A stretch of 48,920 nt of DNA from Pseudomonadota bacterium. Its GTDB lineage: Bacteria > Pseudomonadota > Alphaproteobacteria > Acetobacterales > Acetobacteraceae. The stretch covers positions 1 through 48,920 of the forward strand of contig JAKBBM010000010.1 in NCBI GenBank assembly GCA_021808545.1, in the 5' to 3' direction. This document shows, in pieces, positions 1 to 48,920 of this stretch. Each line of letters begins with the position of its first letter. Within the stretch, counting starts at the first letter, position 1. Both the position numbers and the translations under genes were made by a program. Below the pieces are notes generated by a model, which saw only the letters and a program-made list of their open reading frames with translations, made no database searches and was not told the origin of the DNA.

Positions 1-183
1 TGGCAGATGCGGCAGCCAGAGTGCGAGGGCCGCAGCATAGGCGGCGGCGAGAATGGATTTGACCATGGCGGGGATCATTGCCGAGCCATAAAGCGGCGCG
101 GTGAGGAACAGGCCGGTGATGCGCAGAAACGGCCATAAAAAATGGCCAAGCCAGAGCAGCACCGTTTGCTGGTTCAGTACCAT
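1..183 (-). CDS. fliR: FliR, flagellar export gate protein (N-terminal 61 residues, cut by window edge)
   Basis: The ATG at 183-181 opens a frame running to base 1 without a stop. It reads MVLNQQTVLLWLGHFLWPF and continues as a hydrophobic FliR-type N-terminus with a first membrane span, then RITGLFLTAPLYGS, typical of FliR. FliR is the single-copy subunit that joins FliP and FliQ to form the export gate in the inner membrane inside the MS ring. The start overlaps the end of the upstream fliQ by 10 bases, implying translational coupling. The rest of the gene lies beyond the left edge; flhB often follows fliR but is not in this window. Length and C-terminus cannot be judged. Confidence 0.85.
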   Translation of the reverse strand, partial: MVLNQQTVLLWLGHFLWPFLRITGLFLTAPLYGSAMIPAMVKSILAAAYAAALALWLPHLP

Positions 184-449
184 GATTGATGCACCAGAAG
201 CGGTGCGCGCATGATCATGTCCGCGGTGAAATGCGTGAACAGCCCCAGCGCGCCGAATCCGCCAAACAGGGCGAGCACGATCATGGCGATGGTCTTGGGC
301 AGCAGGGCGAAGGTGGCATCCTCAATCTGCAGTGCGGCCTGGATGATGGCGGTGATTAGCCCCACCACCAGGATCAGCGCGATGATGGGGGTGATGGCGG
401 CAAGTTCCACGGCGAACCCGGCATGCAGCAATTTAAGGTAAAGCGGCAT
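174..449 (-). CDS. fliQ: FliQ (first copy), flagellar export gate subunit
   Basis: This is a 91-residue protein with two membrane spans. It contains the FliQ-type segment GLITAIIQAALQIEDATFAL followed by LPKTIAM and a second span. FliQ subunits pack around FliP-FliR in the secretion gate. The frame is open upstream to 521, but the ATG at 449 gives the normal FliQ length and avoids running into fliP, so I chose it. It sits between fliP and fliR, the usual FliQ place. A second FliQ gene lies at 19444-19707. This copy keeps the PK of the family motif but has LQ in place of the usual TQ. FliQ identity is clear; why there are two is unknown. Confidence 0.88.
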   Translation of the reverse strand: MPLYLKLLHAGFAVELAAITPIIALILVVGLITAIIQAALQIEDATFALLPKTIAMIVLALFGGFGALGLFTHFTADMIMRAPLLVHQSWY

Positions 450-459
450 GGCCAGCACC

Positions 460-1206
460 CTAGCCCGTAAAACTGCGTGCAAGCGTGCCCAGCACCAGCA
501 CCCAGCCATGGATGGACACAAACATTAACAGTTTGAGTGGCAGTGAGATGAGCGTGGGCGAGACCATGATCATGCCGAGCGACATCAGGATCGAGGCCAC
601 GGCAAGGTCAATCAGCACGAAGGGGATGTAGATCAGGAATGAGATCTGAAAGGCGGTTTCCAGTTCCGATGTGGCGAAGGCCGGCACCAGCACGGTGAGC
701 GGCACGGCCTTGGGGTTGGCGTATTTCTGGCCGGAGAGATCAACGAACAGATGCAGCGGCGCCTTGCGGGTCTGTGCCAGCATGAAATCCTGGATCGGCG
801 GCTTGGCTGCCGCCACCGCCTGGCTGAAGCTCGCCTGGCCGGCCAAATACGGGTCCAGCGCCTTGTCCTGCTCCTGCTGGATCACCCCGCGCATGACGAA
901 TACAGTGAGCGCCAAAGCCAACGCGATCAGCACCATATTGGGCGGGGTGGTCTGCAGCCCCAGCGCCTGGCGCAGCACCGAAAGCACGATGATGATGCGG
1001 GTAAAGGCGGTCATCAGCAGGATCAGCCCGGGCAAAAAGGCCAGGGTGGTGATGACGAGCAGGCTTTGCACGTCGAGCGAATAATTTGTCCCCCCCTTAT
1101 TCGCGAGGGCGTGCACGATGGTCAGGTCCGAAGTTGGATCGGCCAGGGCCAGGCTTGGCAGCACGGCGAACAGGGCGAGCAGGATGAGGCGCAGCGATTT
1201 GCTCAT
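460..1206 (-). CDS. fliP: FliP, flagellar export gate protein
   Basis: This is a 248-residue protein, the normal FliP length. Residues 1-22 form a cleavable signal peptide (ending LALA before DP), which is characteristic of FliP. The body carries the family signatures TAFTRIIIVLSVLRQALGLQ and TPPN near residues 65-90, a periplasmic domain around residues 105-180, and two C-terminal membrane spans containing FVLIDLAVASILMSLGM. Five FliP subunits with FliQ and FliR form the flagellar export gate in the inner membrane. The start overlaps fliO by 4 bases and fliQ follows 10 bases after the stop, so fliO-P-Q-R form a coupled block. Confidence 0.96.
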   Translation of the reverse strand: MSKSLRLILLALFAVLPSLALADPTSDLTIVHALANKGGTNYSLDVQSLLVITTLAFLPGLILLMTAFTRIIIVLSVLRQALGLQTTPPNMVLIALALALTVFVMRGVIQQEQDKALDPYLAGQASFSQAVAAAKPPIQDFMLAQTRKAPLHLFVDLSGQKYANPKAVPLTVLVPAFATSELETAFQISFLIYIPFVLIDLAVASILMSLGMIMVSPTLISLPLKLLMFVSIHGWVLVLGTLARSFTG

Positions 1207-1481
1207 GGCTGGCGCTCCAGCCGGCCGATGGCGGTAATGCCGCCTCGGCTGACGCCGATGAGAAAACGCTGCCCCTCGGCCTCGGCGATGACCAGGCTAT
1301 GTTGCCCGCCCAGCGGTTTGGTGACGATGAGCGAGATGGGCGAGGCGGGCCCCGCCAGCCGCGCACCCAATGCGCCGCCGCGCAGGCGCCGCAGCGCCCA
1401 GCCCGCCGCCGCCAGCACCAGCAGAATAACGAGCAGCGAGGCGAGGGTGGATGCGGCGGCGCCAAGGCTTGCGCTGTCCAC
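1203..1481 (-). CDS. fliO: FliO, FliP assembly chaperone protein
   Basis: This is a 92-residue protein with one N-terminal membrane span (about residues 12-32). It has a short basic stretch (RRLRGG) and a small cytoplasmic beta domain containing GGQHSLVIAEAEGQRFLIGV, the FliO-family core. FliO helps FliP oligomerise before the export gate is completed. It overlaps fliP by 4 bases and starts 4 bases after the fliL stop, matching the conserved fliL-O-P-Q-R order. It is shorter than enterobacterial FliO, as is common. The call rests on both the domain core and position. Confidence 0.88.
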   Translation of the reverse strand: MDSASLGAAASTLASLLVILLVLAAAGWALRRLRGGALGARLAGPASPISLIVTKPLGGQHSLVIAEAEGQRFLIGVSRGGITAIGRLERQP

Positions 1482-1485
1482 CGCC

Positions 1486-1959
1486 CTAATCCTGTTCGAC
1501 GATATTGGTGATATAGGCGGCGGTGAACGGGTTGGGCGGGGTGAATTGTCCGCTCGTGTTCAGCACCTTGTTGGCGATGGCAAGGCAGTTTTTCGCCAGC
1601 GCTTCATGCGTGGCGGGATTGACCAGTTCTTTGGCCGTTTGCGTCATTAGCAAATTGATGATTTGGGATTTGATGATCGGCTCCAGGCTGGTGAAGCTGG
1701 TCAGGGCCGTCTGGTTGAAGGTGGAGAATTGCACGCTGAACTGGATATAGGCGTTGCCGTCATTATTCTGATCCGCCGGCACGGTGACGACGACATCTGA
1801 AAGCTGGGAGAAATAGATCGGCTTGGGCTTGGGCGGGGCCGGTTTGGCCGCCGCCGCGCTCTTGGCGTGATGGCCCATGTCCAGAAAGGCGATGGTACCG
1901 CCAATACCGCCCGCCAAAAGCACGGCGGCACCCGCGCCGATGAGAATGATTTTTTTCAT
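1486..1959 (-). CDS. fliL: FliL, flagellar basal body-associated stator helper
   Basis: This is a 157-residue bitopic inner-membrane protein. It has a short basic N-terminus (MKKI), a span over about residues 4-26, a Pro/Ala/Lys linker, and a periplasmic domain with YFSQLSDVVVTVPADQNNDG and a C-terminal SLEPIIKSQIINLLMTQT helix, all typical of FliL. FliL forms a ring around the MotAB-type stators and raises torque. It follows flgK after a 35-base gap and leads the fliL-O-P-Q-R block. An AT-rich leader with a weak purine stretch precedes the ATG. Confidence 0.93.
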   Translation of the reverse strand: MKKIILIGAGAAVLLAGGIGGTIAFLDMGHHAKSAAAAKPAPPKPKPIYFSQLSDVVVTVPADQNNDGNAYIQFSVQFSTFNQTALTSFTSLEPIIKSQIINLLMTQTAKELVNPATHEALAKNCLAIANKVLNTSGQFTPPNPFTAAYITNIVEQD

Positions 1960-1994
1960 CTATGATACCTCTTTTTGGTAAAAGCCTGATCAAA

Positions 1995-3929
1995 TCAGAC
2001 GGATTGCAAAAGTGACTCGAACATGGTGTGCGCCGCGCTGATCGCCTGCGCCGCCGCCTGATAGGCTTGCTGGTAGTTGGTCAGTGTCACGGCCTGCTGG
2101 TCGGTGGAGACTCCGGCGACCTTTTGCAGATTGTCGGTGGCGGTGGTGACATGGGCGGAAGTGGCGGTGCTGAGCTGCTGGGCGGCCTGCGCGTTGGCGC
2201 CAAGGCCGGTGGAAAGGCCGATTGCCGCCTGTTCCAGCGTGCCGCTGGTGGTGGTGCCGGTTGCGGTCCAGATGGCGCCCATGCGCTGGGCGTTGCTGCC
2301 GCTAGCGGTGCCGCCGGGCGTGAGGGTAAGCGTGTCGCCCGTAACCGGCGTGCCGCTGATCGGCAATTGCCAATAGCTGCCCGCGGCCGCGCCGGACGGA
2401 TACGCCACGGCGATATTGCCGCCATTGCCGCCCAGCGTGCCGGTGGCGATGGTTGTACCCGGCGCGGCGCTGGTGGAAACCGTGTAGCTGCTGGATGAGG
2501 TGAAGGTGACTTGCAGAGGCTGCCCGTAATAGCTGGCGGGAATCACGGCGGCACCGCTGGCCGGCGTGCTGGTGACCGTATCGGTGCCGGCATTGATGGT
2601 GCCGGCATTATTATTGGCGATGGACCCGTCGCTCTGCAGCGTGCCGGGGGTGGAAACATAAGGGTCGGCCGCGGCGATGGCATTGCTGCTGCTGGTGGCC
2701 ACGCTCAGCCCCGTGGCCGCGTTGGGGGCGGGGTTGATGGTAAAACTGTCGCCATTGGCGGGGATACCGGCAATGGTCAGGGCAAGCCCTGCGAAGGTGG
2801 GCGGCACGCCGCTGGGCGTATAGGTTTGGCCGCTGGCCTGGTTGGTCGCGGTCCAGCCGGTGCCGCTGCTATAGGTCAGGGTGAAGGGGCCGCCATCGGT
2901 TGGCAGGGCGCTCGCATTGGCGATTTGCGCGGTGATGGTGGCGCTGCCGCTATTGCCGGCGGCGGCGGTCACGCTGGGGGCGGGGACATTGAACAGCGCC
3001 TGACCCTGCGCGCCGGACAGGGTCAGGCCCTGCGCCTGCGCGGTATTGACCTGGGTGGTGAAAATCGCGGCCAGCGCGCCCAGAGATTGCAGGGCGGCAT
3101 TGCCGGACTCGATGGTGCCAACCGCCCCGCCAATGGCGCCATCGGCCCCGGTGACGGTGACCGGCACCTGGCTGTTGCCAGCGCTGACGGTGGGTGTGCC
3201 GCTGCTGGAATTGGCGGTGGTGAGCGTTTGCGCGCCGCTTTGGTCCAAAAGCACGGTGCCGCCCGTGGTGACGATGACCGACCCATTGCCCTGGGGCAGC
3301 ACATTCACCGGCAGCAGCTTGGACAGGGAGTTCAGCGCCGCTTGCTGCTGGTCGAGCAGGCTGGGCTGGTTGGGGGTTTGGGTCAGGCTTTTATTGATGG
3401 TGGCGAGCTGGGCGAGCAGGTTGTTGGCCGAGGTCACGCTCTGCCCCAGCGAGACCTTGGCGCCGCTGATTGTATCGCCGATCACGCTGGCGGCGGTTTG
3501 GAAGGAGCTGGTCACGGTCTGTGCGTCGGACAGGATGGTCTGCCGCTGTGCGGTGCTGGTGGGGTTGGCCGCCAGGGTGCTGATATCCTGAAAGAACTGG
3601 TTGATCGCTGTTTGGATGTCGCCGTTATTGGTCAGCGCGTTGGAAATGGCGGTGAGCGAGGTGGACTGGGCCGAGGCGGCCGCATCGGCGCTGTTGGCGT
3701 TGCGCAGCTGCGCGGCGGCAAAAGCGGTGGCGGCACGCACGATTTGCGGCGCCTGCACGCCGGCCCCCGGCTGGTTGGGTGCGCCTTGCGCGGTGGTGGC
3801 GTTCACGCTTTCCACCGCGTAGCCACTGGTGGTGGCGTTGGCGAGATTGTTGGAAACCGTGGAAATACCGGATTCGAAAAGTTGCAGCCCGCTCAGGGCC
3901 GTGTTGATGGCGCTGGTGATGCCGCTCAT
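1995..3929 (-). CDS. flgK: FlgK, hook-associated protein 1
   Basis: This 644-residue protein has the axial-protein layout. The N-terminal D0 helix contains SGISTVSNNLANATTSGYAV. A long central region rich in Ser, Thr, Gly and Ala forms the outer domains. The C-terminal helix (about residues 590-644) contains NYQQAYQAAAQAISAAHTMF. FlgK forms the first junction layer between hook and filament and is exported without a signal peptide. Its start overlaps flgJ by 4 bases. FlgL, the second junction protein, is not adjacent but lies at 26739 on the other strand. A long open frame on the opposite strand (2511-4031) is only a GC-driven shadow. Confidence 0.95.
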   Translation of the reverse strand: MSGITSAINTALSGLQLFESGISTVSNNLANATTSGYAVESVNATTAQGAPNQPGAGVQAPQIVRAATAFAAAQLRNANSADAAASAQSTSLTAISNALTNNGDIQTAINQFFQDISTLAANPTSTAQRQTILSDAQTVTSSFQTAASVIGDTISGAKVSLGQSVTSANNLLAQLATINKSLTQTPNQPSLLDQQQAALNSLSKLLPVNVLPQGNGSVIVTTGGTVLLDQSGAQTLTTANSSSGTPTVSAGNSQVPVTVTGADGAIGGAVGTIESGNAALQSLGALAAIFTTQVNTAQAQGLTLSGAQGQALFNVPAPSVTAAAGNSGSATITAQIANASALPTDGGPFTLTYSSGTGWTATNQASGQTYTPSGVPPTFAGLALTIAGIPANGDSFTINPAPNAATGLSVATSSSNAIAAADPYVSTPGTLQSDGSIANNNAGTINAGTDTVTSTPASGAAVIPASYYGQPLQVTFTSSSSYTVSTSAAPGTTIATGTLGGNGGNIAVAYPSGAAAGSYWQLPISGTPVTGDTLTLTPGGTASGSNAQRMGAIWTATGTTTSGTLEQAAIGLSTGLGANAQAAQQLSTATSAHVTTATDNLQKVAGVSTDQQAVTLTNYQQAYQAAAQAISAAHTMFESLLQSV

Positions 3930-4852
3930 GATCCACCTGTTTTGGGTTCGGGTTGGGAGGGGGCGCTGACGGCCCGCAGCACGGCGGACATCAGCGGGGA
4001 ATGCGCGATTTGGACGATTTTCGCGGCATAGCTGGAATCGGTGGCGTAGCCGCCTGCTTGCAGCGCCTGCGCAAATCCGGCCACGCTGCTTTGGCCCGTG
4101 GCCGCGGCAAAGCCGGTTTGGATCAGCCCGATATAATCGGCCACGCTGGCGGCGAGGTTGGGATAATCGCGGAAGCTGGCGGTTTGCGGGGTGAGCACGC
4201 CATCGACCATTTCATGCGTGGCGCGGGCAGTGCCGGTTTCGCCATCGGCGGCCTTGATGCCGAACAGATTATGCCCAGGTGCTGCCGCCCCCCAGCCGGT
4301 TTCCAGCGCCGTTTGCGCCAGCACCGCCACGGGCGGAACCCCCAGCGCCTGTGCCGCCTGGGAAATTTGCGGCCAGATGGCGCGCGCGAATTTTTTCGCC
4401 TGGGCGAGCAGCGAGCCAGCCGGTGCGGTGGCTGTGTCCGTGCTGGTGGTCTCGGGGGCCAGGCTGGCAGCGATCTCGGCCGAAGCACCGCTGCTGGCGG
4501 CGGCTTGCAAGGCGGCCTGGATAACCGGGCTTGGCATGGCGGTGGTGGTGCTGGAAGGCAGCGTGCTCGCCGCGCCGGCGCCTTGCGCAGTACCGCCCAG
4601 CTGGCGGGCGGCGGCCGCGGTCAGGCTGGAATCATATTTGCCGAAATCATGCTCGGCGATGTTCCACAGAAACAGACTCTGGAACGCGCCGCCGCCAGCG
4701 CCCAGGGCGCTGGGGTCCATGCCAGTCTCGTTCATGGCCGAGAGCATCTCGTACCAGAGCATGCCGGTCATGCGCTCCACCGTGGCGGGAATCTTAGATG
4801 TGCCGGGTGAGGCTGACGGCTGAACCAGGCTATGATCCATGGGTGCTATCAT
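3926..4852 (-). CDS. flgJ: FlgJ, rod-capping protein with peptidoglycan hydrolase domain
   Basis: This is a two-domain protein of 308 residues. The N-terminal part (about 20-100) resembles the rod-binding domain (MLWYEMLSAMNETGM), the cap under which rod proteins assemble. The C-terminal part (about 155-300) is a glucosaminidase-type domain with LAQTALETGWG and NLFGIKA; the Glu of LETGWG, about residue 184, is the expected catalytic acid. The enzyme opens the cell wall for the growing rod. Many alphaproteobacteria have a single-domain FlgJ and a separate lytic enzyme, whereas here both are fused as in Salmonella. The ATG at 4852 overlaps the flgI stop by one base; an ATG four codons later is also possible. 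Confidence 0.88.
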   Translation of the reverse strand: MIAPMDHSLVQPSASPGTSKIPATVERMTGMLWYEMLSAMNETGMDPSALGAGGGAFQSLFLWNIAEHDFGKYDSSLTAAAARQLGGTAQGAGAASTLPSSTTTAMPSPVIQAALQAAASSGASAEIAASLAPETTSTDTATAPAGSLLAQAKKFARAIWPQISQAAQALGVPPVAVLAQTALETGWGAAAPGHNLFGIKAADGETGTARATHEMVDGVLTPQTASFRDYPNLAASVADYIGLIQTGFAAATGQSSVAGFAQALQAGGYATDSSYAAKIVQIAHSPLMSAVLRAVSAPSQPEPKTGGS

Positions 4853-5982
4853 CAGATCACCTTGATCTTGCCGTTGATGGCGCCGGCCTGTTTCAGCGCC
4901 TCGATGATGGCGATGAGGTCCGACGGGCTTGCCCCCACCGCGTTCAGCGCCGCCGCCACATCCTGCAAGGTTGCCGCGCGTGGCAAATTGATCACCTGCG
5001 CCTTGCTTTGCTTGGCCTTCACCACGCTGTTCTGCACGGGCTGGGTGGTGCCGTTGCTCAGCGGCCCGGGCTGGCTGACGCTGTTGATGTTCTGGATGTT
5101 CACGGTGAGATCGCCATGGCTGACCACGGCCGGGCCGAGCGTGACGCCGCCATTCATCACAATGGTGCCGCTCTGCGCGTCAACGATGATGGTCGGCGCT
5201 TGCTGCGGCGGCGTGATGGGCAGGGACAAGATGCCGGACATAAAGCGCATCGGGTCTTGCCCGTGCGCGTTCAAATCCACCTCGCCGGGCGAGACGGCCT
5301 GGGCCGTGCCGGCGCCAAAGGCGGCGTTGATCACATCGGAAATTTGCTGCGCCGATTGGTAACCCGGCGTGTTGAGCAGCAGGGCGGCGGCGCCGTTAAC
5401 ATTGTAGGTGGCCGGAATAGTCTTGGCGATGATGGCGCCGCCCGGCAGCGAGCCAACCGTGGGCACGTTAACGCTGGTGGAGGCATTGCCATTGCCGGCG
5501 GAAAAGCCGGAAACCAGAAGCGGCCCCTGCGCTTGCGCGTAGATCTGCCCATTGCCGCCACGCAACGGTGTGGGCAGCAGCACGCCGCCCGCGAGCGATG
5601 AGGCATTGCCCACGGCCGAAACCGTGACATTGACATGCTGCCCCGCATGGGCAAAGGCCGGCACTTCCGCCGTGACCATGACAGAGGCGACATCGTTAGG
5701 CTGCATGGTGGTCACGTTAGGTAGGGCGATGCCCATGTTGCGCAGCATGTTGAGGATGGATTGCTGCGTGTAGGGGACTTCGGTGGTTTGGTCACCCGTG
5801 CCGGGCAGGCCCACCACGAGCCCATAGCCATAAAGCTGGTTGGTGGGGGCACCCGCCACCGAAACAAGCTGGTCGATGGTGGTGGTATCCGCCACCGCCG
5901 GGCTAGCCGCCAGTACGCTCCACAGCGCCAGGGCGCTGATCCATACAATTTTCTTCTGCGGACCGGAAAACGGGTGTTTCAT
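4852..5982 (-). CDS. flgI: FlgI, flagellar P-ring protein
   Basis: This is a 376-residue protein from the ATG at 5982, which overlaps the flgH stop as TGATG. The frame is open to 6021, but this start is best because a signal peptide follows directly (basic KHPFSGPQKK, hydrophobic core, cleavage near SPAVA). The mature protein begins with LVSVAGAPTNQLYGYGLVVG and GLPGTGDQT, the FlgI hallmark, and continues with the PLRGGNGQIYAQAQGPLLV and INSVSQPGPLS motifs. FlgI polymerises around the rod in the peptidoglycan layer. FlgA, its chaperone, is encoded apart at 31421. Confidence 0.96.
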   Translation of the reverse strand: MKHPFSGPQKKIVWISALALWSVLAASPAVADTTTIDQLVSVAGAPTNQLYGYGLVVGLPGTGDQTTEVPYTQQSILNMLRNMGIALPNVTTMQPNDVASVMVTAEVPAFAHAGQHVNVTVSAVGNASSLAGGVLLPTPLRGGNGQIYAQAQGPLLVSGFSAGNGNASTSVNVPTVGSLPGGAIIAKTIPATYNVNGAAALLLNTPGYQSAQQISDVINAAFGAGTAQAVSPGEVDLNAHGQDPMRFMSGILSLPITPPQQAPTIIVDAQSGTIVMNGGVTLGPAVVSHGDLTVNIQNINSVSQPGPLSNGTTQPVQNSVVKAKQSKAQVINLPRAATLQDVAAALNAVGASPSDLIAIIEALKQAGAINGKIKVI

Positions 5983-6668
5983 CAGAATGGCGCCACCACG
6001 TTGAGGATTCGTTGCAGCCAAGGCACGGTATGCGCGCCGGTATTAATCGGCCCATCGCCAACATATTGCACATTCATATCCGCCACCTGGTTGGAACTAA
6101 TGGTGGTGTTGGCGGCAATATCGTCCGGGCTCGCATAGCCGGTGACGACAATGGACACGACATTGCCGTTAATGTTGACATTGGTGCGCCCGGCCAGCGC
6201 CAGCGTGCCGTTGGGGTCGATATGGGTGATCACCGCCTCAACCTGGCCAGAAATATTATTCGCCGCCGTGGCCGAGCCGGCCCCGCTATATTCCTGGTCC
6301 GACGTGGCGCCGACGGAGGGTGAGAGGCTGCCGCCATTGATATGGCCAAAGCTCATCGGCACGCCCATGAAGCTGGTCATGGAATCGTTGATCTTGCCGG
6401 TACGCTTGAGCGCGGCATTGTCGGTATTGCTGGCGGTATTGCTGGTGACGATGTCGATGGTTACGAGATCGCCCACCCGCCAGTCGCGCCGGGGCTCGTA
6501 GAGCGAACCCGAGGAGGAAGCCAAAAATACCGATCCATCCTGAGATTTTTGTGGCGGCTGTACATCCACCGGAAACGCCGCCGGTTTAACCAACGCTGGC
6601 GGGCCGGGTGGTTTTGTGGCGCAGCTGCATAGCGCCAGCAAGGCCAGGGCGGGTAGAACGGGCTTCAT
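5982..6668 (-). CDS. flgH: FlgH, flagellar L-ring lipoprotein
   Basis: This is a 228-residue outer-membrane lipoprotein. A short signal peptide ends at an LCSC lipobox, with Cys16 as the likely lipidated residue. The mature part has RDWRVGDLVTIDIVTSNTAS, SSGSLYEPRR and a C-terminal region with VTGYASPDDIAANTTISSNQ, all matching FlgH. FlgH forms the L ring that lets the rod rotate through the outer membrane. It overlaps flgG by 4 bases and flgI by 1 base. The expected flgA between flgG and flgH is missing here and is found near fliC instead. Confidence 0.95.
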   Translation of the reverse strand: MKPVLPALALLALCSCATKPPGPPALVKPAAFPVDVQPPQKSQDGSVFLASSSGSLYEPRRDWRVGDLVTIDIVTSNTASNTDNAALKRTGKINDSMTSFMGVPMSFGHINGGSLSPSVGATSDQEYSGAGSATAANNISGQVEAVITHIDPNGTLALAGRTNVNINGNVVSIVVTGYASPDDIAANTTISSNQVADMNVQYVGDGPINTGAHTVPWLQRILNVVAPF

Positions 6669-7459
6669 GCGCCAGCGGCGGCCTGCGCCAGATAATTAAG
6701 CTGGTTGTCGATGGCGCTGGCCGCCTGCGTACCAAGCTGGTAGGCGCGCTCAGCCGAGATCATATTGACCATGGATTGCACGACATCGACATTGGAGGAT
6801 TCAAGATAACCCTGATTGACCGAGCCAAGCCCGTTACTTTGCGGCGCGCCGGGAATGGCATTGCCCGATGATGTTGTGGAGGCGAACAGATTTCCGCCCA
6901 GCGGTTGCAGCCCTTGCGGGTTGACGAAATCAGCCATTTGAATTTGTCCAACCTGGGTGGCGTTGGACGAGCCCGGCGTGGTGACGGACACCGTGCCATC
7001 GGTGCCGATGGTGACAGAGGTGGCGTTGGCCGGAATGGTGATGGCGGGAATGACCTGGTAACCAGACGAGGTAACAAGCTGGCCGGTGGCATTGACCTGA
7101 AACGCGCCATCGCGCGTGTAAGAGGTCTGGCCAGAGGGCATCAATACTTGGAAATAGCCCTTGCCGTTAATCGCGAGATCAAGCGGGTTGCCGGTGCTGG
7201 TCAGCGTGCCTTGGGTCAGCGTGTCTTTGATTGAGGCAACCTTGACGCCGGTGCCAACCTCAAGCCCGGATGGATAGACGGTTTGCCCAGTTGAATTGGC
7301 GCCGGGCTGAATGCCGTTTTGGTACAGCAAGGTTTGGAATTCAGGCGTTTCCGACTTGAAGCCGGTGGTGTTCACGTTCGAGAGATTATCCGCGATCGTG
7401 TTCATCATCATCTGGCTCGCGGCAAGACCCGTGGCGATGGTATCCAACGCGTGATTCAT
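6665..7459 (-). CDS. flgG: FlgG, distal rod protein
   Basis: This 264-residue protein has the normal FlgG length. The N-terminus carries the axial signature MMMNTIADNLSNVNTTGFKS, followed by FQTLLYQNG and, near residue 100, LAINGKGYFQVLMPSGQTSY. The C-terminus has ERAYQLGTQAASAIDNQLNY, the D0 helix. FlgG polymerises into the distal rod that crosses the periplasm through the P and L rings. It lies between flgF and flgH, overlapping flgH by 4 bases and separated from flgF by 24 bases. Confidence 0.96.
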   Translation of the reverse strand: MNHALDTIATGLAASQMMMNTIADNLSNVNTTGFKSETPEFQTLLYQNGIQPGANSTGQTVYPSGLEVGTGVKVASIKDTLTQGTLTSTGNPLDLAINGKGYFQVLMPSGQTSYTRDGAFQVNATGQLVTSSGYQVIPAITIPANATSVTIGTDGTVSVTTPGSSNATQVGQIQMADFVNPQGLQPLGGNLFASTTSSGNAIPGAPQSNGLGSVNQGYLESSNVDVVQSMVNMISAERAYQLGTQAASAIDNQLNYLAQAAAGA

Positions 7460-7483
7460 GGTGCGTCTCCGTTATGGCCAGAC

Positions 7484-8227
7484 CTAACCCTGCGCCACCA
7501 GGGCGTTGAGGCTTTGCGCGGCACTGGCTTGGGTTTTCATCAGGCTCGTTTGCAACTGGTAGGAACGGCTATCATCGATCATCTCGACCATGGCTTGGGT
7601 CGGGTTAACGTTGCTGTCATTCAGATAGCCCTGATGCACGGCGCCATCGGCCGCGGCGTTGAGTGTCGTCCCGCTGGCGGGCGCGTAAAGCGTGCCGGAA
7701 AGCGGGGTGAGCGTGCCCGACGGTGTGGCGATGAGTGCGAGCTTGCCATAGATTTGTGAAGGCCCGGTGGGGTTGGCGGCCGGCACGCCGGAAATGGTGC
7801 CATCGGTGCCGATTTGCAGCTTGGCGAGCTGCGGCAGGCTGATGGGCTGCCCGCCGACACCCAGAATGGGGTTGCCGGCATTGTCTGTCAGGATGCCGGC
7901 GGACGAAACGGAGAGCGAGCCATTGCGCGTGAGCGCGTTGCCGCTGGCGGTTTGCACTTCCAGCCAGGCATTGCCCGAAAGGGCCACATTCATCGGGTCG
8001 CCCGTGCGGTGCGGCGTGCCTTGTGTGAGGTCTGGCCCCGGGGTTAGCGCTACCGCATCCGCCCCGGCGGGGGCGTTGCTGCCCTGGTACAAGGCGGCTT
8101 CCGTTACCGCCTGCACCGCCGCATAGCCCGGGGTTTGCGCATTGGCCAGGTTGCCAGCCACCGCCTGCATGCGCGCGGTGATGGATTGCAGCCCGGCCAT
8201 GCCGGTATAGAGCGCATCGGTCTGCAT
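7484..8227 (-). CDS. flgF: FlgF, proximal rod protein
   Basis: This is a 247-residue rod protein with the FlgBCFGE-type N-terminus (MQAVAGNLANAQTPGYAAVQ), a middle region with GDPMNVALSGNAWLEVQTAS and a C-terminal QAMVEMIDDSRSYQLQTSLM helix. Position directly before flgG and weak N-terminal rod conservation support FlgF rather than another rod subunit. FlgF is one of the proximal rod proteins exported through the type III gate. Only 3 bases separate it from flgE, so translation is probably coupled. Confidence 0.92.
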   Translation of the reverse strand: MQTDALYTGMAGLQSITARMQAVAGNLANAQTPGYAAVQAVTEAALYQGSNAPAGADAVALTPGPDLTQGTPHRTGDPMNVALSGNAWLEVQTASGNALTRNGSLSVSSAGILTDNAGNPILGVGGQPISLPQLAKLQIGTDGTISGVPAANPTGPSQIYGKLALIATPSGTLTPLSGTLYAPASGTTLNAAADGAVHQGYLNDSNVNPTQAMVEMIDDSRSYQLQTSLMKTQASAAQSLNALVAQG

Positions 8228-8230
8228 GGG

Positions 8231-9457
8231 TTAGATCTGCACCAGACGCTGCGCGTCTTGCTGCTCGGTCTGGATCACCGATGTGTTGGCCTGATAGGCC
8301 TGCTGGTACTGGATGAGCGAGACCAGCAACGACGAGGTAGAGGCGTTGGATGCTTCCAGATACCCGCCCGAGAGCGTACCCGACAAGCCGGTGCCAGGTG
8401 TGTTCACCACCGCCTGGCCGGATGTGTTGGAGGCGCTGTAGAGATTGCCGGTGATCGGCGTCAGCCCTTCCGGGTTGATGAAATTGGCCAAGGCCAGCTT
8501 GCCGGCACTCACCGTCTGCCCGTTCGTGTAGGTGGATTGCAGCGTGCCATCGCTGGCGATGGTGGTGCCGCTATAGCTGCCCGGCGCGTAGCCATCATTC
8601 GTGATTCCGGCGACGGCGAAATTCTGCGCGGCCAGCGTGGTGCCGTTGAAATTGAAGGCGACGTTGGAGGCGGCCGCGCCATTGCCCCAATTCACGCTGA
8701 GCGAAGCCGGGCTGCCCGAACTGAGCGCGCCGACGCTGGTGAAATTCAGCGTGGTCAGCGTGCTCGGGCTGCCGACATTCGTGCCATTGGCAAGCTGCGG
8801 CTGGGCATAAACCGTCCAGCTTGGCGTGGCGCCGGCCGTGGCGGGCTGGTTCTGCGCGAAATAAAGCTGCACGCGGTTGGCATTGCCAAGGGAGTCATAG
8901 GTGACCACCGAGGTGGTTTGGTCATAGCTCGCGGTATTGGTGGGGCTGAAGGTGGTGGTGCTGGGAATTTGCGGATCGCCGGAATTCAGGTTCACGGTCA
9001 GGCCCAGCTTGGCGGTGGCATTGGCTGGCACCGCGCCGGTATTGATGGTGATTGGCCCCAGCGTGCCGCCGGATACGCCGTTGGCGTTGGTGGCATAGCC
9101 AAGTACGGAGGCGCCGTTGAGCGTTTGCAACTGGCCCGAGGTGCTGAGCTGAAACGCGCCGTCGCGCGTATATTGCTGCGTGCCGTTATTATTGATGATG
9201 AAATAGCCATTGCCCTGGATCGCGGCGTCGAGCGAATTGCCAGTGGAGGTCAGGTTGCCCTGGCTGAGATCGCTGGAAATCCCTTCCGTGGCCGTGCCGA
9301 TGCCCGGCACATTGGTGCTGCCAGCGGGATAAATATCCTCAAACAGGGCCGTCTGGCTCTTAAAGGCGGTGGTGCTGGCATTGGCCAGATCGTTGGAGAC
9401 GGTATTGATGCCGGTTTGCGCGCCCATCAGGCCGGACAGGGCGGTTTGTAAACTCAT
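8231..9457 (-). CDS. flgE: FlgE, flagellar hook protein
   Basis: This is a 408-residue hook protein. The N-terminus (SLQTALSGLMGAQTGINTVS, then NDLANASTTAFKSQ) and C-terminus (LVSLIQYQQAYQANTSVIQT) are the paired D0 helices of axial proteins. The middle has IQGNGYFIINNNGTQQYTRD, the usual FlgE beta motif. FlgE assembles the flexible universal joint, its length set by FliK at 16663. It overlaps flgD by 4 bases. The size is close to enterobacterial FlgE, without the large insertions of some alphaproteobacterial hooks. Confidence 0.96.
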   Translation of the reverse strand: MSLQTALSGLMGAQTGINTVSNDLANASTTAFKSQTALFEDIYPAGSTNVPGIGTATEGISSDLSQGNLTSTGNSLDAAIQGNGYFIINNNGTQQYTRDGAFQLSTSGQLQTLNGASVLGYATNANGVSGGTLGPITINTGAVPANATAKLGLTVNLNSGDPQIPSTTTFSPTNTASYDQTTSVVTYDSLGNANRVQLYFAQNQPATAGATPSWTVYAQPQLANGTNVGSPSTLTTLNFTSVGALSSGSPASLSVNWGNGAAASNVAFNFNGTTLAAQNFAVAGITNDGYAPGSYSGTTIASDGTLQSTYTNGQTVSAGKLALANFINPEGLTPITGNLYSASNTSGQAVVNTPGTGLSGTLSGGYLEASNASTSSLLVSLIQYQQAYQANTSVIQTEQQDAQRLVQI

Positions 9458-10158
9458 GAGGCCACTCCAAGAACGGTTTGAACAGAGGAAACGGGAAGTG
9501 TGGCCGCCGAACCGGCGACGTTAAGCGTGGGCGTGCCACCCGCAAGATTAACCCCCTGCACGGTGTAAACCGTGTAGGGGGTGGCGCTGACCGCGGCACC
9601 CGTGGAATCCGTTGCGGTAACGTTGTAGCTGTAATCCGTGCCTGAACTGCCGCCGGACCAGGAGAAGCTTTGCGGCCCCGCCGGCATGGTGCCAAGATTG
9701 AGTGTGGCGGCAATGCTGCCATTGGGTTTGAACACGGTCACCGTGGTGGCCTGCGTGGCGCTGGCCAGGCTGAACGCGCCTGTCGCCTTGCCGCTATTGT
9801 CGGGGATCAGCGTATTGCCGGAAACGGCGACCTGCCGGCCGACCAGGGCGGAGGCTTGCGCCATCTGCGCCGCGCCGGTGCTGGTCGACAGGCTGTTGAG
9901 CTTGGTGTTCAGCGAATTAATGCCATCCACCGTGGAAATCGCGGCGAATTCCGAGACCATCTGGGTTGGGTTCGCGGGCGAGGTGGGGGATTGATATTTC
10001 AGCTGCGCGGTGAGCAGCTGCAGGAAATTCGCCTGGGTCAGGCTGGCGGCGGTGGCCGAGCCGGAACCGGCGCTGCTGTTGCTGGTGGTGGAAGCCGCAA
10101 CCGAGGCGGCGTTGGCGGCCGCGGCGGCGGCGCTGGGGGCGGTGATGCTGGTCATCAT
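9454..10158 (-). CDS. flgD: FlgD, hook cap protein
   Basis: This is a 234-residue protein. Residues about 40-90 carry the FlgD N-terminal signature NFLQLLTAQLKYQSPTSPAN followed by MVSEFAAIST. The C-terminal half has Tudor and Ig-like beta segments (SFSWSGGSSGTDYSYNVTA), as in FlgD. FlgD caps the growing hook and is replaced by FlgK when the hook is complete. It overlaps both neighbours by 4 bases. The N-terminus is rich in Ala and Ser, typical of an exported, unfolded region. Confidence 0.93.
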   Translation of the reverse strand: MMTSITAPSAAAAAANAASVAASTTSNSSAGSGSATAASLTQANFLQLLTAQLKYQSPTSPANPTQMVSEFAAISTVDGINSLNTKLNSLSTSTGAAQMAQASALVGRQVAVSGNTLIPDNSGKATGAFSLASATQATTVTVFKPNGSIAATLNLGTMPAGPQSFSWSGGSSGTDYSYNVTATDSTGAAVSATPYTVYTVQGVNLAGGTPTLNVAGSAATLPVSSVQTVLGVAS

Positions 10159-10601
10159 GCCACCTGGAAGCTGGAGATCATTTGCTGATCGATGCGGCTG
10201 GTCTGTTGCAGCACCGCGACCGAGGCGGCGTAGGTGTTGGAGCTGTCGATCAAATTCACCATTTCATCCACCTGGCTCACATTTGTGCCGGTCACATACC
10301 CTTTGGCATTGGCGTAAGGACTGCCCGGATCGTATTTCTGCACGACTGGCGCGTTGCTTTGCACCGTGCCCAGCACACGCACGCCCATATCCGCGCTATT
10401 TCCATTTTGGCTGGCGCCGCCATCATATTCGCCACTGGCCGCGGCGGCCGAGGCAAACACCAGCTCGTGCGCGCGGTAGGGCTGCTGCCCGGGCTTGGTG
10501 ATGGAATCCACATTGGCGAGGTTGGAGGCGATGGCCCCCATGCGCATGTTCTGCGCTGTTAGCGCGCTGCCGACGATGCCAAAAATATCAGACCCGCTCA
10601 T
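10155..10601 (-). CDS. flgC: FlgC, proximal rod protein
   Basis: This is a 148-residue rod protein with the FlgC N-terminal motif MRMGAIASNLANVDSITKPG and the closely following QPYRAHELVF. The C-terminus has GYVTGTNVSQVDEMVNLIDS and SNTYAASVAVLQQ, typical of FlgC. It is part of the proximal rod between the MS ring and FlgG. It follows flgB after a 17-base gap and overlaps flgD by 4 bases. Confidence 0.95.
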   Translation of the reverse strand: MSGSDIFGIVGSALTAQNMRMGAIASNLANVDSITKPGQQPYRAHELVFASAAAASGEYDGGASQNGNSADMGVRVLGTVQSNAPVVQKYDPGSPYANAKGYVTGTNVSQVDEMVNLIDSSNTYAASVAVLQQTSRIDQQMISSFQVA

Positions 10602-10618
10602 GTCATGACTCCGTTATG

Positions 10619-10966
10619 TCAGATTCCGCCGGGATTCGGGCGTAGGGCTGTGACCAGATCGGTGGTGGATTGATGCAGGAACGTGGCGGCCGCTTCCGTG
10701 CGCAGCCCGTTGGCGGCGGCGTTCACCCGTTCGGTGTCCAAGGAGACATCATTGCCATTCAGCCCGACCACGCCATCGGTCCGGTATTGGGGGGTATTGC
10801 TGCCGCCGGGCAGGCCAAGCTGCGCGGCCAGGGCGGACTCAAAGGAAATATCACGCGCCTTGAAATTGGGCGTGTCCGCGTTGGCAATATTATTGGCGAT
10901 CAGGCTGGCGCGCTCCTGGCGCGCATTCAAGACCCCGCCGTAAAAATCAAGAAATCCAACTTGCAT
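10619..10966 (-). CDS. flgB: FlgB, proximal rod protein; first gene of the operon
   Basis: This is a 115-residue protein from the ATG at 10966. The frame is open to 10999, but the GAGGA stretch 8-12 bases before the inner ATG, and the family start MQVGFLDFYGGVLNARQERA, favour it. It contains LIANNIANADTPNFKARDIS, the FlgB rod signature. FlgB is the most proximal rod component. It begins the minus-strand flg operon, which then runs without a clear break to fliR at the left edge. A 537-base AT-richer gap precedes it and should hold the promoter. Confidence 0.93.
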   Translation of the reverse strand: MQVGFLDFYGGVLNARQERASLIANNIANADTPNFKARDISFESALAAQLGLPGGSNTPQYRTDGVVGLNGNDVSLDTERVNAAANGLRTEAAATFLHQSTTDLVTALRPNPGGI

Positions 10967-11503
10967 GTTCCCGCATCCTCTGATTCCCGGGTTGGTCATT
11001 CCCGTGGCGGCGATACGGCCGCCGCGACGGCATGATGCCGCCGCCTGAATCGCGGTATAGGGGCGCGAACTTAAAAAGGCGTAAATGAAAACATGAAGAA
11101 AAACAGGCGCTCATCCTGTGTCTCCACCGATTTATTCGCGTATATCCTGAATTTATTTCCTGTCGGACGAACGCCGGGCATTAAAAATATTTTTTCGCGG
11201 ATGATTTTTTGAATTTTGTTAAACACCCGCACGCGCTGTGGTGCGACGCTTGCCGTGGACGGCGCTGTTTGAAAGCATCGCGTTATTTTCAGGATTGAGC
11301 GGGCGTTAAATGCGCTGACCCCGTGGCCGCCATGGCGCGGGGGCACACGGGCATGGTTCCGCCGCGCGCGGCGGGGGAGCGGGGCTTAAGATAGGCGCGG
11401 CGGCGGCAAGCCGGGCGCGTGGCATGGCATGCGGGCGTAAGCGTCAGACGGCGCTGTTGGGCGGGGGCAGCGCATTATCGTGGCGGTGTGAGCGCCGGGG
11501 TGT
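10967..11503. other. Intergenic region upstream of flgB
   Basis: No gene is supported here. Bases about 11070-11225 are clearly more AT-rich than the flanks and probably hold the flgB operon promoter. I could not find a convincing sigma-54 (TGGCAC-N5-TTGC) or sigma-28 box on the minus strand. A weak CtrA-like match, TTTA-N7-TTAAG on the minus strand (11071-11085, two mismatches), lies about 105 bases before the flgB start. A 91-codon minus-strand open frame (11071-11346) has no recognisable domain and covers the presumed promoter, so I did not annotate it. No terminator with a T tract is visible for the upstream che genes. Confidence 0.5.
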
Positions 11504-11950
11504 TTAGCCTTGCAGGCGGCGCACCACGGCCTCATGCAGTTTGCGCTGCTCGTCGCTTACATACAAGGCGGCGAGATCGGCGGAGGAGAAACTGGTTCCA
11601 GGCGGCATTTCCGCTACCGCCATTTGCTCCAGCGCGATCACCACGCAATCAGCGATTTGTTTGGCGAAATCCTGGCGCTGAGCCTGCAAAAACGCCAACT
11701 CATCGAGTGCGTGGCGGATTTCCGCGATTTCGGTTATGGCCTCTGCCCGCTCGCGGTCCAGCACCGGGTTGGCATGGGGGGCGTTATGGCTGCTGTCGCT
11801 CAACAGGCCAGAAAGCCAGGAGAGCAGTGCCGAGGTCCGCCAGAGCAGGTCGAAGGCGGCGTTGGCATCCATGCGGTCGCGCAGGGCGGCGACCTGTTCG
11901 GCCAGAATGGCGCAAACGAGGCGTTCGTTCGATTCGGCCGTTTCCGACAT
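11504..11950 (-). CDS. Unknown protein after cheY; possible divergent CheZ-like phosphatase
   Basis: This is a 148-residue, mostly helical protein that I do not recognise with certainty. It starts 11 bases after cheY, preceded by AAGGA about 8 bases before the ATG, so it is co-expressed with cheR and cheY. Residues about 70-110 form a long helix containing QRQDFAKQIADCVVIALEQM. The D-x-x-x-Q spacing matches the catalytic Asp143 and Gln147 of E. coli CheZ (QDLTGQ context). The C-terminus ends in a charged helix after a Pro-Gly-Ser linker, which could be a CheY-binding tail. The CheZ idea is an inference from motif spacing and position only; a structural or scaffold role is equally possible. 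No signal peptide or membrane span is present. Confidence 0.6.
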   Translation of the reverse strand: MSETAESNERLVCAILAEQVAALRDRMDANAAFDLLWRTSALLSWLSGLLSDSSHNAPHANPVLDRERAEAITEIAEIRHALDELAFLQAQRQDFAKQIADCVVIALEQMAVAEMPPGTSFSSADLAALYVSDEQRKLHEAVVRRLQG

Positions 11951-11961
11951 GCCTGAATTCC

Positions 11962-12333
11962 TTAGCGGGCGGGGCAGAGTTGTTTGACGACGGAGAGAAG
12001 CTGGTTGGGCTCGGCCGGCTTGGTCAGCCAGCCAGAGGCGCCGGCGGCGCGGGCCTCGTCGCGCTTGCGCCCGCCGGATTCGGTCGTCAGCACGATGATC
12101 GGGGTAAAGCGGGTGGAGGCGATCTTGCGCGCTTCCTTGATGAAGCCGATGCCATCGAGCTCGGGCATGTTGAGGTCGGTGAGAATGACCGAGGGTTTGA
12201 CCCCGTCATTCAGCTTGGTGATGCCCTCGCGGCCGTTCATGCCGGTCTCGACGTCATAGCCAGCGCCTTTGAGAATATGCGACAGGCTCATGACCATTGT
12301 GGCCGAGTCGTCGAGGACAAGTATCGTAGGCAT
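11962..12333 (-). CDS. cheY: CheY-type single-domain response regulator
   Basis: This 123-residue protein is a lone receiver domain. It has the acidic pair Asp8-Asp9, the phosphoacceptor Asp53 in LTDLNMPELDG, Thr83 in IVLTTES and Lys105 in TKP, so all key residues for phosphotransfer and switching are present. CheY-P normally binds FliM and FliN to change rotation. It lies between cheR and the possible CheZ-like gene on the minus strand. A CtrA-like box sits 60 bases upstream. Single-receiver proteins with other roles exist, so the symbol rests partly on context. No histidine kinase, CheW or receptor gene is in the window. Confidence 0.88.
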   Translation of the reverse strand: MPTILVLDDSATMVMSLSHILKGAGYDVETGMNGREGITKLNDGVKPSVILTDLNMPELDGIGFIKEARKIASTRFTPIIVLTTESGGRKRDEARAAGASGWLTKPAEPNQLLSVVKQLCPAR

Positions 12334-12527
12334 CTATACGGGCTCCATTCGGCTGATTTTTGCGCGGGATTGCCCTATCGTGCCGGGCAAGTGTTGAAAC
12401 ACGGTTAAGAAGGGAAAAGGCTTGATCGATCTGAACGAACCGGGACGGCGGCGCGCGCCCGGCCGGGGCCGTTCAAAAGATCGTGAGGCGGCGCGCGCGC
12501 GCCTGTGCGGGGGGCATGACGGAGCCG
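12334..12527. other. Intergenic region between cheR and cheY
   Basis: This gap holds no supported gene. On the minus strand it should contain the 5' leader and probably a promoter for cheY, including the CtrA-like box at 12393-12408. A short inverted repeat, ATGACGG-AG-CCGTCAT (12516-12531), overlaps the cheR stop codon but has no T tract, so it is at best a weak terminator. The stretch 12485-12503 is a GC dinucleotide run. Confidence 0.5.
12393..12408 (-). promoter_or_regulatory. CtrA-like box upstream of cheY
   Basis: On the minus strand the sequence reads TTAA-CCGTGTT-TCAAC, matching the alphaproteobacterial CtrA consensus TTAA-N7-TTAAC with one mismatch. It lies 60 bases before the cheY start codon, a plausible activator position. 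CtrA controls motility genes in many alphaproteobacteria, but no ctrA gene is in the window, so binding is inferred. Confidence 0.4.
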
Positions 12528-13400
12528 TCATGGGACGTCTCCGGGTTTCTGATAGGCGATCACGGCGCCAAAATGGCGGGTCAGGAACAGGTCGGCCATG
12601 TGGCGCATCGATTCTGAATGTCCCAGGAAAATGAAGCCGCCCGGACGCAGGCACTCACGCAGAATCCGCACGCTGTGGCGGCGCGCGGCCTCGTCGAAAT
12701 AAATCAGCAGATTGCGGCAGAACAGCACGTCGATCTCGCGGTAGCGCTGCATGTCCTGCGTGCGGGTGATGTTGGCGTGGGCAAATTGCACGCAAGCGCG
12801 CACGGCCGGGCTGATCTGGTGGCGCCCGTCGGGCTGGCGGGTGAAGTAACGGGCACGCAGGGGGCCGGGCAGGTGGCGCAGCGTTTCGTCGTCATAAAGG
12901 CCGGCCTTGGCCGCGCGCAGGGCGTCGGTATCGATGTCGGCGCCGTGCAGCTCGATATGGTGCCGGACCGGGTCCAGCCCGTGCGCCAGCAGGTGCAGGG
13001 CGATGGAATACGGCTCCTCGCCGGTGGCGCAGGGCATGCAGAGAAGGCGCCTCACGCCGCCCGGGCCGCGCAGCGCGGCAAGCTCGGGCAGCACGCTCTG
13101 TGTCAGCGCCTCGAATTGCCGTGTTTCGCGGTAGAAAAAGGTTTCGTTGATCGTGAGCAGGTTGATCAGCTGTTCCAGCTCGGCCGTGCCCGCGGGCGTT
13201 TTCAGATGGGCCAAATACGCCTCGACCCCGTCTTGCCCGGACGCGATAAGGCGCGCGCGCAGGCGTGATTCCACATAATACCGTTTGGCGGGGGTGAAGG
13301 CGATGCCCGTCTGGTGCCGGAAAAAAGTGTAGAAGCGCCTGAGCGCCTGCTCCGACATCTCCATCCCGGGCGCGGCTGGCGGGGAAAGGGCGTGGGTCAT
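12528..13400 (-). CDS. cheR: CheR, chemotaxis receptor methyltransferase
   Basis: This is a 290-residue protein. The N-terminal helical domain (about 15-85) includes RFYTFFRHQTGIAF and INETFFYRE, as in CheR. The SAM-binding domain has CATGEEPYSIA (family CSTGEEPYS), the acidic HGADIDTDAL strand and LFCRNLLIYFDEAARR. CheR methylates glutamates of chemoreceptors using S-adenosylmethionine for adaptation. It leads the cheR-cheY unit, opposite in direction to fliE. The partner methylesterase CheB is not in the window. The ATG at 13400 gives a normal CheR length. Confidence 0.94.
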   Translation of the reverse strand: MTHALSPPAAPGMEMSEQALRRFYTFFRHQTGIAFTPAKRYYVESRLRARLIASGQDGVEAYLAHLKTPAGTAELEQLINLLTINETFFYRETRQFEALTQSVLPELAALRGPGGVRRLLCMPCATGEEPYSIALHLLAHGLDPVRHHIELHGADIDTDALRAAKAGLYDDETLRHLPGPLRARYFTRQPDGRHQISPAVRACVQFAHANITRTQDMQRYREIDVLFCRNLLIYFDEAARRHSVRILRECLRPGGFIFLGHSESMRHMADLFLTRHFGAVIAYQKPGDVP

Positions 13401-13543
13401 ACGGGGCGGGGCTGGTCCATGGTGGTCTCTTTTCCTTTCGGGCGCTGATCGAGCCTCCTATGGCAGTGAATCATGAAAAAAGAGTTACGGACACAGCGCC
13501 GCGCCGCGCAGAACCGGTATTTCTGACGGTTGCATCCATGTCT

Positions 13544-13566
13544 AAATGTTATTTTTATTAACATTT
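13544..13566. repeat. Perfect inverted repeat in the cheR-fliE gap, possible operator
   Basis: AAATGTTA at 13544-13551 and TAACATTT at 13559-13566 are perfect inverted arms of 8 bases with a 7-base AT spacer. Such symmetry in a divergent promoter region suggests a dimeric regulator site. As an RNA hairpin it would be weak, so a terminator is unlikely. The binding protein is unknown. Confidence 0.35.
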
Positions 13567-13696
13567 TACCAGCGTGTGCCGGTTTTTAAGAATCCATTAG
13601 TCTCGCTTCATTATTCGAAGCGCATGAGCAAAGTTTTCCAGCTTCTGGTGAAATTTTCAAGGCTGCCCCGTGAATGGGGCGGGTCGCTGACCGCTT

Positions 13697-13712
13697 TTAG
13701 ATAATCATTAAC
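13697..13712 (+). promoter_or_regulatory. CtrA-like box upstream of fliE
   Basis: The sequence TTAG-ATAATCA-TTAAC matches the CtrA consensus TTAA-N7-TTAAC with one mismatch. It lies about 82 bases before the fliE start, in the only long non-coding gap ahead of the plus-strand operon. This is consistent with direct CtrA control of early flagellar genes, as known in other alphaproteobacteria. Binding is inferred. Confidence 0.42.
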
Positions 13713-13793
13713 GGATGAATGCTAAGTGAAAGTAATGGCGTTTAAAGGCGTAAGGCGTGCCGGAAGTGCTGTTTTGTTAGGAGGAGGCGCGTT

Positions 13794-14120
13794 ATGTTAG
13801 CAAATATTGTGAGTGCGGCGGGAGCGCTGAGCGCGGTCGGCGCGTTGGGCGGCGCGGCCGCGGCCAATGGCGCGGCCGGAAGTGGGCAGGCGGGGGCCGG
13901 CCATTTCCTGGATTTGGTGAACAGCGCCTTGCAGGGTGTGAGCGCGGCGCAGGGCAGTGCCGCCACGGCCGAGGCGGGCTATGCCGCTGGCGTGCCCGGG
14001 GCGACGTTGAGCAAGGCGCTGGTTGCGAATGACCGCGCGGCCGTGGCCTGGAACGCGACGGTGGCGGTGCGCAACGAGGTTGTCGCCGCGTACCAGTCGA
14101 TCATGAACATGCAGCTCTGA
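13794..14120 (+). CDS. fliE: FliE, MS ring-rod junction protein
   Basis: This is a 108-residue protein with an Ala/Gly-rich N-terminus, a middle helix (HFLDLVNSALQGVSAAQGSA) and a C-terminal helix with AWNATVAVRNEVVAAYQSIM. This matches FliE, whose C-terminus ends in EVMRMQV-like sequence. FliE joins the MS ring to the rod and is among the first exported proteins. A very strong Shine-Dalgarno precedes the ATG. It is the first gene of the long plus-strand operon, with fliF starting one base after its stop codon. Confidence 0.9.
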   Translation: MLANIVSAAGALSAVGALGGAAAANGAAGSGQAGAGHFLDLVNSALQGVSAAQGSAATAEAGYAAGVPGATLSKALVANDRAAVAWNATVAVRNEVVAAYQSIMNMQL

Positions 14121-14121
14121 C

Positions 14122-15630
14122 ATGCCTGACTGGCGGCAAAATCTGGAGCGGCTGCGGGCGCAGGCGGGCAAACTGCCGAAGATCCTGTGGGCCGCGGGCG
14201 GTGTGATTCTGCTGTCGCTCGGCGCGGTGCTGTGGCTGGAAACGTCCGGCCCGCCTTATGCCGTGCTGGAGGAAGGGCTCTCCCCCGCCGATGGCGGCAA
14301 GGTAATCGCGCAGCTGCAAAAGCTTGGCATTCCCTATCAACTCGCGGCGGCGGGCAACATCATCATGGTACCGCAGCCGCAGCTGGCGCAGGCGCGGCTG
14401 CAGCTGGGCCAGGCTGGCGTGCCTGGCTCTTCCGTGCAGACCGCCTGGTCGCGTCTTGAGGACGCGCCGATGACCGCCTCGGATCTCGCGCAATCGACGA
14501 TGGCGGTGCAGGCGCTGCAATTATCGCTGCAGCAATCGATCGAGGGGCTGAACGGCGTGCGCAGCGCGCAAGTGTTCCTGGCGCTGCCGCCCGACACGCC
14601 CTTCCTGGGCGATCAGCCCAAGCCGGCGGCCTCTGTCGTTATCCAGGCGGACGCGGCGTCGGCGCAGGCGCAAGGCCAGGCGATCGCCAATCTCGTCGCC
14701 GGCGCGGTGCCGGGCCTGTCGGCCAATAATGTCACGGTCGAGACGACCGATGGCACAACTGTGTTCCCCCTGAATGGGGCGATGAGCACCGGCCGGCAGT
14801 TCGCCACCGTCTCGCAAATTGAGGCGCAGGCCGCCGCGCATATCGCGGGCCTGCTGATTCCGCTGGTCGGGGCAGGAAATTTCCAGACAAACGTGTCGGC
14901 GAACCTGGATTTCACGCAAGAGCATATCCACCAGATATCTTACGGGCCGACACACCTTGTCGCGCATGAACAGAGCGATCACAGCGTCCAGTATGGCAGC
15001 GGCGATGCCGCGATCGGGATTCCCGGCGCGCTCTCGAACGAACCGCCCTCGCAAACCACGGCCAGCACCAGCGCCAATGCCACCGGCGGCAAGAGCACGG
15101 CCAAGAGCAGCAAGGCGCAAGAACCCTCGCGCAGCAGCACCAGCCTGGATCAGACCTATGTCACCGACCAGAGCGAGCAGGATATCACCAAGCCGGATTG
15201 GGCGGTGAAATCGTTGGCTGTTTCCGTGGTGCTGAACAAGGCGGCGCTGGCCAAGGGCGTGTCTCTGGACCAGGTGAAGGCGGCTATCGCCGGGGGTTTT
15301 GCCTATCCAGATGTAACCGTGCATGTGCTGGCGGCCTCGTTCCGCAAGGCGCCCTCGCCCTTGCTGGCGCCCCCGCTGGTGCGCGCGGCCGGGCCGCTCA
15401 CCCATGCGCTGCTGGAGGTGATGGCGGCCGCCGCCCTGTTGTTTGGGTTGGCCTTGCCGGTTGGCCGCCGGCTGGCGGCGGTGAATATCCAGTCCCTCCT
15501 GCCGCCGCCGCCCCGGCCCATGCCGGTGGCGCTGCCGCCGCGGGACTTTTCGGAATTGCGTGAGCAGGCGGCGGAGAACATCCCCGGCGTGGCGCGCCTG
15601 TTGCAGAGCTGGGCTGAAGATAATGAGTGA
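14122..15630 (+). CDS. fliF: FliF, flagellar MS-ring protein
   Basis: This is a 502-residue protein, a little shorter than the usual 550-570. The first membrane span is about residues 20-40 and the second about 428-450. Between them lie the periplasmic ring-building domains with MVPQPQLAQARLQLGQAGVP and GLNGVRSAQVFLALP, then a linker rich in Ser, Thr and Lys. The short cytoplasmic tail DFSELREQAAENIPGVARLL is the FliG-binding helix. FliF forms the MS ring on which rotor and export gate assemble. Its end overlaps the fliG start by 8 bases. The first ATG after fliE is used. Confidence 0.95.
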   Translation: MPDWRQNLERLRAQAGKLPKILWAAGGVILLSLGAVLWLETSGPPYAVLEEGLSPADGGKVIAQLQKLGIPYQLAAAGNIIMVPQPQLAQARLQLGQAGVPGSSVQTAWSRLEDAPMTASDLAQSTMAVQALQLSLQQSIEGLNGVRSAQVFLALPPDTPFLGDQPKPAASVVIQADAASAQAQGQAIANLVAGAVPGLSANNVTVETTDGTTVFPLNGAMSTGRQFATVSQIEAQAAAHIAGLLIPLVGAGNFQTNVSANLDFTQEHIHQISYGPTHLVAHEQSDHSVQYGSGDAAIGIPGALSNEPPSQTTASTSANATGGKSTAKSSKAQEPSRSSTSLDQTYVTDQSEQDITKPDWAVKSLAVSVVLNKAALAKGVSLDQVKAAIAGGFAYPDVTVHVLAASFRKAPSPLLAPPLVRAAGPLTHALLEVMAAAALLFGLALPVGRRLAAVNIQSLLPPPPRPMPVALPPRDFSELREQAAENIPGVARLLQSWAEDNE

Positions 15631-16663
15631 CGAGCCGCAAAAGCAATTACCCGCGCCGGCGACGGGCGTCACCGCGCTGAGCGGGCCCGAGCGCGCCGCC
15701 ATGGTGCTGCGCGAACTGGGCGAGGAAACCGCCGCCGCCGTGTTGCGCGAGATGGATGAAGCCACGGTGAACCGGATCTCCACCGCCATGACCACGCTGA
15801 AGGCCGTGGGCACGCAGGTGCGCGAGGATGTGATGGTGAATTTCGCCAATGATCTCGGCCTGACCGGGTTTGGCGGAGATGGGCTGAAATTCCTCAACCG
15901 TGTGCTGGTCTCGGCCCTGGGCGAGACGCAGGCCAAGGAGATATTGGAGCGGCTCAGCCGTGCTGAACGGCGCTCGGCCTTTCACCTGCCGCCGAATACC
16001 GATCCGCGCACGCTGGCGATGCATATGGCGCATGAGCGGCCGCAGACCATCGCGCTGCTCTTGGCGCATATTCCGCACGAGATGGGGGCCAATCTGCTCA
16101 CCTTTCTGCCCGAGCCGCTGGCGGCGGAGGCGTTGTACCGGTTTTCCACGCTCGATGTGGTCTCCCCCAGCGCGGTGACGGAGCTGCGCGATATGCTCGA
16201 AGAACTGGCCAGTGCCACTGGCAGCACCGGGCGGCGCGTGACCAATCTGGGCGGGGCCAAGCAGACGGCGGATATTCTCAACCATTTCCCCACCGCCATG
16301 TCGGATGCGGTGCTCTCGGCCATCGACACGCGTGATGCCACGACGGCCGAGAAAATCCGCGAAAACCTATTCACCTTCATCGATCTGGGCAAACTCACCG
16401 ACCGCTCCTTGCAGATTTTGCTGCGCGAGGTGCCGCAGGACAAAATGGCGCCGGCCTTGCGTCTGGTGGACGAGACGCTGCGCGGCCGCTTCTTCCAGAA
16501 TCTCTCGGCGCGGCAGGTGGAAATCCTGAAAGAAGAATTGCGCTCCGGCCCGCCGATCCGCCGCGCCGATGCGCTGACCGCCCAGAGCGAGATTGTCGAG
16601 GTCGCGCTGCGCCTGGCGGGCGAGGGGCGGATCACGATCAGCGCGACAGAGGAGATGGTGTGA
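15623..16663 (+). CDS. fliG: FliG, rotor switch protein
   Basis: This is a 346-residue protein from the ATG at 15623, inside the end of fliF; the frame is open further upstream but this start fits FliG. N-terminal FliF-binding helices include GPERAAMVLRELGEETAAAV. The middle domain carries HERPQTIALLLAHI, equivalent to the EHPQ motif that contacts FliM. The C-terminal domain has IRENLFTFIDLGKLTDRSLQ, the torque helix with charged residues facing the stator. FliG converts stator activity into rotation. Its stop overlaps the fliK start as TGATG. Confidence 0.96.
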   Translation: MSDEPQKQLPAPATGVTALSGPERAAMVLRELGEETAAAVLREMDEATVNRISTAMTTLKAVGTQVREDVMVNFANDLGLTGFGGDGLKFLNRVLVSALGETQAKEILERLSRAERRSAFHLPPNTDPRTLAMHMAHERPQTIALLLAHIPHEMGANLLTFLPEPLAAEALYRFSTLDVVSPSAVTELRDMLEELASATGSTGRRVTNLGGAKQTADILNHFPTAMSDAVLSAIDTRDATTAEKIRENLFTFIDLGKLTDRSLQILLREVPQDKMAPALRLVDETLRGRFFQNLSARQVEILKEELRSGPPIRRADALTAQSEIVEVALRLAGEGRITISATEEMV

Positions 16664-18195
16664 TGGCGCTTCCCGCAATCGTTCCGGCTGCCCAGTCCCA
16701 ACCGGCCCAGCCAGCCGCCCGTGCCGCGGCGGACACGCAATCCTGGTCTGGCGCGCTGGCCGCGGCCGGAGGAGAAAGCCCAGCGCCACAAGCCGCATCC
16801 ATAGCACCGGGGGCAGCGCCGCCGCAGAGCCGGGATACGTCCCAGAACACAACCACAGGGCCCAAAAAAACGGGCGCGCAGCAGGCCTCATCCGCCAGAG
16901 CCACGCCCGCCCAAGGCGCGGCGGTGCCAACCAAACCGGGCCAAGCCGAGCTGGCGGCGAAACTGGCGGATGGCAAACCTGGCACCGACAAAATGGTGGC
17001 CAAAAAATCTGAACAGAAAAAAAAGACGGACACGCCCCCCGCTGCCGTGGCGATGAATCTATCGCCCGTCATGAACAACCCCGTGCCGGACAAGGCCGCC
17101 ACGCCTACTTCAGGATCATCATCAACGGGCCAGCCCGGGCCGCATGATGTGAGCGGGACACAAGCGGCCAATGCGCAGGCGCTGGCGCCATCGTCAGTGC
17201 CATCGTCAGTGCCATCGCCAACTTCACCGCCAACTTCACCGCCAACTTCACCGCCAACTTCACCGCCAACGTCATCGGGTACAGCGCTGGCCGCCGCGCC
17301 GGCGGATCAAGCTGCCGGGCATACGGGTAGCGCAACGGGGGCCTTGTCGCATCATGCGTCAGCCTCTGTTCCCGCGGCTGGCACATCTGTGCCCATCGCC
17401 ACCACGGCGGCAGTGCCTGTGGTGCATGGGCCGGTCGTCGCCTCATCTGCCCAGGCCCTGCCCCAGGCCGGGCAGGGTATTGGCGCGCATGCCAAACCGG
17501 CTGCCGCCCCCACGGCCGCCCAGCAGGAGAGTGCCGTTCATGCGGTTGCGGCCGTCAACCAAACATCCAGCACGGCGGCCAGTCTGGCGTTGCGTGGCAG
17601 CTTTGCCGCGGCCGCGCCGTCGGCCGGTGCGTTTAAAACAGCAGCGGATAAGTCGAGCGCTGAGCCAGGCAGCGCCGCGCTAGGGGTAAGTGCGCTGGCG
17701 GGGGGCGGCAACAATTCTGCCCCGGCCGCCGCGCCGGTGCAAACCGCCATGCCGCAAATCGCCGCCGCCACACCAACGGGCGCCACGGGCAGCAGCGCCG
17801 CGGCGCTGGCGGCCACCGTCACCGCCCTGCACCAGGCGGGGCAGTCGGGTGCCGTGCTGCGGCTGGACCCGCCGGGGCTGGGCACGCTCTCGGTCCATGT
17901 TGGGCTGAGCGGGCTAGGGCAGGTGAATGTGCTGTTTGTGCCCTCCACGGCGCAGGGTGCGCAGGCGCTGCAGGCCGGGCTGCCGGGGCTGAGTACGGCC
18001 ATGGCGCAATCGGGCCTCGTGCTCGGCCAGGCGCAGGTGGGCGGGCAGTTTGGCCAGAATGCCGGGCAGGGTGGCGGGCAGAGCCCGAACGGCCAGGGCC
18101 GTGCCGCCTTTGCCGCGCCGGATGCGCCGGTTGCGGCCACCACCGCCACGGCCGCCACGGCCGCCAGCACGAACGGATTAAGCGCCTATGCCTGA
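16663..18195 (+). CDS. fliK: FliK, hook-length control protein
   Basis: This is a 510-residue protein from the ATG at 16663 (a GTG one codon earlier is also possible). The first about 370 residues are a low-complexity ruler rich in Ala, Pro, Ser and Thr, with a TSPP tandem repeat. The C-terminal part (about 380-460) is the FliK switch domain: AVLRLDPPGLGTLSVHVGLS and LGQVNVLFVPSTAQGAQALQ. FliK measures hook length while being exported and switches export from hook to filament proteins through FlhB. It sits between fliG and fliM, overlapping both. The N-terminus is recognisable by composition only, the C-terminus by motif. Confidence 0.88.
   Translation: MALPAIVPAAQSQPAQPAARAAADTQSWSGALAAAGGESPAPQAASIAPGAAPPQSRDTSQNTTTGPKKTGAQQASSARATPAQGAAVPTKPGQAELAAKLADGKPGTDKMVAKKSEQKKKTDTPPAAVAMNLSPVMNNPVPDKAATPTSGSSSTGQPGPHDVSGTQAANAQALAPSSVPSSVPSPTSPPTSPPTSPPTSPPTSSGTALAAAPADQAAGHTGSATGALSHHASASVPAAGTSVPIATTAAVPVVHGPVVASSAQALPQAGQGIGAHAKPAAAPTAAQQESAVHAVAAVNQTSSTAASLALRGSFAAAAPSAGAFKTAADKSSAEPGSAALGVSALAGGGNNSAPAAAPVQTAMPQIAAATPTGATGSSAAALAATVTALHQAGQSGAVLRLDPPGLGTLSVHVGLSGLGQVNVLFVPSTAQGAQALQAGLPGLSTAMAQSGLVLGQAQVGGQFGQNAGQGGGQSPNGQGRAAFAAPDAPVAATTATAATAASTNGLSAYA
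17191..17265 (+). repeat. 12-base tandem repeats inside fliK
   Basis: Two exact 12-base copies of TCGTCAGTGCCA (17191-17214) are followed by four exact copies of CCAACTTCACCG (17218-17265) and one degenerate copy. They encode SSVP and then PTSP units in the FliK ruler region. The period is a multiple of three, so slippage would change ruler length without breaking the frame. Confidence 0.9.
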
Positions 18196-19447
18196 GACGT
18201 TCGAGGATGTGGAAACGCTCGACCTGCTGGACCCGATGCGGGCCCCCCAGCTGCGCTCGCTGCTCATGGAGAATCTGTCCGACAGGTTCATGCGCCAGAT
18301 CGCCTTTACCCTGTTTCAGCGCATGCGCCATTCGGTGCAGCTGCTCTCCTGCATCAATAACGTGATCAGCCATGAATCCGCGATGTCGGCCCTGCCGGAA
18401 GTGATGCTGGCGGGTATTTCGGAACTCACGCCATTGCGCGGGCGCATGCTGCTCGCCATTGATGGCGATCTGATCGGCGCCATGGTCGATGCGCTGTGCG
18501 GCGCCACCACGGCCCAGCCGTTCGAGCGTTACGAATTGTCGGCGCTGGAAACGCGGATCGGCAAGCAGATGATCGATCTGTCGCTGGAGACGATCGCGGA
18601 GACGCTGAGCCCGCTTGTGCAGCTCAACCTCACCCCCATCGCGTATGAGAACGCGACCGGCATGCTCGCCATCGCCGACGGGCAGGATTGGATGATCGCC
18701 GTTACCGGGATTTTCGAGACCGAGCTTGGCTCGGGCACGATCAAGCTGATCGCGCCTTATGCCGGGTTCGAACCCTTGGAGCTGAAAGTCGCAACCCAGA
18801 CCGGCCTGCTGGGCGGGCGCGGGACCGATACGGGCTGGATCAACGCGATTGAGATGCTGGCCGAGGAAACCCCCGTGGATGTGCGCTTTGAGCTGGCGCG
18901 CGCGGTGGTGCCGCTGGCGGTGTTCGAGGCGGTGGCGCCGGGCAGCATCCTCCCGCTCACGCTGTGGCCGGAGGCGGTCGCCGTCTCGGGCGGGGTGGAA
19001 TTGTTCCGGGCCGATTACGGCCAGACGGATGGCACGGTGTGCTGCCGGGTGAAGGTGCAGACGGACGAAGGAGATAAGAGCATGGCGGATCAGAAGGAGC
19101 ATGTCGGCGCGGCCGACGGCGCCGAGCCCGAGCGCGTGGAGCTGGAGCCTATTCAGGCGCAGACACGCGGCGCGCCCGCGATTACGGCGCGCAATGTGCT
19201 GGACCGAGTGCAGGTGGTGCTGACCGTGGAATTGGGCCGCGCCCAGATTACGGTGAAGGATCTGCGCCAGCTCCGGCATGGGCAGATCGTATCCTTGAAT
19301 CAGGCGGTGGGCGAACCGCTGGCGATTTTCGCCAACGGGCAGAAGCTGGCTTTTGGCGAGGTGGTGGCGGTTGCGAATGACCGTTACGGCATCCGCGTGA
19401 CCGCCCTGGCCGAGGATACCGAGCAGGACAGCGGAGACGCGCTGTGA
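18188..19447 (+). CDS. fliM-fliN: FliM-FliN fusion, flagellar C-ring switch protein
   Basis: One uninterrupted 419-codon frame encodes both C-ring proteins. Residues about 15-225 match the FliM middle domain (ENLSDRFMRQIAFTLFQRMR, LTPLRGRMLLAIDGDLIGAM). Residues about 226-295 form a first SpoA domain (FliM C-terminus). After a 40-residue linker, residues about 337-408 form a second SpoA domain (DRVQVVLTVELGRAQITVKD, GEPLAIFANGQKLAFGEVVA), which is FliN. The usual N-terminal EIDALL peptide that binds CheY-P and its linker are not recognisable; only about 20 residues precede the core. The C-ring switches rotation direction. Overlaps of 8 bases with fliK and 4 with fliQ suggest coupling. An internal start could also give free FliN. 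Confidence 0.88.
   Translation: MPETFEDVETLDLLDPMRAPQLRSLLMENLSDRFMRQIAFTLFQRMRHSVQLLSCINNVISHESAMSALPEVMLAGISELTPLRGRMLLAIDGDLIGAMVDALCGATTAQPFERYELSALETRIGKQMIDLSLETIAETLSPLVQLNLTPIAYENATGMLAIADGQDWMIAVTGIFETELGSGTIKLIAPYAGFEPLELKVATQTGLLGGRGTDTGWINAIEMLAEETPVDVRFELARAVVPLAVFEAVAPGSILPLTLWPEAVAVSGGVELFRADYGQTDGTVCCRVKVQTDEGDKSMADQKEHVGAADGAEPERVELEPIQAQTRGAPAITARNVLDRVQVVLTVELGRAQITVKDLRQLRHGQIVSLNQAVGEPLAIFANGQKLAFGEVVAVANDRYGIRVTALAEDTEQDSGDAL
19068..19084 (+). promoter_or_regulatory. Internal ribosome binding site and ATG for free FliN
   Basis: AAGGAG at 19068-19073 is followed, after 8 bases, by an ATG at 19082 in the same frame as the FliM-FliN fusion. This is an ideal Shine-Dalgarno spacing and sits exactly at the FliM-FliN boundary. 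It implies that FliN may also be translated alone from the same message. Confidence 0.6.
19082..19447 (+). CDS. fliN: FliN, probable internal translation product of the fusion
   Basis: Starting at the internal ATG, the product would be 121 residues, the usual size of FliN. It has an acidic, disordered N-terminus (MADQKEHVGAADGAEPERVE) and one SpoA domain with the hydrophobic FliN core LRHGQIVSLNQAVGEPLAIF. In other bacteria FliN is a separate gene after fliM and outnumbers FliM about three to one in the C-ring. A fused copy plus free FliN would restore such a ratio. The SpoA domain is clear; that the short form is actually made is inferred from the ribosome binding site. The stop overlaps the next fliQ start as ATG within GTGAGTG context (4-base overlap). 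Confidence 0.6.
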   Translation: MADQKEHVGAADGAEPERVELEPIQAQTRGAPAITARNVLDRVQVVLTVELGRAQITVKDLRQLRHGQIVSLNQAVGEPLAIFANGQKLAFGEVVAVANDRYGIRVTALAEDTEQDSGDAL

Positions 19448-19707
19448 GTGATACGGGGGTCAGTGTCGGTGCCTGGGTTGCTTTTGCCGAGCTGGCTGGG
19501 CCGGTGCTGCTGGTCATGCTGGTGATCGGGCTTGGCGTCGGCGTGCTGCAAACCGCAACCCAGGTGCGCGAAGCCTCGATTCCCTTTGTGTTCAAGCTGG
19601 TTGGCATGGCCGCGCTCACCACGTTGGCCGGGCGGCTGATGATGGGCGGGGTCGAGCAATACGCCACCAATCTGTTCCATGCCATTCCGGGGCTGCTGCA
19701 TGGCTGA
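19444..19707 (+). CDS. fliQ: FliQ (second copy), flagellar export gate subunit
   Basis: This is an 87-residue, two-span protein with AGPVLLVMLVIGLGVGVLQT, then TATQVREASIPFVFKLVGMA, which aligns well with the FliQ core (LQAATQINE-type). It begins with GTG at 19444, overlapping the fliM-fliN end by 4 bases, and overlaps flhA by 8 bases. A first FliQ lies at 174-449 between fliP and fliR; the two share the fold and a few key residues but are clearly divergent. This copy keeps TQ of the motif but has FK in place of PK. Whether both enter one gate, or each serves a different stage, cannot be told from sequence. Confidence 0.85.
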   Translation: MSDTGVSVGAWVAFAELAGPVLLVMLVIGLGVGVLQTATQVREASIPFVFKLVGMAALTTLAGRLMMGGVEQYATNLFHAIPGLLHG

Positions 19708-21799
19708 AACCGCCACTTTGCCGCGTGTGAGCGCGTTGAGCGCGACTCAGCTTTCAGGGCCTATTGTTGTCCTGCTGGTGCTGGTGATGTTGGTGGTGCC
19801 GTTGCCGCCGGCCGCCATCTCGTTCCTGTTCGCGCTCAACATCTCTGCTGGCCTCGTGATTCTGGGGGCGAGCCTTTACATTCCCTCGCCGGCGGAATTT
19901 TCCTCCTTCCCCTCGGTGCTGCTGGCCACCACGCTTATGCGTTTGGCGCTTAACGTGGCCACGGCGCGCGCCATTTTGCTGCATGGTTATACCGGGCCGG
20001 GTGCTGCCGGGCATGTTATCGAATCCTTTGGCCAGTTCGCGGTGGGCGGCAATTATGTCGTCGGCGGCATCATCTTTATCATTCTCATCATCATCAATTT
20101 TGTTGTCGTCACCAAGGGCGCTTCGCGCGTGGCCGAGGTTTCGGCCCGCTTCATGCTCGATTCACTGCCTGGGCGGCAGATGGCGATCGATGCCGAGATC
20201 AATGCCGGCATTCTCTCGCCGCAGGCGGCCGAGCGCCGGCGCGAGATGCTGCGCCGCGAAGCGGATTTCTTCGGCGCCATGGATGGTGCCAGTAAATTCG
20301 TGCGTGGCGACGTGGTCGCGGCGATGATCATCCTTGTCGTCAACATGGTGGGCGGGCTGATCATCGGCGCGCTGCAATATGGGCTGCCGCTGGCCGATGC
20401 CGCGCGCACCTACACGCTGCTGACGGTGGGCGATGGGCTGGCCGCGCAAATCCCCTCGCTCACCATCTCGGTGGCGGCGGGTCTTGTGGTCACGCGTGTC
20501 GCCACGGGCGAGGATATCGGCCAGCAAATCAAATCCCAGCTCGAAAAATATCCGCAGGCGTTGGCCATTGCCGCGGCGATGACCGGGGCCATCGGGCTGG
20601 TGCCGCAAATGGCGCATATTCCGTTCCTCATGCTGGCGGCGGCCCTGGGTACCGCGGCTTGGCGCCTGTCGCGCGCGGCTAACCGCAAGGCCGATGCGGC
20701 GCTGAACGCACCCGAGGCCGGCGAAGCCACGCCCGCCAGTGAAATCAAGACCGACTCTTTGGTCGATGTCACCGGTGTCGATCCGCTGGGCATGAATATT
20801 GGTTTTGCGCTGGCGCCGCTTGTCGGCCCGGGCGAGGGGCGGCTTTTGGGCCGTCTCACCGCTGTGCGCCAGCGTTATGGCCGCGCCATGGGGTTTTTGG
20901 TGCCCGCCGTGCATATCCGCGATTCCTCCGATCTCGCCGCGCATGCGTACCGCTTCACCTTGCGCGGGGCCGCGATTGGCGGCGGCGAGGCTTGGCCCGG
21001 CCAGTGGCTGGCCATTGAAGGCCCGATGGTGACGGAAAAACTCTCCATTGGCCGCCCGGTAAAGGACCCGGCCTTTGGCCATGAGGCGGTGTGGATTCCG
21101 CAAGGCGCGATCCCGGCGGCCGAAGAGCTGGGTTACACGGTGGTGGATGCGCCCTCTGCCATGGCCACGCATTTCGCCGAAATCCTCAAACGCCACGGGG
21201 CCGAGCTGCTGGGCCGCCCGCAGGTGGAGGGGCTGATCACGCGTCTGGCCGAAACCACGCCGCGCCTGGCCGAGGATTTGCGGACCAATCTGCCCGTGGG
21301 GCTGGTGCGCCAAGTGTTGCAGGGGCTGCTGGCCGAGGAAGTGCCGATCCGTGATTTTGAGCGCATTGCCGAGGCGCTGGTGGAAGCCGCCGATGCCGGG
21401 GTAAAGGATGTGGAGAAGCTGCTGGCGGCGGTGCGGCTGCGGCTGGGGCGCTTTATTGTTAGCCAGATTGCGGGCGCGGATCCGGCCTTGCGCGTGGCGG
21501 TGCTGCCACCCCGGCTGGAGGAGCTGATCACCAAATCCTTGCGCGCGGGGCGCGAGAGCGGGATTGGCGCCGAGATTGAGGCCGAGATCGCCCAGCATGT
21601 GCGCGAATCCGCCGCCGCCGTCGTGCGGGCCATGCGCGCGCGCGGCGCCAAGCCGGTGCTGGTGGTGCAGGGGCTGCTGCGCCGCGCGGTGGCGCGCGCG
21701 GTGGCGGGCATGTTGCCGGTGCTGGCGCTGGAGGAGATCCCCGACACTCTGCCGCTGCAAGTGGTGCATACGGCTGAAGCGGGCGCGGCCCATGGCTGA
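19700..21799 (+). CDS. flhA: FlhA, flagellar export gate ring protein
   Basis: This is a 699-residue protein from the ATG at 19700, inside the end of fliQ; the frame is open 21 bases further upstream. Residues about 20-330 hold the eight membrane spans, with PSVLLATTLMRLALNVATAR and the conserved cytoplasmic loop GASRVAEVSARFMLDSLPGR followed by QMAIDAEINAG. The C-terminal about 340 residues form the cytoplasmic nonamer ring that docks chaperone-substrate complexes. FlhA couples export to the proton motive force. The stop overlaps fliA by 8 bases. The partner FlhB is not in this window. Confidence 0.96.
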   Translation: MAETATLPRVSALSATQLSGPIVVLLVLVMLVVPLPPAAISFLFALNISAGLVILGASLYIPSPAEFSSFPSVLLATTLMRLALNVATARAILLHGYTGPGAAGHVIESFGQFAVGGNYVVGGIIFIILIIINFVVVTKGASRVAEVSARFMLDSLPGRQMAIDAEINAGILSPQAAERRREMLRREADFFGAMDGASKFVRGDVVAAMIILVVNMVGGLIIGALQYGLPLADAARTYTLLTVGDGLAAQIPSLTISVAAGLVVTRVATGEDIGQQIKSQLEKYPQALAIAAAMTGAIGLVPQMAHIPFLMLAAALGTAAWRLSRAANRKADAALNAPEAGEATPASEIKTDSLVDVTGVDPLGMNIGFALAPLVGPGEGRLLGRLTAVRQRYGRAMGFLVPAVHIRDSSDLAAHAYRFTLRGAAIGGGEAWPGQWLAIEGPMVTEKLSIGRPVKDPAFGHEAVWIPQGAIPAAEELGYTVVDAPSAMATHFAEILKRHGAELLGRPQVEGLITRLAETTPRLAEDLRTNLPVGLVRQVLQGLLAEEVPIRDFERIAEALVEAADAGVKDVEKLLAAVRLRLGRFIVSQIAGADPALRVAVLPPRLEELITKSLRAGRESGIGAEIEAEIAQHVRESAAAVVRAMRARGAKPVLVVQGLLRRAVARAVAGMLPVLALEEIPDTLPLQVVHTAEAGAAHG

Positions 21800-22355
21800 G
21801 CCCGGCCCTGGCATCGATGCCGAACTGGCGGCGCTGTATGGCAACTGGGTCAAGCGCATGGCGCTGCTGTTAAAGGCGCGCATGCCCTGGGCGGAGCTGG
21901 ACGAGCTGCTGCAATGGGGCGCGGTTGGCATGATGGAGGCGATGCAGCGTTTCGACGCGACGTTGGGCGTCAGCTTCCAGGCTTTCGCCTCGCGGCGGAT
22001 CAAGGGCGCGATGATTGATGGGCTGCGGCGCGAGGGCTCACGCCGGCGCGGCGAGACGCTGTTTGAAACCGACGAGGTCGACGCGGCGGCCCTGAGCGGC
22101 GGTGATGCGCCAGCCGACCCGCTCTCCTTGCTGCTGCGCGCCGATAATCGCAACCTGCTAACCGCGGCGCTGAAAACATTGCCCGCACTCGAATACCGGG
22201 TACTGGCACTGCATTTTTTCGACGACATGAATAATCGTGAAATCGCCGCGATTCTCGAAATCAGCGAGGGCTATGCCTCACGCATCCGCAAGCGGGCACT
22301 TGAGAGTCTCGCCATTCATATCAACGCCGCCCAGAAGGGAGAAACCGTTCCATGA
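21792..22355 (+). CDS. fliA: FliA-type flagellar sigma factor, short form without region 3
   Basis: This is a 187-residue sigma-70 family protein from the ATG at 21792. Region 2 spans about residues 15-82 (DELLQWGAVGMMEAMQRFDA, SFQAFASRRIKGAMIDGLRR), very like FliA. Region 4 spans about 122-178 (LPALEYRVLALHFFDDMNNR, EIAAILEISEGYASRIRKRA). Only about 38 residues lie between them, where E. coli FliA (239 residues) has region 3 beginning at WVPR. So region 3 appears absent. The gene lies between flhA and motA, and FlgM, the FliA inhibitor, is encoded at 35690, supporting a FliA role in late flagellar genes. It overlaps motA by 4 bases. Confidence 0.85.
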   Translation: MAEPGPGIDAELAALYGNWVKRMALLLKARMPWAELDELLQWGAVGMMEAMQRFDATLGVSFQAFASRRIKGAMIDGLRREGSRRRGETLFETDEVDAAALSGGDAPADPLSLLLRADNRNLLTAALKTLPALEYRVLALHFFDDMNNREIAAILEISEGYASRIRKRALESLAIHINAAQKGETVP

Positions 22356-23155
22356 CCAGCCTGATTGCCCTGCTCTGCGGCTTCCTGGTCGTCATTGGCG
22401 GCGCGCTGTCCGATCATGATCCGCTCTCTTCACTCTTCAGCCTTACCGCCGTCATCATCGTGCTGATCGGCGCGCTCACGGCTACGACGGTTCATTTTGG
22501 TCTTAAACCGGTTCTGACCGCCTTCAAGAGCGTTATGTGGCTGGCCAAGCCGCCGCGGACCGATTTGCACGCCTTTATTGACCAGGTGGCGGAATGGTCA
22601 TCACTGGCGCGCGCGCAAGGCACGCTGGCGCTGGAAAATGAGATTGAAAAAGTAACGGATCCGTTCCAACGCCAAGGCTTGCAGATGATCGTGGATAATA
22701 CCTCGCCCGAGGATTTCGCCATGATTCTGGGAATCATGTCGGAAAAAGTCGGGCGCGCGCAGGAGCAGCCGGGCGAGGTATGGGAAGCAGTCGGCGGCTA
22801 TTCGCCCACCATCGGCGTGATGGGCGCCGTGCTCGGGCTGATCCATGTGATGATGCGGCTCGACCATCCCGAGGAGCTGGGCGAGGGCATCGCCACCGCC
22901 TTTGTCGCCACCATTTACGGTGTGGGCTTTGCCAACCTCATCGCGCTGCCGCTGGGTGCGCGGCTTAAACATCTGGCGCGTGAGCTGGAGCGCGAACGCC
23001 ATGTCGTCATCCAAGGTTTCGTGCTCCTGTCCGAAGGCAAGCCCGGCATCGTGATCCGGCAAAATCTGCAGAGTTTCCTCGAGGATGCAGACAAGCCCAA
23101 GAAGGACGCGGCGCAAGAGGGTGATGAGCCCGCCGGCGCGGCGGAGGCGGCCTGA
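22352..23155 (+). CDS. motA: MotA-type stator protein (MotC-like)
   Basis: This is a 267-residue protein with membrane spans near residues 3-22 and 30-52 and a pair near 148-205, plus a cytoplasmic loop containing PFQRQGLQMIVDNTSPEDFA. The segment GGYSPTIGVMGAVLGLIHVM is characteristic of the MotC/PomA branch. With MotB it forms the ion channel that drives FliG. It overlaps fliA by 4 bases and is followed 2 bases later by motB, recalling the Pseudomonas order where motC-motD lie downstream of fliA. The acidic Ala-rich tail of about 25 residues is not conserved. Confidence 0.92.
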   Translation: MTSLIALLCGFLVVIGGALSDHDPLSSLFSLTAVIIVLIGALTATTVHFGLKPVLTAFKSVMWLAKPPRTDLHAFIDQVAEWSSLARAQGTLALENEIEKVTDPFQRQGLQMIVDNTSPEDFAMILGIMSEKVGRAQEQPGEVWEAVGGYSPTIGVMGAVLGLIHVMMRLDHPEELGEGIATAFVATIYGVGFANLIALPLGARLKHLARELERERHVVIQGFVLLSEGKPGIVIRQNLQSFLEDADKPKKDAAQEGDEPAGAAEAA

Positions 23156-23157
23156 CC

Positions 23158-23970
23158 ATGTCCAAACCCCCCATTCCCGGTGCCGGCAAAAAAGAAGAGA
23201 AACACCCCAATCATGAGCGCTGGGTGATCTCTTATGCCGATTTGCTCACGCTGCTGCTGGCGGTTTTCGTGGTGCTTTACGCCTCTTCCACGCGCAACAA
23301 ACATAAAGAGGATGAAATCACCAAGGCCTTCATCAAGGCCTTTCATGGCGCGCCGCTGCCCATTGTCACCAAACCCTCCGGCTCCATGGGGATTTTGCAC
23401 AACCAGCCCGCGCTGATTCCAAAAACGGTGGAATCGCCTCGCTCGGCCGCGAGCAAGCTGCCGAAGAATCTCGAGCATCAGCTCTCGCAAGCCATGAAAA
23501 CGCTGCAAGCATTGCAGCTCAAACTCTCAGCCTTGTTTCAGCCGATGATCGACAAGCACCAAGTCTCGATGACGAGCACACCGTTAACGCTGACCATCCA
23601 GCTCGACGCCTCGGTGCTGTTTGATTCCGGCGATGATACGCTGCGCCCCGAGGCGGCGACGCTGCTGAAGAAAGTGGCGGCCGGGCTCACAAACCTGCCG
23701 CCGCAATATCGCATCGTCGTGCAGGGCTATACCGACAATAAACCGATCAGCACGCCCAAATTCCCCTCCAATTGGTCGCTTTCGGCCGAGCGCGCGGTGA
23801 GCGTGGTGGCGCTGTTCCGCGATGCCGGGGTGAGCGGCGATCAGCTGGCGGCGGAAGGATTTGGCGAATTCGCGCCTATAGCCAGCAACAAGACCGAAGC
23901 CGGGCGGGCGCAAAACCGCCGTGTGGTGGTGGTGGTGCGCGCGCCCGCGCCAAATGTGAAAGAACATTGA
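23158..23970 (+). CDS. motB: MotB-type stator protein (MotD-like)
   Basis: This is a 270-residue protein with one N-terminal membrane span (about 23-43). Asp28 in ISYADLLTLLLAVFVVLYA is the proton-binding residue. The NHERWVISYAD context resembles MotD. The C-terminal half (about 135-260) is an OmpA-like peptidoglycan-binding domain with LFDSGDDTLRPEA, VQGYTDNKPIS and NRRVVVVV. It anchors the stator to the cell wall. It is translated just after motA and before a small unknown membrane protein. Confidence 0.93.
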   Translation: MSKPPIPGAGKKEEKHPNHERWVISYADLLTLLLAVFVVLYASSTRNKHKEDEITKAFIKAFHGAPLPIVTKPSGSMGILHNQPALIPKTVESPRSAASKLPKNLEHQLSQAMKTLQALQLKLSALFQPMIDKHQVSMTSTPLTLTIQLDASVLFDSGDDTLRPEAATLLKKVAAGLTNLPPQYRIVVQGYTDNKPISTPKFPSNWSLSAERAVSVVALFRDAGVSGDQLAAEGFGEFAPIASNKTEAGRAQNRRVVVVVRAPAPNVKEH

Positions 23971-23980
23971 GGAGGACGCC

Positions 23981-24262
23981 ATGGGCAAAGGCAAATCCAC
24001 GAAAAAACAGAAACTCATGAGCCCCTTCATGCTGGTGCTGGCGGCGATGACGGCCTGGGCGGCAACGCATGAACCGGCGCATTTGAATATGGGCAGCACC
24101 GGCGTGTGGCTGCTGGAGGCACTGGCCGTGGCATTGCTGGTGCGCGCGGGGCTGGCGTTGCTGGCCCCCTTGCTGGGTATGGCGGGCGCGTTGGCGGGGC
24201 GCTTATGGCAGGATGCGCGCGGCACGCACGCCCATGGCGGCCATCATGGGGGCGAGGCATGA
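23981..24262 (+). CDS. Small membrane protein of unknown function between motB and fliH
   Basis: This is a 93-residue protein that I do not recognise. It starts with a basic, Lys-rich stretch (MGKGKSTKKQK). A hydrophobic segment (about 14-29) and a longer one (about 41-75) follow, suggesting two or three membrane spans, and then a His/Gly-rich tail (THAHGGHHGGEA). A strong Shine-Dalgarno (GAGGAGGAC) lies just before the ATG, and the stop overlaps fliH by 4 bases. The real fliH starts at 24259, so this is a separate gene, not an extension. Its place suggests a stator or export accessory role, but there is no direct evidence. Confidence 0.7.
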   Translation: MGKGKSTKKQKLMSPFMLVLAAMTAWAATHEPAHLNMGSTGVWLLEALAVALLVRAGLALLAPLLGMAGALAGRLWQDARGTHAHGGHHGGEA

Positions 24263-24921
24263 GCTTTGTGACTGTCTCGCGCCGCAAGAACCAGGCCTTT
24301 GTGCAGGCGGTATTGGCGCAGGATGCGGCCGATCTGGCGGCGCAGGAGGCCGAGATCGCGCGGCGGGTGCGCCAGGAAGTGACGAAATTGCGTGACAAGG
24401 CCGAGGCCGAGGCAATAGCCGCGGCGCAGGCGGCGGCACAGGCTGAACTGGCCCCGCGCCAGGCGGCGCTGGAGACGGCGATTGCGGCACTGCAGGAGGC
24501 CACGGCCCAGCTTGCCGCGCCGCTCGCGCAAAAGGAACGCGATCTCGCCGATCTGGTCACTGAGCTTGGTTTTTTGCTGGCCCGCCACATTATTGGCGCC
24601 GAGGCCACGGCCAGCCCGGCCAGCCTGCAAGCCCTGGTCACACGGCTGCTGGACGAGGCGGCGGCCGAACGCGGCCCACGCCAGAGCTTGCGCCTGCGCC
24701 TGAACCCGGCCGATTGCGCGCATCTGGCCGCGCATCTGCCTGCCGATACGGCCGCGTTGTGCGCGGACGATAAAATTGCCCCGGGCGGCGCCGTGGTGGA
24801 ACTGATCGCGCCCGAAGGCGACCCGCTGGACAGAGTTGAATGGGACGCGACCCTGCCTGGGCGGCTGGATGCGGTACGCACCGGGCTTGATCTGCCCGGC
24901 CCGGATGGCGGTGCGCCATGA
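24259..24921 (+). CDS. fliH: FliH, regulator of the export ATPase
   Basis: This is a 220-residue protein from the ATG at 24259. The frame continues upstream but runs through the preceding gene. Residues about 20-100 form a long Ala/Glu/Arg coiled coil. The C-terminal part (about 105-205) resembles the FliH/V-ATPase E-subunit fold, with LLARHIIGAEATASPASLQA and VELIAPEGDPLDRVEWD. FliH holds FliI, links it to the C-ring through FliN, and limits its ATPase activity. It lies immediately before fliI and overlaps it by 4 bases. Similarity is typical of this fast-evolving family: moderate motifs, strong context. Confidence 0.85.
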   Translation: MSFVTVSRRKNQAFVQAVLAQDAADLAAQEAEIARRVRQEVTKLRDKAEAEAIAAAQAAAQAELAPRQAALETAIAALQEATAQLAAPLAQKERDLADLVTELGFLLARHIIGAEATASPASLQALVTRLLDEAAAERGPRQSLRLRLNPADCAHLAAHLPADTAALCADDKIAPGGAVVELIAPEGDPLDRVEWDATLPGRLDAVRTGLDLPGPDGGAP

Positions 24922-26261
24922 TCACGCGCGACGCCTTGCATGAGCGCGTGATGGAGCGTGTGCAGAGCGCGCTGGCGGCCGACCCGGTGCGGCGCTTTGG
25001 CCGCATTGTGCGCTCTAATGGCGAGGTGCTGCATGCCAGCGGCATTCGCGCGCCCATTGGCTCGCGCTGCCTGATCGAGATGGGCCCGGGTGCCGCGCTG
25101 CCGGCCGAAGTGGTCGGGTTTGAGGAAGGGGCGCTGCTGGTGATGCCCGAGCAGGGCACGCGCGGGGTGGCGCGCGGGGCGCGGGTGCATGTGCAGGCGC
25201 AGGCGCCCGCCCCCATGGTGGGCGGGGCCTTGCTGGGGCGGATTCTGGATGCGCGGGGTCAGCCGCTGGATGGCTTGCCGCCGCCGCGTGCCGGGCACCC
25301 CTGGCCGCTTTTGGGCCGGCCGATCAATCCCATGGCGCGCCAGCGGATCGAGAGCGTGTTCGATGTCGGGGTCGGCTCGGTCAATGCGCTCACGACATTG
25401 GGACGCGGCATGCGCGTGGGGCTGTTCGCGGGCTCGGGTGTTGGCAAGACCACCCTGCTTGGCATGATGGCCCGCCATGCCCGCGCGGATGTGGTGGTGG
25501 TGGGCATGATCGGCGAGCGCGGCCGCGAGATCCGTGAATTCATCGAGGATCATCTGGGCGAGGCGCGCGCGCGCGCGGTGGTCATTGCCTCGCCGGCGGA
25601 CGATACCGCTTTGGGCCGCGTGCATGGCGCCTACCGCGCGGCCTGTGTCGCGGAATATTTCCGCGCCCAGGGCCAGCATGTGCTGCTGCTGGTTGACAGT
25701 CTCACGCGCCTGGCCATGGGCTTGCGCGAGATTGGCCTGGCCGTGGGCGAGCCGCCAGCGACCAAAGGTTATCCGCCCTCGGTGTTCGGCGCGCTCTCGG
25801 CCTATGTCGAGCGGGCGGGCAATGGCGCTGCCGGGCAGGGCTCGGTTACCGCCATTTATACCGTGCTGGTGGAGGGGGACGACCATGTCGGTGATCCGGT
25901 GGCCGATACCGCCCGCTCGGTGTTGGATGGTCATATTGTGCTCTCGCGCGCCATGGCCGAAGCCGCGATTTACCCGCCGATTGACATTACCGCCTCGCTC
26001 TCGCGGCCCATGCCAGCCCTGGTGGCGCCCGCGCACATGCAGCTGGCCACGCGGTTTCGCGCATTATGGGCGCATCGGCGCGAGAAGCAGGACATTATCG
26101 ATCTGGGCGCCTACGCCCCCGGGCGCGACCCGCTGCTGGACGAGGCGATCCGCCGCGCCCCGGCGATGGAAACAGTGCTGCGCCAGGGCATGCATGACGG
26201 GGTGGATCTGGCGGCGGCGATTGCCGCCCTGCACGGCGCGCTGGCGCAGGAGGCGGCATGA
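24918..26261 (+). CDS. fliI: FliI, flagellar export ATPase
   Basis: This is a 447-residue F1-beta-like ATPase. Walker A is GSGVGKTT at residues 172-179 and Walker B is HVLLLVDSLTR. The sequence VGMIGERGREIREFIEDHLG carries the catalytic Glu, and TKGYPPSVFGALSAYVERAG is the conserved type III ATPase motif. The N-terminal domain (about 25-95) is the hexamer beta-barrel. FliI forms a hexamer under the gate with FliH and FliJ and helps release substrates from chaperones. It overlaps both fliH and fliJ by 4 bases. Confidence 0.97.
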   Translation: MITRDALHERVMERVQSALAADPVRRFGRIVRSNGEVLHASGIRAPIGSRCLIEMGPGAALPAEVVGFEEGALLVMPEQGTRGVARGARVHVQAQAPAPMVGGALLGRILDARGQPLDGLPPPRAGHPWPLLGRPINPMARQRIESVFDVGVGSVNALTTLGRGMRVGLFAGSGVGKTTLLGMMARHARADVVVVGMIGERGREIREFIEDHLGEARARAVVIASPADDTALGRVHGAYRAACVAEYFRAQGQHVLLLVDSLTRLAMGLREIGLAVGEPPATKGYPPSVFGALSAYVERAGNGAAGQGSVTAIYTVLVEGDDHVGDPVADTARSVLDGHIVLSRAMAEAAIYPPIDITASLSRPMPALVAPAHMQLATRFRALWAHRREKQDIIDLGAYAPGRDPLLDEAIRRAPAMETVLRQGMHDGVDLAAAIAALHGALAQEAA

Positions 26262-26671
26262 AACCCAGCATGATCGCGCGGCTGGATTTGCTGGCGGCGG
26301 CACGCGAGGCGGGGCTGTTGGAGCAGGTGCGCCAGCATAGCGCCACCCTGGCGCGCGGGCAGGCGCAAGATGAGGTGCTGGCCGCTTACCGCGCGCGCCT
26401 GAGCGAGAGCTGGCGCCATGGCGCGCCGGTGGCCGCGGCCCAGGCGCGCATAGCTGAACATTTCGCCAGCGGGGCCGAGGCAGTGGCGGAGCAGATCGCG
26501 CAAATGCGGGCCGAGGCGCAGGCCCGTCTGGCTCATGCCGCCGATGAACTGGCCGTCTTGCGCGCGCACCGGCGGCAATTGGCCAATCGCTTGGCCGAGG
26601 CCGCGCGCGCGGCCGGGACACAAGCCGAACAAAAGGCCGAGCGCACGCGTATCTGGCGGCGACGCCCGTGA
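26258..26671 (+). CDS. fliJ: FliJ-like export chaperone
   Basis: This is a 137-residue, highly charged, Ala/Arg/Glu-rich protein predicted to be almost wholly coiled coil (two long helices, about 5-60 and 70-130), the FliJ fold. FliJ is the central stalk in the FliI hexamer and also recycles chaperones to FlhA. Sequence identity in this family is low, so the call rests on size, coiled-coil nature and its place directly after fliI with a 4-base overlap. It is followed by a 67-base gap before flgL, the first real break since fliE. Confidence 0.78.
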   Translation: MKPSMIARLDLLAAAREAGLLEQVRQHSATLARGQAQDEVLAAYRARLSESWRHGAPVAAAQARIAEHFASGAEAVAEQIAQMRAEAQARLAHAADELAVLRAHRRQLANRLAEAARAAGTQAEQKAERTRIWRRRP

Positions 26672-26738
26672 GACCGCCCTTCTTACAGATCGAGGAACGA
26701 TTTTTTCCGGCGCGCGGCGCCGATCGAGGAGACCAAAA

Positions 26739-27956
26739 ATGGACCTGAGCTTTTATTCCAATTTCTCCAACTCCCTGGCGGCGCAGGAAGCGCAGATCAA
26801 TAAGCTGCAGCAGCAGATCTCAACCGGCCTGTCGGTGCAGACCCCCGACCAGAATCCCGCCGCCTATGAGACCGCGGCCCTGGGGACCGCCCAGGTCAGC
26901 CGCCTGGCCAACGACAATACCACCCAGGCGGCCATCCAGGTGCAGCTGGGCAGTGTGAACAATGCTTACAGCGCCACCACCGCGCTCTTTAACAATGTGC
27001 AAACTATTGTCGAACAGGCGCTCAACGGCACCACCAATTCGCAGAACATGAACGCGCTGGCCGGGCAGGTGAAGTCGGCCATGCAGCAGCTTTTGGCCAT
27101 CGGTAACACCACGGCGCCCAATGGCACCTATCTGTTTGGCGGCTCGCGCGCGGGGCTCGCCCCGTTCCAGGCCAATTCCAGCGGCAATATCGTTTATTTT
27201 GGCGATGGCGGCCAAAGCCAGGCGACAATCGCGCAGGCGGCCACGGCCAGCACCATCGCCAATGGCGATGTGTTTGTGTCTTCCCTGCAGGGCGATGGCA
27301 CCTCCAGCATCACCGCCGCCAGCAGCAATGGCGGCAGCGGGCAGATTTTGCCGCAAGGCGTGGTCAATGCCGCCGCGGCCACCGCCTTTCAGCAGGGAAC
27401 GTCGCCGATCACGGTCAGTTTTTCCACCAGCGGCACGCAAACCACTTATACCGCAACGCAAGGTGGCTCCACCATCGCCAGCGGCCCGCTGACCAGCTCT
27501 GGCACCAGTGGCACAAGCGTGCAGCTTGCCGGGGTGGATTACCAGATTACCGGCCAGCCAGCCTCGGGCGATAGTTTCACCATCGCGCCGGCGCGGCCGC
27601 AATCGGCCTTCACGCTGCTCAAGAATCTTTACACCGCGCTGGCCAATGCCGGCAGCACGCCCTCGCAAGTGGCGCAGACCAACCAGGTGCTGAACCAAAG
27701 CCTGGCCGGGCTGGCGCAATATCAACAGGCGGTGACCACGGCGCAGGCGCAGAACGGGGTGACGCTGCAGGCCATTAGCGCGGCTGCGGCGGGCAACACC
27801 AACCAATCCACCGAGGCGCAGACCACCGTGCAGAATGCGGTGGCGGTGAACATGCCCTCGGCCATTGCCTCGCTGGACCAGACCCTCACCGCCCTGCAGG
27901 CCGCGATGAAGACATTCGGCAATGTGCAGAGCCTTAGCCTATTCAATTACGTTTAA
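26739..27956 (+). CDS. flgL: FlgL, hook-associated protein 3
   Basis: This is a 405-residue axial protein from the ATG at 26739, preceded by GAGGAGA; the longer upstream frame overlaps fliJ. The N-terminal helix (SLAAQEAQINKLQQQISTGL, then PDQNPAAYETA) and C-terminal helix (SAIASLDQTLTALQAAMKTF) are the paired flagellin-type D0 regions. FlgL forms the second hook-filament junction layer. Its separation from flgK, which is in the minus-strand operon, is unusual but not unknown. It begins the late-gene stretch leading to fliC and is followed 21 bases later by the large transferase gene. Confidence 0.92.
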   Translation: MDLSFYSNFSNSLAAQEAQINKLQQQISTGLSVQTPDQNPAAYETAALGTAQVSRLANDNTTQAAIQVQLGSVNNAYSATTALFNNVQTIVEQALNGTTNSQNMNALAGQVKSAMQQLLAIGNTTAPNGTYLFGGSRAGLAPFQANSSGNIVYFGDGGQSQATIAQAATASTIANGDVFVSSLQGDGTSSITAASSNGGSGQILPQGVVNAAAATAFQQGTSPITVSFSTSGTQTTYTATQGGSTIASGPLTSSGTSGTSVQLAGVDYQITGQPASGDSFTIAPARPQSAFTLLKNLYTALANAGSTPSQVAQTNQVLNQSLAGLAQYQQAVTTAQAQNGVTLQAISAAAAGNTNQSTEAQTTVQNAVAVNMPSAIASLDQTLTALQAAMKTFGNVQSLSLFNYV

Positions 27957-27977
27957 CCCCGGCCAAGGAGCAGGCCC

Positions 27978-30900
27978 GTGTCCAACGCCATTTTCATTGT
28001 CGGCTATTATCGCAGCGGCACCTCGGCCTTGTCCGGGGCACTCTCACGCTTAGGCGTGAAATTCTATAACGAGGCCGACCCGAACGAGCATAACCCGCTC
28101 GGCTTTTACGAAATTCCGGAGCTGATCGAATATGATGTCGATCTGTTCAACCGCCTTGGCGTGGATTGGACCGATGTGCGCGGCCTGCCCGCGGGCTGGG
28201 CTGAGCGCGCCGATTTGGCGGGCATGCTCTCGCGGCTGGAGGAGATCTTGCGCCGGCGCTTTCCGCCCACAGAGGCGCTCTGGGGGCTGAAACATCCGCA
28301 TTTGTGCCGGACCTTGCCCTTGTATGAACGCGCTGCCCGCCAGGCCGGGCACGATCTGCGCATCGCCCATATTTTCCGCGATCCCTGGACCGCCGCCTTC
28401 AGCCAGCAGCACAAAAACGGGCTGGCCCGCGCGCACGCGCTACTGCTGTGGATGAGCTATGTCACCTCGGCTGAGCGTCTGGCCCGGCATTTGCCGCGCT
28501 GCTGGCTCACCTATCAGGATTTGCTGGCCAGCCCCGAGGTGGAGTTACGCCGGCTGGGAGGGGAGCTTGGTCTTGATTTTGGCGCGGCGGGGGCGGATGG
28601 CTGGCAGGCGGCCTCGTCTTATCTCACCGGCCAGCTCAACCGCAGCGAGACGCTCACGCGCGAAGGGCTGGCCAAGCCGCTGCGCGCGCTGGTCGAAGAA
28701 ACGTGGGAGGCGATTCTCAACCGCCGGTTCACGCCGGATCTGTGGGATGAATTCGCCGCCGGTACGGCCGATCTGGTCGGCTTCCTGACCGAAATTGGGG
28801 CGAGCCGCGGGCGGGTGATCCCGGCTCTGGCGGGCTCGCTGGCGCCTGGCATTGTGCGGATTGCCGCACCGGCCGAAGCGCTGCGCCCGCCCGAGCGCGA
28901 GGATGAGGGCGCGCGCATCCGGCTGGCGGCGCTGGAGGATGCGGCGGGCCTGCTGCCGCGCGTGAGCGTGATCATCGCCGCCCCATCCCGGCGCGCCCAT
29001 GCGGTGAACGACACGCTGGCGAGCTTGCGCGCGCAATGGCGGGCGCCGGACCAGATCATGGTGCTCAGCGCCGATCCGCTGACCCTGCCCGACACGCCAT
29101 GTGAAAGGGTGGCGGCGACACCAGGCGCGATGACGCAGGCGCTGTGCGCCGCGGTGAACCACGCGGCAGAAACGGCCGATTATGTCGCCGTGTTGAATGC
29201 GGGCGACACGCTGACCCCGGATGCCTGCCTGCGTTTTGCCCTCTGTGCCGCGCAAAGCGGGGTGGAGATGATCTATTGCGACGAGATGGTCCCGCGCGAG
29301 GGCGGTGCTTGGGTACGGCGCAAGCCGGGTTGGGATGTCACGCGGCTGCGCCAGGCGGCCTATATTGGTGATTGGGTCTGGTACGGCGCCAAGGCCCTGC
29401 GCGCGGCCGGCGGGTTGGACCCGGCCCGCGCGGGGGCCGAGGAATATGATCTGCAATTGCGCCTGGCCGAGCAGGAAGCAATGGTGACACGCCTGCCCGA
29501 GGCGCTGTTCACCCGCGCGCCCGAGAGCCGGCGCGACGATATCCTTCCCGACGAATTCTGCACCCGCGCGGCCGAGGCGCTGCAAGCGCATCTGGCGCGC
29601 GCTGGCCTGCTGGCTCAGGTGCAGGCGCGCCAATATGCGGGGCTGTTCCATCATTCGCGCGAACTGGCCGATCCCGGCACCAGCATCATCATGTTGTGCG
29701 ATGGCGGCGATATTCCGCGGCTCGACCAATGGTTGACCACGCTGCTCACCGGCCCGGCGCTGAGCGGGCCCATCATCCTTGCCGGCGCTGCGCTGGAGCC
29801 GGGGCTGGTCAATTACCTCACCACGGTCACGCAGCAGGGAGTGGCGCTGGAAGGTAAGGTGCTGGCGGTGCCGCCCGCACCGGATTTGCGCCCGGGATCA
29901 GCGCTGAAAGCGGCTCTGGCGCTGGTGCCAACCGCGCTGGTGGCGGTGTTGGATGTGCGGGCCATGCCGGTTACGCCGCTATGGGCCGAGGGGCTGCGCG
30001 CCCGTCTGGCCGACCCCAAGGTGGCGATGGCCGGGGCGCGCCTGCTGGTGCCGCTCGGCAACGAGGCCGAGCAGGCGCAGGTGCAAGGGCCGATTGTGCT
30101 GGGCGCCGATACGCGGCTGGGGGCGGGGCATTTGCCGGATGATCCGGGCCCTGGCGGCTGGCTGCTGGTGGACCAGGAGGCCAGTGCTCTTAGCCCGCCC
30201 GGCCTGCTGGCGCGCACAGAGGCGTTGCGCGCATGCGCCATACCGGACGATTTGGCGGGCGATGCGCTCTGGATTACGCTGGGCGCACAGCTGCGCCAGC
30301 GCGGCGGGCGGCTGGTCTGGACACCGGATGTCTCCTTTTTGGCCCCGGCCGAGCTGGTGCGGGTGGATGCGGCGCATGAGGCGCGCCGCCATGACGCGGC
30401 ATTGCCCTGGGCGGATCCGTACCACCATCCGGCCTTGTCGCTGCATGGCGATTTGCTGGCACCCGAGCCGCGCAACGGGCTGATCCGCTCTTATCCCGCC
30501 GATCCGCGCAGCCTGCTGCTGAGCGGCGGACCCGAGCCGGGGGCTTGCGTGCTGAACGCGGCGCGCGCCTTGCGGCGTCTGGGCTCTTTGGAGGCGGATT
30601 GGGCGCCCGAGCGGCCCGATGCGGCTGATTTGGGCCGGCGCGCGGCCAATGGCTGGGTGCGCGTGAATCCAGCACGCCCGGCGCAGCCTTTCAGCCCGCC
30701 TTACCGGGCCGTGTTCACCGCCCCGCCAGAGCCCGAGGCCCTGCCCGTGCTGGCCGAGGCGGCGGAACTTTACGCGACCTCGCCCGCCCTGGCGGCGATG
30801 CTGCGCCCGCTTGTCCCAGCAGGCCGGCAGGTGCGGCTATGGCGCCCGGCTTTATATCGCCCGCTTTGGGCCGATCTTAAAATCGGCATCGGGCTGAACA

Positions 30901-31415
30901 CCAAGCCGCGTATTCTGTGGGTGGATGAGGGCATGACCCCGCCTTGGATCGCGGAGCTGATGAACAGCGTGCTGGAGAGCGCGTCCTGGATTGTGGTTGA
31001 GCGGGCCGGGTCGAGCTATTCCGGCTCCGTCTCGCGCATTCAGCCGCCGGATTCCGAATATGGTTGGGCCCAGGCCATGGCCGAGCTGGGGCCGCAAATT
31101 CTCATCCGCCCGGCCGGGGATGCCGCCCATGCCGACCATTACCCCGCCTTGCTGGCGGCGGCGGCGGGCTGCCATGTGCTGGTGGATGAGCGGCTGGATC
31201 TGCCTTCGGGTTTTGCCGCCGCGCGTTTGCCAGCCACCCCCGAAGCCTGGGTGAGGGCGCTGCAACAAGCGATTGCCGACTTGCCGGAGACGCTGCGCCG
31301 CGGCCAGGCGATGCGCGCCGCCGCCCTGGCCTTGCCCTCGATCGAGGAAAACCTGCCGCCCTGGGCTAATTTAGAGCCGGATGGGGCTTTTGCCCTGTCC
31401 CGTGCCGCGGAATAG
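27978..31415 (+). CDS. Giant sulfotransferase-glycosyltransferase multidomain protein, candidate flagellin modifier
   Basis: This is a 1145-residue soluble protein with no signal peptide or membrane span. Residues 1-270 look like a sulfotransferase: FIVGYYRSGTSAL at 6-18 fits the 5'-phosphosulfate loop, and HIFRDPWTAAFSQQHKNG near 130-147 fits the second phosphate-binding motif with Arg and Ser. Residues about 325-540 begin VSVIIAAPSRRA and contain VAVLNAGDTLTPDA, as in GT2 glycosyltransferases. Residues about 565-800 hold a second GT2-like region (GARLLVPLGNEAEQAQVQGP). The C-terminal about 300 residues resemble a GT4-type half. It lies between flgL and flgA-fliC, so modification of flagellin is the most economical role, but substrates are unknown and some domains may be inactive. 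Confidence 0.75.
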   Translation: MSNAIFIVGYYRSGTSALSGALSRLGVKFYNEADPNEHNPLGFYEIPELIEYDVDLFNRLGVDWTDVRGLPAGWAERADLAGMLSRLEEILRRRFPPTEALWGLKHPHLCRTLPLYERAARQAGHDLRIAHIFRDPWTAAFSQQHKNGLARAHALLLWMSYVTSAERLARHLPRCWLTYQDLLASPEVELRRLGGELGLDFGAAGADGWQAASSYLTGQLNRSETLTREGLAKPLRALVEETWEAILNRRFTPDLWDEFAAGTADLVGFLTEIGASRGRVIPALAGSLAPGIVRIAAPAEALRPPEREDEGARIRLAALEDAAGLLPRVSVIIAAPSRRAHAVNDTLASLRAQWRAPDQIMVLSADPLTLPDTPCERVAATPGAMTQALCAAVNHAAETADYVAVLNAGDTLTPDACLRFALCAAQSGVEMIYCDEMVPREGGAWVRRKPGWDVTRLRQAAYIGDWVWYGAKALRAAGGLDPARAGAEEYDLQLRLAEQEAMVTRLPEALFTRAPESRRDDILPDEFCTRAAEALQAHLARAGLLAQVQARQYAGLFHHSRELADPGTSIIMLCDGGDIPRLDQWLTTLLTGPALSGPIILAGAALEPGLVNYLTTVTQQGVALEGKVLAVPPAPDLRPGSALKAALALVPTALVAVLDVRAMPVTPLWAEGLRARLADPKVAMAGARLLVPLGNEAEQAQVQGPIVLGADTRLGAGHLPDDPGPGGWLLVDQEASALSPPGLLARTEALRACAIPDDLAGDALWITLGAQLRQRGGRLVWTPDVSFLAPAELVRVDAAHEARRHDAALPWADPYHHPALSLHGDLLAPEPRNGLIRSYPADPRSLLLSGGPEPGACVLNAARALRRLGSLEADWAPERPDAADLGRRAANGWVRVNPARPAQPFSPPYRAVFTAPPEPEALPVLAEAAELYATSPALAAMLRPLVPAGRQVRLWRPALYRPLWADLKIGIGLNTKPRILWVDEGMTPPWIAELMNSVLESASWIVVERAGSSYSGSVSRIQPPDSEYGWAQAMAELGPQILIRPAGDAAHADHYPALLAAAAGCHVLVDERLDLPSGFAAARLPATPEAWVRALQQAIADLPETLRRGQAMRAAALALPSIEENLPPWANLEPDGAFALSRAAE

Positions 31416-31420
31416 CGGCC

Positions 31421-32128
31421 ATGGCCCCGTATCGCCGCATGGCCGTATGGTTGCTGCTGGCCTTGCTGGTTCCGGCCCTGGCGGGCGCGCAGATAGCCCC
31501 GTCATCGTCGCCCAAAGAGAGCGCCAAGGCGGTGGCGGTGGCGGTGTTGAAGACGGCTCAGGCGCTGGCGCCGCCGGGGGCGGTGGTAAGCGTGGGGCCG
31601 GTCGCGGGGGCGGGCTATATGCAGGCCTGCACGGCGCCGCTGGCGGTCAGACTCAGCGGGGCGCCCCCGTATGAGCAAGCCGCCGTGCGCTGCCCCAACC
31701 CGTCCTGGACCTTGTACGTCACGGTGACGCTGGCGCAGAGCGAGGCGGTGGTGGTGGCCGCGCGCCCCGTGGCGGCGGGCCAGGCGCTGACATCGGGCGA
31801 TCTGATGCTCCGGCGCGAGCCGGTGCAGGATTTCGCCGGGCGGCAGGTTTATTACGATCCGGCGCAGCTGGTTGGCGCGCAAACGGTGATGTCGCTTTCG
31901 GCGGGCATGGTGATCACGCAAAGCGCGGTGCAGGCGCCACAAGTGGTAAAGGCCGGCCAGACCGTGACGGTGCGGGTGATCAGCGGCGGCGTGCAGGTGA
32001 GCCTGGACGCGCAGGCCGACCAGAATGGGCGCGTGGGCGACACGATTTTAATGACCAACCGCGCCAGCGGCCGGCGCTTTACCGCCCTGGTTACGCCCGA
32101 TGGGCCGGTGGTGAGGCTGCAGCCATGA
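31421..32128 (+). CDS. flgA: FlgA, P-ring assembly chaperone
   Basis: This is a 235-residue exported protein with a signal peptide ending near ALAGA (residue 22); an ATG six codons later would also leave a good signal. The C-terminal half is a SAF-type domain with PVAAGQALTSGDLMLRREPV and ILMTNRASGRRFTALV, and the tail has the FlgA signature. FlgA is a periplasmic chaperone that helps FlgI form the P ring. In many relatives it sits between flgG and flgH; here it lies after the giant transferase and before fliC, an unusual place. The start is 5 bases after the transferase stop. Confidence 0.9.
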   Translation: MAPYRRMAVWLLLALLVPALAGAQIAPSSSPKESAKAVAVAVLKTAQALAPPGAVVSVGPVAGAGYMQACTAPLAVRLSGAPPYEQAAVRCPNPSWTLYVTVTLAQSEAVVVAARPVAAGQALTSGDLMLRREPVQDFAGRQVYYDPAQLVGAQTVMSLSAGMVITQSAVQAPQVVKAGQTVTVRVISGGVQVSLDAQADQNGRVGDTILMTNRASGRRFTALVTPDGPVVRLQP

Positions 32129-32240
32129 ACCGGCGCGGGATTTTTGTAAATATTAACGTTAAAGTTGTGTCGGTCAGGAAAACTTCCTGCGGCGCGCGCG
32201 AATTGATGGGTACGGCAACCACAACCCAAGGAGTTCATTT
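32129..32240 (+). promoter_or_regulatory. Leader and probable promoter region of fliC
   Basis: This 112-base gap is AT-rich at its left end. It contains a perfect palindrome TTAACGTTAA (32153-32162) and an inverted repeat CAGGAA-AAC-TTCCTG (32175-32189), followed by a strong Shine-Dalgarno AAGGAG (32228-32233) before the fliC ATG. I could not find a sigma-28 box of the type TAAA-N15-GCCGATAA. The two symmetrical elements are candidate operator or RNA-hairpin sites. The exact promoter is not visible. Confidence 0.4.
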
Positions 32241-33740
32241 ATGTCGGCCGTAGGTTCAATTCTGACCAATACCGGAGCGTTGCAGGCGCTCAACTCGATC
32301 GCCAACACCTCGGCGACCAATAACTCGCTGCAGAGCCAGCTTGCCAGTGGCCTGTCGATCAACAGCCCGGCCGACAATCCGGCCGGGTACATCACCGCGC
32401 AGGGCTTCACCTCGCAGCTCAACGGCATCACCCAGGCGGTGTCAAACGCCAACCAGGGTGTGTCTCTTCTGCAGACGGCGCAGGGCGCCATCTCGCAGCA
32501 GATTGGCGTTGTGCAGCAGCTGAACTCCATTGCCGTGCAGGCCGCCAACGGCACGCAGACCCCGGCGGAAGCGCAGTCCCTGCAGAACCTTGTGGGCCAG
32601 TTGACCGGCCAGGTTTCGACCATCGCCAACCAGACCCAGTTCAACAATATCAACCTGTTGAACGGCACCTTCTCGGGCGTGCAGTTCCAGGTGGGCGCCA
32701 ATGAGGGCCAGACCCAAACGCTGAGCATCAACAATCTGAACGCCAGCGCCATCGGCATGTACCATTCCTCGGCCAGTGCCAATTACAAGTCCGGCGCCGC
32801 TGGTTCGGCCACCACTGGTTCGGTCGGTTCCGCCCAGGTCACCACCGGTGCGGCGGCGATCACCACCGGCGTGTTCACGGCCGGCACGGCCTCGATTTAT
32901 GGCCCCACCGGCGGTGTGGAGAGCGTGACGAGCACGAAGCTGGAATCCGCCGCCTCGCTGGCCACGGCCATCAACGCGGTCTCCGGCAAGGGCGGCGTGC
33001 AGGCCCAGGCGGTGACCAAGGCCACCTTCGGCCTCACTTTCGGCTCCACCAACCCGACCATGAACTTCACCATTCAGGCGGCGTCCAGCGGCACGACCAA
33101 GACGATTGGCACGCCGCAGACAATCTCCGCCTCCTCCGCCGCGGGCGTGGTGTCGCAGATCAACGGTCAGTCCTCGACCAGCGGCATCGTTGCCTCGCTG
33201 GATACGTCAGGCAATCTGGTGTTGAACCAGACCGCCGGCCAGAACATCAACATCCAGTATAATTCCTCGGCCTCCGGCTCGCTTAAGACCGTGGGCGGCA
33301 CCGCGGCCACCATCAGCAAGACCAATAATTACGCTCTGGTGCAGGGCCAGGTGCAGCTGCAATCCTCGGGCGCCTTCTCGGTCTCCAAGGGCAGCGCCAT
33401 CGGTGTCAAATCCTCCTCCAAGCTGGCGGCGCTCTCCAACATCAACGTGTCCTCCACCTCGGGCGCCAACTCGGCCATCAACGTGGTCAAGTACGCTCTG
33501 GGCGCGCTTAACAACCAGGGCGGCCAGCTGGGCGCCGTGCAGCAGGCGCTTACCGCCAACATCAACAACCTCAACACCACCAGCCAGAACGTCACCACCG
33601 CGCTGGGCGTGGTGCAGGACGCCAACATCCCGCAGGTCAGCAATAAGCTGACACAGGCGCAGATCCAGGCGCAGGCGGGTGTGGCGGCGCTCAAATCCTC
33701 CACCCAGCTGCAGCAGAGCTACCTCTCGCTGCTGCCGTAA
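32241..33740 (+). CDS. fliC: FliC, flagellin
   Basis: This is a 499-residue flagellin. The conserved N-terminus includes TSATNNSLQSQLASGLSINS and the PADNPAGY motif, then TQTPAEAQSLQNLVGQLTGQ and INLLNG. The variable centre (about 180-380) is rich in Ser, Thr, Gly and Ala, giving many possible sites for O-linked sugar. The C-terminal helix has AQIQAQAGVAALKSSTQLQQ and SYLSLLP. It forms the filament. A strong Shine-Dalgarno precedes the ATG and a perfect intrinsic terminator follows. It is the only flagellin gene in the window, next to a large putative sugar and sulfate transferase. Confidence 0.97.
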   Translation: MSAVGSILTNTGALQALNSIANTSATNNSLQSQLASGLSINSPADNPAGYITAQGFTSQLNGITQAVSNANQGVSLLQTAQGAISQQIGVVQQLNSIAVQAANGTQTPAEAQSLQNLVGQLTGQVSTIANQTQFNNINLLNGTFSGVQFQVGANEGQTQTLSINNLNASAIGMYHSSASANYKSGAAGSATTGSVGSAQVTTGAAAITTGVFTAGTASIYGPTGGVESVTSTKLESAASLATAINAVSGKGGVQAQAVTKATFGLTFGSTNPTMNFTIQAASSGTTKTIGTPQTISASSAAGVVSQINGQSSTSGIVASLDTSGNLVLNQTAGQNINIQYNSSASGSLKTVGGTAATISKTNNYALVQGQVQLQSSGAFSVSKGSAIGVKSSSKLAALSNINVSSTSGANSAINVVKYALGALNNQGGQLGAVQQALTANINNLNTTSQNVTTALGVVQDANIPQVSNKLTQAQIQAQAGVAALKSSTQLQQSYLSLLP

Positions 33741-33753
33741 GGCCAAGACCATC

Positions 33754-33788
33754 CCGGGCCGGCCCAAGCCGCGCCGGCCCGGCTTTTT
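33754..33788 (+). terminator. Intrinsic terminator after fliC
   Basis: A perfect 10-base stem, CCGGGCCGGC (33754-33763) and GCCGGCCCGG (33773-33782), with a 9-base loop is followed at once by C and five T. It lies 14 bases after the fliC stop. It is a classic rho-independent terminator and should make fliC mRNA abundant on its own, with partial read-through into fliD. Confidence 0.92.
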
Positions 33789-33824
33789 CCGCGACCGCCG
33801 ATTCAACCTGTATGAAGGTGCCGT

Positions 33825-35231
33825 ATGTCCACTGTTTCCTCGCTCAGCTCCGCCGCGGTTGCCAGCCAAATCGCCACGGTCAAGGCGCGGTTGCAGGCGC
33901 CGCTCACCCAGCTTCAGAAACAAGGCTCGGTGGACAAGGTGCAGATTTCCGCCTGGGGCAAGATCAGCGGCGCGATATCCACGCTCTCCCAGGCGCTCTC
34001 GAACATCAAGGACGCCGCCAGCATCAACAGCCGCAGCGCCACGTCCACCGCCAGTGGGGTGGCCACCGTCACCGCCAGCAACAGTGCCGCAACCGGCACC
34101 TACAACCTCACCAATGTGAAAACGGCCAAGAGCCAGGAGATTTATTCCGCTCTGCTTGGGTCGGGTGCTGCCACGCTCTCCGGCGGGGCGGGCTCGCTGG
34201 TCTTCAGCCTCGCCAATGGCAAGAATGAGACCATTTCCGTTGGCTCGGGCAGCCTGACACTCAACGGTGTGGCCGCCGCCATCAACAAGCAGCAAGGCGG
34301 GGTGCAGGCCAGTGTCATTGGCACATCGGCTGGCGCGCGGCTGGTGTTGAACAGCAGCGCCACCGGCAGTTCGGCGGCCTTTTCCGTCTCGGGTACGGGG
34401 GCGCTCGCGCAATTCTCTTACAGTTCCGCCTCCGCCGGGTCCGAAATTCTGGCGCAAAAGGCGGCCGATGCCTCGCTCACCCTCAATGGCGTGCCGATCA
34501 CCAGCACCACCAACACGCTGGGCAGCGCCATCGCCGGGGTGACCATTTCGCTGGCCGGGTCAGGCAACGCGCTGGTTTCGGTCAGCTCCTCGCCCAGCAA
34601 ATTATCAAGCAATGTGCAGGCGGTGGCGACCAGCCTGAACGCCGCCATTTCAACCATCGCCAAGGAAACCAAATATGTGCCGGCCAGCAGCGCCAGTGGC
34701 AGCAGCAGCTCTGCCCAGGCCGGGCCGCTTTTGGGCAATTTCACCGCCACCAACATCAAGAACCAGCTGCTCAGCTCGATCAGCTCGGCCGTGGCCAGCG
34801 GCATCAGTGCCGGCAATGCCGGCCTGTCCATTTCCGGCTCCGGCAGTATCAGTTTCGATAGTGCCAAATTCGCCTCGGCCTATGCCAGCAACCCCAGCGC
34901 CGTGCAGAATTTGGTGAATAATCTCTACAACACGCTCAACAAAATTACGGTGGGTGCGATCGGCAGCGCAGGCAGTTCCAGCGCTACTACCAAGACCAGC
35001 AGCGGCACCAGCACCAAATATACCGGCGCGATCGGCACGCAGACCGCCTCGCTGAACGCGATGATCACTTCGATCGATAGCCAGATGACGCAAATTTCCA
35101 AGCAGAACGCGGCTCAGCTCAGCATTCTCGCCTCCGAATACACGGTGGCGGAAAACAAGGCGTCCTCGGCCTCGATCACCCAGACCTATCTCAGCATCTT
35201 CACCAATAATTCCAGCAGCAGCAGCGGCTAA
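33825..35231 (+). CDS. fliD: FliD, filament cap protein
   Basis: This is a 468-residue protein. The N-terminus (about 10-100) has SQIATVKARLQAPLTQLQKQ and the SAWGKISGAISTLSQAL helix, the FliD N-domain. The middle has SLTLNGVPITSTTNTLGSAI, a FliD hallmark. The C-terminus carries SLNAMITSIDSQMTQISKQN and a coiled-coil tail ending in TQTYLSIFTNN. FliD caps the filament and folds flagellin as it emerges. It follows the fliC terminator and precedes fliS by 69 bases. The protein is rich in Ser and Ala like the other axial proteins here. Confidence 0.93.
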   Translation: MSTVSSLSSAAVASQIATVKARLQAPLTQLQKQGSVDKVQISAWGKISGAISTLSQALSNIKDAASINSRSATSTASGVATVTASNSAATGTYNLTNVKTAKSQEIYSALLGSGAATLSGGAGSLVFSLANGKNETISVGSGSLTLNGVAAAINKQQGGVQASVIGTSAGARLVLNSSATGSSAAFSVSGTGALAQFSYSSASAGSEILAQKAADASLTLNGVPITSTTNTLGSAIAGVTISLAGSGNALVSVSSSPSKLSSNVQAVATSLNAAISTIAKETKYVPASSASGSSSSAQAGPLLGNFTATNIKNQLLSSISSAVASGISAGNAGLSISGSGSISFDSAKFASAYASNPSAVQNLVNNLYNTLNKITVGAIGSAGSSSATTKTSSGTSTKYTGAIGTQTASLNAMITSIDSQMTQISKQNAAQLSILASEYTVAENKASSASITQTYLSIFTNNSSSSSG

Positions 35232-35300
35232 CGGAACAGCAACCGCCGGATGGCACAAGATATACACAGACCGTCAAATTATAGACCATAGAGAACAGGC

Positions 35301-35693
35301 ATGAGCATGGACATGATCAGCGAATACCGGGCCACGATGTTCGATGGCGAAGCGGACATTGGCTGGCTGCGTCAGGGGTGGCGGGGCCTGCGCCAATATG
35401 GACGGCGCGCCCGCGCGGCGGTTGAGGCAGGAGATATCGCCACCAAGGCCGCGATGATCGCGCGCGCCGATGAACTTTTGAACCTGATGAGCGGGATTCT
35501 CGACACCGGCGACGACACGTCGCTGGGCCCGGCGCTGATGACCATTTATTCCGCCTTGCGCTTTACCTTGCTCCGCGCCAATACGGAAAATACCCCCGAA
35601 GCCAGCCTGGCCGCGCTGAACGATTTTGAGGCAGCGTTGGCTTATCTTGACCGCGACATGATAAAAATATCTGAAAGCGTGTTAGCCGCATGA
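35301..35693 (+). CDS. fliS: FliS-like flagellin export chaperone
   Basis: This is a 130-residue helical protein. The central part (DIATKAAMIARADELLNLMS and LGPALMTIYSALRFTLLRAN) matches the FliS four-helix pattern, although the N-terminal Tyr-rich motif is weak. FliS binds the flagellin C-terminus and stops early polymerisation. Order fliC-fliD-fliS is standard and supports the call. The stop overlaps flgM by 4 bases. The N-terminus starts at the first ATG with a second Met two codons later. Confidence 0.82.
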   Translation: MSMDMISEYRATMFDGEADIGWLRQGWRGLRQYGRRARAAVEAGDIATKAAMIARADELLNLMSGILDTGDDTSLGPALMTIYSALRFTLLRANTENTPEASLAALNDFEAALAYLDRDMIKISESVLAA

Positions 35694-36031
35694 GCCCTGC
35701 AATCCCTCCTTTATCATCGCCTGCCTTGCCGGAGGCCGCCAATGGCCCGGGTAGCTCCGCCGCCAATGCGGCCAGTGCCGCCAGCGCCAAGGGCAATACG
35801 GCCAGTGCCAGCGCGGGTAGCGCCGCCAGTACCGCGCAGACCGATTCCGTATCGCTCAGCGCCGCGGCACGAACCAGCACGCAATTGCTGAATGCTGCCC
35901 GCAACGCCCAAGGTGTGGATCAGGCAACGGTCTCGAAAATCCGCACCGCCCTGGCCAACGGGCAATATAATGTCGCGCCGGAAGATCTGGCCCACGCCAT
36001 TGCCACCGTCCTGAAAGACACGAAACCATGA
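35690..36031 (+). CDS. flgM: FlgM, anti-sigma factor for FliA
   Basis: This is a 113-residue protein. The first about 50 residues are disordered and rich in Ala and Ser. The C-terminal half has DSVSLSAAARTSTQLLNAAR and QATVSKIRTALANGQYNVAP, followed by an alpha tail, a clear FlgM sigma-binding domain. FlgM holds FliA until the hook is finished and is then exported. Its FliA partner here (21792) is short, lacking region 3, so the contact should rest mainly on region 4. It overlaps fliS and flgN by 4 bases each, so late genes are coupled. Confidence 0.9.
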   Translation: MSPAIPPLSSPALPEAANGPGSSAANAASAASAKGNTASASAGSAASTAQTDSVSLSAAARTSTQLLNAARNAQGVDQATVSKIRTALANGQYNVAPEDLAHAIATVLKDTKP

Positions 36032-36513
36032 GCATTGCCGGGCAATTCCGTTCCGTGGACGCGGCCACGCCGCACAGCCATGAAGCCGCGCAAACGCCGC
36101 CCGTTGCCATTATCTTACGCCAAGGGCTGGAGCTGGTTGAGGATTTGAGCCGCCGGCTGCAACGGCTCGACATGCTGCTCCTGACCGGTAAGCCTAACGA
36201 AATTTCCGAAGCCGCCGCCCAGATCGAGCTGGGTTTGAAGGAAGCCTCGCCCGCTTTTGCCGGTATTGCCGAGACGATGGGCCGGCTGGGGGCGTGCAAC
36301 CTTGCCGCCGCTGCCGCCCAGCTGCGCCAGATCGAAGAAGAAGACGCCGCCGGCCTGGCCGAGGCGTTACGCGCGGCCTTGGCGCAATTCGCCAAAAAAT
36401 CGGTGAGCGCCAACCGCCGCGCGCAGCAGCTCAACCGGGGCCTGAACGCCGCGCTCAAGAGCCTGGCGGCCCTGGGTGTGCAGGAAAGCGGCCGGTTGAT
36501 CGCCGAAGCTTAA
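36028..36513 (+). CDS. flgN: FlgN-like export chaperone
   Basis: This is a 161-residue helical protein. Residues about 25-150 are amphipathic helices with LELVEDLSRRLQRLDMLLLT and AALAQFAKKSVSANRRAQQL, typical in style of FlgN, the chaperone of FlgK and FlgL. Sequence conservation in the family is low, so the call depends largely on its place directly after flgM, the classic flgM-flgN pair. It is the last gene of the plus-strand flagellar cluster, followed by two perfect hairpins. Confidence 0.8.
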   Translation: MSIAGQFRSVDAATPHSHEAAQTPPVAIILRQGLELVEDLSRRLQRLDMLLLTGKPNEISEAAAQIELGLKEASPAFAGIAETMGRLGACNLAAAAAQLRQIEEEDAAGLAEALRAALAQFAKKSVSANRRAQQLNRGLNAALKSLAALGVQESGRLIAEA

Positions 36514-36556
36514 TGGCCGGCTGCTGGCCTAGCGAGTTAACTTAACCGCTGATTGA

Positions 36557-36591
36557 GCTAGCGTCTTCAGCCTTTCGCTGAAGACGCTAGC
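36557..36591. repeat. Perfect 15-base hairpin after flgN
   Basis: GCTAGCGTCTTCAGC (36557-36571) and its exact complement GCTGAAGACGCTAGC (36577-36591) flank a 5-base loop. It lies 44 bases after the flgN stop. There is no clear T tract, so it may be a terminator of an unusual kind, an RNA-stabilising hairpin, or a REP-like element. Confidence 0.85.
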
Positions 36592-36615
36592 CTTATGTTT
36601 GAACGAGCAATTTCC

Positions 36616-36653
36616 TGCGTTTAGATTGATCCTTGCGGATCAATCTAAACGCA
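36616..36653. repeat. Perfect 17-base hairpin between convergent genes
   Basis: TGCGTTTAGATTGATCC (36616-36632) and its exact complement GGATCAATCTAAACGCA (36637-36653) flank a TTGC loop. It is AT-richer than the surroundings and ends 7 bases before the stop codon of the convergent hydrolase gene. With the hairpin at 36557 it forms a double palindrome between opposite operons. A bidirectional terminator or a dispersed palindromic element are both possible. Confidence 0.85.
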
Positions 36654-36660
36654 TATTTCT

Positions 36661-37317
36661 CTAGCGCAGATGTTCGGCGAAAAAGGCCAGGCTGCGCAGC
36701 TCGGCCAGCTCGTTGGCTTGCGGATTGTAGCTGGCGCGCGCCTCGCAGCCAAAGCCATGGTCGGCCTCGGGATAGACAAAAATCTCCAATTCTGGCTGGG
36801 CCTTGCGGATCGCGTCGATGTCGGCCTGCGGAATGCTCTGATCCAGCGCGCCAAAATGCAGCTGCACCGGGCAGTGCGGCACCTCTTGCCGGGTAACGGC
36901 GATGCCAGCGCCATACCAGCCGCAGGCGGCACGGAAATGGCTGGTCCGCGTGGCGCCAAGCCAGGCCAGCGTGCCGCCCCAGCAATAGCCGATCATGCCA
37001 ATCGGCTTGTTGCCCAAGGCCAGCGCCGTGGCGCTTATATCCTGCAGAACCGCTTCTTCGGCAATTTGCGCGCGCAAGGCCCGGCCGGCCTCCACATCCG
37101 TCTTGTCATAGCCCAGCTCCACATTGGGGCGCACCCGGTCGAACAAAGCCGGGCTCAGCACATGGTAACCATGCTGGGCCAGCCGCTCGCACACCGCGCG
37201 CATATGGGCGTTGACGCCAAAAATCTCCTGCACCACCACCAGCGCGCGCGGCGCGTTGACATTGCCGGCCTCATAGGCCTGGAATTGATGGCCATCGGCC
37301 GCATGCAGCTTCATCAT
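36661..37317 (-). CDS. Dienelactone hydrolase-family protein
   Basis: This is a 218-residue alpha/beta hydrolase. QEIFGVNAHMRAVCERLAQH followed by GYHVLSPALFDR, the nucleophile Cys in IGYCWGG, and the late ADHGFG histidine fit the Cys-Asp-His triad of the dienelactone hydrolase family. The acidic Glu in QEIFG is also conserved. The family opens lactones of chloroaromatic breakdown, but many members are general carboxyl-ester hydrolases, so the natural substrate is unknown. It is cytoplasmic, with no signal peptide. It lies downstream of rppH and ctpA and may share their transcript. An AAGGA stretch precedes the paired ATG codons. Confidence 0.88.
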   Translation of the reverse strand: MMKLHAADGHQFQAYEAGNVNAPRALVVVQEIFGVNAHMRAVCERLAQHGYHVLSPALFDRVRPNVELGYDKTDVEAGRALRAQIAEEAVLQDISATALALGNKPIGMIGYCWGGTLAWLGATRTSHFRAACGWYGAGIAVTRQEVPHCPVQLHFGALDQSIPQADIDAIRKAQPELEIFVYPEADHGFGCEARASYNPQANELAELRSLAFFAEHLR

Positions 37318-37343
37318 GGATCGGTCCTTCCGTGCCGGATTGG

Positions 37344-37820
37344 TCAGTCTGGCGCGTAGATGGAAAAATCCCGCGCCAGCCTCTCATAGATAGCGCGCTT
37401 GAAGTCCACCGCCAGGGCGGGCAGGGTGGCAAGCGGCACCCATTTCCAGGCCTCGAATTCGGGGTGGGAGTCGGCATCGAGCCTGATATCCTCATCCTGC
37501 CCCAAAAATTCGAGCGCGAACCATTTTTGCCGCTGGCCGCGATATTTCCCGCCCCAGGCCACGCCCAGCAGCTCGGGCGGCAAATCATATTGCAGCCAAT
37601 CCGGATGTTCGCCCAAAATCCGCGCCTGGGCGGTGCCGATCTCCTCTTCCATCTCGCGGAACACGGCCGTGTCGGGGGCTTCGCCTTCATCGATCCCACC
37701 TTGGGGCAATTGCCAGGCATCGATGATCCCAGCCCGCTTGCCGACAAACACATGCCGCCCAGGGCCAAACAGTACGATCCCGACATTCATCCGGTAGGGC
37801 AGGCTGGAGACATCCACCAT
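37344..37820 (-). CDS. rppH: RppH, RNA 5' pyrophosphohydrolase
   Basis: This is a 158-residue Nudix enzyme. The Nudix box GGIDEGEAPDTAVFREMEEE followed by IGT is complete. The N-terminal PYRMNVGIVLFGPGRHVFVG and the later YDLPPELLGVAWGGKYRGQR are typical of RppH, which removes pyrophosphate from mRNA 5' ends and triggers decay. It starts 4 bases after the ctpA stop. In alphaproteobacteria rppH often follows a carboxyl-terminal protease gene, as here. Other dinucleoside polyphosphate hydrolases share this fold, but the conserved motifs favour RppH. Confidence 0.93.
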   Translation of the reverse strand: MVDVSSLPYRMNVGIVLFGPGRHVFVGKRAGIIDAWQLPQGGIDEGEAPDTAVFREMEEEIGTAQARILGEHPDWLQYDLPPELLGVAWGGKYRGQRQKWFALEFLGQDEDIRLDADSHPEFEAWKWVPLATLPALAVDFKRAIYERLARDFSIYAPD

Positions 37821-37824
37821 CGGC

Positions 37825-39198
37825 TTATTTGGCGGCGATGGTGGCGCCGTTCGCGGGCATGGCCGCGATCAGCTTCAGCGCCATTTGCAGTTGGAAGTCG
37901 GTGGCGGGTTTGGACGCATCGAAGGCGGGCCATTTGGCTGGCGGTTTGTCGGGGATGGTCTTGGCGATGGCGGGCAGCGGAATGGGCGGGGGCAGCGATG
38001 GGCTGGTCAGCCCCGTCGGGTTGGTGAAGGAGTGCAGCAGATCATTCTCGCGCAGCTGCGCGAACATATCCTGCGGGGTTGCGGTTTCCGCCACTTTAAT
38101 ATCGGGGGTCACGCCAAAGCCTTGGATGGATTTGCCCGAAGGGGTGAAATAAAGGGCCGTGGTCAGGCGCAGTGCGCCTTCATTGTCGATGGGCATGATG
38201 GTCTGCACGGAGCCCTTGCCGAAGGTGCGGGTACCCAGCACCACGGCGCGGCGATTTTGCTGCAGGGCCGCGGTTACGATCTCGGCGGCCGAGGCGGTGC
38301 CGGCATTGGTCAGCACGATGAGCGGCGCGCCATGGGTGATGTCGCCTGATTGCGCGTACCAGACCTGGTCGTCCTCCGAATGGCGGCCATGGGTGGCGAC
38401 GATCTCGCCCGCATTGAGGAAATCATCGCTTACCGCCACGGCCTGGTCGAGCAGCCCGCCCGGATTGTCGCGCAGATCGAGAATATAGCCGTGAACATGG
38501 CCATGCGCCTTGGCCGAAAGCTCTTTGATGGCCTTGCGGATATGATCGCTGGCATTTTCATCGAAGCTGCTGAGCCGGATATAGCCAACCGGCCCGGCAG
38601 GTGTGGCGATCAGCCTGTCCTTCACATCCTGGAGCTTGATGATCTCACGCGTGAGGGTGACTTGCACCGGGGTATTGATGCCGTTGCGCTTGATGGTGAG
38701 GTGAACCTTGGTGCCGGGCGCGCCGCGCATTTTGGTGACCGCATTGTCCAGGGTCAGCCCGTCGGTGGAGTGGCCGTCAATTTCAACGATAATGTCGCCA
38801 GGCTTGATGCCGGCGCGCTGGCCGGGCGTGCCATCGATGGGGGTGATGACCTTGAGCAGCCCGTTCGTCTCGGTCACTTCCAGCCCCAGCCCGCCAAACT
38901 GGCCCGAGGTCTGTACCTGCATATTGGCATATTGCTGGGCGTTCATATAGCCCGAATGCGGGTCCAGCCCGGCCAGCATGCCGTTAATGGCATTGTAGAT
39001 CAGCTTCTTGGTTGGCGGATCGACCACGTAATTTTGCTTGATCTCGCTCAGCACGTCGCCAAACAGGGAGAGCTGCTGGTAGGTACTGTCGGCGGGCGCG
39101 GCCTTGCCGATGGCCGTGTCCAGAGGCTGTACCACCGCCCCCAGAGTGACCCCGGCGATGAAAATTCCGGTCAGCATCAAGCCATTACGAAAACGCAT
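37825..39198 (-). CDS. ctpA: CtpA, S41-family carboxyl-terminal protease
   Basis: This is a 457-residue periplasmic protease from the ATG at 39198, with AAGGA 7-12 bases upstream; an upstream TTG codon in frame is less likely. A signal or anchor segment spans about residues 5-25. A PDZ domain follows (LGLEVTETNGLLKVI, AGIKPGDIIVEIDG). The catalytic Ser lies in NAGTASAAEIV and the Lys in RTFGKGSVQ, the S41 pair. Such proteases trim periplasmic proteins and control cell-wall enzymes. It stands between envC and rppH, in the order envC-ctpA-rppH common in the group. The Pro-rich C-terminus is variable. Confidence 0.95.
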   Translation of the reverse strand: MRFRNGLMLTGIFIAGVTLGAVVQPLDTAIGKAAPADSTYQQLSLFGDVLSEIKQNYVVDPPTKKLIYNAINGMLAGLDPHSGYMNAQQYANMQVQTSGQFGGLGLEVTETNGLLKVITPIDGTPGQRAGIKPGDIIVEIDGHSTDGLTLDNAVTKMRGAPGTKVHLTIKRNGINTPVQVTLTREIIKLQDVKDRLIATPAGPVGYIRLSSFDENASDHIRKAIKELSAKAHGHVHGYILDLRDNPGGLLDQAVAVSDDFLNAGEIVATHGRHSEDDQVWYAQSGDITHGAPLIVLTNAGTASAAEIVTAALQQNRRAVVLGTRTFGKGSVQTIMPIDNEGALRLTTALYFTPSGKSIQGFGVTPDIKVAETATPQDMFAQLRENDLLHSFTNPTGLTSPSLPPPIPLPAIAKTIPDKPPAKWPAFDASKPATDFQLQMALKLIAAMPANGATIAAK

Positions 39199-39260
39199 AT
39201 ATTCAGTCCTTAGCTGCAAAACGGATCGCTCCGCCTGTATTAGATAGCATTGGGGCGGGT

Positions 39261-40382
39261 TTATCCAGAGCCATGCCCGCCGCGGCGGTTATTGAGCCAG
39301 GCGGCGGGGTTCACCGGCGCGCCATTCTGCCGCACCTCCACGTACAAAACCGGGGCGTGGGCGGGGGCCGCGGCATTGTAATGTTTCATCCGCCCAACCG
39401 GCTGGCCATGCGCCAGATGCTGGCCAACCCCCACCTCCAGCCGGTTCATCCCCGCCAGCACCACGCTGGTGCCATGACCGCAATCGGTAATGGTCATGAG
39501 CCCGTAAGCGGGAAAGGCGCCGGCGAACATGACCGTGCCCGCGCACGGGCTAATCACGGTGGCGCCTGAAACAGCTTCATAGCTCAGCCCAACGGCGGGC
39601 CCCGCCGGCGTTGCGGCGCCAAATGATTGCACAATATGCCCGGCCACGGGCGCACCACCGGCCCCGGCGCGCAAACTGGCCGGAGTAGCGCTTTTGGGTA
39701 CCAGGTTTGCCACCGCCTCGTTCAGCGTCGCCAGCTTATGCCGGGCGGCCAGGGCCTTGGCTTGTTCTATGGCGGCCTTGTCGGCATCGGCGGCTTCGGT
39801 GCTGCGCGCGGCGGCGATTTGCGTGGAAAGCTTCGCCTCCGCCGCTTGCTGGGCGGCTGTGGCGGCGGCCAGCCGTGTCTGGCTGGCGCGCGTTGCCGCT
39901 ACAATTTGGGCAAGCTGCGCGCCCTGTGTCTGCACGGCCTGGGCCTTGGCGGCAATGGTTGCGGCAATGCCTTGCATAATGGCGATGCCATGTACCGCCT
40001 GATTGGGTCGCAGCGGGGCGGCGAGCAAGGTGGCCGCCGGCGCGCTGGCTAAACGCTGCATCACCGGCAGCAGCCGGGCCAGCGCGTCTTCCGCGGTTTT
40101 TAATTGCTGTGTCGAAATTTCCTGCGCGGCCTGCAAATTCAGGAGCTGGGTGCTGGCGCGGGCGGTTTGGTCCTCGAGCTTACGCAGGGCGGCGGCTGCC
40201 GCCACTTGCTGCTCGGCCAGTTTGGCGGCCCGCATTTCCACGGCATGGCGTGCGGCCAATGCCGCCTGTGCCGCCGCCTGGTGGGCGGCCAACTCCATTT
40301 GCGCGTCGTGCCGCGCATCCGCGCGCGCACAGGCCGGCAGGCTCAGCAGAAGCAGGCAAAAGGCGGCGCGGCGCGGGGTCAA
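39261..40382 (-). CDS. envC: EnvC-like murein hydrolase activator
   Basis: This is a 373-residue exported protein. A signal peptide ends near LPACARA; the LPAC could even serve as a weak lipobox. Residues about 25-225 are a long Ala/Gln coiled coil. The C-terminal about 120 residues are an M23 (LytM) domain, with GATVISPCAGTVMFAGAFPA and YGLMTITDCGHGTSVVLAGM. The zinc ligands are replaced (LYVEVR where HxH is expected), so it is probably inactive and works as an activator of amidases at division, as EnvC does. It overlaps gpmI by 4 bases; the gpmI-envC-ctpA order is widely conserved. Confidence 0.9.
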   Translation of the reverse strand: MTPRRAAFCLLLLSLPACARADARHDAQMELAAHQAAAQAALAARHAVEMRAAKLAEQQVAAAAALRKLEDQTARASTQLLNLQAAQEISTQQLKTAEDALARLLPVMQRLASAPAATLLAAPLRPNQAVHGIAIMQGIAATIAAKAQAVQTQGAQLAQIVAATRASQTRLAAATAAQQAAEAKLSTQIAAARSTEAADADKAAIEQAKALAARHKLATLNEAVANLVPKSATPASLRAGAGGAPVAGHIVQSFGAATPAGPAVGLSYEAVSGATVISPCAGTVMFAGAFPAYGLMTITDCGHGTSVVLAGMNRLEVGVGQHLAHGQPVGRMKHYNAAAPAHAPVLYVEVRQNGAPVNPAAWLNNRRGGHGSG

Positions 40383-41893
40383 GGGTAGAGGGGTTTTCCG
40401 GTCATGGCGGCGGGTTGCGGCAATTCCATCAGCTTCAGCAAAGTGGGGGCGATGTCGGCCAGGATACCATCATGCAGCTTTATGTCATCCGGGCCGCCAA
40501 CGCAGAGCACTGGTACCGGATTGGTGGTGTGCGCGGTGTGCGGACCGCCGGTCTCGGGGTCGCGCATCATCTCGCAATTGCCATGATCGGCGGTGACCAG
40601 CAAGGCGCCGCCCTGGGCTTGAATGGCATCGGCAATGGCGCCAAGCCCCTGATCCACCGCTTCCACCGCCTTAATGGCGGCGGCGAGCACCCCGGTATGG
40701 CCCACCATGTCCGGATTGGCGAAATTCAGCACGATCAGATCGTACGCGCCGGATTGAATGGCTTTGACCGCCTTGTCCGTTACCTCGGCGGCGGACATTT
40801 CCGGCTGCAAATCATAGGTCGCCACTTTGGGCGAAGGGATGAGGATGCGATCCTCGCCGGCAAAGGGTGTTTCCACCCCGCCATTGAAGAAATAGGTGAC
40901 GTGCGGGTATTTTTCCGTCTCGGCGAGGCGCAGCTGTTTTAGCCCGCGCTCGGCCACTACTTGGCCGAGCAGCCCCTCCAACCGCTCGGGCGCGAACAAG
41001 GTGGTCATGAACGGGGCCAGCGCGTCGGAATAGGCGGTCATGCCCGCGGCGGCGGCGAATTGGGGCGGGCTGGCGGCAAAGCCGGTAAAAGCGGGGTCGA
41101 GCAACGCGGTCAGGATCTCGCGCACCCGGTCGGCACGGAAATTGGCGCAGAGCACGCCATCGCCCCCGCGCATGCCGGTATAAGCGCCAATTACGGCGGG
41201 TTTGATGAATTCATCCGTGACGCCCTCGGCATAGCTCGCGGCAATCGCCTCGTCAGCCTGGCCAAAATGCGCGCCCTTGGCTGTGACCATCACATCATAA
41301 GCTTGTTGCACACGCTCCCAGCGCTTGTCGCGGTCCATGGCGTAATAGCGGCCGGTGAGCGTGCCGATTTGCGCCGAATCGCCCAAGGCGGCCTCGAAAT
41401 CGCGCACATAATCCCGGGCCGAGCTGGGGGGCGTGTCGCGCCCATCGGTCCAGACATGGACGACAACCTTAAGGCCCGCCGCGTGCAGAATTCTGGCCAG
41501 GCCCACAATATGGCTTTGGTGCGAATGCACGCCGCCCGGCGAGACCAGCCCCATCAGATGCGCGGTGCCGCCGGTGGCTTGGAGCGCCTCGATGAAATCG
41601 CCCAGAACCGGGTTGGCGGCGAGCGTGCCATCCTCGAGCGCGGCGTCGATTCGCGGTAATTCCTGCATCACCACGCGCCCGGCGCCGATATTCAGATGCC
41701 CGACCTCGGAATTGCCCATCTGCCCCGTTGGCAGCCCGACCACCCGGCCCGATGTATGCAAAAAGGCATGCGGGCTGGCGGCCCAAAGACGGTCGAAATT
41801 CGGGGTATGGGCGAGCGCCACGGCGTTATCTTCCCGGGCGTCGTTCCAGCCGAAACCATCGAGAATGACGAGCATGACAGGGCGTTTGGGCAT
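40379..41893 (-). CDS. gpmI: GpmI, cofactor-independent phosphoglycerate mutase
   Basis: This is a 504-residue glycolytic enzyme from the ATG at 41893, with AAGGA just upstream; the longer frame to 41959 lacks a good site. VMLVILDGFGWND at the start and GNSEVGHLNIGAG hold the first metal-binding Asp and the catalytic Ser. Later motifs are GGVHSHQSHI, WTDGRDTPP, FANPDMVGHTG and TADHGNCEMM. It interconverts 3- and 2-phosphoglycerate using two Mn ions. It sits between rlmH and envC on the minus strand. Confidence 0.97.
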   Translation of the reverse strand: MPKRPVMLVILDGFGWNDAREDNAVALAHTPNFDRLWAASPHAFLHTSGRVVGLPTGQMGNSEVGHLNIGAGRVVMQELPRIDAALEDGTLAANPVLGDFIEALQATGGTAHLMGLVSPGGVHSHQSHIVGLARILHAAGLKVVVHVWTDGRDTPPSSARDYVRDFEAALGDSAQIGTLTGRYYAMDRDKRWERVQQAYDVMVTAKGAHFGQADEAIAASYAEGVTDEFIKPAVIGAYTGMRGGDGVLCANFRADRVREILTALLDPAFTGFAASPPQFAAAAGMTAYSDALAPFMTTLFAPERLEGLLGQVVAERGLKQLRLAETEKYPHVTYFFNGGVETPFAGEDRILIPSPKVATYDLQPEMSAAEVTDKAVKAIQSGAYDLIVLNFANPDMVGHTGVLAAAIKAVEAVDQGLGAIADAIQAQGGALLVTADHGNCEMMRDPETGGPHTAHTTNPVPVLCVGGPDDIKLHDGILADIAPTLLKLMELPQPAAMTGKPLYP

Positions 41894-42001
41894 GGGAATC
41901 CTTGAAGCTGCGACAATGTTTGGCACGCTTATATAGGTTTTTGGTGCCGTTTTGGCCATGCCAGGGCGGATTTTACCGGGGGCTGGTCGGGTGTTGCCCT
42001 C

Positions 42002-42454
42002 TTAAGGCCGCCCGGCCCGGTGGTAGGGGTGGCCGGCCAAAATCATCTGCGCGCGGTAGATCTGCTCGGCCAGCATGGGGCGCACCAGCATGTGCGGCCA
42101 GGTCAGCCGCCCGAGCGAGAGTCTGGCCCCCGCGCGGGCAAGCAGGGTGGCATCCAGCCCCTCCGCGCCGCCGATAATAAAAGCAAGCTTGCGGCTGCGC
42201 TCCATCCACCCGGCCAGGCGGTGGGCGAGCTCTGGCGAATCGGGGGCTGTACCATCCTGGTCCAGCGCGATCACGAATTCATCGGGCTTCAGCGCGGCCA
42301 GCAGCGCTGAAGCTTCGCGGCGTTTGATCTCGGCGGGTGCGCCTACTCCGTCGGGCAGTTCCACCAGGGCGAGGGCGGGTTTGATCCGCTTGGCATAGCG
42401 ATCGAACAGCGTTCGTTCCGGACCGCCGCCCTTGCCGATGGCCAGTAGCCTCAC
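42002..42454 (-). CDS. rlmH: RlmH, 23S rRNA pseudouridine-1915 N3-methyltransferase
   Basis: This is a 150-residue SPOUT methyltransferase. LLAIGKGGGPERTLFDRYAK at the start, FIIGGAEGL for SAM binding and the C-terminal MLAEQIYRAQMILAGHPYHR are the RlmH signature. It methylates pseudouridine 1915 of 23S rRNA on assembled ribosomes. It overlaps rsfS by 4 bases, and the rsfS-rlmH pair is conserved in many bacteria. A 108-base gap to gpmI follows. Confidence 0.95.
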   Translation of the reverse strand: MRLLAIGKGGGPERTLFDRYAKRIKPALALVELPDGVGAPAEIKRREASALLAALKPDEFVIALDQDGTAPDSPELAHRLAGWMERSRKLAFIIGGAEGLDATLLARAGARLSLGRLTWPHMLVRPMLAEQIYRAQMILAGHPYHRAGRP

Positions 42455-42840
42455 GTGGGCGCGCTCGCCTCATCCAGTTCGGCCGACCACATTTTCTCAA
42501 GCCCATACAGGGCGCGCGCCTCGGGTTTGAACAGATGCACGATGATGTCGCCCGCATCGATCAGCACCCATTCGGTGCCGTTCGCGCCTTCCATCAGCGG
42601 CTTGCCAAAACCCGCTTCGCGCAGCTTGTCGTGCAGATGCGTGGCCATGGCGCTAATCTGCCGGTCGGCGAGGCCGGTTGCGATGATCATGCGGTCGGCG
42701 AAGCTCGCGCGCCCGGCCAGATCCAGCACCACGATATCCTCGGCCTTATCGTCCTCGAGCACCGAGATGATCAGCTCTTGCAGTCGGTCCAAGGTTTCGG
42801 AGGGTGGTTTGGGCGCGGTTTTGCTCTTGGGGCCGGCCAT
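42451..42840 (-). CDS. rsfS: RsfS, ribosomal silencing factor
   Basis: This is a 129-residue protein from the ATG at 42840, preceded by AAAAAGG about 8 bases upstream. The core VVLDLAGRASFADRMIIATG and LADRQISAMATHLHDKL is RsfS. The protein binds ribosomal protein L14 and keeps subunits apart in starvation. The frame is open to 43080, but that would overlap nadD by over 100 bases. An AAGGAG at the end of nadD stands 7 bases before an in-frame ATA, so a longer Pro/Arg/Lys-rich N-terminus is possible; I prefer the shorter form with ordinary ATG. Confidence 0.88.
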   Translation of the reverse strand: MAGPKSKTAPKPPSETLDRLQELIISVLEDDKAEDIVVLDLAGRASFADRMIIATGLADRQISAMATHLHDKLREAGFGKPLMEGANGTEWVLIDAGDIIVHLFKPEARALYGLEKMWSAELDEASAPT

Positions 42841-42974
42841 GGCGGCCTTTTTGCGCGGCGAGCCGGGCATGGCGGGCAGGGCTTCGGCGGGTTTGGCCGG
42901 TTGGGGCGCGCGTTTGCGCGGGCTGGCGCCGGCGGCGCTTGCGCGCGTGGTCGGCTTACGGGGTGGGGGGCGGG

Positions 42975-43583
42975 TTATGGCGGGGCTCCTTTTAGTCTGC
43001 GGCGCAATTCCGTGGCGGATGTTGGGTTTTCCTTCACTGGCAGCAGAATCCAGGCGGGTGCCGCTGCCAGGGGCAGGCATAGCCCAGCCCGCGCGCGAAG
43101 GCGATATTTTCCGTATGCTTTCCGGGCTGGGCTGGCCAGGGCGCGGCGCGTGGCACCGGGGCGCGGCAGCACCAGCATGGGCATGGCCCGCATGATCCGC
43201 CGCCAGCGGTCCCAGCGCGGCAGCTGGATAAGGTTGTCCGCCCCCATCAGCCAGACAAACCGGACGGCGGGAAAACGGCGTTTGAGAACCCGCATCGTAT
43301 CGGCGGTATAGCGCGTGCCAAGCCGCGCCTCGATATCGGTGGCGATGATCCGCCGTCCATCGGCTTGCCGCCGCGCCGTGGCTAGGCGCGCGGCAAGGGG
43401 GGCCATGTCGACCGTGGATTTGAGTGGATTGCCCGGCGAGACCATGAGCCAGAGCTGGTCCAGCCCCAGATGCGTGATGGCCTGGCGCGCGACATGCAAA
43501 TGTCCTTCATGCGCGGGATTGAAGGAGCCGCCGAGCAGGCCGATCTTCAGCCGGTATCCATGGCCGTAGGTGGGGATGATCAG
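42975..43583 (-). CDS. nadD: NadD, nicotinate mononucleotide adenylyltransferase (start codon uncertain)
   Basis: The core is clear: IGLLGGSFNPAHEGHLHVAR is the nucleotide-binding motif and NPTSATELRRRL the C-terminal ISSTxLR-type motif. The enzyme adenylates nicotinate mononucleotide in NAD synthesis and is normally essential. No ATG, GTG or TTG occurs in frame between 43739 and the motif. The nearest candidates are CTG at 43583, overlapping the proA stop as CTGA, and CTG at 43550 just before the motif. The far ATG at 43739 would overlap proA by about 160 bases with an unlikely N-terminus. I took CTG at 43583 (202 residues). Confidence 0.85.
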   Translation of the reverse strand: MIIPTYGHGYRLKIGLLGGSFNPAHEGHLHVARQAITHLGLDQLWLMVSPGNPLKSTVDMAPLAARLATARRQADGRRIIATDIEARLGTRYTADTMRVLKRRFPAVRFVWLMGADNLIQLPRWDRWRRIMRAMPMLVLPRPGATRRALASPARKAYGKYRLRARAGLCLPLAAAPAWILLPVKENPTSATELRRRLKGAPP

Positions 43584-44866
43584 GGCCGCACCTGGCCGGT
43601 GCCGCGCACCACATAGCGGAAGGTGGTGAGCTGCTCCGGGCCGATGGGCCCGCGCGCGTGAATCCGCCCGGTGGCGATGCCGATTTCCGCGCCAAAACCG
43701 AACTCCCCGCCATCGCAGAACTGGGTGGAGGCATTCCACATGGCGACTGAGGAGGCGATATTGCCCAGGAAATGCGCCGCCACGGTCTCGTCCTCGGTGA
43801 TGATCGCATCCGTATGCTCGCTGCCATGGGCGGCGATATGGGCAAGCGCGTCATCCACCCCCTCCACCAGCTTCACGCTCAGCACCGCATCCAGCCATTC
43901 CGTATCAAAATCGGCATCAGTCGCGGCGGGCAGCGCGGGGCAGATGGCCCGCGCGGATGCATCGGCCCGGAAGGTGCAGCCCAGGGCGGCCAAATCCTCC
44001 ACCAGCAGCGGCAGCAGGGCAGGGGCAATGGTGCGGTCCAGCAGCAGCGTCTCGGTGGCGCCGCAAATGCCGGTGCGGCGCATTTTGGCGTTGGCCAGCA
44101 CGCGCCGCGCCATGGCGAAATCCGCCGCCGAATGAATATAAGTATGGTTCAGCCCCTCGGCATGCGCGAGCACGGGCACGCGGGCCTCGCGCTGAACAAG
44201 CTGCACGAGCGATTTGCCGCCCCGGGGGATGATGAGGTCGATCAGACCGCTTGCCCCCAGCATGGCGGCGACGAACCGGCGATCGGTGCTGGGGGCGGTT
44301 TGCACGATGTCGGCCGGCAGGTTGGCGGCGGCAAAACCGCTGGACAGGGCAGCGTGAATGGCCTGGGCGGAGTGAAAACTCTCCGATCCGCCACGCAAAA
44401 TAAGGGCGTTGCCGGATTTGAGGGCGATGGCGGCGGCATCCGCCCCCACATTCGGGCGGCTTTCATAGATCATCCCCAGCACGCCGAGCGGCTGCGGGAT
44501 GCGCGAGATGCGCAGCCCGTTCGGGCGGGTCCATTCGGCCAGCGTGCGGGCCAGCGGATCGGGCAGGGCCGCCACCTCTTCCAGCCCGCGCGCCATGGCT
44601 TCCACCCGGGCTTCGTTCAGCAGCAGCCGGTCGCCAAAGGCTGGGGTGCCGGTAAAACCCGCCATGTCCTGGGCGTTGGCGGCCAAAATCGCGGGTGCTT
44701 CCTGGCGCAGGGCGCAGGCGGCTTGGCGCAGGGCCTCATCGCGCTTTGTGGTCGGCAGGCGGGCCAGATGGGCAGCCGCGGCACGCGCTTTGGCGCCCAT
44801 GGCCGCCATGGTCTGGGTATGAGGGGCGGTCTCGATGTTCATGGCGGTGACATTCATGGGCAACAT
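43580..44866 (-). CDS. proA: ProA, gamma-glutamyl phosphate reductase
   Basis: This is a 428-residue aldehyde dehydrogenase-family enzyme of proline synthesis. It contains PLGVLGMIYESRPNVGADAA, ALKSGNALILRGG, the catalytic Cys in RRTGICGATETLLLD and QFCDGGEFGFGAEIGIATGR, all ProA signatures. It reduces gamma-glutamyl phosphate with NADPH. The partner kinase ProB is not in the window. Starts are possible at the first, fourth and ninth codons; the first has an AGGA 11 bases upstream. It starts a minus-strand set with nadD, rsfS and rlmH and is divergent from the GNAT-Nudix gene 51 bases away. Confidence 0.96.
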   Translation of the reverse strand: MLPMNVTAMNIETAPHTQTMAAMGAKARAAAAHLARLPTTKRDEALRQAACALRQEAPAILAANAQDMAGFTGTPAFGDRLLLNEARVEAMARGLEEVAALPDPLARTLAEWTRPNGLRISRIPQPLGVLGMIYESRPNVGADAAAIALKSGNALILRGGSESFHSAQAIHAALSSGFAAANLPADIVQTAPSTDRRFVAAMLGASGLIDLIIPRGGKSLVQLVQREARVPVLAHAEGLNHTYIHSAADFAMARRVLANAKMRRTGICGATETLLLDRTIAPALLPLLVEDLAALGCTFRADASARAICPALPAATDADFDTEWLDAVLSVKLVEGVDDALAHIAAHGSEHTDAIITEDETVAAHFLGNIASSVAMWNASTQFCDGGEFGFGAEIGIATGRIHARGPIGPEQLTTFRYVVRGTGQVRP

Positions 44867-44917
44867 GCTTGCCGAGTCCTGGCGGGAAGATCAACTGCAC
44901 GCTAAACACGAACCCGT

Positions 44918-45922
44918 ATGTCAGAGTTTCTCGATTCGCTGCTGCCGGATGCCGCCGCCCCGGCCGACCAAGTGCTGCGCACCGCAAGGCTGCTGTTGCG
45001 CCCGCCGCGGGCGTCCGATGTGGCGCCGTTCCATCGGCTGATCAATGAGTGGGAGATCTGCCGCCATTTGCCCGATGCGCCGTTTCCCTACCCGGCCGAT
45101 CTGGCGGCGGAGTGGATTGCCGCCGCCGCCGCCGACCGCGCTGCCCGCCGGGCCGAGCAGTTCGCCCTGATCGAGGCGCAAAGCGGCAATTTGCTGGGCA
45201 TTGCCGGGCTGCGCTTGGCCAAGGGGCAGAAGAGCGCTGAGCTTGGCTATTGGCTGGGGCGGGCGCATTGGCGCCAGGGTTATGCGCTGGAGGCGACGCG
45301 CCGGCTGGTGGAATGGGGGTTTGCCGCGCTGCCGATCGCGCAGATGACCGCGACCGTGGCGGCGGACAACGAGGCTTCGCTCGCGGTGCTGCGCCAGCTG
45401 GGCTTTGCGCCGGCGGGCAAGGGGGCAAGGGTGTTTTTATGCCGGCCGGGGCAAAAGCTGCCGGTACGGCATTTTGTGCGCGAGCGCGATTTGTCGGCAG
45501 CCCCCCCGGAGGCCAGCCTGCCGCCGCGCACGCTGCTGGTGGTGGCCGCCGCCCTGATCGACGCGCAAGGCCGCGTGCTGCTGGCGCGCCGCCCCGAGGG
45601 CAAGAAAATGGCTGGGCTGTGGGAGTTTCCCGGCGGCAAGCTGGAGCCAGGTGAAACGCCCGAGGCCGCACTGGCGCGTGAACTGCGTGAGGAGCTGGGG
45701 CTGGAGGCGGCGGCGGAAGATTTTGCGCCTTTTGTTTTCGCCTCGCACCCGTATGAGAGTTTCCATCTGTTGATGCCAGTGTTTTTATGCCGGCGTTGGA
45801 AGGGCACGCCGCGCCCGCGCGAAGGGCAGAAGCTGGCCTGGGTGGCGCCGGAGCGGTTGGCCGAATATCCAATGCCGCCGGCCGACCGGCCTTTGATTCC
45901 CATGCTGCGAGATTTTTTATGA
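44918..45922 (+). CDS. GNAT acetyltransferase-Nudix (MutT-like) fusion protein
   Basis: This is a 334-residue two-domain protein. Residues about 20-170 are a RimJ/RimL-type GNAT domain (TARLLLRPPRASDVAPFHRL; ELGYWLGRAHWRQGYALEAT for acetyl-CoA binding; NEASLAVLRQLGF). Residues about 205-330 are a MutT-like Nudix domain with a complete Nudix box, GKLEPGETPEAALARELREE then LG. MutT enzymes clean oxidised dGTP; GNAT proteins acetylate amines or protein N-termini. Whether the two act together is unknown. The short upstream region is shared with proA, and the stop overlaps the next gene by 4 bases. Confidence 0.88.
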   Translation: MSEFLDSLLPDAAAPADQVLRTARLLLRPPRASDVAPFHRLINEWEICRHLPDAPFPYPADLAAEWIAAAAADRAARRAEQFALIEAQSGNLLGIAGLRLAKGQKSAELGYWLGRAHWRQGYALEATRRLVEWGFAALPIAQMTATVAADNEASLAVLRQLGFAPAGKGARVFLCRPGQKLPVRHFVRERDLSAAPPEASLPPRTLLVVAAALIDAQGRVLLARRPEGKKMAGLWEFPGGKLEPGETPEAALARELREELGLEAAAEDFAPFVFASHPYESFHLLMPVFLCRRWKGTPRPREGQKLAWVAPERLAEYPMPPADRPLIPMLRDFL

Positions 45923-46683
45923 GCAACCCGACAGCGTCCAATCCAACCGCCGCCATCCTGATTATCGGCAATGAGATTCTCTCCGGCCGAACGCAGGATG
46001 TGAATGTGCAGTTCATCGCCCGCCGTCTGGCCGGCATTGGCGTCAGGCTCGAGGAGGTGCGGGTGGTCCCCGATATCCCGGCGCGGATCATCAACGCGGT
46101 GAATGAGCTGCGCGCCGCCTATGAGATGCTGTTCACCACCGGCGGCATTGGCCCCACGCATGATGACATCACCAGTGAATGCATCGCCGCCGCCTTTGGC
46201 GTGCCGTGGGAACTGCATGAGGAAACCGCCGCCCTGATGCGCTCGGTCTTGGGCGATCAGGTGAATGAGGCGCGCCTGCGCATGGCCACCATGCCGCGCG
46301 GGGCGGTGCCGATCCGCAATGCGGCCTCCATCGCGCCGGGCTTTACCATTGGCAATGTGCATGTCATGGCCGGGGTGCCGCGCATCATGCAATCCATGCT
46401 CCTGGCGCTGGAGCCGGAACTGCCCCGGGGCACGCCCATCGCCATGCGCGCGGTTCATGGCATGGGGGTTCTGGAAGGCGCCATCGCCGCCGGCTTGGGC
46501 GCGATTCAAGCGCGTTTTCCGGGGGTGGATATGGGCAGTTACCCGTTCAAGCGCGACACCGGGTGGGGAGTGGCGCTGGTCGCCAAGGGGACCGACCCGG
46601 CGGCGCTGGATGCCGCCATTGCCGAGGCCACCGCGCTGATCGCGGCGCAAGGCATTACCCCCGTGCCAGGCGAGCCAGACTAA
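45919..46683 (+). CDS. CinA-like molybdopterin-binding domain protein
   Basis: This is a 254-residue protein from the ATG at 45919, overlapping the preceding stop; the longer frame lies inside the Nudix gene. Residues about 12-175 form a MoaB/MogA-type domain, as in the N-terminus of Cin[32 protein letters not shown] and [13 protein letters not shown]. There is no C-terminal deamidase domain of CinA. The domain in CinA hydrolyses ADP-ribose; the role of the single-domain form is not established. It lies between the GNAT-Nudix gene and fusA. Confidence 0.88.
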
Positions 46684-46772
46684 CCACGCCACGGGCCCAG
46701 CCCAAGCAACGCCGCCCCGCAGCTTTTAAGGGTTGCCAAAAAGCCCCGCCTGCCGCAAAAGCCGCTCCAGGT

Positions 46773-46794
46773 GCGCCACCTGTTTGGGTGGCGC
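46773..46794 (+). other. Short perfect hairpin upstream of fusA
   Basis: GCGCCACC (46773-46780) and GGTGGCGC (46787-46794) form an 8-base stem with a TGTTTG loop in the 149-base gap before fusA. It has no T tract directly after it. It may end read-through from the upstream gene or lie in the fusA leader. A TTGACA at 46804 is too near the start codon to be a useful -35 element. Confidence 0.4.
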
Positions 46795-46832
46795 CGTACC
46801 CGTTTGACATTTTTCCGCCCGTGGAGGCTTTG

Positions 46833-48914
46833 ATGGCTGAGACTGACTTAACCAAGATCCGGAATATCGGGATCACCGCGCATATCGATGCGGGCAAGAC
46901 CACCACCACCGAGCGGATTCTGTATTACACCGGCGTGTCGCACAAGATCGGCGAGGTGCATGACGGCAATACCACCACCGACTACATGGACCAGGAGCGC
47001 GAGCGCGGCATTACCATCACCTCCGCCGCCGTGACCTGCGAGTGGAAGAATAACCGCATCAACATCATCGACACGCCCGGCCATATCGATTTCAACATCG
47101 AAGTAAACCGCTCCTTGCGCGTGCTCGACGGCGCCGTGTTCATCATCGAGGGTGTCGCCGGCGTGCAGCCGCAATCCGAGACCAACTGGCGCCTGGCCGA
47201 CCGTTATAACGTGCCGCGCATCATCTTCATCAACAAGCTGGACCGCACCGGCGCCGATTTCTACCGCGCCTTTGCCACGCTGAAGGAGAAGCTGGACATT
47301 GTGGCCCTGCCGCTGCAGCTGCCCATCGGAATCGAGGATCAGTTCCTCGGCGTGGTCGATCTGGTCGAGATGAAGGCGATTGTCTGGGAAGGCGGCGAGC
47401 TGGGCGCTAAGTTCCATGACGAGGAGATCCCCGCCGATCTGCTGGAAAAGGCCAAGGAATACCGCCAGAACCTGCTGGATACGGCCCTTTCGGTCGATGA
47501 TGCGGGCATGGAGGAATATTTCGAGAAGGGCGATGTCTCGGTCGAGACGCTCAAGCGCGCGATCAAGACCGGCACCATCTCCGGCGCCTTCCGCCCGGTT
47601 CTGTGCGGCACCGCCTTCAAGAACAAGGGCGTGCAGCCGCTGCTCGATGCCGTGCTCGATTACCTGCCCTCGCCGGTGGATATGGCGGGCATTAAGGTGG
47701 CGCCCGAGGAAGGCCAGGAGGAAGATCCGAACGCGCGCCGCATCAAGGCCAATCCGGAGGCGCCTTTCGCCGGTCTCGCCTTTAAGATCATCAACGACAA
47801 ATACGGCTCGCTGACCTTTGTGCGCGTTTATGCCGGCACGCTGAAGAGCGGCGATTCGGTGCTGAACACCACCAAGGGCCATAAGGAGCGCATTGGCCGC
47901 ATGTTCCAGATGCATGCCGATAAGCGCGTTGAGATCAAGGAAGTCTCGGCCGGTGATATCGTGGCCTTCGTCGGCCTGAAGGATACCGGAACCGGCGATA
48001 CGCTGGCCGCCTCCGAAGATCCGGTGGTGCTGGAGCGCATGGCCTTCCCCGTGCCGGTGATCGATATCTCGGTTGAGCCCAAGACCAAGGAAGGCGTTGA
48101 GAAGATGACGCTTGGCCTGCAGAAGCTGGCGGCGGAAGACCCGTCGCTGCGGCTGAAGACCGACCAGGAGACCGGGCAGACCATCCTGTCTGGCATGGGC
48201 GAGCTGCATCTGGATATCATCATCGACCGTCTCCGCCGCGAATATGGCGTGGATGCGAATATCGGCGCGCCGCAGGTGGCGTATCGCGAGACCATCAGCA
48301 AGCCGCATACCGAAATCTATACCCACAAGAAGCAGTCGGGTGGTTCGGGCCAGTACGCCGAGGTCAAGATCGTCTTCGAGCCGCTCGAGCGTAACGAGGG
48401 GATCGTGTTCGCGAACCAGATTGTGGGCGGTGCGGTGCCGAAGGAATATATCCCGGCGGTGGAAAAGGGCATCCGCAACCAGGCCGATACCGGCGTGCTG
48501 GCGGGCTTCCCCACTGTGGACTTCAAGTACACGCTGGTGGATGGCAAGTACCACGATGTCGACTCCAGCGCGCTGGCCTTCGAAATCGCGGCCAAGGCCT
48601 GCTTCCGCGAGGGCATGAAGAAAGCCAGCCCGATCATCCTGGAACCGATCATGGACGTGGAAATCACCACGCCGCAGGACCATGTGGGCGATGTGGTGGG
48701 CGACCTCAACCGCCGCCGCGGCATGATCCAGAACCAGGAGAGCTCGGGCTCCACCGTGATTGTGCGCGCGCATGTGCCGCTGAAGGAGATGTTCGGCTAC
48801 ATCTCGCACCTGCGCTCCATGACCAAGGGGCGCGCGAGCTTCACCATGCAGTTCCACCATTACGATCCGGTGCCGCGCAACATCGCGGACGAGATCATGG
48901 CCAAGAGCGCGTAA
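46833..48914 (+). CDS. fusA: FusA, translation elongation factor G
   Basis: This is a 693-residue EF-G from the ATG at 46833, preceded by GGAGG 5-10 bases upstream. All GTPase motifs are present: [25 protein letters not shown] and NKLDR. Domains II-V follow, with the domain IV and V motifs ([40 protein letters not shown]). It catalyses translocation of tRNA and mRNA on the ribosome. It stands alone here, not behind rpsL and rpsG as in the usual str operon, so it is either a relocated gene or a second copy. Its sequence looks like the ordinary bacterial EF-G, with no missing key residue. Confidence 0.97.
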
Positions 48915-48920
48915 GAGGCG

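Follow-up and report, generated by a model that had tools for sequence, protein, structure and literature searches.

Does a flagellar gene in which FliM and FliN are joined yield the joined protein only, or does it also yield free FliN from a second start within the same frame? The question is raised by one locus of the window, by which we mean the whole stretch of 48,920 nucleotides that was analysed, from a genome that we assign to the acid-loving genus Acidocella. In canonical flagella fliM and fliN are separate genes. The preliminary description of this DNA had recognized one frame of 419 codons with a FliM middle domain, the SpoA domain of FliM and a second SpoA domain equal to FliN, and the ORF coordinates and Pfam matches showed this to be exact. 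The frame (18188..19447, forward strand, like all features below) encodes a chain of 419 amino acids in which the Pfam search found PF02154, the FliM middle domain (18248..18781, residues 21-198, E 4.4e-18), and two stretches of PF01052: the first SpoA domain, which is the C-terminal part of FliM (18863..19054, E 1.7e-7 in the genome scan), and the second SpoA domain, which corresponds to FliN (19199..19408, E 8.3e-20 in the genome scan). The closest PDB match by sequence was the engineered FliM::FliN fusion 4yxb, which covered both SpoA domains (residues 241-412).

The fusion scored 129.9 bits against the FliM model TIGR01397; because this is below the cut-off of 219.6, its FliM part is a divergent FliM. 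The score on the SctQ model TIGR02551 was 61.8 bits, also below the cut-off (100.8), and the FliN part scored 76-77.3 bits on TIGR02480, just under the cut-off of 84.05. The N-terminus of FliM bears the CheY-binding segment LSQxEIDALL. This segment was not recognizable in the fusion, and the alignment to TIGR01397 begins at model position 48. A stretch 'xEALDLL' lies close to the N-terminus of the fusion. The window's genome contained one FliM match.

The neighborhood of the fusion is that of a flagellar operon. Upstream lie fliF (14122..15630, from the ORF list and profile matches), fliG (15560..16663 as the ORF is listed, its first codon being uncertain) and fliK (16660..18195), which overlaps the start of the fusion by 8 bases (ATGCCTGA). 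Downstream, fliQ (19444..19707) overlaps the stop of the fusion by 4 bases (GTGA) and is followed by flhA (19679..21799 as listed, with a provisional start codon). The gene order is fliE-fliF-fliG-fliK-[fliMN]-fliQ-flhA-sigma factor-motA-motB-fliH-fliI, and flagellin and FlgK were also found among the neighbors. Since the fusion is set among fliE, fliF, fliG, fliK, fliQ, flhA, the sigma factor, motA, motB, fliH and fliI, it is a flagellar gene.

A single frame of this kind could be an artifact. An out-of-frame TAA (19075-19077) stands just ahead of the internal ATG, so a single-base error in the sequencing or assembly of the window's genome could hide a stop codon. To exclude such an error, the preliminary description had pointed to relatives, and their search gave 29 fusions ahead of fliQ-flhA in 27 genomes of the genus. 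The junction is open in the operon-slot fusions of 26 further genomes besides the window's own, including assemblies named A. aromatica, A. aquatica, A. aminolytica and A. facilis. The fusion protein was 73-82% identical to its matches in the named strains compared (A. aromatica DSM 27026, A. facilis ATCC 35904, A. aquatica NBRC 112502, and A. aminolytica DSM 11237). These fusions in relatives already refute a frameshift in the window's genome, which we regard as having practically no probability.

Altogether, 38 genomes of the genus were searched for SpoA domains, and matches were obtained in 33. The fusion occupies the operon slot in 27 of the 38, and it lies elsewhere in four more (G006, G010, G018, and G032). 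The 29 copies in the slot include two each from G004 and from A. facilis (G061), which have two operons. All of them have fliQ-flhA downstream, and a fliK match was found just upstream of 23. In G026 the fusion is spread over two contigs (the N-terminal half L032 and the other half L073), with the junction intact in one piece; L032, at a contig end, was left out of the counts and L073 was counted. The loci L102, L103, L078, L099, and L104 were left out as copies of counted loci, and a few near-identical rows were additionally omitted from the trees. G020 and G029 possess separate fliM and fliN genes of another flagellar type, and five genomes of the genus (G005, G008, G016, G028, and G030) gave no SpoA match.

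In a sample of 385 genomes from the order, 23 matches were obtained at E 1e-30, of which 21 were fused (19 from the same genus and 2 from the genus g86, G331 and G1135) and 2, from a third genus (G316 and G1137), were unfused. No other single-frame fusion occurred among the matches listed for 385 genomes of the class. Among those listed for 398 genomes of the phylum, for which four candidates were scored per genome, the only one was that of the window's own genome. Long frames in G491, G406, G523, and G867 from the class and phylum samples were considered as fusions and rejected, each having one SpoA match per frame.

Within the fusion, the sequence AAGGAG (19068..19073) is followed by a spacer of 8 bases (19074-19081) and by an ATG (19082-19084) that is codon 299 of the same frame. 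The arrangement at the FliM/FliN boundary is thus exactly as first described. The in-frame ORF from this ATG (19082..19447) would encode a free FliN of 121 amino acids as a short product, and scored alone it matched PF01052 with E 7e-20. An in-frame internal ATG was present in all 29 operon-slot fusions, 28 of which share one alignment column; for L009, L010, L027, and L069 the internal start was chosen manually on the basis of the alignment. Of the internal starts, 29 of 29 paired with the anti-Shine-Dalgarno sequence at -5 kcal/mol or better, and 25 of 29 at -7 kcal/mol or better; for the other 337 in-frame ATGs of these ORFs the corresponding counts were 47 and 1. These loci are not phylogenetically independent. 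The Shine-Dalgarno pairing at the internal start is beyond chance, and the start is conserved at the nucleotide level, in both its ATG and its Shine-Dalgarno sequence. It even pairs more strongly than the fliM start, taken as the nearest start codon, in 25 of 28 fusions (L073 excluded).

The same nucleotides also encode the linker between the two SpoA domains, and they might be conserved for the protein (E-G-D-x-x-M) rather than for a start site. The glycine at position 295 is conserved in 26 of the 29 operon-slot fusions and the methionine at 299 stands in its column in 28, as this explanation would have it. Against it speaks the choice of codons: GGA made up 28 of the 29 glycine codons up to 6 codons upstream of the internal start, but 72 of the 931 in the remainder of these ORFs (Fisher 1.9e-28, without correction for relatedness among the loci). 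The residues over the Shine-Dalgarno sequence are EGD or EGE in most fusions, but EEE in L071, EKEK in L069, and EGPS in L025, and these three have retained the Shine-Dalgarno sequence in another register with the residues changed. When the amino acids were held fixed in 1000 synonymous recodings, the mean of the observed set (-8.46) was below every recoded mean (lowest -8.39); by locus, only 1 of 29 lay at its own 5th percentile, and many recodings of E-G-D gave a fair Shine-Dalgarno sequence. Because E-G-D yields some Shine-Dalgarno sequence in many of its codings, recoding is a weak test for a single locus, and the choice of glycine codon together with the change of register is more telling. 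Conservation for the linker residues is very improbable as the reason for this site.

How the internal start arose is suggested by relatives in which the two genes are not fused. In G316, G1137, G1029, and G1002, separate fliM and fliN genes occupy the same slot ahead of fliQ-flhA, with a FliM of 294-296 amino acids. In these loci (L107, L120, L114, and L115) the ATG of fliN lies within the last codons of fliM in another frame, and the stop of fliM ends 11-20 bases past the start of the fliN ATG. A frame change near this border would have produced the fusion and left the old fliN start in place.

A rival reading holds that translation yields the long fusion alone, with the internal start left over from the ancestral fliN as a relic and a C-ring that runs on a 1:1 fused protein. 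The internal start indeed sits where the unfused relatives begin fliN, and passages of PMC4443714 state that flagellin is secreted, and some swarming occurs, with an engineered fusion. Yet all 29 fusions have kept the start, including those whose proteins share as little as about 45% identity, and its Shine-Dalgarno sequence has been rebuilt from other codons. In addition, the genomes from which the fusion has left the operon provide a natural counter-test.

In five genomes of two genera, the window's own (G006, G010, and G018) and g86 (G331 and G1135), the slot between fliK and fliQ-flhA holds a free fliN alone, of 115-129 codons. The same five genomes have a FliM-FliN fusion elsewhere, adjoining a cheY-like gene and with more che-like genes close by. 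A separate fliN was therefore present in the slot wherever the fusion had moved out, in five of the five genomes with an assembled operon. This makes a relic unlikely, and it fits the reading in which, as in SctQ, a long and a short product are made. In all genomes that could be assessed at both sites, coding capacity for a fusion plus free FliN was present, either as one gene with two starts or as two genes.

The comparison of moved fusions comprised six genomes, these five and G032, whose assembly has no flhA match, so that its operon slot was not assessable. In five of the six, none of the ATGs in the linker paired better than -3.3 kcal/mol; the exception was L105 (G331), which retains a candidate ATG at -6.1 kcal/mol. 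L029, L030, and L119 contain GTG codons, in the linker or near the beginning of the second SpoA domain, that pair at -5.0 to -5.8 kcal/mol, and a GTG start in these moved fusions is a weak candidate. In the tree built from the last SpoA domain, long branches led to the moved copies, as expected if their fused FliN no longer doubles as free FliN. In their FliM parts the moved fusions formed one clade (98/94), and thus few independent events lie behind the counter-test.

In the trees of FliM and of the second SpoA domain, the moved fusions and the free FliNs fell among the operon fusions. However, a constraint that held the operon fusions together was not rejected (p-AU 0.062, 0.232, and 0.114), nor was the same constraint in the case of flhA (p-AU 0.248 and 0.611, the constrained tree being even slightly better in the latter). 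Holding the free FliNs as one clade gave a p-AU of 0.389. The trees favor in part a two-gene state nested among the operon fusions, but all AU tests were over 0.05. The outgroups in these trees were on long branches.

Free FliN could also come from another SpoA gene that was unassembled or very divergent. The completeness of the window's genome is 93%, and an extreme relative could escape PF01052. A separate fliN elsewhere, with no short product from this locus, had been named in the preliminary description as a refutation of its reading. A search of the window's genome with PF01052 at E 0.001 found nothing beyond the fusion ORF, and none of the 27 genomes with an operon-slot fusion had a PF01052 match outside the fusions, ten of them being rated 99-100% complete. 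We consider a further SpoA gene as the source extremely improbable.

Based on the counter-test and on the published passages on SctQ and engineered fusions, the best reading is that of two products from one gene. We consider it highly probable that this gene gives a FliM-FliN of 419 amino acids and a free FliN, as SctQ genes do. It would be the C-ring gene of the Acidocella flagellum, in which an overlapping fliM and fliN were brought into one frame. Ribosomes initiating at 18188 would make the long form, whose two SpoA domains probably pair within the chain, as in solved homologues such as 4yxb. Ribosomes initiating at 19082, on the strong Shine-Dalgarno sequence, would make the free FliN of 121 amino acids. 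Both products may well be needed: for each FliM, the fused FliN would occupy one FliN position, and free FliN would fill the remaining positions of the ring. One long and two short chains would then give a FliM:FliN ratio of 1:3. This ratio gains from a statement in passages of PMC4832279 that an engineered Salmonella FliM-FliN fusion mutant was complemented when additional FliN, but not FliM, was supplied. The flagellar motor has probably arrived independently at the SctQ solution, a frame-fused fliM-fliN with an obligatory pair of long and short products.

If this is true, initiation at two start sites of one mRNA determines the stoichiometry of the Acidocella C-ring, and in two genera the same pair is divided between two genes, the long one having lost the strong internal start. 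One C-ring gene is available here in naturally fused, naturally separated, and unfused form, so that working flagella can be used to test the FliM:FliN ratio and whether free FliN is required in addition to FliM. The locus also bears on a possible origin of SctQ, in which an overlapping fliM and fliN became a one-frame gene by a frame change that kept the old start. The literature matches listed, from a search mostly outside the subscription literature, included no description of a naturally occurring fusion of flagellar FliM and FliN that has an internal start.

Compared with canonical flagella, the fusion contains the same three domains, but in one frame, whereas there they belong to separate genes, as they also do in G029 and G020; the window's genome, unlike those flagella, had no separate fliN match. 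The overlapping unfused genes of G316, G1137, G1029, and G1002 share the slot with the fusion and differ in that their fliN is in another frame. In the engineered Salmonella FliM::FliN proteins (PDB 4yxb/4yxc) the SpoA domain of FliM is joined to FliN as it is here, although that junction is man-made. An engineered Salmonella fusion formed few and fragmented C-rings (Kihara 1996, as cited in the passages of PMC4832279). According to the same passages, Spa33 is made in a long and a short form and needs both; the two form a 1:2 complex that corresponds to a FliM:FliN ratio of 1:3. For hrcQ of Xanthomonas, passages of PMC8553256 report that the internal start is needed in cis and that the short form in trans partly restores secretion. 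The fusion is like this SctQ family (Spa33/SpaO/YscQ/HrcQ) in having a FliM-like part and two SpoA domains in a single chain, and in an in-frame internal start that yields the last SpoA domain, which in the fusion is predicted from the sequence. It differs in that it lies in a flagellar operon with no injectisome neighbors, carries the FliM middle domain PF02154, and scores higher on the FliM than on the SctQ model, both scores being under their cut-offs. Because its neighbors are flagellar and its SctQ score is below the cut-off, with a FliM score about twice as high, it is classed as a flagellar FliM-FliN and not as SctQ. The parallel to SctQ drawn in the preliminary description is supported by a fusion that is widespread in the genus, flagellar, and conserved in its internal start. 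Internal-start genes that make two SpoA products are known from SctQ, and the fusion would be their flagellar FliM-FliN form.

Within the genus Acidocella, two operons of the fusion-bearing type per genome were found in G004 and in A. facilis (G061), each operon with its own fliM-fliN fusion (loci L069-L072). Two other genomes of the genus (G029 and G020; loci L074, L075, and L079) contained another flagellar type, in which fliM and fliN were separate and no fusion occurred.

Directly upstream of the fusion, fliK contains short tandem repeats of a 12-base unit (17187-17274), which are of the PTSP type at the protein level and reach about five copies in the longer array. Within the flagellar cluster, the only Pfam match of a 1145-aa ORF (27978-31415) was a weak one to sulfotransferase, under the cut-off, and a 93-aa ORF flanked by motB and fliH (23981-24262) had no match in the Pfam search at E 0.001. 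Elsewhere, a single ORF (44918-45922) combines a GNAT acetyltransferase domain and a NUDIX domain.

The CheY-binding motif at the FliM N-terminus is EIDALL. A CheY-binding N-terminal segment was not recognisable at the start of the FliM part of the fusion (18188-18260), despite the presence of a cheY-like gene and cheR nearby (11962-13400). FliM was likewise short (294-296 aa) in the unfused relatives L107, L114, and L115, which have separate, overlapping fliM and fliN in the same operon type.
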